64,000 nt of DNA, taken from contig OZ025877.1 in NCBI GenBank assembly GCA_964019415.1, forward strand, positions 6,800,141 to 6,864,140, in the 5' to 3' direction. Made by a program: the position numbers and the translations under genes. Positions 1 through 64,000 of this stretch are shown here, piece after piece. The stretch's first letter is position 1, and every line of letters begins with the position of its first letter. The stretch comes from Ianthella basta. Its lineage: Eukaryota > Porifera > Demospongiae > Verongiida > Ianthellidae. The notes beneath the pieces were generated by a model that saw nothing but the letters and a program-made list of their open reading frames with translations, was not told the origin of the DNA and searched no databases.

Positions 1-21
1 TGTGTGTGTGTGTGTGTGTGC

Positions 22-97
<76 letters not shown>
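1..97. repeat. (TG)n microsatellite at left edge
   Basis: Almost pure TG dinucleotide repeat cut by the window edge, with a few CG interruptions near position 20-26. Open frames across it encode only alternating Cys-Val and are not genes. Confidence 0.97.
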
Positions 98-98
<1 letters not shown>

Positions 99-205
99 TG
101 CTTCATACCCATTGCACATCCGCAAATGCTTGTCTGATCATCCATGCTGCTTTGTCAGTGTGCAGCCTTCTCTTTACTGGCTCATTGGCATCCTAAACAC
201 ATGCA

Positions 206-322
206 AGGGGAGGAGGAGGAGGGGAGGAGGTGGAGGAGAATGGGGAGGGAGGGAGAAGGGGGAGACGGAGAGGAGGGATGGGAAGGGGGAGAGAGCAGAA
301 AAGGGAGAGAGAGAGACAATCA
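206..322 (+). repeat. polypurine (GGA/GA-rich) tract
   Basis: About 115 bases almost purely of G and A on the plus strand, first GGAGGA-like, then GGGAGA-like. Read on the minus strand it is a long polypyrimidine tract inside or after the unknown minus-strand gene, where it could precede a 3' splice site. No coding signal was found in it. Confidence 0.8.
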
Positions 323-446
323 AAACTCCATTAACTGCCACAATGAAGGTTATTGCAAACGGTAATTGCCCACAGCTGTCATCACATCGGTTGCTCAGTG
401 AGGTAAGGAGCAAGCAAGCATATTTCAACCCAAAGGTTCCACATAC

Positions 447-1844
447 CTCAGCAACTGCCAGCCGAGCTAGTCTGTTGGCCTGGAGTACCTCACATACCCG
501 AAGCAGAAGAGCTTTCTGCTGAGGAGTAGCCTTATTTAAATCCCTACAGAGGATACAATAAGTGCAGTCATCACTAGAGAGCATTACAGAAACGCGATAT
601 GTCGTCAATAACACATCAAAGGTACACATGGAAATCTAACCTAGCGCATCCAGTCCTAGTTTAAATCGGAAAATAGCTTAGCACATCTTCAACCTCTTTG
701 GTTGATGTGAGTCACTTGCTGCACATTGAGCTACACCTTGTTGAATCATATTGCAGACATGCTTTGTCAGTAGTCTTGCGTGCCACCCCTTATTTCACCT
801 ATTGTGCAATCGCAGAGAAATAGGGTCTGGTGACTTTCGCCAGGTACTCGTGGCCATGCCAAAATCTTGGCAGAGCCAATCAGATTGCACAGCGGCCAAT
901 TAGCACGTTACATCAACACCTGCAATTGGGGATTGATTAGAATAGTCTCGTGTGTCCCAACTTCCCCACAGGAACAACTGGCGCAAGACTACTTTGTCAG
1001 ATAGTCACTAAGTGACTCACGTCAACCAAAGAGATTGAAGATTGCCCAGTAGGTACAGGAACTTCCACTGCAAACACTGCTGATGCACATCTAATTGGTT
1101 GAGACGAGCCGCTATGTAACATCATAGCTCATCTGAAATCTGATTGGGTGCCACTGTGGGCTGCAACGAGGTGTCAACTCATTGTTAGGCAATGTGCCAG
1201 ACCTATTTGCCTGTATAATAATGGCCTGGAAGACAACCTTGAACCAGCCTGAGCACCACATGGTCACAACTTCCTAACAGATGCTCTTTCTGTGTACACA
1301 CTGACCTCTTTTCCATCTTTGCTGAGATGAGCTTCACCATGTTGACATGCTTCTCGCATTCCAACATGGCCGTCTTCACCTTGGCATCGTCATATGATAA
1401 GGTTGCTTCTTCATTCACTGACACGACGTCAATGTCGTCTTCTTCCTCTTCCCTCTCTGAAGTCTGAGAACTTGGACGGTGATGGGTTGTCGACGCCCCC
1501 CCGGAGAGGGGGGCCTGTCCGTCCTGTATCTCTCCAAAGAGCGTAAGAGACGGAAGGGGTCCACAGTTTCTCAAGCTAGGTACAAATGCGTTGATTTTTG
1601 GGTAGCAATGGTCGCTATTGACAGCCTGAATTCTGTCGATCGCAGGTGGTGCTGAGGTAGTGGTTTGTGTGCTGGGGGAAAGGGCGTCTAGATTCAGGCG
1701 AAGGTGTCCTGTTTCTTCCTTTGGGGACATTAGCGACTGAAATAAGGGAATAAATCCTCCTCCAATAGTCTGGGCAGTCGCTACAGTGGCCAGGGGATGA
1801 AGAAGAGCGCTCGGACTAGAATGAACCTTAGGTTGTTCCGCCAT
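447..1844 (-). CDS. unknown conserved-looking protein, 5' two exons
   Basis: Two exons join cleanly on the minus strand: exon 1 at 1844-1306 (start MAEQPKVH, Kozak-like AAAATGG) ends in a GTCAGT donor, and exon 2 at 543-447 starts after a CTGTAG acceptor and ends at a consensus GAG|GTATGT donor. The splice keeps frame (phase 2) and gives 212 residues so far; the gene must continue towards the left edge. The N-terminal 140 residues are Ser/Pro-rich with an acidic run (EREEEEDDIDV). The part across the junction (AMLECEKHVNMVKLISAK, then ALLLRVCEVLQANRLARLAV) looks like amphipathic helices and is the likely folded part. I do not recognise the family, and no catalytic motif is visible. The start is preferred to an upstream in-frame Met at 1892 because an E-box lies between them and looks like promoter. 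Confidence 0.55.
685..1042. mobile_element. MITE-like element with ~33-bp terminal inverted repeats
   Basis: ATCTTCAACCTCTTTGGTTG at 685 is matched in inverse orientation by the sequence ending at 1042, with about two mismatches over 33 bp. A second inner inverted pair (TTTGTCAGTAGTCTTGCG near 763 and its complement near 983) lies inside. There is no coding capacity. It is about 358 bp, the size and form of a non-autonomous DNA transposon, and lies in the intron of the unknown minus-strand gene. Confidence 0.7.
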
Positions 1845-1850
1845 TTTCCT

Positions 1851-1860
1851 GTCACGTGAC
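1851..1860. promoter_or_regulatory. palindromic E-box (GTCACGTGAC)
   Basis: Perfect 10-bp palindrome with a CACGTG core, 7 bp upstream of the start codon of the unknown minus-strand gene. This is the usual target of USF/MITF/TFEB-type bHLH-ZIP factors. The same CACGTG core occurs twice in the NOG1/DHX15 promoter. Binding is inferred. Confidence 0.5.
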
Positions 1861-1862
1861 AT

Positions 1863-2164
1863 CAATTCTCTAAACTCACTGTGACTAACCAACTAGCTTA
1901 GAGCACAAGTATGAATGATTGTCTATTTGCGTACAGTTTGTACATCTCCTGTGAGCTCTGAACATGGGGGTGATCACAAATCAAAATTCAGCATAGAATT
2001 CATCACAGCAGTGAGACAATGCATTCTTCACCTCTGAACTTAACAAACACACTCAACTGTACAGACAACAATAGGGACGTCACAAGGGACACACTGACAA
2101 AGCACTCATATATATTTATACAAGGAACAAGCAATGAGCAGTTTAAAATACAACCGAATGACGT
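1863..2164. other. spacer between unknown gene and SMIM8 3' end
   Basis: About 300 bases with no convincing exon on either strand. It probably holds the 3' UTR of the SMIM8 homologue and the 5' flank of the unknown minus-strand gene. Confidence 0.5.
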
Positions 2165-2505
2165 TCATCTCGTCCATCTACTTCGCTTCTTGCCCGTTTC
2201 ACTGCCTTCAACAGATGCAGGGTACCACATGTCTGTGCTGGGTTGGCTCCGGTCATGTGTTAAGTTCAAGTACAGTAAGAATAGGGTGCACCCAGTGATA
2301 CAGGCGGCACCTATCGCCATTATGGGCTTGCTCTGTATGGAATGAGAAGAAAATCATTTGTGCAGAGAATGGACAACGCTAAACGTATTGTGTAAGACCA
2401 GCCCCAATCCTTCTGTATCTAACTTACTGGTTTAACAAATAACTCGAAATTCACGGCGCGAAATAATGACGTGTACCTGAGCCTTTTCAGCCCTCTCTCC
2501 GACAT
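2165..2505 (-). CDS. SMIM8: SMIM8-like small integral membrane protein
   Basis: Two short exons on the minus strand. Exon 1 (2505-2428, 78 bp) starts MSERGLKRLRYTSLF and ends with RAVNFELFVKP before a GTAAGT donor. Exon 2 (2332-2165) follows an ATACAG acceptor and begins SKPIMAIGAACITG. The 95-bp intron is phase 0 and the product is 81 residues. Human SMIM8 has, as I recall it, the same order: FRAVNPELFIKP, then NKPVMAFG, one hydrophobic helix, and a Lys-Trp-containing tail; here the tail ends RSRWTR. One membrane helix (about residues 30-46) is predicted, with the N-terminal motif just before it. Function is unknown in the family. The gene is divergent from the TMEM53-like gene at 2704. Neither exon is long enough to stand out alone; the identification rests on the joined product. 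Confidence 0.82.
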
Positions 2506-2556
2506 TGCGTTCTCCTTCGCAAACACACACTGTTATCGCCCATGGGCGGCTTTGAG

Positions 2557-2600
2557 CCTCATTAGGCCACCTTTTGGGCCCAAAAGGTGGCCTAATGAGG
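2557..2600. repeat. perfect 44-bp palindrome in a divergent promoter
   Basis: CCTCATTAGGCCACCTTTTG runs into GGCC and is then followed by its exact reverse complement, 22 nt per arm with no loop. It lies between the start codons of the SMIM8-like (2505, minus) and TMEM53-like (2704, plus) genes. It can extrude as a cruciform or act as a dyad binding site. Confidence 0.95.
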
Positions 2601-2703
2601 TGATGACGTTCACATAACTGCAATCCATATCCATGCACCGCTTAATACACTCTGGACACCTGTGAGTACATTGCGCTTTGATAACCGCTCAAGACAGAAA
2701 ACG

Positions 2704-3534
2704 ATGAGGCTATCCTCCACCTCATTAGCTGCTCTTTCGGCGAGGCAGTTTGGCGCATTTGAGCGGGCCCAGGTGCTCCGGAGTTTTCAAGCACTAACGT
2801 CACTCCCAAAAGAGGGAGATGGGAAGGACTACAAGGGATTCACCCTGCTCTTGGGATGGATGCTTTCCAGGGTGAATACGGTAGCGAAGTACAAAGAAAT
2901 GCACAACGAGAAAGGTCTACCAACTTGTTGTGTAGCTCCAACCGTATTTGAGAGTTGGCTGTGGCGTCCTTCGCATAAAAGGATGTCTAAGTTCCTGTCA
3001 GCCGTGCGGGAATCCTTCGCTACTCCAGTCCCAGTGGTGATCCACATGTTTTCAGGTGCCAGTAACATACTCCTTTATCATTTGCTTGCCGCTATTGAGG
3101 AAGGCACCTGTCCCTTGCTTTTAAGAGGGCTCATCTTTGACAGTGGTCTTCCAATTTTCTCAAACGAATCTGGCACTGAAGCTGCCAGGATTCTGAGGAG
3201 ACAAGGGGTGCTCTCTGCACCTGTCTTCAGCACTACAGTCCTCGCTGGTACAACGGTGAATGCAGTAGTTGGACATAGGAGACGCAAGGAGAGAACAGAG
3301 ATGCTGCAATGGAAGGTCTTCTCATCAGTGCCCCAGTTGTATTTGTACTCTGAATGCGATACAGTGTGCCCGCCTGGTGTTGTGCGGAGTGTCATTCAGC
3401 AACAGCGAGAGCTGGGTGCCAGCGTAAGGGAACGAATGTGGAGTGACACTCTGCATGTCAGCCACTTTTTGAAACATCCCGAGGAATACACAGCTGAGGT
3501 ACATCAGTTCATTGACAATGTTTTCAACACCTAG
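2704..3534 (+). CDS. TMEM53/DUF829-family alpha/beta-hydrolase-like protein
   Basis: Single exon, 276 aa, starting MRLSSTSL; an upstream in-frame GTG at 2662 has no ATG. The fold signals of the DUF829 (TMEM53) family are present: a central VVIHMFSGASNILLYHLL (about residues 120-138), in the place of the family's nucleophile-elbow-like F-S-N-G motif; GLIFDSGLP following it; QLYLYSECDTVCPP (the strand with the acid residue); and a C-terminal DTLHVSHFLKHPEEYT that supplies the conserved His. The family is related to alpha/beta hydrolases and animal members sit in the nuclear/ER membrane. The canonical S-N-G triplet is changed to S-G-A-S here, so catalysis is uncertain. It shares a divergent promoter with the SMIM8-like gene, and its 3' end faces that of NOG1. 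Confidence 0.75.
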   Translation: MRLSSTSLAALSARQFGAFERAQVLRSFQALTSLPKEGDGKDYKGFTLLLGWMLSRVNTVAKYKEMHNEKGLPTCCVAPTVFESWLWRPSHKRMSKFLSAVRESFATPVPVVIHMFSGASNILLYHLLAAIEEGTCPLLLRGLIFDSGLPIFSNESGTEAARILRRQGVLSAPVFSTTVLAGTTVNAVVGHRRRKERTEMLQWKVFSSVPQLYLYSECDTVCPPGVVRSVIQQQRELGASVRERMWSDTLHVSHFLKHPEEYTAEVHQFIDNVFNT

Positions 3535-3764
3535 CATTGAAGACAGCAATTTTCACTTCCTTCAGAATATTTATTAATATACTGCACTATTCCAATGTAT
3601 TAGTTTTTGTGATTGGCCAATACTCACATTTATGAAAATCCAATGAATTTACAATTGGTGCACATTAACATTACACAGTGAAAACAGGTATGTAAACCAT
3701 GCATAAGCATAATTATAGTAATAGAGAAACTGAAATATCAGTACAATGACACTGTGGGAACACA

Positions 3765-5699
3765 CTAGCGTCTGTCAGTCTTTCCAAGCTTCCTCTTGCC
3801 GCTGTAGAGATGCTTGGGCTTCAGGTTGGGGATGGATCGATCTGCCTCCCCCTTCCTTGCATAGCGGCTCAACACCCTCCGCTGAGTGGACCTCCCCAAC
3901 TTAACTGCTTTCTTCCGCTGAACGTCATCTCTGAAGCCGCTCCTATCGCGAGGCACCCGAGAACTGCTCCTTGTTCTGGGCTGTGACGCAGGTGGTTGTG
4001 AAGTCTTCGGTAGCCCTGCTTTAGAGCGCGTTCTCTTACGAGAAATAGGCAGAGAAGGTGAGTCTCCCTCCTCCATGGCCTCGTCGTCTTCACTGCTTTG
4101 GTGTTCCTCATCATCCATCTCCTCCACCTCCTCACGTCTACTAAGGGAACGACTGCGGTGTCCACTGCCAGCGGTCCTAGGGGTGACAGGATGGTTGCGT
4201 GTCTTCTTGCTGATGCTTATAACTCTCTTCATCTTCTTCTTCTCTCTGATCTTCTGTACAGTTTTTCGCATGAGAATGGTCTCCTCGTCCTCTGGCTCTG
4301 ACTCATATTCTCCTGCCAGCTCCTTCAGTTCCTCCTCCTTCTCAAGTTCCTCCAACTTCTGCATAATTTCAGGATCAATGTAGTCAGCAATATTCTTCCC
4401 CTCCCAGATCTCCGGAATAGCGTCGTACTTGTGTGAGTCGTCTGCCAACTGGTGGTGGGCCTTCAGGTCCACAAGGTAGTCATCGCTTTGTTCCAGTTCA
4501 ATGTCTCTCAGAGTCCTCTTCTTCACTGCAGCTGCACGATCAGCCTTGGTCACCTTTGCTCCGGGAGGAATAAACGGTGGACGTTCCTTATCATCACGCA
4601 CCTTGGGTGTGGCTAGGTGGATGCGGTTTAGAACATCAGGGATCTTCTTTCCCTTCAACTTCACTTCCACGCGCTGGGCAAGAAGCAGTTCGCACGCCTC
4701 TGTCTTCACCTTCATAACTCCTTCCTCTGTCACTGCACTCATGGGGATCACAGTCACCCCTTCCGACTGCAGCTTCTTCAGCTCCTCTTGCACTTCAGCT
4801 GCAATCTCCTCGGGTCCCACAATGTCAGTCTTGTTGAGTGCAATGATGAGTGGCTTGTTGGTGAAGAGTGGTTTGATGTTCTCAAAGAGTAAAAGCTGCT
4901 CCTCCAGTGTGTGTCCGCACTGCTCAGAAAGATCAATCACGTACAAGATGGCCGCTCGAAGGTGAGCCAGAGCAGTGATAGCCTGCATCTCTATGGTATT
5001 CCTCTCCTCCAGGGGATGGTCCAAAATACCAGGTGTATCCACTACTTGCCAGCGAAGGTACCTATAGTCCATGTGACCCACAAAGAGCGACTTTGTGGTG
5101 AATGCATACGGTTGGACTTCCACGTCTGCTCGAGTAACTTTGTTCATGAAACTGGACTTGCCCACATTCGGGAACCCACACACAATGATTGTGCGTGTAT
5201 TGGGGTCAATGGAGGGGAGACGAGCAAGATGCTGCCGCACCTGTTCAAGGTACTGTAGGCTCTGGTTTTGGCGTTTCATGATGGTACACATCCGGCCCAG
5301 TGCAGCACGCTTCAGCTGCTTGCAGCGGTACAAGGAGTCTGCAAACTTCATCAGCCTCGAGTAATCCTTGGATACGTTGTCGATCAAATGCCTTGCCGTG
5401 TTAACTTGTCCAAGAGCCAGCTTGTAGTGGTCTCTATCGTAAAGAACGTTCATGAGGTCGGCGTAGAATGGATGCACGCTATCCAGCTGGGGGAACTCCT
5501 GGATGATGGTCGACAGCCGGTCGTGAAAATTCTGCTGAGTAAACTTGATCTTTCTGCCATAGAACTGACGTATCCTGGATATCTTGTACTGCTTGTGGAC
5601 AACTGTTGGCGTCTTTCTTTGCGTCTTCGATAAGGTTACGTCAATGAAGTCTTTGGCTGATGGAACAACGGTGATTTTCTTGAAGTTATAGCTCGCCAT
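3765..5699 (-). CDS. GTPBP4: NOG1 nucleolar GTPase (GTP-binding protein 4)
   Basis: Intronless, 644 aa, close to the usual 630-650 of the family. It is a nucleolar GTPase needed for assembly and export of the 60S ribosomal subunit. The NOG1 N-terminal helical region covers about residues 6-165. The circularly ordered GTPase motifs follow: G1 GFPNVGKS at 175-182, G3 DTPG at 220-223 and G4 NKTD at 288-291. The NOG C-terminal region ([20 protein letters not shown] onward) comes next, with an acidic stretch and a basic, RS-containing tail ending [12 protein letters not shown], typical of nucleolar retention. The start MASYNFKK is the family's; an in-frame ATG 14 codons upstream lies in the promoter. 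It is head-to-head with DHX15, another gene of RNA and ribosome processing. The lack of introns beside intron-rich neighbours is unusual and could reflect intron loss or a retrocopy that became the main gene. Confidence 0.96.
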
Positions 5700-5795
5700 T
5701 TTCCTGACACACGTGGGCGATAGCCAGCATGTGAGTATCACGTGATTTAGTGATGACGTCGTCTAACGTCCACGTTCCACCGCGCGGCCGCGAGG
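5700..5795. promoter_or_regulatory. bidirectional promoter NOG1/DHX15
   Basis: Only 96 bp separate the two start codons. The gap holds CACGTG at 5710-5715, TCACGTGA at 5738-5745 and the CRE-like TGACGTC at 5754-5760, followed by a GC-rich stretch (CCGCGCGGCCGCG) just before the DHX15 ATG. E-box plus CRE is typical of growth-linked housekeeping promoters. The motifs are seen; co-regulation of the two genes is inferred. Confidence 0.7.
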
Positions 5796-13010
<7,215 letters not shown>

Positions 13011-13644
13011 CCTGCAGAGTTGATGACATAACTCAACTTCATGTTCACGCACTATACACACATACAGTTCTATTTAATTCATGTATGCAGTAAATTTGAA
13101 TAAATGCACATGTTCTGTATTGTGAATAGCTGTTGTAGTTCCCATTCCATAAGGGGCACCTTTGCAATGCATGATTGTACTGTATAGGTCAAACACACTG
13201 GACTGAACATGGTCAACACACCTGGCAGAAGCTTCTTAAAGGACACATCCACGGGGCACAATGCAGAAGCTATGTATGTGTCTTGGTACATATTTCAAAT
13301 TTTTTATAGATTTCAAAAGGGGAGTGAAATGTAAGCAAAGGGGGTGTGTCCATGGCCACTCCCCCAGTGAACACGTGACACAGGCAGCACATACACTGTG
13401 TCCGCTCTAAAGAGTTGGACCATACTCTGCATAACTTAAATGTTGTTACATCGAATACACTGCCAATGAACCAACGAATTGAGGCCACACAACCACACAC
13501 ACAGTGAGGGACATAGATACATACACACAACACACATGCACACTGTAGAATGCATTGATACAAATGATTACAAGGAGCTGTCAGTCCATATATAAGCCGT
13601 GCGCCGTGCACAATGTCCCGTTGGTGCTGTACGTATTTTAGGGG
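13011..13644. other. convergent 3' flank of DHX15 and TEX36-like gene
   Basis: No exon is supported on either strand. It holds an AATAAA poly(A) signal near 13098 for DHX15 and presumably the 3' UTR of the TEX36-like gene. Confidence 0.6.
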
Positions 13645-14587
13645 TTAAATTGTTGCATTCAGTATGGATCGCTTTGTACTGCTGCTCTTTTGCCTGTTGG
13701 AATACTTCCAAGGGTTAGAAGGGAGAAAGGGGAGCTGTGTACAGGCCAGGACAGCCAGAGGAGTGTGATACGCATCGGTAGAGTTGTGGTGAACATACCA
13801 CGAGGCTGAGGTCGCTAAAGATGGGAAGCGCTTTGAAGGTACATGGCTGCGGGGGTACCTTCTGCGGAGTAAGGGGCTATCCTTTTGCATTGTGGTACCA
13901 CTTTCACTGGCAGTCTTCCTCTGAGGAGAACCCACAGCTTGGCCCACAACAGGTAGCATGACAGGACTCTTTGGCACAGTGCCTGCATTGTTCTGGGCTG
14001 GAGGTGAATTGTAGCTTCGGTGATAGGTCGAGTGTAGTGACACTTGCTTTGAAATGTCTGGCGGTAAGGCTATGATGTCGTGAGACCTGTGCTGGTTCCT
14101 CTCATCCAAGACCAGCTTCTTCCCAAGACCCTACCATGCAAGATAAAGGAGACACAATAATCACTGGAGGCAGTGGAGACAGTAGCTATGCAGTACTACA
14201 ACAACATACTTGACCAAAGTACACTCCATGGTTCTGGAAGGCATGTCTGTTGTCGTGTTTTGAAAACAAATGCTCTGAGGTGTTACCCTGTACAAGACAA
14301 ATAGCGTGAGGTTACTACTTTGGTACGCTTCAACATGTATCAATATCCTGCGCCATAAGGACCCCCAGCCTTGTCTTCATGGCATAACAAAATACCTAGT
14401 TGGACTGGTGAAAATATATACTACACCACTCTTAGCCATCTTACGCTCTCTGTTATTGTATATGTGTACGTACACCAGAACGACGGTCAAAGGCTGAAGG
14501 AGTTTGGGTCTTAGCTTGAGGGGACATCTCACTAGCGGTAGGCTCAGCTGGTTTCTTAGGCGGCTCAGCATGCTGAGCCTCCGCCAT
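13645..14587 (-). CDS. TEX36: TEX36-like protein
   Basis: Three exons on the minus strand, all phase 0: 14587-14474 (MAEAQHAEPPKKP...), 14287-14210 and 14130-13645, giving 225 aa. The joined middle reads HLFSKHDNRHAFQNHGVYFG, then QGLGKKLVLDERNQHRSHDI. This matches the conserved core of vertebrate TEX36 as I recall it (HDNRHSLENSG, then GLGRKK and a DKRQHVS-like run). The C-terminal part (SKRFP, then Pro/Ser-rich) fits the RRFP stretch of TEX36 loosely. TEX36 is a testis-expressed protein of unclear biochemical role. The N-terminal 36 residues are low-complexity. The gene shares a 38-bp promoter holding an RFX X-box with EFCAB10, which suggests a ciliary or flagellar function. The first donor (GGT|GTACGT) was chosen because the overlapping alternative puts a stop in frame. 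Confidence 0.68.
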
Positions 14588-14625
14588 GTCGAAGCTGATT
14601 ACCATGGAAACATAGGTAGGACAAA
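14588..14625. promoter_or_regulatory. 38-bp bidirectional promoter with RFX X-box
   Basis: Between the TEX36-like and EFCAB10 start codons lies ATTACCATGGAAAC (14598-14611). This matches the RFX X-box form GTNRCC-N(0-3)-RGYAAC in both half-sites except for the first base. RFX factors control ciliary genes in animals. The motif is seen; ciliary regulation is inferred from it and from the two gene families. Confidence 0.7.
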
Positions 14626-15033
14626 ATGGAGTCGCAGGGAAAAGCCCAAGAACTGAACGCAGAATGCTACATGAATCAGCATCGCATTCGCGAATTGTTT
14701 GAGAACCTCACGGCAGCTTTAGTGTACGAGAGACCAGAGGACCCTAAATCTTTTATTAAGGAGCACCTAGAGAAGTTGAAGAAAGCTCGAGACGAGGATT
14801 GCCCCCCTCCCAGCTTGCTGGACGAAAGCAACATCCTCTCCCTCTTTGGGATGATGGACCTCACCAAAAGAGGATACATCAAACTAGAACAGTACCACGC
14901 CGGCATGCAGAGCTTAGGGGTGAAGGAGTATAATCAGACACCATTTGGTTCTGAAGTAGACAAGATTTCTCTCGAGACTTTCACCCGTGAGGCAAAAGAG
15001 AGTCTAAAGAAGGCAGTGGGAACTTACGCATGA
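14626..15033 (+). CDS. EFCAB10: EFCAB10-like EF-hand/RIIa-type protein
   Basis: Single exon, 135 aa. The N-terminal helix pair (AECYMNQHRIRELFENLTAA, then YERPEDPKSFIKEHLEKLKK, about residues 10-55) is the dimerisation/docking (RIIa, DPY-30-like) fold used by axonemal proteins. NILSLFGMMDLTKRGYIKLE (about 66-86) is an EF-hand-type loop whose calcium ligands are only partly kept (D-T-R-Y-E spacing). Size and order agree with human EFCAB10 (about 127 aa). Proteins of this class sit in cilia and sperm tails. It is head-to-head with the TEX36-like gene through an X-box promoter. The ATG is the first in frame after that promoter. Confidence 0.85.
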   Translation: MESQGKAQELNAECYMNQHRIRELFENLTAALVYERPEDPKSFIKEHLEKLKKARDEDCPPPSLLDESNILSLFGMMDLTKRGYIKLEQYHAGMQSLGVKEYNQTPFGSEVDKISLETFTREAKESLKKAVGTYA

Positions 15034-15498
15034 TGAACCTGCCAAAACACATCACATTCACATGTCACATTCGATCACTCTTACTCATCATATATGCTGC
15101 ACGCCATTTTGCTTTTTGTTTGATGAAAGTTTATAATTGCACATGTGCATGACTCCCTAGCTAATAGCTATAAGTAGTGCATGCATGGGTCTAGATCTGA
15201 AGCTATGATGTTCTTGCTTGTTCTTGAGCCTATAGAGGCAGTTATGTGTGTCGATCAATGAGACATGCAAGCAATTCAAGCTATATAAAAGATTCAGATG
15301 TGGTTTCATACCATAGCAAGGTGTGCGTGCAATGGACATGCATTACATTAAACACAATGCAAAGTCTTTGATCCACCCATATATCGTACAACAAACATGG
15401 TCACCTTATGTACGTATATGGGGTTAGTGCTTACAACTGCATAAAGCACAATTAATGAATGTTGCAGTATTGGAATAAAACTTAAACATGCATCAGTG
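15034..15498. other. non-coding spacer after EFCAB10
   Basis: AT-rich, with no exon on either strand. It probably contains the convergent 3' UTRs of EFCAB10 and the following minus-strand gene; AATAAA occurs near 15473 on the plus strand. Confidence 0.5.
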
Positions 15499-15953
15499 TT
15501 ACATCATTTCACTGAATCGTTTCGAAATCGCCGCTTTGAACTCCTCACTGTTGGGCTTGGCACCTTCAGTTGGCAGCACCCCAGTCCGCAGCTCATCCAA
15601 TACACTTCTTCTTGCCTCGTTAGCTCTCTTAGCGAGCTGAGCCTTGTCCTCTACACATCAGAGCGGGGTAAAGAGAAACAGAGCAGAGACACAACTCATA
15701 AAGGCACTGAAAGCATGTAAGCATTCAGTGTGCACAGCTCACTGCATGTCACGCTTGCCCACCGGTTGCCATGTGAATGGGTGTTGCTGGTTTTGTGTAT
15801 TGAAAGGTTTGCTGTGTGTCATGTTTGCTACATGACACTGTTTGGACTACTGAATAACACTCCTGTATACTATCATGTTGATCATACCCTCAAAACAGGA
15901 CTGTGGCAGGTGGTGATGAGGTACACCCCCATACGTACACACATGTGTTGGCC

Positions 15954-15985
<32 letters not shown>

Positions 15986-16113
15986 TGTGTGGGTGTCATG
16001 TGTCATGTGTTCCACAGCATGCTGAGCATTTTAAACTCAACATCATTTTTTTTGCTCTGTACTGTTGTTGAGTAAATGAAATGTGAAATTAAAAAAAGTG
16101 TGTGTGTGTGTGT

Positions 16114-16181
<68 letters not shown>

Positions 16182-16340
16182 TGTGTGTCTGTATGACACA
16201 ACTTACTGTGTGTGTGCACTCTGCACATATTAAAACATACCGCTATGTTGTCCCTTCTGCACAGTGGATGACACATTCTTTCTTAAGACTGCATCAGCTT
16301 GATGAACATAGCTCTCTAGAGTAACAGCTCTGGACTCCTC
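15499..16340 (-). CDS. unknown small helical protein, 3' two exons
   Basis: Two exons splice in frame on the minus strand. 16340-16241 follows a CTGCGCAG acceptor and reads EESRAVTLESYVHQADAVLR, ending at a GTATGT donor. 15650-15499 follows a TGTAG acceptor and reads EDKAQLAKRANEARRSVLDE, ending KRFSEMM-stop. The product (about 83 residues visible) is charged and helical, likely coiled coil, without membrane or signal segments. A 5' exon with the start codon must lie to the right, where the promoter would be shared with the polyketide-type gene at 16526; I could not find it. The family is not recognised. Confidence 0.5.
15954..16190 (+). repeat. (TG)n tracts
   Basis: Two tracts, about 15954-15994 and 16099-16190, lie inside the intron of the unknown minus-strand gene. 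Unlike most tracts in the window, TG here is on the non-coding strand of that gene. Confidence 0.93.
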
Positions 16341-16525
16341 CTGCGCAGAAAGGCAGCGACGTTACTTTCACACAGCATGCACAGTGATGCATTTTAAAAT
16401 GCCAATTTATCCCGGCTAAAATGTGTGTGCGCAATTAATTATTATGCCCTGAATATAAGTAGGTCTGTACGCGCTGCAGGAAAGCAGTGCTTCCCTCGTT
16501 TATCCAGTGAGAGACCGAGAGAAGC

Positions 16526-19500
16526 ATGGGGGAGACAGTGGTGGAAGCCTTTCTGTCCGCCGCGAAGACCCACCCCGACTTCCCCGTCTTGAGATGGCTT
16601 GACGAACGATGTGAAGTGGTGGAGACTCGTACATATGCTAACCTCCTGCAGACCGCTCGGCAGACGGCGGAGACGTTGATAGCTAACGGCGCTCAGCCAG
16701 GAGACCGTGCCGTGCTGTGTCACTCCCCAGGACTGGAATTCATTTCAGCGTTCTTCGGCTGCCTCCTAGCCCGAGTCATTGCAGGTAACGCTTCACCGCC
16801 GACAGCAGTTTCAACCTCAGCAACACGGTTGTATTGCTGCCTGTCTCACTGGTAACGCCCCTCTCTCTCCCTCTCCGCTTCCTCTTGCCTGCTTCTCCTC
16901 TTTCCTCCTCTCCGCTTCCCTCCCCTCTGCTTCACCCGCCCTCCCTCCTCAACTCCCTCTCCTCTCCCTCAACTTCTCTCTTCCTCCACTCCTGACTTTA
17001 GTACCAGTGAGCCCACCCAGTCCCGCCAAGATGGAGTACGGAATGAAGAAGCTGACAGCTTTGATGAACGACTGCACCTGCAAATTCTTCCTTACTTGCA
17101 GAGAGGGGAAGAAAATGACGACAGCAGAAGTGTTTAGGTATGAATGCTGCATTCACAACAAGACTAGGTGGTTGTAACGCTAACTTTGACAACCCTCTCC
17201 TGCTCACAACACCACAGAAGCATGCACACGTCAACTTAGCACGATGTGTGTCCTCACCCCACTTTTAATGTGTACTGCCGCACTGCACAAGAAGCCATAG
17301 CTCAGTGCAGCAAATGCGAGTGTTGCTGTTTCAGTGCACTAGCTGTATATGTAATAGTAAATGCAGCACCACCCAAGAGGTGTCTGCGGGATTTAGAGCA
17401 CGAAGCTCGAGGTGCAAAGTGCCTGAGTGCTGAGTGGTCTGAATCCTCGCAGGCACGACTGGGCACCGTTTAAGTTTTATACAACCAAAACTGTTCTTTA
17501 ATCCAATCAAAATTGTTTCCCCTCTGTCATTGGCAACCAATGACGATGTGGGAAGCCCAATAGAAGAACTCCCTGATACCTGTAAGCCTTCTCATTGCTC
17601 TCTTTCGCCACCTGCCCTTAATCCTACTTTGTATGAAGGCCATCCAATGAGAACTGACTGAATAGTTCACAGGGACAGCACGTATTACAGCAAATATAAA
17701 ACTGTTGTGATGACAACATCTCCAAACCTCACGTGCACTCTGCCTGCAACGTACTATATGGGATTTATAAGCACAAGCACTCTGACCACCGCATTCATCT
17801 ATGGGATTTAGTCACTTGTGGAACTATCAGAATGCCTCTCTGAGATTTAGAATCATCATTTAGATGCATGTTACCATGGCAACAGGATGTGTATCACACA
17901 TAAGAGGTTATAAATCTCTACACAATTATTTCACAGTCATTTCAACAGTTCTTTGCTACAGTGGTTTGCAAGTTGCTTGTCAGTGTACAATATGGGAATA
18001 GCCTTTTCACATTACGTGATACTGGACACAGCAAATGTAACCAACCATGTGATTCAAAAAGCCTGTTCCTATTTGTACACTGACAAGCAACTCACACACG
18101 GCAGTGTGCAGTTAAATACATCAGACATTATACACTGTACTATACACAGTGGTAATTACGATGGTCTATGTACCATGGTGACACGAATGAAAGAGAACGT
18201 TTGAAACTACACAATCATGGTAAGGAAAGAAGGGGGGAAGGAAAAATGGCAGTGAACTGGACCAGCACCAGAAACCTCCAGATCTTAAGCCGACCCTTTA
18301 GCAGCTGGAGCACTGGTCACCACCAACAGCCACCGATCCATTCCCTCCTTATATCCCAATGTGGGCGGGCTCCATACAGAGCCTCCTTTGAAACTCCCAC
18401 ATCGGGCACTGACTAATCAGCGACTTTCTCGGAAATGCTAATTACGATAGTGTACATAGACCATAAACCAGGGAGTTTCAAAGGAGACTCTGGATGGAGC
18501 CTGCCCACATCGGTATATAAGGAGGGAATGGATCGGTGTCTATTGACGATGACCAGTGACCTGGCTGCTAAAGGGTTGGCTTAAGATCTGGAGGTTGCCG
18601 GTGCTGGTCCAGTTCACTGCCGTTTTTCCCCCCGCTCCCTTCTTTCCTTACCATGTGTAGTTTCAAACGTTGTCTTTATAAATGAAGTGAGGGCTTCTCA
18701 GCTGGCTCAGGCATCAGAAAGGGTTGGTTCTCCAATACCAGCTTCACAACAGGGTTGAAAACCTTGCTGACATTTCGACCAGATGCTCTGGTCTTCTTCA
18801 GGGCGAAGAAGACCAGAGCATCTGTCTTTATACACTATGGTGGTGACTCATTAGGAGAGTAACTATAACAACAACAAGTACTGTAAGTCTAGTGATGGTG
18901 TGTGTATGTGTACAGCGCCCACTCCAGTACATTATATACGTATTGTACACCCACAGGTCTGCAGTATCACACATGAATGTCCATGTGTTGAGTTCAGATG
19001 ACTTTGAGCAGAACAAGGTGGTTAGACAGGATGGAACACATGGAGAGGATCCTCCCAGTCCTGACACAGATGTGGTTGCCTTCCTCCAGTACACCTCTGG
19101 CTCCACAGGTTTGCCAAAGGGGGTGGTCATCACACATGGCAATTTGATGCACAACCTGTGCCATGTGAAGAAAGCCCGCAACAGTGGTCCATTTGGGTCT
19201 GAAGTTGAGGTGAGCTGGCTTCCACATTTTCACGACATGGGGCTCACCCTCAGCTACCTCTTCACCATCGTGTATGGAGCACAAGGCTATTTTATGAGCC
19301 CTCAGGCATTTGTTAGAGCCCCTTCTCTGTGGTTAAGAGCCCTGAGCACTTACCGTGGCACTCTCACTAGTGGACCCAATTTCGCTTTTGAACTGGTAAT
19401 GAAGAGAGGCCTCATTGATGACATCAACCTTAGTAGCCTCAAGCAAATACTCACCGGAGCTGAGCCCATCCACATTGAGACCATTGAGAAGTTTCAGCAA

Positions 19501-22500
19501 GCTCTTGCACCATTTGGGCTGGCCGATAATGTGTTTGTTGCTGGATATGGCCAGGCCGAGCATGTGGTGATTATCTCAGCAAGTACACCTAATCAGGAGC
19601 CTGTAGTGAAACAAGGGCTGATCTCCTGTGGGCCTCCGCTAGATGGCATTTCAATGAAGATTGTAGACCCCAACACAATGAAGGAACTACCTGAAGGTGA
19701 TGTTGGGGAGATATGGGTTACGAGCAGTGGCAGGGTACAGGGCTACTGGGGCAAGGAGGACCTGTCAGAGAAGACATTCCAAGCAGAAACAATCCCAAGT
19801 GATGGAGAAGGATATCTCAGAACAGGAGATTTGGGATACATGAATGATGGGGAAGTGTTCATTGCAGGACGATTGAAGGACATCATAATTGTCCACGGCC
19901 GTAATATTTACCCGAATGACATCGAATTCTTTCTGGAAGGTATGTTTGGCAGTCTCAGACCTGGTAGTACTGTTGCTTACCCAATAGAATCGGAGGCTAC
20001 AAAGGAGGAGCTGATTGGTATTGTTGCTGAAGTCCTCTTAGAAGAGGGTATGAACAAGGAGGAGCTGCACAAACTTGCCACTGACATGGCACAATCTGTG
20101 GTCATGCACTTTGAAGCTGAAGTGAGCTCTGTTGCTCTCACCAAGATAAAAACAGTTCCTAAAACCAGTTCTGGGAAGGTGCAAAGAAAGCAGACCAAAG
20201 CCAATCTGCAAGAAGGGACAATAATTCCCCTTTACAACTGGGACATCAGCTCTCTACAAACTAGCCAGCAGCCTAAGGCCCGAAGTATCACATCTTTAAC
20301 CCAACCCTCAATGGTTGATGTTGGAGTTGTCTTGTCGGAGGTGTTAGGCATGCAACTGGAAGAAGATACTGACTTCTGGGCTTTGGGGTGCACCTCTCTA
20401 AAGGCAGCAGAAATTAGCCAGACTATGAAGGAAAAGTATCAAGTTGAAATGGCAATTCACAGCCTCTATGCATGCAAGACGGTCTCAGACGTGTACCACC
20501 AACTTGTAGCATCAGACAGCCTTGCTCCCACTCCAGTCGTGGAGAGTGCCCCATCTGTGCAACGTACAGATGAAGGAATAGCGATCATTGGAATGGCATG
20601 CAGGTTCCCACAAGCGGACACACCAGAGGAATTTTGGAAGATGCTAATGGCAGGCATGGATGCATCTACAGTTGTCTCCATGCATGATCTGCAAGGCACT
20701 ACCATACGAGGATGCTTCACCAAGGCAGTTGACGTCTTTGACTATCGCTGGTTTGGAATGAGTGAAGAGAAAGCAAGCCAACTTGACCCCCAGCACTCAA
20801 TGTTGCTCCACACTGTGAATGACACCCTCATAAATGCTGGCTATGACACAACAACCCCAATAAAAAGCAACATGGGAGTCTTCATAGGGATGAGTGGCAA
20901 GAAGGGTGGCAATGAAGGAGGTGAACAAGGAGATTTTAATTCAGAAGCAACCTTGCCTGCAATGGCCGCAAGCATGATCTCCTACCACTTTGGTCTCACT
21001 GGGCCCTCTATCGCTGTTGATGTAGCATGTGCCTCATCTCTTACAGCTCTGCATCTGGCACGTAGTGCCATCCTTCTAGGTGAGTGTGAATCAGCCGTTG
21101 TTGCTGGTGTTAATGCTCTGCTAACGGCAGAAGGATTTCATGTGAGTGGGTTGTCAACAGATGAAAAGTGCAAACTGTTTGACAAGAATGGCACTGGCTA
21201 TGTCAGAGGGGAGGGATGTGGTGCAGTTCTCCTCAAACCTGTCTCCAAAGCACAGAAGGACGGCGATCGCATCCTAGCAGTGATTCGTGGGTCGGTGTGT
21301 AACCACAGTGGAAGCACAGCTCCAATGTTCAAAATGGCTTCTCCTTCCAGTCAGGTCAGTCTTCTGGAATTGGCCCTGTCAGCAGCTGGCCTTCAACCTG
21401 ACAATGTTGCCTTCATAGAAGCCCATGCATCTGGGAAGGCAATTGCAGATGTGATGGAAGCAGAATCAATAGCCACAGTATACAAAGACACAATGAGAAG
21501 AAAAGAGATGTATGTTAGTTCTGTAAAGGGCAATATTGGGCACTTGGAGGAGGGTGCAGGTGTGGCTAGTCTGATCAAAGCAGTACTCTCACTGCAGCAT
21601 TCAGTGCTTCCACCAACCATTAATGTAGAGTCCCCACATCCCATGTTGCCAAGCAGCATCACCATCCCAACAGGTCAAGCTAGGATCTTGGAGCACAATG
21701 AGCAATGTCCGCCCAACATGCTGGCTGCTGGGGTGACTGCCTTCAGTCTCGGAGGAGCAAGCGCACATGTACTGTTACAGCAGGGAAGCATGCTACCAAG
21801 TATGGCAAGGGTGGCTGTCGGGGTCATTGTATCACTGGAAACAGAAAACCTACCCTCAGTGCAGGCCTATGAGAACATCTTCAAAGACCTAACCATGCTC
21901 CCTGGATTTGGTTGTGGTGTGAGTGAGGTGTACAGTGAAGCTGTGAAGCTCTGTGGCATTGAGATGCAGAGAGTGGACACCTTCCCCCCAGTGCTGATGG
22001 AGTTCACCCTAATTCACTGCATCCTTCAATCGCTGAATGCAGTTGGCACTGAGTTCACTTTCTTTGCAGCAACCTGTCCAGTCTCTGAGCTTCTTGCTTC
22101 TGTTCATGCTGGATATCTTTCTCTCAGAGATGCACTGGCTATTCTACTTGCAAAGATGATGCCAGACATGAGAAACAAGGCATTTTCAGACACACTCACT
22201 CCTCTGCTCCCAAAATGCCTCCTGTACTCCCCTTCAAATGGCCATCTGTTGGAAGCAGGGAAGCCTAGCACGACCTACCTACCTATGCTGATTAAAGATG
22301 TATGGGAGCAGTCATCCCTTCGTGTAGCAGTGGAAGACATCTTCATGGCTACTGCTCATCTGAAGGCCCACACCATTGTCAGCATGGGAAGTGGAACACC
22401 TCACGATAGTGAAGATGGCATACATGCGTTTGGTTGCAACAACATGTCTTCCCTGCACAAATTCAAGCAAGCCTTAATGGAGCTACGTTCAGACTTTGAC

Positions 22501-23724
22501 CTGCAGGCCCGACTGATCAGGAGAAAGCCGTCAGAAACCACTCTCCTACCGCAAGTGTACAGCCGCTTTCCTCTGAGGTCTGCAATTGCTGGTCACACAA
22601 AGGATCCCTTCTCACCCGACTATCCTCCTTGCCCTCGAAGGAGGTCATCAAGCATTTACGGAGACTTGGCCATCCATGTTCTCTCTTATAGTTCCTCTGA
22701 GTCGTCCAACAACAGCATCACTGAGGCAACCATCAACATGAACAGTGTGGAGCGACTGATGCTGGCAGTAGAGATAGTGTGTCTATCTGCCCAGGAGATG
22801 TTGGACTTTGACCTTGTGAACAAGTCCATATCAGAGCATGAGGACTTGGAAGAAATGGGTCTGGAAGGAGATAGAGTGGATGAACTGATTCAGAAACTGA
22901 AAAACCGGACAGGTGTGGAGCTCAATCTGCAATCACTTCGAGGTAAATCAGCAACAGATTTGGCTAAAATGATTGTGACACAGCTCTATCCTGGAGTGGC
23001 AGTGAGGGATGATGTTCAGCCCACAACTCCAGATATGACTGAAGCAGTCGATGTCAAGGAAGTTATTGTCACCGCCCTTTACAACAAGGTGAAGACAAAG
23101 TACCCCACGTTGCCTCCCATTGAGATGGCACGATCCTGCAATGTGTATGGCCTTGGAATAAAATCAGACTTCCTGACAGAATTGACAATGTATGTGCGTG
23201 AAAAGTATCATTATGTGCTGTCCTTTGGAAGGCTGCATCAGCTGGGAACACTGGAGCTGATTGCGGAGACAGTTGCACAAGATATGGAGCAACGAAGGCA
23301 GTCAATATACCCTGTGCTTACAAAGCCTGGCTATTGCACTGATCCACCCATGCAGAAGATTCTGCAAGCATCTCCGCAAGACCTTCAGAAGATCCACAAC
23401 TTCACCATCACCAACACAGACGTTGGTCAGATCCGTTTCCTTGGCTACAGCGACCTCACAGGAATTGATCTAAACTCCACTGTTCTCATTGACGCTGGGG
23501 AAGTTACTGTTTACCCGCCTACAATGGACCTCCCGCCTCTCGGAAATGGCCTCAACAAACCGGCTCTTATTACCTTCTACAACATCCACCCAAGGAAGCT
23601 AACACCTGAGGGCTACGAACGTATGGAGAGACGACTGAAGAAGAACTGCGAAGAGAAAGGACTGTGTTTCATTGCTTATGACCAAGTCAGTGGTGATTTC
23701 GTCTTCAAAGTGGCCGGATTCTGA
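16526..23724 (+). CDS. FAAL-ACP-KS hybrid synthase with C-terminal NUP98-type domain
   Basis: Three exons (16526-16784, 17002-17137, 18957-23724) encode 1,720 aa. Residues 1 to about 570 are a fatty-acyl-AMP ligase: YTSGSTGLPKG (about 176), VSWLPHFHDMGL, GYGQAEH, YLRTGDLGY, HGRNIYPNDIE and SSGKVQR with the A10 Lys. A carrier domain follows with a Ser candidate in LGCTSLKAAEI (about 610). The ketosynthase (about 670-1070) has DVACASSL with the active Cys, EAHASGK and KGNIGHLE with both His. An acyltransferase-like remnant (about 1130-1200, CPVSELLASVHAGYLSLRDA) lacks GHSxGE. Two further carrier-like helical parts follow (about 1393-1476, no Ser in place; about 1499-1573, GLGIKSDFL). Residues about 1580-1720 (YPVLTKPGYCTDPPM ... 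GDFVFKVAGF) are a NUP98/Nup145N autopeptidase-like domain ending exactly at the cleavage position. It probably activates a fatty acid as the adenylate, loads it on the carrier and may extend it. The 4.77-kb uninterrupted exon 3 is unlike its neighbours. No release domain is seen. Confidence 0.9.
18190..18675. mobile_element. ~486-bp foldback element with ~200-bp arms
   Basis: In intron 2 of the synthase gene, the segment from AAGAGAACGTTTGAAACTAC (18190) to about 18400 is repeated in inverse orientation from about 18470 to 18675. It includes CAGTGAACTGGACCAGCACC against GGTGCTGGTCCAGTTCACTG and the TTTAGCAGC / GCTGCTAAA part. The short loop contains ATTACGATAGTGTACATAG. A transcript would form a very long hairpin. 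There is no coding capacity. Confidence 0.85.
18690..18838 (-). mobile_element. element C with hammerhead-like core, copy 1
   Basis: TCAGAAAGGGTTGGTTCTCC... is followed by ACATTTCGACCAGATGCTCT and its inverse. On the minus strand it reads CTGAAGA, A, then a GACCAGA/TCTGGTC hairpin, then GAAATGTC. A near-identical copy lies at 38488-38691. Confidence 0.6.
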
Positions 23725-24355
23725 GTACAACCAAATCAACATTAGACTTTAATTATGTCACATTAGTATTTCAATTTGGCTCACTGAACACAGCTGTGAT
23801 TAAATCCAATTCTAGAACGGGAAAACTCATGCAATCATTGCATAATGTACACATTATCATTTTCTGACAAAGAGTTTGCAATTGTTCACATTTCATTCTT
23901 AGTGTACTGTAGCCAGGGTGCATTGATCTTGTAAGAAATAAGTACTGGTTTGAATTTGGACACATTTTCACTAACTTTAAGTTCAAACTCCACATAACGG
24001 TTAATTAACATTGTTGATATCTGCTGTAACAAGATAAATCACAGTTGTCCAAACTTTGGGTGATTTTGCAGCTGTTTCTTGTACAAAAGTATACATTGTA
24101 ATGGGTACAAATTGGTACAAGAAACAGCTGCAAATGACCCCAGAGTTTGAACAGCTGCTACATAGGATTAAATGGGTTATGACCAATAGTGTTTGGTACA
24201 AGTCGGACAGTCCAATAACAATCAGGGGCACATTAACACTACGGCAATAGGATTATGGACATAGGCACATACAGCAAAGTACACAATGCTATACAAATAA
24301 ATGCACATAAATACTATACATAAATGGTGTGCACAGTGATTGTTGCCATGGATAC
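23725..24355. other. intergenic AT-rich stretch with an inverted repeat
   Basis: No exon was supported, though a short last exon of PSTK may hide here. At 24046-24160 an inverted repeat (GCAGCTGTTTCTTGTAC at about 24070 and its inverse at about 24115) forms a foldback of about 110 bp, likely a small MITE. Confidence 0.6.
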
Positions 24356-25104
24356 CTTCTGCTGTGAATCATCAGCGAGGGGTGGTATGGGGTTCATTTG
24401 GGCCTTTCGGATAAGCAGCATCACATTTGGTCTACAGGTAGAACAGCATGCAGTATTCCGCAGTGTGACACGTGTGAGAGGAGGACCATAGTAACCTATC
24501 ATCCAAACTGAGTCATGCTACAAACTCACAAGCATTTAAAGGTGTGCTGGGAGGGGAGCATGTGTGTGTATGCTTGTGTGTGTGTGCGTGTGTGTGTGTG
24601 TGAGTGTGTTTTAATTCAGACTCTGTATAATATAATGCGCATGGGGTAATAAGATGAATGTGCATGTACAACAACCACACACACACGCTGTCATGCTGTG
24701 CTGCTATGCCATATTCAACAAGTCACTCAGTACATGAAACACTGACACTGTACGATGTAGTATCTTCACACTAACAGGAAGGTTTTTGGGAGGTCTCCAC
24801 TTCCGCTTTCCAGTATAATGCTGTTTGCTTCCCACCAGTTGTCCTTAGGGTTGGGTAGTTCAGCTGTCTCATGCATTCTCTTTACAGTGTCTTGTGGAAC
24901 AGGTAGACCACGCTCTACGTTCCTTCTCAGTGCTTCATTGATGCTGCACACAACATACACAATGGCTAACCCAAAACCACCTACAGAAGTATAGTGAGTG
25001 AAGTATAGAGCATAGTTTACCACACATAAAAACACACGTATACACACACACACACGCATGCACTCACGCACGCACACACACACACACACACAGACGCACA
25101 CACA

Positions 25105-25157
<53 letters not shown>

Positions 25158-25191
25158 ACGCACGCACAAACACGCACACACACACACGCAC

Positions 25192-25248
<57 letters not shown>

Positions 25249-26206
25249 CTAGTTTTCGCTCACACTCTCTGGCAATGTGCAGGTACTCATGTCGTATACT
25301 TGAATAGATCATGTTGTCATCCAGTATTACTGTCTGCGGCCAATCACATTCAAACCTGCATGACCACCAAAGGGAAGCCAACAACGCACAAGTGGCTATC
25401 TACATGTACGCAAACTAGTAAGACCGATGCATGTCCTGACCTTTCCAGTTCTCATTAGATAACCCCCCCTCCCATGACAAGCACTGTACACACTTAAATT
25501 CAAAGGCCAACTTATGGTATACATTGCCATGTATTCAGTAATAATTGAAATAATGTATAAAGCTTGTAATTTTGCACCATTTGAACAATTAAGGAGAGCA
25601 TGTATGTGTACATGACGATCAGCTGCTAGTGAGCTACTAGCAGAGTATGGTTACCACAGAGATGTGGTCCCTCCAAACAACCTCACAGTGCTGCTACACA
25701 CACCTTCCATCCCCATGCAGTCTTCCCTTCCCTTCTACTTCCAGACAGTCCAGAAACCTTGTCCAGTCAGAGGCACAAAGCGTAGTCGGTTCAGCGACGG
25801 CCTGGCATTCCCTACTGCCTATGGCTGAACTGTTCAATTTGCAGAACCTCCTTAAGCATGCATTGATCGTCCTCCTCTCCTCCTTCATAACAAACGGGTT
25901 ACTTCTGCCCTCAGCGGACTGGGGAAAGCAAGAGAGAAGCAGGTCTAGGTTATCCTAACGACGGAGGGGGCAATCTTCTGTGCGGTCCGTAACAACAAGC
26001 GTAATACATGTACTTACGCGCGAGTCGTCATCAGAGAACAGCCTCGCGTCCTGGGGATACAACCTGTCAAAGGACAAAGAGACGAACGCACACGGAGAGT
26101 CGGCCTTCGAGGCAGCACTGGCGAGTATTTCCTTCACCAGGTACGTCTTCCCGCACGCTGGAGGACCGCATACTAGCAGCAACACGCCACACGGGCCATC
26201 CACCAT
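24356..26206 (-). CDS. PSTK: PSTK, L-seryl-tRNA(Sec) kinase
   Basis: Five exons on the minus strand: 26206-26018, 25918-25758, 25355-25264, 24980-24776 and 24431-24356, giving 241 aa in frame. The last exon ends at a GTATCC donor, so a C-terminal exon is missing. PSTK phosphorylates Ser on tRNA(Sec), the step before SepSecS makes selenocysteinyl-tRNA. The P-loop is CGPPACGKTYL (residues 14-24), followed by the FVSLSFDRLYP strand. The second exon gives KEERRTINACLRRFC. TVILDDNMIYSSIRHEYLHI is the family's LDDNxYYxSMRYE lid segment. GFGLAIVYVVCSINEALRRN and PNPKDNWWEANSI match the family's LEKPNPxxNxWExN. Exon 2's 3' border (AG|GTTTCT) and exon 4's (CCT|GTTAGT) are weak donors chosen for phase. 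A CA tract fills intron 3. Confidence 0.85.
25064..25244 (-). repeat. (CA)n tract (TG on coding strand) in PSTK intron 3
   Basis: About 180 bases of interrupted CA repeat on the plus strand. It begins about 19 nt after the exon 3 donor when read in gene direction. Confidence 0.96.
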
Positions 26207-26807
26207 ATCCCTTTTAAATGCGAGCAGGATCCAGGGAGGGGAATCCCCCTTTTGCAACTACACTCGTGCACTCATCTCTGTTGACTTTTTGCCAGTTGTT
26301 CATGCAGCTACAGTGGGCAGAAGGCAAAGTGCCCATGCGTTGTTGCATGGTATACTTAATACCATGTACAGTATATTCAATCATGCAAATGGGTTTGCTT
26401 AATGCAGAGGTGTTTGTAGCTAGCAGAAGTTCCAAGTGATTGTAGTGGAGGACAGACACTGGTCCCGTCCTGGCTGGCTAGAAGCACCAATGCAGAGACT
26501 GTTATCTAAAGAGCATAATTAGACTCGTGCTACAAACATTATTCATTTAAATTGGTGAATTACAGTTACAAAATTCATGACTTTTACTGAAAATAAGCCA
26601 TACTACCACAATAAACACATAATACAGTAAATGGTATCAAGTGAAATAAAAGCACTACCCACATCAATCAACTGTAACAAAATATTCTGCAGGCTACCTC
26701 TACTTGAAAAAGCACACTAAATAATCACAATCACACTAATTTGTGGATCAAACCAGACATTAAACTCCACTGTATAGTAAAATCAAATACAGTTAAATTC
26801 CCTTTTG
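26207..26807. other. spacer between PSTK and the BTB-Kelch gene
   Basis: AT-rich and without supported exons. It likely holds the PSTK promoter (right of 26206) and the 3' UTR of the BTB-Kelch gene (left of 26808). Confidence 0.5.
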
Positions 26808-28592
26808 TTATTGGATGGTAGCCTGTCCAAGAAGCATCTTAGAAATTACGACTGCGCTGGCTGCAAAGCGCTTGAACCGCAATGGGGTGCTTGGGAGCCA
26901 CTCCTGCTTACTTGGGTCATAGCATTCCACGCTGTCCAGGTACTGCGAACCGTTGGATCCACCCAAGGCATACACCTTGTTGCCCATGGATACCACCGCT
27001 AGACCCACACGAGGGTTGGCCATCTTAGCCGAGATCTCCTCCCACACGTTCTCATCCGAGTTGAACACTTCTGCACTGCTCAGCACCTCACTCTTACTCG
27101 CGCTTTGTCCCCCGCAGACAAAAATCTCCTGACCTAAGAGAACTGCCCCGAAATTTGATCTTGGCACAGTCATGCAGCCCACCGTGTGCCACTGCCGATT
27201 CATGATATCAAAGCGCTCGACTCTGGACAGACGATCATGGGAGTTGTTACCTCCAATGGCATATATGTACCCATCATGGAATATTCCTGCATGCTCGCTG
27301 CGAGCTTCCAACATTGCAGGTTGGTGCACCCAGGCATTGTCCACTGGCGTAAACAACTCCACCGATCTGAGGAAGACGTTGCCATCCATCCCGCCAAGAA
27401 CAAAGACGCGGCCGCCTACCACCACTGCGGCACAGCTGCGACGGGCTCTATTCATTGGAGCCACGGGTTCCCACAAATCAAACTTAGGACTGTACCGCTC
27501 AACAGTGCTCAAGCAAGTGGTTGCCTGTGAACCACCAATAGCATACAAATAACCATTGCAGAGCACAAGGGAGAACCTGCTGCGGACCAAATTCATCTTG
27601 GTGCCCTCTCTCCATGCCTCTTCATTTGGTATGAAGAAGTCCACCTGGTTCAATGGAGCCCCTTCATCGCTGATCCCACCTACCAAGCAAATGTGGCCGA
27701 GAAATGAGCTTCGTGGTTGCGTTTTCTTCGGGCTGATGAAAGATATAACACTGGGATTCTGGTGGTACTGCATTGCCTCATCAATCATGCCCTGGCAGGC
27801 CTTGGAGATGGACACGATGGGATCTCTGCAAACAACATCCTTGAGAAACCTCAGAGGAATGGTGGGAAAACGTACAAGATCAAACAGTGTTGCAGCATGC
27901 TGCGATCGCTCACTTGGATTGTGCTGCAGCCATTTAGCAACGGCAAAGAAGACCTCTTCTTCTCCAGCGACAGAGATGCTATCCATATTGACAAACATTT
28001 TGAGGTCTTCAAATGATAGATTCACGAAATCGTGGACTTTTGCAACACCGCTGAAATTCTTAACGATATACGCAATCGTAGAATCAAGCAGATCATGAAG
28101 GCCATGGAGCTGTGCAAAGGATAATGCATTCACACAGCTTTCAACACAGACGTGCCTTGACATGAAAGACACACACGCATCCACGATAGCGGAGAGATCC
28201 AAATACTTGGCTGTGACAAGCAGCTGCTCGACCGTATCAGTCGCAATCTCAACTTCTCCTGTGTACACGAATGACACAATACTCTGAATGGCCTCGGCAT
28301 TCACACCCTGCAGTATTACTTCATTCTCCTTTGGATTCCACTCCTTTGAGAAGAAGGCTTTGAAGTACGGCACAGTGGCAGCCAGTACTGCTCTGTGTGC
28401 TTCCACTGTAGTGCTTCCAACCACCAGCCTGACGTCACACAGCTGTTTGCTTACCCACATCTCCTTCAACGCCTCCAAGCATATCTGCTCGTGGTTTCCT
28501 TGCTGAAACGTGTACTGCGCTCTGCTGTCTTGTCTTCTGGAGGCCAACGCAGCGTCATGGTTGGGCTGCAGCTCAGCGGCAGCTTTCAACAT
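26808..28592 (-). CDS. BTB-Kelch (KLHL-type) Cullin-3 adaptor
   Basis: One coding exon, 594 aa, a normal KLHL length. The BTB domain (about 30-135) includes CDVRLVVGSTTVEAHRAVLA, then ATVPYFKAFFSKEW and VSFVYTGEVEI. The BACK domain (about 140-245) includes CVSFMSRHVCVESC, VNLSFEDLKMFV and VFFAVAKWLQHNPSER. Six Kelch repeats (about 300-585) each carry G-G and the spaced Y...W, for example HICLVGGISDEG, LYAIGGSQATTCLSTVERYS, RVFVLGGMDGN and KVYALGGSNGSQYLDSVECY. Such proteins bring substrates to CUL3 ubiquitin ligase; the substrate cannot be told. The start MLKAAAEL lies just after an AG, so a 5' UTR exon may be spliced on upstream. I cannot assign it to one vertebrate KLHL with confidence. Confidence 0.92.
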   Translation of the reverse strand: MLKAAAELQPNHDAALASRRQDSRAQYTFQQGNHEQICLEALKEMWVSKQLCDVRLVVGSTTVEAHRAVLAATVPYFKAFFSKEWNPKENEVILQGVNAEAIQSIVSFVYTGEVEIATDTVEQLLVTAKYLDLSAIVDACVSFMSRHVCVESCVNALSFAQLHGLHDLLDSTIAYIVKNFSGVAKVHDFVNLSFEDLKMFVNMDSISVAGEEEVFFAVAKWLQHNPSERSQHAATLFDLVRFPTIPLRFLKDVVCRDPIVSISKACQGMIDEAMQYHQNPSVISFISPKKTQPRSSFLGHICLVGGISDEGAPLNQVDFFIPNEEAWREGTKMNLVRSRFSLVLCNGYLYAIGGSQATTCLSTVERYSPKFDLWEPVAPMNRARRSCAAVVVGGRVFVLGGMDGNVFLRSVELFTPVDNAWVHQPAMLEARSEHAGIFHDGYIYAIGGNNSHDRLSRVERFDIMNRQWHTVGCMTVPRSNFGAVLLGQEIFVCGGQSASKSEVLSSAEVFNSDENVWEEISAKMANPRVGLAVVSMGNKVYALGGSNGSQYLDSVECYDPSKQEWLPSTPLRFKRFAASAVVISKMLLGQATIQ

Positions 28593-28631
28593 GTCTCCTA
28601 CACGATCAAAACAAAGCAATGATGAACACAA

Positions 28632-30517
28632 ACACTAGCTTGAGTGCATGAGATGGCTCATGCCATATATCCCATGCACAGGATTAGTAACAACTACATC
28701 AAATGGCCAGACAGCTTGGTGCCAAACTTTCTGGCAGATTGCTTAAATCATGTCATTTGGTGGATTTCTATGGTGGCTGGGCACACCTTATGTCACAATG
28801 ATATCAATTAAGAAATATGGCAGTCAGTAGTAACATTAGCAGGTTTCCCTAACCATAGCCCTAATTCCCTAAAATAAATTCCCTGCTAAAATTTCTGGCT
28901 ATACGGTACAACACAATTTCTGCAATTTCCGCTTTTTTGCTCAGACTGTACTCAGGTATTCTACTTGCATCAGACACTTGTATTATGCAGTATGCAAAAC
29001 TGCCACATTTTCCTAGCCTCATAGAGACTAAATTATTGTTCCGCGAATTATCTTTTGATCATTCAAGACAGCCACACACGGCTACCACCAAGGAATCAAA
29101 ACAAAAGGTCACCACCACACGTGGAGGATCTGTCTTCAATCGTGACTAGCCTACCAACTTTGTAATACAGATGGTTCTGTGTTACATTCACTTTCAAGGA
29201 GTGCTGTGAACACTTATACGCAGCTAGTGGCAATTGTCTTGTTAAGAGCAGCCATTCACACGATGTGGGGCTCACTCAGGTTGTTTGTCCCAAACATGCA
29301 ACTTTGACGTGGTTACATTTGCGCTTGTGAAAATGCTTCTTTCCTATTTAGGCAGCCTCAAAAGTAGCTCACCAGACAAACAATCCTTACAGCAACAGTG
29401 AGAGACAGATCCATGATCTAGATCTCATCCCAGAGGCGGCCAGAATTATCACTTAATCTATTGAAAACTGGCTGCACACCCTAAATTCAACATGAAGTGT
29501 AAAGTGATACACAAAGAGATCAACACTATCAACATCCCAGTTTGGGTTGGTGTATGGTCTGTTGAATCACGTAGGTCGATTGTTCAGAGAAATTGCCACA
29601 TTGTATTTAAGATGCATAACGAGCAGGTAACAACAGGTGACGGAAATCTAGTATTCGTAAGTGCCCATTCAAGTATTAAGTGGGTGGTGGTTTACTGCAG
29701 GCGCTTCAACAAGCAAAGCACTTTCAATCATTCGCTTCCTTTGCACTTTAAACTTGTACAACATAGCACACGACGTGAAACAGAAACAATCAATACACAA
29801 ACAAACACACCACATTGAAGTGCAGTGAAAGATTTGAGCAATAACAGCAAAAATTACACAAAGTGTGCACTCTACACTGTTACAGGTTTGGTATAAACAC
29901 AGTAGCTATATATCTATGCTGTAACATTTGTACAAACCTCTATTCTTGGTAACAACCAACTGCAAGCATAGAACACACACAGCAATGCACGAGCACTGGC
30001 TACCGCTTGAAGTAAACTAGCTAGGTAGTACTGTACTACAATGTACTGGGGCGTAGCAGAGGTCGAGGCGGAGCGAACAATGGCACCCTATTCACTACTA
30101 CAGATGCTGTCGGCGACAGAATACACGTAAGTGAATTTCGGCCTTATTAAATCACGCTCGGCCGGGCCTCGAGCTCGCCCTTCCAGTTAGCAGCTAAAGT
30201 ACTTCTTAAGAGATGTCTTCGCGTAGGCCATTGTCTCTACTTAATGGCACCATTCCAACTACCGAAAACACACCAAAGCAAATGGTTGGGGAGCAGACAC
30301 TATGTAAAGAACTCACTTAGTCCGAGCCCGCAGTCACACGCCGGTAAGGGACTTAGTCGATTCCATATTCGGAATAAGCAGGAACTGTGTCACGTGAGTA
30401 TTCAGCATGGGAATTTCCCCGAATAACTGCCCTTGCAATGTGGGGCGTAGTCATTCGTTTTCCTGACACGGAACGGAGACCGGAATGGCCTATTCCTAGT
30501 AGCTGCGCTAGACGAAG
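28632..30517. other. 1.9-kb intergenic region
   Basis: No exon is supported. The stretch near 28869-28912 (AATTCCCTGCTAAAATTTCT, then GGCTATACGGTACAAC) recurs at about 47091-47127, so it is part of an interspersed repeat. Short open frames here have no family resemblance. The 5' ends of the BTB-Kelch and LRR genes both face this region, making it a shared promoter region. Confidence 0.6.
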
Positions 30518-33500
30518 ATGGTGAAATCATTGGTCGATGCTTGCCTTCTCAAAATAGAAGAGAATTTTCCTGCCCTCAAACGCCCGCGATGGAAGCTAAG
30601 TCGTAAACACAAGGAGATGTTGATCGAGAGGCTCTGCTGGCATCACCGCTTTACGCCTCACAACGTCTCCGCCATAGTGCAGCACTTGTTCGTTCCAGAT
30701 CTGCTTCGTTTGAACCTCAGTCAGTCGGACCTGGTGGACGATAAGGTGCTAGAAGAGCTAGCCGATTCCGGCTGCTATCCAGAATACATCACCATACAGA
30801 ACTGCCCAAAAGTGACTGGTAAGAATGAGCGAAAACTATATATTAATGATGCTGCTACTCACTTAACACACCAAGGTGGAACTGTCTGATGTTAATCTTC
30901 CTTCTGTGTTTGCAAACCACCCCAAATTAGCTGCTCTATTGAACTGATTTCCGCCATACACTGTGCTCGCTGGGTGTGGTATCTCTAATTATGTTAACAC
31001 AGTGTCAGCGTACACAGATACTAGTGTACACTGACACTAGTGTACACTGACACTGTGATGTCTATGCTGCCACTATGAAGGGTGTGTAAAAATGTTTCCT
31101 CCAAAAACAAGGACAGATGTAAGGATGGTGCAGTGTGTACCTGCAAGGTATGGCAAAACCACCTGGCGGAAAAACCGTAGGAACAAGGAGGAGGGCCGGT
31201 CCATGCAAAACCCAGGTCATTAACATGCGCTGACTTTGAATATGTATTCACCATCCCTACATCTGTCAACATTTTGCCACGCTTGCGGTCTTGCTACCAT
31301 CCACTGTTTATCTGCCTGCACATTATAGTGCAATTGTACATGTGAGTGTGCAATAACAAGGGTTCACACAGGAGACTATCCTATTGCATGCATATGCCCA
31401 TTCCAGCTACATGTTCCCATGTACATATGTACCACCATGCTGTATGCATACATCCATGTACATGACTGAAGCACTAATGAGGAAAGCTAGCTGTTACATC
31501 GAAACACGTAATGGATTGCATGGAAGAGCAAGAGGGCCTGGATTCTAGAGCACAGCAAAGTAGATTGAGTAGCAGTGGAGGAAAAAAAGCAGAAAGATGG
31601 GAAAATTATAAGGCTGTACCTGTGGGTGTAAAGGGGAAGCTGAAGAGCTGGAATGGGCATGCAGTTGTAGGAGGCGCAGCAAAATGTTGGCAGATGTAGG
31701 GATGGTGAAAACGTATTCAAAGTCAGTGCATGTTAATGACCTGGGTTTTGCATGGACCGGCCCGGAAAAAGGCATCGGCGCTTTCTTCACTGCGGCACGC
31801 ACGCACGTGGAAGTAAGGTTAGCTCTGTATACTGTACAGCCTCCCTTCCTTGTAAGCGGTTTCTTGTGTTGGTTCTTACTACTGTTCAGGAGTAGCGCTA
31901 CTTTCCGTTTGTATTACAGCATACAAACAACCACCACCATCCCTACATAGACAGCACTACCGTGCTGTCTGATATTCATTTGTGAAAATAGTTGGCATAT
32001 GGTACATCTGCTTGAAGCCATCACCTGAGGCTTAGAGCAATTTGTGTTATATTACCAGTAAAGTTGGTACTAATTTAACTTACAGGTAAAGGCATCAGCT
32101 GTGTCGCCAGAATGACAAAGCGAGCAGAAGAGGTCACTCTGAAGGACCTAGAGAACGTTGGCAGCAGCTCTCTGGTCGATTTTGGTTCACCTTTTATTTC
32201 ACATTTAACTCTTGAAGGCTGCTCACAGATAACAGATGCGGGACTCATAGCAGTTGTGAAACACTGTCCCAACCTCAGCGTCATCAACATCTCCTGGCTT
32301 TACCACCTCACAGACAAGTCAATAAAGGAGCTTGCAAAACGGCTGCACTACAGACTGGTAAGTGAACATACGAGTTAGGTGTCTAGCATTTCAAGATGTC
32401 CTGTGTAGAGTAACTGCACAGGTTTACATCGTATATATGTTTAGGATCTTTGAACAGATGCACACAATGCTAGATATCTGCTTCCTGAAGCATGGATGAA
32501 TGTAACAGATGCACTGTTTTCCAGGTGTGGATGGTGTGCACCTAAGTGTGGTCTAAGTGGGGTATTGAGTTAAGTGTTAAATAGATTCCCATAAAAACCC
32601 ATGTTATCTCCATACTACTGCTGATAAGCTAATGGCAACATTTGTAGCCTTTTGATGAACATAGTGAAAATATTGTACGGAAATGGTGCAGTGCATTTTT
32701 GTGCTAACTAGGGCAGTCCAAGCATGGGAGGTATGCAGATTCACAGCTGGTGACTTCTTACAGGGCAGCTCCAGCGGCCCGGGGGCGACTAGAATGACTT
32801 TGCGCTCTGTGCAATTTCTGAGCTAAATTAAGGACTCTAAGCTGTTACGTTGGCATTCAAGTCTACAGACTGTGTTTACCTGTATGAATATTTGTTGTAA
32901 GGAGCTACATCCCCCTTCTCCCTTGTATTCTTCTGCTTCAGGAAGAGTTGGATGCTGCTGGGCTTAATCTCTTGACCTCTGCTTCCACCTTTACACTAGC
33001 ACAGCACTGCCCCAACCTAAGAAGGTTCGGTGACCCTATGCACTTCCATGTGACTGGCACCCTCCAATTCTGTGTGTGTGCCAGTGTGACCGTGTTCAAA
33101 GGCGTGCTTGTACTTGCACTCACTCACTCTATACTCACTGTTGTAGGGCAAACTTTGAAGCCTGCTCTACTCTCAACGGCTGTGGCATCGTAGAGGTAAG
33201 GTGCTAAGTATTAATACTGTACACACATGAATGCAGTGATACAATGATGTATAGGCTATAGTGCTCTGTATGTCATAGCATTGTGCATAAAACTGCTTTG
33301 TTTGAGTAGTGTGCTTGAGAACTGGCCCAGGTGCTTACAGTTTTTGTACATGTACTTCCTATACTAATGTACTGCCTGCTGTTCATTATTATTGTTTCTT
33401 AGCCACTGGTATGCGTATACTATTGCCTACTGTGTGTCTTAACCAACATGTTATGCTTCTGTGTATGCATTTATGTTGGTCTTACAACAAGATGGCTATC

Positions 33501-33744
33501 AAGTGCAAGTTGCAAGAACTGAATTTGTCTCACTGCTTCAGTATCAGTGATGACATGGTTCAGGAGATTGTTTCACAGTCAAGACTCAGAAATAATGTTG
33601 TCAGACTGGGCATGCAAGGAGTGTTTCTGTCACAGGATGCCTTTGACATGACGGTCACTCTCCCCCATCTGAGGGTCCTGGAGCTATTTGACATGGAGAG
33701 GGTGAATGATGCCGCACTGCGAAGGGTGAGTGAGAAGGGATGAA

Positions 33745-33820
<76 letters not shown>

Positions 33821-34737
33821 ACGTGTGTGTGCACGTGTGTGTGTGTGTGCGTGTGTGTGTACACGTACTATACGCAAAGATGGGGTAAGACATTTCATTA
33901 CTTATAATAATGCAAATGATTAATCTAATATGTGATAAGATACGCTTCATGTACATACAGTATATACACCATTCATGATACTGTAAAGACTAGCCAGTTA
34001 GCTAGTAATAGAGTAATAATTCCTTTCACACTTGCTGTATAACAGCATTACTGCATTGCTGTGATACTGCTCTTCCTGAAAAGGATGTGGCTAAGCATAC
34101 TGTACATGGTGTTATTCCCACCCAGAGTGCATGTCTTTTGGATGGGGTGAGTGAATACCTGGCATAGTTGGTCATGTACATGGTGTTATTCGCACACAGA
34201 GTGCATGTCTTTTGGATGGGGTGAGTGAATATCAGGCATAGTTGGTCAATGAGTGTTTTATGTGCATAACCCCCTCCGCCTCCCACTGATGTGGTTTAAA
34301 GTGTATACATACGTAACTTATACTTGAAAGAGAAATACCTTCTGAGGAATGTAGAAGGCAATGAATTAGAAACAGCTGGGGCATTTCTGCCACAAAGGCC
34401 TTTGTCAGCTGCTACAGATTGAATAGCAGCTGACTTTGGCCTTCAAGACCAAAACATCCTGTTCCTGGTTTATAGTCTATCTCCTTTCTTTCATTACTCT
34501 TACGTACGTGGCAACTAGCCTCTACTACATTGCACTTGTCTGTCTGATGTTGTGGTTAAGTGTGCTGACCCATTGGTACCTCCTTGTGGTAAAGGTTGGT
34601 AGCATAAGAAGGTTATGAAGCTACATGGTGTACTGTGTATGAGGTACGTAGCTACAAGGAGACTGCTTCCTGTTTGGGTAGGTGCTAGAATGGAGGGGGT
34701 GGTTTGACTGGAGGTGTTCAGGTGTGTGTGTGTGTGT

Positions 34738-34775
<38 letters not shown>

Positions 34776-35917
34776 TGGGTGTGTGGTGTGCATGTGTGCG
34801 TGTGTGTGCACAGTTCTTTGCATTTGATTTCCAGATCTGCCTCTCAGTTGGAAGTCGTCTAACAGAACTAAGCCTCTCCCACTGCACTTCGCTGACAGAG
34901 CAGGCCTGTGAGTCCATAGGGAAGCACTGCTGTCTGCTGGAGAAGCTCTCCTTTGTAGACCTCCCAGGGTTGACTGGAGCTGGCTTAGGGAAACTATTGA
35001 TGGACAAGACTCGTGCAAAACAGCTGATCCACCTACAAGTTTCAGGATGTGAAAAGGTTAGTAGGAGTACAGTGTGTGTGTGTATGTCATTGTGTGAGGT
35101 GTGACTGTCATGCATATAGATTAAGGAATAAGTAGAGAAGTACTGATTGTCATACTTACTTCACAGTAACTCACATGTAGCTACTGTCCCACTGCCTGTT
35201 AATCTTTCTTCCTGTGTATTTGCATGTGCATATACATTTTTTGTTATAGTTTGACTTAGATATCATACAGGCTGCGGCCACCAAGTGCCGCAACCTACAA
35301 ACCCTCATGCTGGAAGGACTAGATGGAGTGGATGATAGCATTGTCTTCCGCATTGCACGCTACCTGACCAAGATCCAGCAGCTTAGCCTGAGAAATTGCA
35401 AATACACTGATGAAGGGATCTGTGAAGTGGCCAAGCAGTGTGGGCAGCTGAAGATGTTGGCGCTGGACGGTAATTCCAGTCTAACTGATAAAGGTGTCAT
35501 TGCGCTGGCAGAAAATTGTCCCCGCCTCAGTGAGCTGTATCTCTTCGAAAGTGCCAAGGTCACACAATGGGCTGTGCAGCGTGTGGTGGTGAGTGGATTG
35601 CTCTGATGCTGAACGCTGTAGAATAAAGTCTAATTCCTTTTAGTCCCTTTCTGGTAAAAGTGACCATTTGTAGCATACCTTTGCACCCTTTTCACGCACA
35701 CCCAGGCCACCTGTACTTTCAAATTGGCTGATGGTTTGTATGTTGAACTTCCCTTCAACTTGTTTCTTTGCAGAGCACATGCATCAACTACGTCCATCTA
35801 GATGCCCCTTCCTCTCCATCAGGGCCAGTCGTTAAAGATCTTGACTCAGGGCGATTTGTCAGAGTGGAAGAATTGCTGCCAACTCGCAATAGCACAATGT
35901 TTTTGCATTCACCCTGA
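30518..35917 (+). CDS. leucine-rich-repeat (RNI/AMN1-FBXL type) protein
   Basis: Eight exons: 30518-30818, 32086-32357, 32942-33024, 33147-33195, 33492(or 33504)-33725, 34835-35056, 35250-35588 and 35774-35917. They give about 547 aa. The N-terminal 75 residues (KSLVDACLLKIEENFPALKR, then MLIERLCWHHRFTPHNVSAI) are helical and resemble the lead-in seen in substrate receptors of the ZYG11/AMN1 kind, but no F-box is clear. From residue about 75 on there are some 14 cysteine-containing LRRs of the FBXL/AMN1 type: LTLEGCSQITDAGLIAVVKH, LSLSHCTSLTEQACESIGKH, LSLRNCKYTDEGICEVAKQ and LALDGNSSLTDKGVIALAEN. Such horseshoes bind partner proteins, often in ubiquitin ligases. Intron 1 (1.27 kb) holds an exon-like inverted duplicate; introns 5 and 6 hold TG tracts. 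A specific orthologue is not recognised. Confidence 0.85.
31194..31767. repeat. inverted pair of an ~83-bp sequence in LRR intron 1
   Basis: 31200-31285 (minus) and 31684-31767 (plus) are inverted copies, about 93% alike. Both read in frame as VGMV(N/K)TYSKS(A/V)HVNDLG, then FAWTGP. The spacer of about 400 bp has no gene. Nearby at 31003-31056 lies a short inverted/tandem run of CAGTGTACACTAGTGT. Confidence 0.75.
33748..33870 (+). repeat. (TG)n tract after LRR exon 5 donor
   Basis: It starts about 22 nt inside intron 5, with TG on the coding strand and CACG interruptions at the 3' end. Confidence 0.95.
34098..34248 (+). repeat. tandem ~74-bp duplication in LRR intron 5
   Basis: TACATGGTGTTATTCCCACC... 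to CATAGTTGGTCATG is followed immediately by a second copy with a few changes (ATTCGCACACAGAGTGCATG...). The inner phrase GAGTGCATGTCTTTTGGATG is identical in both. Confidence 0.9.
34360..34465. mobile_element. decayed foldback with CTGAC...AAAACATCCTG core
   Basis: GCTGACTTTGGCCTTCAAGA is followed by CCAAAACATCCTG, with an inverse copy just before it (CACAAAGGCCTTTGTCAGCT). It is a diverged relative of the elements at 8375 and 12612, in LRR intron 5. Confidence 0.45.
34725..34808 (+). repeat. (TG)n tract upstream of LRR exon 6
   Basis: Interrupted TG repeat about 30-110 nt before the exon 6 acceptor at 34834, on the coding strand. Confidence 0.93.
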
Positions 35918-37328
35918 AGTAGGAGGGGCAGTATTTTATCATTTAAAGTTACTTTTAAGGTTCCCATTGATTTATAAAGGATAATATTATTGTCATCATG
36001 ACAGGATAATCGGATATTAATGTATAGTTTTAAACAAGCAAGGATTATTTTCCAATGTAATTTTTAGTACTTATTTTAATTTGTTCCAGTATATTTATGC
36101 CAACTGAACACATTATAAGTTAAATTATTTACATGTGTGCTGTCAATACCTAGAATTGTGAAGAATTGGTAATTTTACCAATTTTTGATGCAAAATGCAT
36201 AATTATATTTCAAGCCAAGTGTAACGTAGTTAGAAGCATGAATTCCCATGCAGCTGGTATGTGCACATCCTAATCACGTCAATCTTGAACACAAAGTATT
36301 AAGCTCTTATATTTACCAGCAGAGTCAGAATACCAGTTTGTTGTATATAAAACTAATGCTACACATATGTTTGTAGTCAACGAGAGAGAAACTGTTTATG
36401 CGATACACAATTTATGAAGGATAAGAAGCACAGTCGACGTCTGCATCTCCTCCAACTGGCGGTGCTCGAGTGAATGTGGCAGTGAGGGAGAGTATAGCAG
36501 TAGAATAAATGGCTTAGAAACAGGAAGGAAGGATAAAGAAAGAAGTGATGAAGTGTTAACAGCGAGACTGGAACCCACAGACAACTACTGCATGCATGCT
36601 GCTGAAACCGCTTGAGCCTTGTGCTACTGCTAGCAAGGCACTAAGTGCAGCCAGTCTTAATCTCTAGTGTATTCTCAGTGCAACTATAATTATATGCACA
36701 TCAATTTCCCTCCATCTCAGTCGATCTGGATGAATTAAACTTGCATCATTTCAATCATTAGTACCAGTGGGAGCTTCTTAATAAATGCACAAGTTTCATA
36801 TCAGTTGGACTCACTGTACACTCTATCTTCATATCACCTACCTACATACATGTACATGCATATGGAACCTCAGTAAACGTATATAATTCAGCTACAATTA
36901 ATATACTAGGTATCACTAGTATTGGAATATGTACATACTGCGCATACTGTAAACACACAGTAGAGCTCATGTGTGTATACAGTCCCATTTAGAACTGTAG
37001 CCACATTACGTATATGGTGTCCCAATAACTTCTTATACACGCTAAACAATAGTCTCGCGTAGCCAGACCGCTCCCTCCCCTCCATTTTTACAAACTGACC
37101 TTGTCGGTGGGGGAGGAAGACCGACCCAGACAGATGACGTCAGTTTATAAAAGTGGAGGGGTGGAAGGGGACTGGCTACGCGAGACTAGCTAAACTAGTA
37201 GTGATTCAGATACAACAGAAGTAATCTTTCCGAGAAAGCAGTAGTGAGTGGAGAGTGAGGGAAAATGGCTGATAGGGGAGAAAGAGGACTACAGCAAAGT
37301 TAAAATCATATTATGCCTCTAATTGGAC
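35918..37328. other. intergenic region between LRR and RasGEF 3' ends
   Basis: 1.4 kb between two convergent genes. No exon is supported. The left half is AT-rich and likely 3' UTR. The right part contains the inverted-repeat element at 37051-37191. Confidence 0.6.
37051..37191. mobile_element. MITE family D (TIR AGTCTCGCGTAGCCAG)
   Basis: AGTCTCGCGTAGCCAGACCG at the left is matched by ACTGGCTACGCGAGACTAG at the right. The inner CCCCTCCATTTTTACAAACTGAC also has an inverse partner (GTCAGTTTATAAAAGTGGAGGGG). Relatives occur at 41212-41412, about 60360-60425, about 61065-61120 and possibly 63600-63650. Confidence 0.8.
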
Positions 37329-40300
37329 TTATGATTGGGCGTTTTGTTCTGTGGTGGGTTCAGGAAGAGTGGAGAAGAATGCTTGGATGGGTTCAACTGG
37401 GAGTAGTGCATAGGGTGTGCTCTGATACTTGATCATGTCTGTGAAGATGTGGGAAATCATCCTGTGCTTCTGAAAGTTGACGACTCCTTGTGTTCCTGGC
37501 ACTGTGTCGGGGTAGTCGGCAGCTACCCTTGCAACATCATTCAGGACCACACCTGCACACGGTGATACAGTGTGTGATAATAGGGGACACGCACGCGCAC
37601 ACACACACACACACACGCACACACACACACACCACACACACATGCCAACACTCACTCAGGATGGGCACACAAGAAGATTGGTTAACCATCCTCAGCTCCT
37701 GCCTGTAACGCAAGTAGTCCATGTCAGCAGAGACCACTTCACAGAGGTTGTAGTACACAGAGACAAGCTGGCTTGACACCGACAGCCAACCGTCAGTTCC
37801 CTCATGGCATCTTTCCTTTAATCCTTGCATCAGAGCAAACAGACTCTCAAAGTTCTTCAAGTCATGGCAATTCTGCATTAAAATTAGGTACAAGACGTTA
37901 CATGTAGGAAAAATAATAAAATTCAGTTTGAAATTGTAAGTAAACAGCGTACAGTTGCCATGGCAATGCAACCAGTTGAGACACTGACAAAAAATGACGT
38001 TCAAATGCAGTGAAGGATGTCTTACATAGGCTGTCTGTATGAAGTAGCCCAGTAGCGAGACCTGCTCATCTACTTCTGTCTGAGAAGAGATGGTCTCCTC
38101 CACCCAGTGAGACAGCTACAGAGGAAGAAGCACAACCAAGGTTAAGAGAATACTCCTCTACTGACGTAAAAGGTCTGGTTAGACACCTGAAAATGAAATT
38201 CTGGATTATTGCATCTACGCGTATTTAGTCTCACCTTGTTGGAAAACTGTTGCATTTCTTTGATGTATTTAGCAGTGTCTGTTTCATGGGGCGGCACCAA
38301 GTCATGGCACTGTATAGGACAATATCACGCACATGCAAAGGGCAGCTGTTATACGACAGTCTTGGTCACATGACAGTCACATGATACGTAGTTAAACAAT
38401 GAAACACACAGTCATACACTAACAGGGAAGTGTATTACATCATGTACACATGTATGTACAGTATCAGTGATTGCAACAGTGTAACCTGTCAGAAAGGGTT
38501 GGTTCTCTAATACCAGCTTCACAACAGGGTTGAAAACCTTGCCGACGTTTCGACCAGATGCTCTGGTCTTCTTCAGGGCGAAGAGCATCTGGTTGAAACG
38601 TCGGCAAGGTTTTCAACCCTGCTGTGAAGCTGGTATTAGAGAACCAACCCTTTCTGATGCCTGAGCCAGCTGAGAAGCCCTCACTTCAGTGTAACCTGTG
38701 TTAGTATGCAGGGTAGTGTGTAATTCTCACTCGTATGTCCCTGAACTTTTGAGAACAGATGAGGGTCAGCTGTCGAGAAAGTTCCAAGCAGTTTATATCA
38801 GTAATTCTAAGATCCTCCTCCAACTCTTGAGGCACAATTGAGGGTGGAGCCTGTTGCCGTGGTTTCTGGCGCAGGTGAACAGGTCCATCTTCCATGTTCT
38901 CCTTCAAGAAGGCCAGCAGCTGCTTGGCACACGCAGGCATGGAGCTGGATATAACAAGCAAGCCAGCACAAGACAAAGTCTACTACCACCTCTGTGTACA
39001 CTCACCACTCCAACAAACTGTACAGCATGTTGCACAATTATATGCAATGCTATGCATATGTCTTCTGTATCGTACAGTACTGTTAAGTGTACACATGTGC
39101 TTCAAATAATTATAGTCTCTTTGCTCCACACTAGAGTGCCTCCTACCTGTCCACAACTTCACAAAGTGTCTTCAGCCTTTGCTGCATCTCCTTACATCGG
39201 AAGTCGTCATAGCTGGTTTGTATCCATGTCCGCACTGCACTCACCACCCTGCACAGAGCACCACCATGATGTGTGGCCATCACTGTTAACGCTAGCATGT
39301 GTTAGTACGGTATGCTTGCTGCCCACCACTAACCTCAACCTGGTGGGAATGGCAACTTCTCCTTCAAAGGCCTCTTCTTCGCTCAGGCTCAGTCCTTCGG
39401 GCGCCTTCACATGGTACCTGTGCAGTAGGGTAGAGGGGACATAAGGTGACTGCTGCACTTTACATAGGGTTCACTTCACATAGAGGGAGTAGGGTAGTGG
39501 GATAGGGGTGTGGTCAGGAGGTGTGGTTGGGAGGTGTGGTTAGGTGCAGTGGGTGTGCATATGATAGGACTTACAAGCAGATGTTCACGATCATGCAGTT
39601 GAAGCCCAAACCTGCCTTTTAAGGCTATTGGCAGGCAGTGTAAGCTCCACAATGGATACCAGTGCAGGGTGACTGCAAAATATGCATCATCTGAATGTGT
39701 AAAGGACCTCACCTCTTCAGCAGGGCATCCATGAGTTGGGGTGGAGAACTAAAGGAGTGGAAGGTGAGAAGGAATACCTTGTGGAACTCAATATCTGCAG
39801 GAAAAGAGAGAGGAGATGTATGGGAGAGATGACCGAAGGGTATACAATTGCCCACACAATCATTGTCTGTTAGCTAGGGTGAACAATTAGCTGGATATGT
39901 GAATGAGCACATTCAGTCTTAATAAAAGTAGCATGATTTCATGCACTCCTGCCACCAAACATAGCATATGCCACTTGTCAAGCAGTTAACAGAAGATGGT
40001 GCACGTGTAGAATAATCTCCCAATTGTCAAAGAGACACATACGTAGTTTACGTACATAAACTGTACAGCCAAGCTGGAGGGTATGGGCTAGTAAGCCCCT
40101 CCTCTCCCCTCCCCTTCCTCCTTCCCTCCCTATCAGATTGCATGTCTCGCACTCACCCACAGATCTCGTGTACACCAGTCTATCCACCAGCTGCTTCACT
40201 GTGCCTCCAATGACAAGGGGAGCAGCTCGTGCAGACCAGGACTTGGCACCAGGCTGCGTTAGGAGGAGAGAGAGGTGGGAACAGCTAACTGTGAAGAATT

Positions 40301-40838
40301 GTTGGAAGATCAGATCAAGGAGAACCTTTTTACCAAAATGGTCAATGGCCTACAGTCAGTATCTAGTAATGAGAAGGTAGCGTCAAAGAATTGCAAAGTG
40401 TCTTTACCATTACTGCAATGGTTCTGGCCATTGTAGCATTGAAGATGTGATAAGTAAAAATGTGCATACATGTGCCACTTCATCCACAAACAACAAGGGT
40501 GACAAAGAACATTCATACCATGAATTTTTCTGGAGTTCTGTCTTCAAAGAGGACCTTCTCCGCCTCATTCTCATTGGCCTGTAGAAGCACCAAACAGGTG
40601 GACAACACATCACTAGATACATGCATACTAACACTGTAGGAGAACTTCAAAGAATACAAGGGTGAAGACACTGGAGAGGCAGGCAAGCTTAGATTCATTC
40701 ACACTAGGCTCACAACAACAGTAAAGCTTGGTCCAGGTTTAGTGGTACACATGTCCACATGCACCCATACACATGCTCCCCTACCCACCTATGCACACAC
40801 ACACACACTCACACACACACACACTCTTATGCGCACAC

Positions 40839-40922
<84 letters not shown>

Positions 40923-43900
40923 CTCACTGCCATCCTTGCAGGAGATTGTAACCTTTTAGCATGACTGCCCTCAGACTATGTCAATGGAAGACACAACACA
41001 TACAAATAAAATGAACATACCAAATTAATAGGTAAATACAGTACACACTGTGCATACAGTATAATACAGTGGTGCTGTGTGAACCATGCAGTACACACAC
41101 CTCCATACTGATGCCAAACATCGACTTGTACTTGTGCTTCTGTCCAGTCATGAGCCCAAAATATTCCTGTAAGCAAGAGTAGAGTATTTTCAGTCAATAT
41201 GTCGGAGTATGCTAGTCTCACGTAGCCAGAGCGCCATTTTGTGTTAGGAGGAGAGAGAGGTAAGAACAGCCAACTGTGAAGAATAGTTGGAGTTATCTGT
41301 TGGAGTATGCTAGTCTCATGTAGCCAGACTGCCATTTTGCTCCGACTCCGCTCTCCCAAAAGGAGGGTAGAGTTGGAACAAAATGGCAACCTGGCTATGT
41401 GAGACTATAGTAGGCACATGTGCTTGCATACAAGCACCATTGGTGCACCTTGATGTGTGTGTATCTGCTGTGTACAGACACATACTGGAGAATGAGACTG
41501 AGGATGGTATGTGAGAGTGTGTGCTCTCCATGGCTATGTTGTGTAGCGGAAAGTCTAAATGTCATTGTCACTGTCCGCAAGGGGAACACAGCCAGGCATG
41601 TGCAGGTTGGGACAACAGTGCAGCAGGAACCCATCAAAGGTATGTACATACACACATCACCAGATTCACCACATTATTCACCACATTATGGCCACATTGC
41701 ATGTATAACCAACACTGTAGTTCATTAAATGTACTGTATGTAAGCCATACAGTGGGCACACATCCGGCAAAGTATGGTTCACTTGGGGCCAGGAATTGAA
41801 TGAACAGAGCATCCACTGCATTGTACACAGATCTGATGAATGCATGTGCAAGAGAATGTGATGAGCTCTTATGTGTGCGTGTAGATACATACACACGTAC
41901 CTTCTCCAGTTCTTCTGCTTGTTCTAAGGCCTTCTTGTGCTCACTGGCTACTTTTAGAGCCTCTCCAACCTAACAAATAAGACAAGCTGGCTTGTCACAT
42001 AAAGAACAGCACATTTCAACTACAGTGAACTGCCTGACATCTTTACTACAGCAGTACACAGCCCTAGCCAGAGCCATGACCACATTGTATTGCCATTGAC
42101 TTGGTAGCTTGCTGCCAACACTACTTGGCCTACCAACATCTACCAAGAAGTGGCCATTATAGTGTGACACGTTCACTCCTCTCACCATTTTGGTGCTGAC
42201 ATCCTGCAGTACCTTCAATGTGGATATCAACTTCATGTGAGTTCCTTCAGGAGCAGAGTTGCCTGAGGACACGTACAACAACAAACAGCAATAAGCAGGA
42301 CATGCAGTAAAAGATACATAACTAGAGGATTGTCTGCAAGACTTACTGAAGGTGATCATGGAGGCAAACATGACATCTCTGATGGCTGCTTCTAGCAGAG
42401 GGTAAGACTTCTCAATGCTGCTGGCAAGGCTCCGTCCCACAAGAATATCAATGTCAACAACACTAAGCTGTAAACATAAACAAGAAAGAAGACACCCCTT
42501 TGCTGTTAACAAGAATGATGAGAAAGACAACAACACTTCGCTCCAGCCAAGAATAAAGTCCTTCAATCGCAACACTCTGCTGTAAACAAGAACGACAGGG
42601 AAGACACTATTTTGCAGTAAACAAGAGCAACACAAGGAAGATAACACTTTGCTGTGCTGTAAAAAGGACACCTCACTGAAGGCATGGAAGAAGCACTTGC
42701 ATCATTCAGTACACATGTGGACAATTAATATTCATGCATAGCCTCTAGCATAAACAAAATGGCCATGTGGCAGCCAAATAGTCTGGCAGCAATGAATATC
42801 ATTATATGACCTTGTCTCACCTCTTCCCTGATTTGTTTGGTAGCAGCGACCACAAGCTCCACCTCCTGTAGGCACTTGTCCCTATTGCCCTCCTTGACTA
42901 TGGACTGGAGAACACTGATCTGCAAACAAGAGATAACAGAGGAACACGCAGCATTACCTTCTTATAATGCAGTGCAAGGAGAAGGGGTTGATGAAGGAAC
43001 TGGTACGGGTACTTCATGTAGGCTGGTGATGAAGACATTACTCTGCCATCCCGAGTGTCTTGATGGCATTGGAGGACTTATATATAACAATAATATGTAC
43101 CATAGCATTGCCACATATGTATATACGTAGGAAGATTGTGTTAATAACCTGTTACAGCCTGTTACAGCCTGTTCACGTATAAGGGACGTCCTCACGTTGC
43201 TATTTACTGTACTTTTACATACAGACACAAACATACTTCAGACAGTGGCCACGTTGCAGAGGAGTAGTAGAGTGAGTTCGTACCATTAGAGACTAAGTGA
43301 GGTTGTCTGCTTTTATACATACTGAATATGCATAATGTCACAATGTTATACATAGCTGCAATATACGTAACTGCTATGAATAGGTATGCAGTAATGTAGT
43401 TAAGAGCCTTAAAACATCCCAGAAGTCACGACAAAATGCATACAGACATGAAAAATTGGACCAGTGACATGGCCATATTCAAGACACCACAAGTACTCTC
43501 CAATGAGAGGCTCACTGGACCCACCAAGTGCTGTGCTATGTTCTTACAGACCAAGGGTCATGAACTTACCTTCCTAGTGATAGTAAGATGGAGAGCTTCT
43601 GCCACTCTTGCAATGGCACGGTTGGTCAGATAGTTTCGCCGAATGCGTTGAATTGCTTCAATGCTTCCACCTCCCTGTAGGAGAGAGAAGGTGAGAGTAG
43701 AAGCTGATTCACATTGGTTGTATATGGCAGGTTGCTTTATGGTTTGTTGCTGAGGAACGACAATTTGTTGTCACATTCCTTACAATAGAGGGTCCTGAAG
43801 GAGTTTACACTCACCTCTGAATCTTCAGACACACTTGGGCTTTCTACATGTGACAGCCTGTGTTGGGTGCCATCTGCTCTGCCATCATATTCATCTGAGC

Positions 43901-46900
43901 CTCCTTTTTGAGGCACACTAGAATCTGCATCCGAATCCAGCTTGGGTCTTGATTTATGCTTCTTTGGCCTTTTCTTCTTCTTCCCACTGCTGGACGACCA
44001 CACGTCATTGGGGGAGGTGAAGTCTGTTGATAGGTACTGCCTGACCTCGTCATAGCTGCTTGTAGCAGGGTTCTCCTCACTCAACATCTCACCAGTTAGC
44101 TGCAATCGGCTAGCACCCATTCCAAGCTTGGAAAAGTTGATTGCCAGCCCACTGCCATCATCTGACATATCGGGTTCTAAAAACAATTTAAGTAAGGGAG
44201 AATCGTACTCAATTGCTGCAGTACCTAAGCACAATGAAAGAATGTGGAAGTCGTGTGATGGTGTACTGTATACTGAATGTGTACCTCCAGTCTTCCCAGG
44301 TGATAGTCCTCCAGCCCTTGACTGCCTGTTGCCCCGTCTGGAGGCAGGAGAGTGGCGGCTGCTGGGCGCCTCACTGGTCCCCGTTGAGGATGCAGTGTCT
44401 GTTGACGTGGAGACGGAACTTAGCGAGGTAGCATGAACTGAGGAAGGCTTGGATGAGTGTGGCGAGACTGGCCTGCTGCTGTCATCACCTGATGAGGTTG
44501 AAGCTAGGCAAAAATGAAAAGCACAAAAATTAGATAGTGCTATCAGAGTATTACCCAATGCAGTGTGCTATTGTACAGAATACGTAACACCCCTGTGTGT
44601 TACTATACACAATACTACAATAGTGTGCTACAATACTGTAGAATACACTATGATTACATGATCTATTCAGTACAATAGAAACCACCACAGTTCCAAATGG
44701 CAGCACAATCAGACAAGGACACACACTGATAGTGCCATGGAATAGTGAATATTCGTCAGGTAGCAAAGTGGGGGCATGCAGCAGAGTGTATGAATGTATG
44801 TGTCATCCAAAATGATGTATACCAATAATATTATGTTTACAACAACCCATGATCCATACTCCGATGCCAATAATGCTCATCATCACTCTGTTTTTGTTCA
44901 CTCACTCTTTGTAGCAAGGACCCCTTGCACCCAGGGCATGTGTAGGACATCTTCCTCTGGGATGAACACTTGGTGGAGCAGGGAGGCGCACTGAGCAACC
45001 ACTAGGTAGTCTAGTGTGGTCATGATGACCATGTGGGCTGCAAGAAGCATCTCAGGGACAGCACCTGCAGCAGTAGGAAGGGTGCAGACCAGAGCACAGA
45101 ACAAGTCCAACAGCATCATCGACACTTGGGCAATGTACAATCGTTATATAATGATAGACATAATGGTTTTAGCAAAGATTATCATTAATAATTACTATTT
45201 TTACAAGATGATCCAATGGTCAACAACATTACAGCTACAGCCAAAGGAAGTCCTCTCCATTGCACTGTGCATGTCTCATTTTACAGACCAGGTACATTGA
45301 AGGGCTACAAGCCCATAAGGCATGATGATATAAAGGCTATGATTTCTCACTGCCAACCTGGGGAGCTGTTGTAGTCGGACGCCTTCCTCACGGCAATCAC
45401 CAAGCTGTCCATGGACACCTTCAGCTTTTGTTCCATGTCATGCACCCTACTCCGCAAGGGGTGAAGGTGCAGCAGTGAGTACCTAGTGAGGAGTGGGTGG
45501 GGAGGGGAGGAATATGGAGGGCACAGTCAAGGGCGATGTGGGGAAATGGCGAGGTAGAAGTGAGCACAACTACTGGCAGGGATGAGGGGACTGAGCCAGA
45601 AAGTAAGACTGTCTCTTGAACAGTCCTAACACATACATGTCTGCAACATTCCACATGAGTGGGGCTATTGCTGCATGCATGGACAACAGTCTCATCTTTA
45701 CCAGTCGCTGCCTCACTTACTCTGCTGTCTCTCTGCCCCACTTACTCTGTTGTCTCTCTGCCCCACTTACTCTATTGTCTCTCTGTCCCGCTTACTCTGT
45801 TGTCTCTCTGCCCCACTTACTCTATTGTCTCTCTGCCCCGCTTACTCTGTTGTCTCTCTGCCCCACTTACTCTGTTGTCCCACTGCCTCACTTACTCTGT
45901 TGTCTCTCTGCCTCACTTACTCTATTGTCTCTCTGCCCCGCTTACTCTGTTGTCTCTCTGCCCCACCTACTCTGTTGTCCCACTGCCCCACTTACTCTGT
46001 TGTCTCTCTCACGGTGTTCATGGCCCAGTTTGCTGTCCGCAGGACATTTGCAGCTAGCTTGGCAAAATAATCCCTCTTGTTGTCATAGCCAGCTCTTATC
46101 AGCCTGACAAGGTAGGGTTGGAATGTTTGCAGTCAAAACACAACTTGCAGGTGTGCATTAATTATAGTCTGGCCAGCTAGACCCCAACTTCTCATTACTG
46201 CACTGGCAGAAAGAAGTGCTATTCAGCCCCTGTACAATATAATGACAATTTGGGGTAAAATGGGCACACTAGGTGTGTACAGGCCCATCTCATCACCTTC
46301 ACCCACTTTTATCTCTTGTCACACGATCAGCATTCACTAATTCTAGCTTTCACGAGATGCTGGAATATTTTGTGTATGTAAGACTTAGAGACTACAGCAT
46401 GCAGAGTTGAAATAAGGTTTAATGGTTGTATAGTGAAACGTTGTACCACAGCTGGTTTTTATCATGTATGCACTGCACACATGCCTACTGGAATGGTGTG
46501 TAGTCGTCCAAGAAAATGCATGGAAATTGACCAGTGACTAACCATTAACCACTAATACATAATCTGCATCTCCAACAATGATGGTACACCAGTATACTAT
46601 ATGTATACCGATGGTAAATATAATGTGTGTGTGTAATGATGTATGAACTTACCCTAAGAAAGCGGATGCCTCAGCAAAGAGGAGAACACCAGACACTGCC
46701 TTTGAGCCAGTGAAGCACACACCACCGGAGATCTGATAATGACAGTTGGGTGGGCAGGAAGGGAATGTTCCATACCAGTTCACAGCCACACAACACTACA
46801 CCGCACCACCCTACACAACAGCACCATCTTGCATTTTGTCACACTACATACCAATGGCCCATCACATAGAATCACACACTATGAGCTCCAAAAATACCTC

Positions 46901-49809
46901 AACCACATACCATATGTCAGGAAAGTTTGGTGGAAATTAATTTTGGCAGATTGATCAAGTATTGCATTCGGCAGATATTACTTTGGCATTTTTACAAGCC
47001 TTATGCTGTAATGATACTTTGCATGCACACAATTTGGCAGTTTGAAATATTGGCGGGTACCCCTCAAAACTACCACTCCGCACAAGTCAATTCCCTGCCA
47101 AAATTTCCAGCCATAAAGGTACAACATTAAACAGTTTCTATCTGCACCTGCATCCGGTCGCCTTGAATGTGGTCAATGGCAATGGCCTCCAGCAGGTGTC
47201 CAGACACGGCAGCCACTCTGATGGCACTATGGCTCTTGCCAATTAGGTCAGAGATGATGACAATCTACACGTGAAGGATGACACAAGCACTATACCGAGA
47301 GGTGACTATTACAAGTGACAAATCAGGCTGACTGCATAGTCAGTGGACAAAATGACAGCAACGTATGTGGACAAAGTGACAGAGTGTCACAGCACAGAAG
47401 TGACAGAATGTCACAGCACAGAGGTGACAATGTCACAGCACAGAGATGTACCTGGTTGGCAAAGCTGGTGACAGAAGAGTCAAACTCTGTTGAGGCTGCC
47501 CCTCTTAGAGCACACATCTCCTTGGTAACAGACACAAGCTGAAGGGAGGCAAGAACTAATGAATACATGCACAGTACAAAGCAGGAGAAGAGAGGTCCAC
47601 TGAACAGCTCTAGTATGTACTTAGAAGTAACTTTGCTGATGTGCTCAATCGTCCAAAGGAGGTATCACTCAGCTATCAATTCTGCATGCCTAATGATTTT
47701 CATGACGGCTAAAGCATGCATCATCAGGTGTGAATTCAAGAGGTGAGACTATCTGCAAATGGTCACAAATAAAACTTCTTGCATGAAGACTGAAAACTTC
47801 TAGCTCTTTAAAACAGAAGAATGTATGCATGCAGTACCCCATGCAGGTCCAACTTCATACCTCTCTACTGTGGTCAGTAATGAGCTCCACCAGAAGAGTC
47901 ACAATCTTCTGACACACCGCTGAAGGACAGTGCCTGCTGGCCAGGAACTCACAGTTGTCCACTAGACGGCGGATATCTCTAACCAGCTGGACAAGTGCAA
48001 GTGGATGAATGCAAAGTATATACAGTGTGACTCCCTTCTGATCCCACCCATCCTGCTTTGCTCTCTCTCTCTCTCACACGCATACACCACACATAAAGTA
48101 CACACACACACCTGCGCTGCTTGTGGTTTGAGCTGGTCCCAAAGCATCCTTCTGGGTGGTAGGCCAGCCTTTGGCTTTCCATCCTCATCTGCAACTGAGT
48201 CTGACAGAACTGCACAAGCAGACAATAGTAGACAACGTCATGACAATTGTAGCATAAGATACATACACATATGCTGATATTCAAGTGTGCACAGTGTGCT
48301 ATTGTGTGTTACAAATAACATAGCTCACTTCTCAGTCGCTCCTGAATCTCATGAACCAGAGAAGGGAGATCCTGAAGGGCCTCCTCTAGAACACCTTCCA
48401 GGCGTGCAATGCCATGATCACTCACTGTCAGTGATGAAATTTAAACAGAAGACAATACATTTCTCCAATCACCAAAGTAAAACACTTGCATAATTCATAT
48501 TTGACAAAATGAGTCACTATATATGTATAAACGTGTCTTTCATTGCACCTTTATTGTGCCACTACACTCTCAAGCCTGCCTTACCTTCTTCCTTTGGAGA
48601 GCCGACCCTCCCTGCCTGCTCAAGAGACTCATCCGACCCATCAAACACAGCTGAAGTTCTGCTGCTCCTGTTTCCACCTCCAGTAATGTCCCTGAGGTTT
48701 CCGAGGTCTCGTGCTTTTACCATCCACAGTTCAATATAGGCCTCTTCTGGGCCGTAACGCATCTGATTGGACAGGGGGCGTTCCTGCTTCTTCAAAAATC
48801 TTGTTTCTATAAGTAAATGGTGCAATGTAGCAAACAGATAATACTGTCATACACTGCCACGCCGAATGGACAGAATTCATAGTAAGGACTATATTTATGG
48901 TGGTCCGTGGATGACACCACACATCACCATCCTTGATGGCTGCATGCCGTTATGGGAACAAGTTCAAGCCATTGATCATCAATGGTTTGAACTTGTTACC
49001 ATAGTGGCCATTTCACAGCTAGGGCAGGTTGGGACCAACACTGTGCAATGGTAACTGCATTACCCTTCTCAAGGCCTGGTAGGTTTAGAGGGGTCAACTC
49101 TCTGTTAATTCTCTGTATAAAGAAAGGTGTAGATCCAACGTACCTCCAGACATGTGGTTCCTCTCCTCAATGCAGTACTCAGCAGCAGCCCCTCCTAGCC
49201 TGAGTTGATCAAACAGCTGCTCCACCACATCCTTCGCTGTGGTATTGCCCTCCACCAGCAAGCTCTTTGTTTGAGTGGCGTAGCCCAGATCATAACTGAC
49301 CTTGATGATGCCGCGATGAGTCAGATCCTGTACACAGTGAGGCAGTATAAGTGTACATGTGTAGGAGTGCACTACCATGTGTGTTATTGGCAGCTTCATT
49401 TATTTAATATTCACACAATCTAGACAATATTATAATGGCGACTACTTATACACTCTCTAATGAGTGATTTCATGTTTCTACAAGTACATGCACACAATTC
49501 ACTGAAAGGGCTCCTTGCTGCAATACAGTAAGGCACAGTGCAAAATATACATACCATGCAGTACGAGATCCAAGTCTACCTACAGGATGGAGTGACTAGG
49601 ATGCAAGTGTACAGCTGGGTGCTTGGGAACGTGCAACCTACCTCGACGGGAGCGGGGCGTGCGGTCATCGAGCGACCCATGCCTCCTCTCATGCTAGTCT
49701 CCCGCTCAGCAGCAATCATACTGTTCATCCCGTGCATGCGGCGAATTAGGGACAACCGCTGAGCAGACCGCTCCTTCTCCGACGGCATCATCCCGAATCC
49801 GTAATCCAT
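37329..49809 (-). CDS. RA-helical-REM-RasGEF exchange factor
   Basis: Thirty exons join in frame to 1,330 aa. From 5': 49809-49642, 49327-49144, 48806-48585, 48424-48329, 48209-48112, 47986-47861, 47538-47452, 47264-47148, 46732-46653, 46103-45996, 45482-45358, 45124-44906, 44503-44285, 44176-43815, 43674-43570, 42919-42821, 42467-42347, 42262-42186, 41969-41901, 41166-41101, 40578-40519, 40253-40157, 39794-39713, 39417-39334, 39248-39147, 38944-38731, 38309-38235, 38115-38026, 37872-37656, 37552-37329. A Ras-association fold lies at about 60-155 ([20 protein letters not shown]). Helical segments of talin/vinculin look follow (about 200-545), then a Ser-rich and [10 protein letters not shown] linker (about 545-735) and more helices. 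The REM domain is at about 945-1060 ([24 protein letters not shown]). The CDC25 RasGEF is at about 1085-1325 ([51 protein letters not shown]). It likely loads GTP on a Ras/Rap GTPase. The exact family is not recognised. Confidence 0.88.
37591..37641 (-). repeat. (CA)n tract after RasGEF exon 29 donor
   Basis: A CA tract on plus (TG on the coding strand), about 15 nt inside the last intron. Confidence 0.9.
38488..38691. mobile_element. element C with hammerhead-like core, copy 2
   Basis: TCAGAAAGGGTTGGTTCTCT... to GCCGACGTTTCGACCAGATG is followed by its inverse copy, which ends TTTCTGATGCCTGAGCCAGC. Both arms carry GGTTGAAACGTCGG or GGTCGAAACGTCGG on one strand or the other. It lies in the RasGEF intron between exons 26 and 27. 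Confidence 0.7.
40257..40405. repeat. intron segment copied to 41235-41294
   Basis: GTTAGGAGGAGAGAGAGGTG at 40258 (the polypyrimidine tract before RasGEF exon 22, on the minus strand) and the following 35 bases recur inside the element at 41212-41412. Confidence 0.65.
40796..40921 (-). repeat. (CA)n tract in RasGEF intron 20
   Basis: About 125 bases of CA repeat on plus (TG on the coding strand), about 180 nt after the donor. Confidence 0.96.
41212..41412. mobile_element. MITE family D, nested/duplicated copy
   Basis: GCTAGTCTCACGTAGCCAGA (41212), a second start GCTAGTCTCATGTAGCCAGA (41313) and the inverse end CCTGGCTATGTGAGACTATAG (41391) show one complete element preceded by a partial copy. 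The partial copy contains the piece related to 40257-40314. Confidence 0.7.
45721..46010 (-). repeat. 25-bp minisatellite built from a 5' splice site
   Basis: About twelve copies of a 25-bp unit, on the minus strand GTAAGTGGGGCAGAGAGACA then ACAGA. The gene-proximal copy is the real exon 10 border of the RasGEF gene (ACAACAGA|GTAAGTG). Most copies keep GTAAG; one has GTAGGT. Confidence 0.93.
47345..47449. repeat. short tandem repeat GTGACAGA/TGTCACAGCACAGA
   Basis: Three to four imperfect copies of a unit of about 24 bp (AGTGACAGAATGTCACAGCA CAGA). Each contains the small palindrome TGACA...TGTCA. They lie immediately after the RasGEF exon 7 donor (47451). Confidence 0.8.
48957..48997. repeat. 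41-bp near-perfect palindrome
   Basis: AACAAGTTCAAGCCATTGAT and ATCAATGGTTTGAACTTGTT flank one central base. It lies in RasGEF intron 2 and is probably a small foldback insertion. Confidence 0.85.
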
Positions 49810-50092
49810 TTTGCTTCTTCGCTTGACCTAGACACCAAAAAGCATTGATGAATCTCCTGGAGCGGCTTCTCTTTCAAACGAAGGTAAAGGCGGCTGATCT
49901 GCCCTCGAGCTCCACTACCCGTGCAACCAGACTACGCCCCTGACTACCGTGCGAACGGCTATGAATGCGATTATTTGATAATCCGCGGAATGCATAAGAT
50001 ACAAACAAGTAAGCAATGAATCTAGTTGTAGGGCTGTTGTTTGTTTACAGTCGAACCGCAGCAACTAATGAAAGGGATTCACCCCGGTCAAA
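49810..50092. promoter_or_regulatory. bidirectional promoter RasGEF/FLAD1
   Basis: 283 bp separate the two start codons. The sequence is moderately GC-rich on the RasGEF side. AAAATGGCTGC at the FLAD1 start is a YY1-like start-site element. No TATA box is placed sensibly for either gene. Confidence 0.5.
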
Positions 50093-53000
50093 ATGGCTGC
50101 TAGCCAGCTGACTGCCGGGATTATTGGTCAGATTCTATATAGATTAGATAGTTAGATAGCGGGCAGCGCTTAATGTACGTTTGGAGCGCATATCCATATT
50201 TTATTGTTTCTTACATGCAGTTATTGGCGACGAGATTTTGAAGGGCCTAGTGCAGGACACGAACTCCGGTTTTCTGTGCAAGCAGCTATGGGAGCTGGGG
50301 ATTAAAGTTGAGCGGGTGGGTGAGTATGTATTTGTGTGCAAATCTGCTCTGTCACTGTTGGTTGAAATGGTTTCATCTAGAAGCCATCCCTGCCCTGACC
50401 TACAGCCGGTGCATTGTGATCTATACCCCACCCCGCCCACCTTTACCTCATCTTTCCCCGCCCACCTTTACCTCATCTTTCCCCGCCCCCTACCCCACCC
50501 CCGCACAGATCTCCACCATTCCCGATGTTATTGATGCCATTGCTACAGAGGTCCGGCTGTTCTCCTCCACCTACGACTTTGTCTTCACCTCAGGAGGCAT
50601 TGGGCCAACACATGATGATGTCACCATTGAAGGTTTGTTCATTGCTGGCGGCAGTGGGCTTCTCCAGTAGCATTTTGATGTGCACACAACAAGTATGTGG
50701 CACATGTTGTACCTTGCACTGAATCATGGTTGAGGCTTATGCTACAGGGTAACAGTATGTACTGGAGTCAGTTGAGTGTGTATTAGTGAACTTTTACAGT
50801 TTTCTGACTGATGAAGCCCTTGTGGTTGAAGCGCCTCATAGCCTCACTGACTCACAAGTTCAACTTGCGCTGTAGTGTGGTAATAGTGTTTGATTGTGGG
50901 AGTCTTTTGACTACCAGCACTTGAGGCACAAAGATTTGCTTTGAGTGCTCACTTCACCTGCATTAACTCTTCCACACAGGAGTGGCACGAGCGTTTGGTG
51001 AAGAACTGGTTCATTGTAGGAAGCTGGAGGAGATGTGGTCCTCTGAAGTTTCCACCGCAGCAGCGAAACTTTCCTTGGCAAAGATGTTGAAGGTTTCTTA
51101 CATACATGGCCTTTTGATGTTATGACCACACTCAAACGTGATGCATAAGTGACATCAAACCCAAGGCCAAAGGCCAGGAGGAAATCTCCTAGCATCACAT
51201 TTCAGTGTGGTATAAATAAGTGCATCAAGTTCAAGTGTGAGATGTAACATGTATTACATTCTGAGTGTCACTTGGTTACCATGGTAACACAATATATTGT
51301 CACCTTTAACACGTGCACTGAGGGCGGCCAGTGCCTGGGTCTGTGGCTGAGAGTGGCACTGGTAGACAGAGCTCTACACCGCCTGGCACTTGTGGTTGTG
51401 TGTACTGTATGTGAGTGGGCTACCCCTTTGTTCACAGCTGCCCAAAACAGCAAGACTGGAGTTTGGCAGTGATTCCAACCGTCTGTTTCCTCTGATCATT
51501 GTGAGGAACGTACACGTTTACCCAGGAGTGCCTCAGTACCTGCAAATGATATTTGATTTGAACAAGGTCAGTGAGTTTGTTCTCAGCACTTGAGTGTGAG
51601 GCTAAGGAGTTTACAATCTTGTCCGTTGCTAGCTACAGAGCTAACCTCCTGTGTGTGCATGCTGTGTGAATAGGGACCACGTTGAGGCTTAAACCAGCAA
51701 ACAGCTGTATACAACACTATACAACACATGACCAGTGTACTGTTATAGCTATAACTGTTGTTTGCTAGCATCCCCTCTTCTGTGTAGTGTATAACCTCTG
51801 TTGCTGGGTATTAAGGGTACAGACTAAAGGTTCATTTATTGGTCTCCTTGGAAGCAGAACTGGTCCCTTGGGGAGCAGTCAATAATGGTCTGTTTGTAAC
51901 AGAACTGGTGTCTTTGGCAGTAGAACTGGTCTCTTCTGTGGTAGTACCGATCTATTTGAGAGCTGTACTGATCTCTTCAGTGGTAGTACCGATCTATTTG
52001 AGAGCTGTACTGATCTCTTCAGTGGTAGTACCGATCTATTTGAGAGCTGTAGTGGTCTCTTCAGTGGTAGTACCGATCTATTTGAGAGTTGTACTGATCT
52101 CTTCAGTGGTAGTACCGATCTATTTGAGAGCTGTACTGGTCTCTTCAGTGGTAGTACCGATCTATTTGAGAGCTGTACTGGTCTCTTGCCATACGCACAG
52201 GGATTGTATCAAGGCAGTGTACACAGGTTTTATCGTACAGTGATCCTTCTCAAGGCGGATGAGCTAGACATGGCTGGAACACTGAGGGAGACACAAGAGA
52301 AGTTCAGTGATCATGTCAGCATTGGCTCATACCCTGTGCTAAATAACACGTGAGCGGTCCTACAGTGTGTGTGTGTGCATGCGTGTGTGCGTGCATGTGC
52401 AAGTGTAAATGTCTAATCTTCTGCTTTCTTCTCTGCAGCAAGTTCTCTCTCAAAGTGACAGTTGAGTCCACCTGCAAGAATAAAGTGGATCAGGTAAGAC
52501 TAATGTCTGCAGTTTAGACTTGGTGCGAAGTACAGGTAGCCTTGCAGTAGTAAGTACCCCTCTCTCCTCATGCAGTCTTTATGCTAGGCCCCTATTACCT
52601 ACTTTAAGAGCCCCCTCCCTCTTATTACACCCAACCCTCTCTTCACATACACAGGCATGCTCCCATCTACGCTCTCTACTGGATAACAAGGACAGTGTGG
52701 TGCAGGTTCGGCTCAGCCGCAGCCACTCACACTCATCTGGTTCATTGGATGAGTCAGCTGAGGATGTCAGCAGGTGAACATATCATGCCTGAATGTGTGC
52801 ATGGACTGCTATTTCTGTGTATGTATGTACGTATGTATGCATGTATGTATGCATGTACGTATGTATATATGTATGTGTGTGTGTGTATGTTGTGTGCATA
52901 TGTGTGCATATGTTTGTATGTGTATGTTTGTACACATCAGTGTGTGTGTAGTTGGCACATGTAACTGTCATCTTGGTGAGTCTATTTCTATTTCCCTATC

Positions 53001-54288
53001 CCTTATGTTGTATCAGCCATTTGTGTGTGTGTGAATCACTTGATTGGTTCCTCTCATCCTTTCTACACCTTTGCCTCCGTACAAACACAGTTAACCACTT
53101 GCATGTACAGCCCTCTCCTAGTCTTCCCTGCATTCATTCCACCATCCTTCCAGGCCCGCCTTGAAGTGGATACTGAATGACAAGGCTTCGTCTTGCGAGG
53201 AAGGCCTTGTTCACCAGCTCCTCACCACTGCAGCCACAATGGAGGAGGTCTTGAAGAGATACCAGCCCAAAGAGATATGTCTTGCCTTCAACGGTGGAAA
53301 GGATTGCACCGTTCTGCTGGACCTGTTCTGTGCTGTTTGGTCCAGGTACGAAGGAATGTCGAACCTGTCTATAGTGGTCACTGTATAATGCAGCCACCTC
53401 TCTAAAGCAGCCAGCCTCCCTGGCCCAAGCAATGTACAGTTGAACCTGTCTATAGTGGTCACTGTATAATGCAGCCACCTCTCTAAAGCAGCCAGGCTAA
53501 GAGGTCCGCTAGGTGACAGTACACTGTAATACTCTTATTGCACTGTATTCAGATATTATTCAATGGTTTGAGCAGTACTGTATCTGTGAAAACTGTATAC
53601 AACTTATTGCACTGTGTTGTGTTTGATTGCACACAGGAATGCTTCCACAAAGGACAAGAAGATTAAAGCCCTCTATGTTGCCTCTTCCAATCCTTTCAAA
53701 GAAGTGGAGGAGTTCATAGCAAGCTCAGTGTCCAGGTACAACCTGGAGTTGATCAGGATTAGTGGAGAGATCAGAGTGGCTCTTTCCCAGCTCAAAGAGG
53801 TGAGGGGTCAAGTGCTCAAATAGCAGTCACAGTACTGTAAAGTGTGCTCCACTCTCTGAGTGTCAGCTGGTGTTCTAGGGTGCTGTACAGTCACACCAAA
53901 TGGTAGAGTGGTACGTATTTGCCTCATCCCCAGGCTGTCTGCGATAATAATCCCCCGCAATTAATGCAAAGGGCCTGGGGACGAGGCTACATATGTACGT
54001 ATATGCTGTACATGTGAGTGTTCGTGTCTAGTAAAGAGGCAGTCTCACACGATCAGCCATTTTTCCACTGCTTCCATCATTGTGCAGCACTTCAGCTGTG
54101 TATGCTGAGCTCTTGATATCACTGTTCTGCCTTTCTCCTCTGCTGTCTTCCCCAGTTGGACCCTTCAGTGAAGACCATTCTAATGGGCACTAGGTACACG
54201 GACCCGTTCTCTGATACCCTCAGCACCTTCTGCCCCACTGACTCATCTTGGCCGGAGTACATGAGAGTGCTCCCACTGTTGGTGTGTT

Positions 54289-54338
<50 letters not shown>

Positions 54339-54857
54339 CGTGCGTGTGTGTGGAGATGAGTGTGTATAGTATGTGGGTATATGCAGACACAAACATACCA
54401 GCTGCTTGCTGTTGGAGTGGTCGAGGGTACATATCTACTCACTTCCCTTCCTCCACCTATACTCCAGGAGTGGTCGTACTCTAATGTGTGGTGCTACCTG
54501 AAGCTGATGCAAGTTCCATACTGTGTTCTCTACGACCGTGGGTAAGTGGCTCACACCTCACCAATGATTCAGAATCTTATAATTATCTTATATTATAATT
54601 AATTGGGTGGGGTGGTGGGGGGACTCTCTTGCCCTGTCACCATAGTGACTACAACGTGCTCCCATCCTCTCAGATATACTTCCTTGGGCAGTACCTCTGA
54701 CACTACTCCCAACCCTGCTTTGAGGCAGAGTACTCCTGCCACCAAGGGGAGGTCAGAAGATGTGGCTGATGGTCACGCCCACTCTATCAATGCAGGGGCT
54801 TACCTGCCAGCATACATGCTGACAGATGACACACTAGAGCGTGCGGGAAGAAACTGA
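50093..54857 (+). CDS. FLAD1: FAD synthase (molybdopterin-binding + PAPS-reductase domains)
   Basis: Thirteen exons are recognised: 50093-50126, 50221-50315, 50509-50632, 50980-51092, 51438-51566, 52227-52349, 52439-52493, 52655-52773, 53154-53345, 53637-53799, 54156-54281, 54468-54541 and 54674-54857. They give about 510 aa. FAD synthase adenylates FMN with ATP to make FAD. The N-terminal molybdopterin-binding-type domain has [43 protein letters not shown] and [16 protein letters not shown]. The C-terminal PAPS-reductase-like synthase domain has [15 protein letters not shown], the nucleotide loop, then [17 protein letters not shown] and [16 protein letters not shown]. Exon 5 ends in phase 0 and exon 6 needs phase 2, so one micro-exon (length 2 modulo 3, about ten residues) is missing from my model in the minisatellite-filled intron 51567-52226. 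The exon 1-2 splice restores the family's IVIGDEIL exactly. Confidence 0.93.
51935..52190 (+). repeat. 42-bp minisatellite, ~6 copies, open in one frame
   Basis: Unit CAGTGGTAGTACCGATCTAT then TTGAGAGCTGTACTGGTCTCTT. The length is 42 = 14 codons, so one frame stays open through all copies ([14 protein letters not shown] repeated). It lies inside FLAD1 intron 5. Confidence 0.92.
53368..53498 (+). mobile_element. MITE family A, 5' part duplicated in tandem
   Basis: GAACCTGTCTATAGTGGTCA, CTGTATAATGCAGCCACCTC and TCTAAAGCAGCCAGCC occur twice in direct order. No right terminal repeat is present. In FLAD1 intron 9. Confidence 0.7.
54282..54352 (+). repeat. (TG)n tract starting at FLAD1 exon 11 donor
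   Basis: TTG|GTGTGTTGGTGTGTGTG runs straight from the donor into about 60 bases of TG repeat. Confidence 0.94.
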
Positions 54858-55718
54858 TTAATGATCAGTTTAATTAATTCAGACTTCAATCTTGCTATTG
54901 TAGCTTATCTATGTATTTGCTATAATTATCTATTTTCATTGCACCTACAGTATAATATTATATGCTCTGATCATTCGATCATGTATGCATCCTCTGATTG
55001 AGATAAGTTATCTTGTTAATTTAATGTGCACGATCTAGGTCAGTGCACAGTAACACTGGTAAGCGTTAAGTTTAGTCCCACTACATGCACTGCATTATGT
55101 CATATCAATGCATCGGCTGCCACTACTAGCACGTGTACATGCGCATACACATGCAGTACAATATAAACATGCAACCAGCTAAAAGATCATACTGTAGCTA
55201 TGCAAATACACAGTTTCAGTAGAATGGTGCATATGTTGGCCCAGGACCACTGTAACTTGCACTGGTGGTCTTTTTCTATGACTAACTAGCACAGATACTC
55301 TACTGGCACAGGTGGTGGTGGCTGTGATATTGTAACTTGCACTGGTGGTCTTTTTCTATGACTAACTAGCACAGATACTCTACTGGCCGGCACAGGTGGT
55401 GGTGGCTGTGATATTGTAACTTGCACTGGTGGTATATATCTTATATAGTGACAGTGCTGCTTATACTTACATACGTACTTTATGCAAATGCCCCTTGCCT
55501 AGATCTAGAATTTTTGCATTCTTGCTTTAACAAACATCTGGATCCACTAACTCATCACGAAATGTGTTAAAACATTGTCCCCCAAATATTGTGTGCAAGT
55601 GGTACCATGTCAGATCTTATTCTCATGGCTAAATTGCATGGATGTGCCAATTTCACATGCAACATAATTAACTTCATAACTCAAGCTAGCAGAAAATGTA
55701 TAAATTCCTATGAATTAA
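54858..55718. other. intergenic, convergent FLAD1/PDE12 3' ends
   Basis: AT-rich and without exons. It contains the tandem repeat at 55250-55440. Confidence 0.6.
55250..55440 (+). repeat. ~83-bp tandem repeat, 2.2 copies
   Basis: TGTAACTTGCACTGGTGGTC starts at about 55251, 55332 and 55417. The first two units continue identically through CTTTTTCTATGACTAACTAG and GGTGGTGGTGGCTGTGATAT; the second has an extra CCGG. Confidence 0.93.
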
Positions 55719-58165
<2,447 letters not shown>

Positions 58166-58395
58166 CTTTCCTCATGCTTTGGGACCGATAATCGGTCGGG
58201 CACCTGCTCAGCTGCACCCTAACCTTGCTACAACCTCTATCTATGCTACAACAGCTTTTCACTGCAATTTAAACTTTACTTGAAAAAGGCGCTGAATCAG
58301 CCATATTGGGTCATGATTGTGCAATGGATGTCGTCATGTGCATGTACCTATTTATAGACCGAAGCACGAAAATGGCGACACACAAAATAAAAAAG

Positions 58396-59165
58396 TTATC
58401 TTCTCGGCCTCTCTGACCGCGCAGTCGCCGTGGGTGGAGGAGGAGGCCCTCTCTCAGCAAGTTCAGCAATGTAGTCCATCAGGATATCCTCCCTTTCATC
58501 CTCCACACAATCAAGTACAAGGAAACGCTTGTCATTCTGTGAAACAAGAAGCAATCAAACTCATTGCCCAGGAACAACTTATACAGACAGTTCATAACAT
58601 GCACTGTACATAAGATGCTAGAAAGAAAACTGCCATCCTGCTTAACCATCACATTACCATTGGCCAATGGCAGTTGATACACTTGAGTGTCTGTTCAATG
58701 CATACATAGTTAGCTACAGGCCAGGGAATACTCCACAAATCCTCTCAATGCTCTCACTGTCATAAGTGCATGTAAAAGGAATTTTCTCAACAGAACTACC
58801 TTACTGAACACACAAGTAACGTTACATTTTGGAATGGCTATGGCAACGTCACCCGTGCTTGAAACACATACAAACCATGCTACTGTGTTGCCATGGTGAC
58901 TGTGTGTCTTACTTTCAGGACTTCTATGACATCTTTGAAATGCTTATCTGATTCTTTCATCATCTTCTGTGAGGTGTGCGTTATCATCCGGACCTCCTTC
59001 AGTAGCTGCTTAAACTCCTTCTTTGCATTGATCATCTTCTCTGACATATACGAGTCATACTCCTCCTCCCTCTCCTTTAGTGAGGAGAGAGAACATGCAA
59101 CACAAGAGGTGTGGGCAAGTAGAGCCACACAGAAGGAGGCTGGTTAACATTCACTCTGCTCACGT

Positions 59166-59264
<99 letters not shown>

Positions 59265-60902
59265 AGTAAAATACCTGGTCATTCTCTCCGAACTTCTCAT
59301 ATCTCGGGTCAACTTTGATCAGTTTCCGGGCTTTCTTCCAAGACAAGGTGAGACTTATCTGAGAAATATGTTTAGAGGAACAATAATTATCATCCTACAT
59401 AGTTCAGTGTTGGGTTTTCCATATCCACAGAACACACACACACACACACATGCTTTCCTTGAACTAGGTTCACAACATCTTTTGGTCACGATGAAGAAGA
59501 AGCACACACACACATACCTGTAATGTTTCATCCAGGAGCTTTCTAAATGCCATCCTTTTCTTCTCATTCATGACCTTTATGTGGTTTTGGAACATGGTCT
59601 CTTGCTCGGTGGACTCCAGTGATTCCGACACCATCTCCCATCGAACATCACGCTTCAAGGCCTTCTTAGCATCATGCCATGGCATATCTGGCTTCTTCAC
59701 CTGGAGCACAAAAGGTGGGACACAAACAGGACAACAAACATAACAACAAGCGTGACAATAAGTAAGACAACAAACATGACAACAAACATGACAATAAGCA
59801 GAACAATAAGCAAGACACAAACAGGACAACAAACATGACAACAAGTAAGACAACAAACATGACAACAAACATGACAACAGGCTGGACAGGCAGTACATGA
59901 TAGCACTCTAAGACAACAACAAAAGGTACATTGTAACTATGTGAATGCGATTCAACAGTGTAAAGAAACAGGCCAAACTATTACGTCTCAAAACTGGGAT
60001 GCATACATCGGTCAAACTACGCTAATCTGACAGTGCCAGTCACTGGTGGTGTGTCACCCTCAGACAGCCCCCCCCCCCCCCCCCAAGCCATACCACGTCA
60101 ACCAGCATGGCGTTGAAGAGCTGCGATGCCTCTGTCTTTCTGAGAATGTCCCTCTCCTTGTCCCACTCCTTCTCCTGCCGTGTCCGACTCATCTGCACCT
60201 CACGCTCACGTTCCCTCAAGCTGGCCTGAGCCCTGTCATCCCTGTCACCTCTGTCACTCCTGTCACCTCTGTCACTCCTGTCAACGTCGGCTTCCTACAC
60301 GCCAGCACAAGAGACTACAGGTCATACCAGTCTAATGTATCCCAGACTGCTAGTCCTACCTCCATAATTATATGCTGACGTCATTGCTTGGCAGGAATAG
60401 CGGTCTGGGTTATGCAAGACTAGGTCACACAGTATAGGACTGCAGTATCAACCAGCTAGCACAGATCACCTCCTACCCTCACCATCCCCTCTCTACCACA
60501 TTGTGGGCGCTACAGGTGACCCACTAGTCTGTCCGGCTAGACAATTGTGTTTTCACACAACTATAGTACCCTTACTTCAAGTTACATGAAATGTGAAAGA
60601 ATTATGTATTCTAGTTTGATAAAGTAGTGTTGACAAACTCCTTCATTCTCTCACCCGCTGTTTGTCAACCTGCTCCAAGTATTGCTTGAAGAGATCTTCC
60701 CTCTGGCTTGAATGCTCAACTGTTTTGTAGCGAGGGTCCTTACGGAAGGAGCTCTTCACTGACTTCCACACAATGCCAGGAGTGAGGGAGCTGTCCTCAG
60801 AAAGCATAGCAAAAAAGTCCTCCTTAACCTGGATGTGCATGCGTAAGCAAAAGGAAGTGGGTGCACTGAGAGTGCATGCATACATGGGCGCACACACGCA
60901 CA

Positions 60903-60981
<79 letters not shown>

Positions 60982-62895
60982 GCACACACAGTCCCACCAT
61001 CCATTACACTCAGAGCTACTACACAGACCCATCCACATGTGCCTGTTATGGTATGTATACTATTAGCTAGTCTTGCATAGCCGACCGTTTCTCCCTCCAT
61101 TTTACTTGACGATGTCAAGCAGGAGGTTAATGAAAAAATACTGCAGCTTCATTTAAAAGGCCGCATGATCAACCTGAGAGTCTTTACCAAATCACCGAGG
61201 AGTCATATGCATCTACAGCAGTCGGCCAGTCCCTGTTCACCTTCTCCTCCTTGCTCTTTGCTGCTTTCTCCGCCTCCTTCTTGCTCCTCTTCATCTCCTG
61301 AATGTACTCCACAAACAACGCCTCTCTTTCCTTCATCCGCTCCACTGCCTTGAACCGTTCGTCGCGGATGTACTTGGACGAAGAGAACTCCACAAAGGTG
61401 GACCTAACAATGGAATAGTCAGTACAGTGCATTTATACATTTACATCACAAACTGGAATACACAAAAATGTACACACACATACACAGTATACTCGTGCAC
61501 AAGCACTTGTGCATACAGTACATATACACTATGCAATTATCAGTATAAAATCAAATGCACACACACACACATACAGGCATACCAGTACCCGACAGCTTTT
61601 ACACTATAGCTTACTTTTGAGTGAGCTTCGCCTCTTCCAAGAGCTTTCTGAAGCCCTCCTTCACTTCCTTTAGCTTGCTCTTCTTCTCCCTCCGCTCCTC
61701 GTCAGCTCGATCTCGAATGAAATCCTCAAACGCAGCCCGGCGCTCCTTTGTGCTCAGTAACATGTAACGCTTGTCGAAGCAGAACTTGGGCAGTTCCTTG
61801 TCCCAAGTGGAGAACGCCGACACCTATACGAGAACAGGGCAGAAGGGTGTCATAACCTGTCATTGTGACGTCACATGTACTGGAAGTGTTACATGTCACA
61901 CACAGCGTGGGGTAAAGAGTGACCAGTGAATAGTGGACTCAACAGCTCTGGTAATCCTCCTCTCCTACCTCTCCTATCTCTCCTACCATGCACATAAGAT
62001 GTACTGTACTCTACCACTGTACACATTTTACAGTAGTACAGTGTAACCCGTCTAAGACAGCTACCTGTGGGCCAGTTCTAACTAACCTTTATAGAGAGGT
62101 GGCTACTCTACAGAGGTAAATTGCAATGTCTTAGTGCTATTTGGGGCCAGGAGGCTGGCTGTTATAGAGAGGTGGCTGACTAACACATTAATCATCTTAG
62201 ACAGGGTCCACTGTAGTACCAAGGAAGATGGCCACTTGACCTCCAACACAGCTCCTTTCCATTGAACTTAACATACTTGCAAATCCTTAATCTACAAACA
62301 AGGCACACCTACATACGCACATCCCCACACTGTACCTGTCAACCCTCAAACATTTCTCACACCATCCTCTGCCTCCCTCCCTCCCTCCCGTCTACTAATG
62401 TGCCAACCATCAAACCCCCTCCTCACTCCTCTCTCCAATAGCATCTCCTTGAACTCGCTCTGGCGCGCCTCCAGTGGAAGAGAAGCTCTCCTTTGAGCAA
62501 TCTTTCCTTCCCCAGCCTTGACAGTGCCAGCTCCACCCCCGCTGCTGGGGGCAACCTGCTCCCCTCCCTCCACAACACGGACCCCCTCGAGGGTCACCTC
62601 ATCCTGTGTGTTCATACTTGTATCTTCCTCTTCTTCCTCCTCAAGCCTACAAAACAACAAACATTGGACAAACAATCACTCTCTTTCTTACTACAACACT
62701 CCAAACACCCACTAATCCATACTGAATGGGACTACAATTCCTATTCCAATTTCTCAGTTTCTTGATCTCAAGTATGCAGGACATATACCACATGTACCAT
62801 AACACACCACATACACTTACTGTATGCATACACACACGCACACAAGCACATGCAGTATTGCACACACACGCACATGCACGCATGCACATGCATGC

Positions 62896-62979
<84 letters not shown>

Positions 62980-63297
62980 ATGCATGCTCATCAAGTAGAC
63001 CCTCTCCCTCCCTTACCTTGGCCTCTTTGCCAGCAGGCCTTCTCTATCCTCCTCAGCCTTCAATCCGGGCCCATCCATCCGCCGCTTGCCAGGAGGAGCT
63101 GCCAGGAGCACCTTGAGGATCTGGAGGTGCTGGATGTCCTCTGGGATGGTCCAGGTGGACTCCCTCGTGGTGGCGTTGAAGAAGAAGTAGCGCTGGTCAC
63201 TGGTCCACACCACGGACCATGGAGTGCCACTGACGGGTTGAGTGGCTATCGGACGAGGACCACTTGCCTCCACCTTTTCAACCTCTGCAGCCACAGC
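58396..63297 (-). CDS. TCERG1: TCERG1 (CA150), C-terminal part with WW and six FF domains
   Basis: Ten exons are visible: 63297-63017, 62646-62427, 61823-61615, 61403-61241, 60828-60655, 60294-60094, 59700-59518, 59358-59275, 59074-58913 and 58536-58396. They encode about 605 aa in one frame; the first begins after an acceptor, so the gene is cut by the right edge or by a long intron there. TCERG1 couples RNA polymerase II elongation to splicing through WW (SF1, Pro-rich) and FF (phospho-CTD) contacts. The WW is PWSVVWTSDQRYFFFNATTR. The FF domains are recognised by EFKEMLLERGVSAFSTWDKE, GFRKLLEEAKL, DFFAMLSED, LFNAMLVDVVKKPDMPW, AFRKLLDETLQISLTLSW and EFKQLLKEVRMITHTS. The C-terminal end RGPPPPPTATARSER is the family's. 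Exon 6 starts with an in-frame RSDRGD repeat, and its donor is followed by a G run. Confidence 0.94.
59164..59263 (-). repeat. (CA)n tract after TCERG1 exon 8 donor
   Basis: It starts 11 nt inside the intron in gene direction, TG on the coding strand, about 100 bases. Confidence 0.97.
59715..59885 (-). repeat. ACAACAAACATG-type minisatellite
   Basis: Imperfect repeats of about 9-18 bp (GACAACAAACAT, GACAATAAGCAA, GACAACAAGTAA) just upstream of the TCERG1 exon 7 acceptor; on the coding strand this is a T/G/C-rich tract. Confidence 0.8.
60069..60084. repeat. poly-C run beside a splice donor
   Basis: A run of about 16 C on plus, i.e. G on the TCERG1 coding strand. It starts 9 nt after the exon 6 donor (GTATGGCTTG then Gs). 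Confidence 0.9.
60893..60985 (-). repeat. (CA)n tract in TCERG1 intron 4
   Basis: About 90 bases of CA on plus (TG on the coding strand), about 65 nt before the exon 5 acceptor. Confidence 0.96.
62039..62213 (-). mobile_element. MITE family A, copy in inverse orientation
   Basis: CAGTGTAACCCGTCTAAGAC at the left and CTTAGACAGGGTCCACTG at the right are the terminal repeats. The interior (TGCTATTTGGGGCCAGGAGG) is the reverse of copy 1. In TCERG1 intron 2. Confidence 0.75.
62898..62978 (-). repeat. (CA)n tract after TCERG1 WW-exon donor
   Basis: It begins about 38 nt inside the intron in gene direction, TG on the coding strand. Confidence 0.96.
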
Positions 63298-63592
63298 CTG
63301 AGGGAACGATAATAAAAAGGATCAAGGATGATTTGCTTTCAGTGCCTTAACTATTTTAGCATGCAAAACAGTCTTGCACAGTAGGATATACGTACACTCA
63401 AAAGACTGTCCATAGCTACTGTAACTACACCTTACAATAAATGTACAGCACACCCTGAGATTTACAGTACAAGTTTGCCATTTCCTCTGAAGCTTGCTTA
63501 AGCAAAAGAGTAAGAGTACAGTCATTAGTGGCAACCATTTTGGTACTGTTCCAATGGCAAAGGCCACACTTCCTCTAGAAAAAGCACTAAGA

Positions 63593-63655
63593 CATCAGTC
63601 GGGCTACACGAGGCTACTGTTACAGTAACAGTAGCCTTGCGTAGCCCGACTGATA
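63593..63655. mobile_element. palindromic element ATCAGTCGGGCTAC...
   Basis: ATCAGTCGGGCTACACGAGG and CTTGCGTAGCCCGACTGATA are inverse copies around a TGTTACAGTAACA core. The ends resemble family D (GCGTAGCC). The rest of 63298-64000 shows no further exon; a partial relative (GCTAGTCTGGCGCGCTAGCC) begins at 63969. Confidence 0.7.
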
Positions 63656-64000
63656 TCTAGAAAGTGGCCTGGCTACACCAGGCTAGAGTAATAGGTGCAG
63701 GTTCTGTATTAACCCCCACCTACAGTTGTCATGACAACAAGTACAGCTAGCTTGTGTATGCAGACGACATAACCTGTCCAGCATATATATGTACTGAATG
63801 AGCACCATATACACAAGTATGCAATATTTCTGAGGCAATAACATACTGTTCAGTTCTCATAATTATTACCATGCATGCAATATAAACTAGGTTTTCTACT
63901 AGCCACTTGCTAACATTGTACATTTTACTCGGCTTCATGCCTATCGCAAGCCAGCAAGTCAGTCAATTGCTAGTCTGGCGCGCTAGCCCCAACTTCCTGC

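Follow-up and report, generated by a model that had tools for sequence, protein, structure and literature searches.

In a 64,000-nucleotide stretch of the genome of the sponge Ianthella basta (hereafter, the window), a single gene encodes a protein that joins a FAAL, a carrier, a ketosynthase (KS), and a C-terminal NUP98-type domain (APD). The initial annotation proposed this architecture from the nucleotide sequence; Pfam profiles and folds both bear it out, and we regard the fusion itself as near certain. The reading we favor, to which we assign a probability of roughly 0.55 as a complete scheme, is that of a single-module type I acyl synthase of FAAL-PKS ancestry that would be loaded in trans and positioned by its NUP98-type domain. 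The conservation of this combination in distant relatives suggests that a component of the nuclear pore was put to new use in an animal, as a connector for a biosynthetic enzyme.

Gene structure and enzymatic domains

The gene comprises three exons with GT/AG intron ends (Table 1), and the spliced frame spans 1,720 codons with zero internal stops. The limits first given for the gene, 16526..23724, are correct; its description as one exon fails at the N-terminus, where two small exons encode the first 131 FAAL residues and the remainder derives from the 4.77-kb exon. In this splice model, the protein can be aligned through both junctions to the solved FAAL 7r7e_A, and the exon 2/3 junction is read through in one frame by the relative P0007.

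Table 1. Exons and encoded domains of the fusion gene (window coordinates)
Feature	Position	Strand	Remarks
Exon 1	16526..16784	+	ATG and N-terminal FAAL part; PF00501 7.7e-11 on its ORF; donor GT at 16785
Exon 2	17002..17137	+	FAAL continued; AG 5', GT 3'
Exon 3	18957..23724	+	Remainder of protein in a single 4.77-kb exon; stop codon 23722-23724
FAAL (AMP-binding) catalytic part, exon 3	18979..19749	+	PF00501 7.2e-51; ligase C-terminal part comes next
ACP1 carrier	20329..20499	+	PF00550 1.4e-11; pantetheine Ser present (GCTSL)
Ketosynthase	20572..21630	+	PF00109/PF02801; Cys-His-His present
Degenerate acyltransferase (AT)	21787..22530	+	Fold present; GHSxGE catalytic Ser missing in 11/11 members
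RRRSSSI/VY linker motif	22636..22659	+	In 8/8 of subfamily A; in 0/3 of B
ACP2, degenerate carrier	22693..22995	+	Carrier fold without Ser
ACP3 carrier	23047..23289	+	Ser present (LGIKS) in 11/11
NUP98-type APD	23302..23721	+	Last residue aligns with NUP98 863 (P1 Phe), then stop

A PDB sequence search with the ligase part returned 7r7e_A, deposited as a "Polyketide synthase," as the best match, and the first 15 distinct PDB sequences had E-values from 9.4e-92 to 2.6e-52. Their deposited names vary (PKS, saframycin synthetase B [3kxw], acyl-CoA synthase, fatty acyl-adenylate ligase, and FadD32/FadD23/FadD28), and we take all 15 to be FAALs. Core motifs and nearest relatives thus point to a FAAL rather than an acyl-CoA ligase.

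Catalytic residues are unevenly retained across the 11 fusion proteins described below. The KS Cys-His-His is intact in all of them and the ACP1 serine in 10, P0032 being the exception; the KS motif HGTGT is changed to HASGK in window-type members. At the AT active site, GHSxGE is replaced by TCPVSE, TCPISE, IGPLSE, VGPLSE, TNGPSE, TSLCAE, or TNLCAE, and AT models were uneven, with mean pLDDT falling from 78 to 48 across five models. Pfam profile searches retrieved no reductase domain in the window protein and no sulfotransferase or thioesterase match in the window protein, P0002, P0005, or P0006. Between the dead AT and ACP2, the eight subfamily A members carry a Ser-rich stretch (SSSSESSNNSI in most) after RRRSSSI/VY; together, these elements look like a putative phosphorylation or basic signal motif.

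The N-terminal Pfam sets are shared with bacterial FAAL-type I PKSs, such as cyanobacterial olefin-synthase-like proteins, and the order FAAL, carrier, KS, AT is the same in both. The fusion protein differs from these enzymes in its dead AT, its introns, its separate KS clade, and the absence of a detected reductase. Many bacterial matches carry PF13469/PF00685 and PF12697, presumably a sulfotransferase and a hydrolase, where the fusion protein has two carriers and the APD. In cyanobacterial olefin synthase (Ols), a C-terminal sulfotransferase and thioesterase release a terminal alkene; neither was found in the four fusion proteins searched. The KS shares its Cys-His-His with cis-AT type I PKSs, whereas the active AT serine of those enzymes is found in 0/11 members. 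Carrier, KS, and AT folds are also shared with mycobacterial Pks13 (8cuy_A, 9f48_A), which lacks an APD; Pks13 has an active AT and a thioesterase, and its FAAL is a separate partner protein. Like animal type I FAS and AFPKs, the fusion protein is a multidomain KS enzyme encoded by an animal; unlike them, it begins with a FAAL and has neither an active AT nor reductive domains. Modular PKS KSs outscored animal FAS in a PDB sequence search with the fusion KS.

In the reading we favor, the FAAL would adenylate a fatty acid and load it onto ACP1, and the KS would then take the chain from ACP1 and either extend it or condense it with a unit on ACP3. Because the cis AT is dead, the ACP3 unit would have to be supplied in trans by a separate enzyme.

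A NUP98-type domain without its cleavage site

The C-terminal domain matches NUP98 APD in both fold and sequence profile. In all 11 fusion proteins, the chain ends 0-1 residues past the Phe equivalent to NUP98 Phe863, the NUP98 cut site, and both the Ser of the cleavage site and the His before the Phe are missing, so the "autopeptidase" label originally applied to the domain is misleading. Compared with the APDs of NUP98, Nup145N, and Nup116, the fusion domain lacks the HFS site and a downstream Nup96, has a loop (WPTDKTSRC in NUP98) shortened by about 10 residues, and resides on an enzyme. The window protein has no FG-nucleoporin family match in Pfam, in contrast to NUP98 itself, which begins with FG repeats and a Gle2-binding region; the N-terminus of the fusion protein is the FAAL.

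Subfamily A APDs share 33-38% identity with NUP98, and the window APD is 37% identical to the NUP98 of the same genome. That NUP98 belongs to a NUP98-NUP96 gene at a separate locus and retains HFS (EHFSKYR). The fused APD has no intron, whereas the NUP98 gene of this genome carries at least two there; together with the 37% identity, this difference rules out a recent duplicate of the own NUP98. Origin of the fused APD from a processed copy is possible.

Besides self-cleavage, the NUP98 APD has a second role in anchoring, which passages of PMC11148069 attribute to its binding of Nup96 or the Nup88 propeller. As the fusion APD has the form of processed NUP98, docking is its likeliest role. The domain, already ending at the P1 Phe, would dock the synthase permanently, its groove taking up a peptide or propeller from another protein, and would so fix the enzyme within a complex or at a cellular site. 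Of the roles first suggested for this domain, reuse as a docking part fits: the fold is that of NUP98, relatives retain it alongside the enzyme, and its end coincides with that of processed NUP98. An anchoring domain of the nuclear pore preserved outside a nucleoporin also offers a natural test of the APD alone, that is, of docking without self-cleavage.

The nuclear pore is one possible, putative partner. The APD could have kept Nup88 and the Nup96 N-terminus as ligands and so tether acyl synthesis to the pore or nuclear envelope, as was also first suggested. We consider this unlikely given the shortened WPTDKTSRC loop, a near-invariant helix peculiar to subfamily A [EGY(E/D)(R/K)MERRL(K/R)KNC], and the low identity to the genome's own NUP98. 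The loop and the 33-38% identity suggest that the surface used by NUP98 partners may have been lost. A further elaboration, in which a horizontally acquired bacterial synthase became nuclear-pore-associated in the sponge lineage by means of a ready-cut NUP98 anchor, seems to us doubtful. If true, a sponge would for the first time be shown to encode a type I ketosynthase, a nucleoporin docking domain would for the first time be known to carry an enzyme, and acyl-chain synthesis would be coupled to the nuclear envelope.

Relatives and history of the fusion

Ten database proteins share the architecture with the reading frame conserved. With residues 1320-1610 as query, six proteins were retrieved at E<=0.001 among 1,921 candidates, and all six contain FAAL, carrier, KS, and PF04096. 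The N-terminal half of P0002 gave 7,336 matches; among the best 120, which were examined, 10 carry PF04096, and cyanobacterial olefin-synthase-like proteins account for much of the rest. Over residues 1320-1610, P0001 and the window protein share 99% identity, and P0001 may come from the same or a sister species. The initial annotation knew of no described protein of this kind, consistent with the open-access literature we searched by titles and abstract starts, where no protein combining a ketosynthase with a nucleoporin autopeptidase was found. Ten relatives carry the APD in a single frame with FAAL or KS, which rules out a gene-prediction chimera.

In a KS tree of the 11 fusion proteins and 43 sequences selected from the 110 non-fusion proteins listed, with the outgroup drawn from this selection, the fusion members form one group (100/99). 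All non-fusion rows bearing species names are bacterial, and the tree held no animal FAS. Identity of the fusion KS to the best-scoring bacterial KSs listed is about 38-41%. The fusion proteins divide into subfamilies A (eight members) and B (three members), the latter lacking ACP2 and the RRRSSS motif. P0032 has a 27-residue insert inside the FAAL P-loop (residues about 60-90), and the P-loop is missing in P0038 and P0049; these irregularities perhaps reflect an intron in subfamily B.

Between the window protein and P0005, the linker with RRRSSS (63.6%) and the APD (63.4%) are the most conserved parts, followed by KS (55.1%), FAAL (54.0%), ACP2 (52.5%), ACP1 (44.1%), the dead AT (40.2%), and ACP3 (34.0%), the differences being modest and the percentages raw. 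The order differs against subfamily B, where KS (42-44%) and FAAL (41-42%) are better conserved than the APD (29-31%).

These values bear on a structural role for the APD, the other function first envisaged. As a cap, or as a partner within the molecule for ACP3 and the dead modules, the domain would bind nothing outside; it would replace the usual C-terminal release domain and fold on the same or a second synthase copy. The APD directly follows ACP3, a position that in FAAL-PKSs is often occupied by a release domain, and the two adjoining modules have kept their folds though their catalytic residues are gone. Against this stands the conservation of the APD between the window protein and P0005. 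Since it outranks the neighboring carriers and AT in that comparison, an outside ligand is the simpler explanation, and we hold a cap to be improbable.

Under the docking reading, a NUP98-type APD would have been added to a bacterial FAAL-PKS ancestor, most simply in a single event. In an APD tree with only three NUP98 rows, the fusion rows form one group at 87/86, recovered in 90% of 200 bootstrap trees. Because the fusion KSs and, at this lower value, the fusion APDs each group together, a single gain before subfamilies A and B parted would be the simplest history, not a proven one.

Genomic setting and sponge ketosynthases

The neighbors of the fusion gene are animal-type, namely NOG1, an EFCAB10 homologue, a BTB-Kelch gene, and a PDE12-like gene; Pfam matches were obtained for 7 of the 9 neighboring frames scanned. 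The EFCAB10 homologue (14626-15033; PF24548, 3e-20) lies directly upstream on the same strand. NOG1 is one long open frame (3768-5762) about 11 kb from the fusion gene. For both NOG1 P0123 and fusion protein P0005, the longest contig recorded is 3,731,664 bases; by this equal length only, the two genes may also be linked in a second species. Among the best 120 of 7,834 NOG1 matches, the top four share 73-92% identity with the window protein, and the only named sponge is Dysidea avara (66%), which by E-value ranks below a partial Aphis-labelled protein and two sharks (64%); a frog also reaches 66%, so rank by itself settles nothing. In a midpoint-rooted tree of 48 rows (the window and 47 picked from the best 120, including P0125, labelled Aphis, partial, and on a very long branch), the window row groups with its four closest proteins (100/100) beside a Dysidea group (94/91). 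The window and Dysidea fall inside a 99/99 group separate from vertebrates and Saccoglossus. The placement favors a sponge, with Dysidea as its single named sponge anchor; KS content taken alone would also fit a ctenophore. Silicatein was not found in the genome: in the 30 of 45 matches examined, the 14 active-site rows (5 distinct) all have Cys. This fits sponge groups without silicatein and proves nothing.

A segment of ~38 kb containing the fusion gene (window 2139-40495) recurs in reverse orientation at C1:7240466-7277965 with sharp ends. Identity is 99.94-100% over the parts that were aligned, but about 855 bases near window 11085-11940 are missing from the C1 copy; the copies therefore look like alleles or a very recent duplication, with assembly error possible. 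Because the segment is present twice, the assembly may hold a duplication error, which would favor regarding the fusion as an artefact of assembly or gene prediction, as bacterial contamination, or as a decaying gene. We judge this highly improbable in view of the architecture and conserved frame shared by ten database proteins, the spliced N-terminus, the animal neighbors, and the catalytic residues of KS and ACP3 retained in 11/11 members. Bacterial contamination is ruled out by the introns and the animal neighbors.

An exon-wise search for PF00109 across the genome (209 Mb, 96 contigs), which could miss short exons, returned six matches: two near-identical copies of the fusion gene, three exons belonging to a single gene on C7, and one match on C13, the last weak (E 3.1e-4). 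The translated C7 gene resembles what we take to be the mitochondrial type II enzyme OXSM. Setting aside the weak C13 match, the search found no type I-like KS beyond the fusion gene.

A 2024 survey that included 896 sponge transcriptome assemblies states that KS enzymes encoded by sponges are mitochondrial only and that sponges encode no type I KS (PMC10764717). The same survey attributes the type I FAS genes in sponge datasets to symbiotic dinoflagellates, and it infers a possible origin of animal FAS in ParaHoxozoa (PMC10764717). The fusion gene excepted, the KS content of the I. basta genome agrees with these statements. If sponge-encoded, a conserved and spliced type I KS gene would be an exception to the "no other KS" statement in that text, which would need amendment (PMC10764717).

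GT/AC microsatellites flank the fusion gene (16098-16192, 24561-24609, and 25042-25245); they also occur elsewhere in the window and at other genomic loci, and appear as CVCV or HTHT runs when translated.
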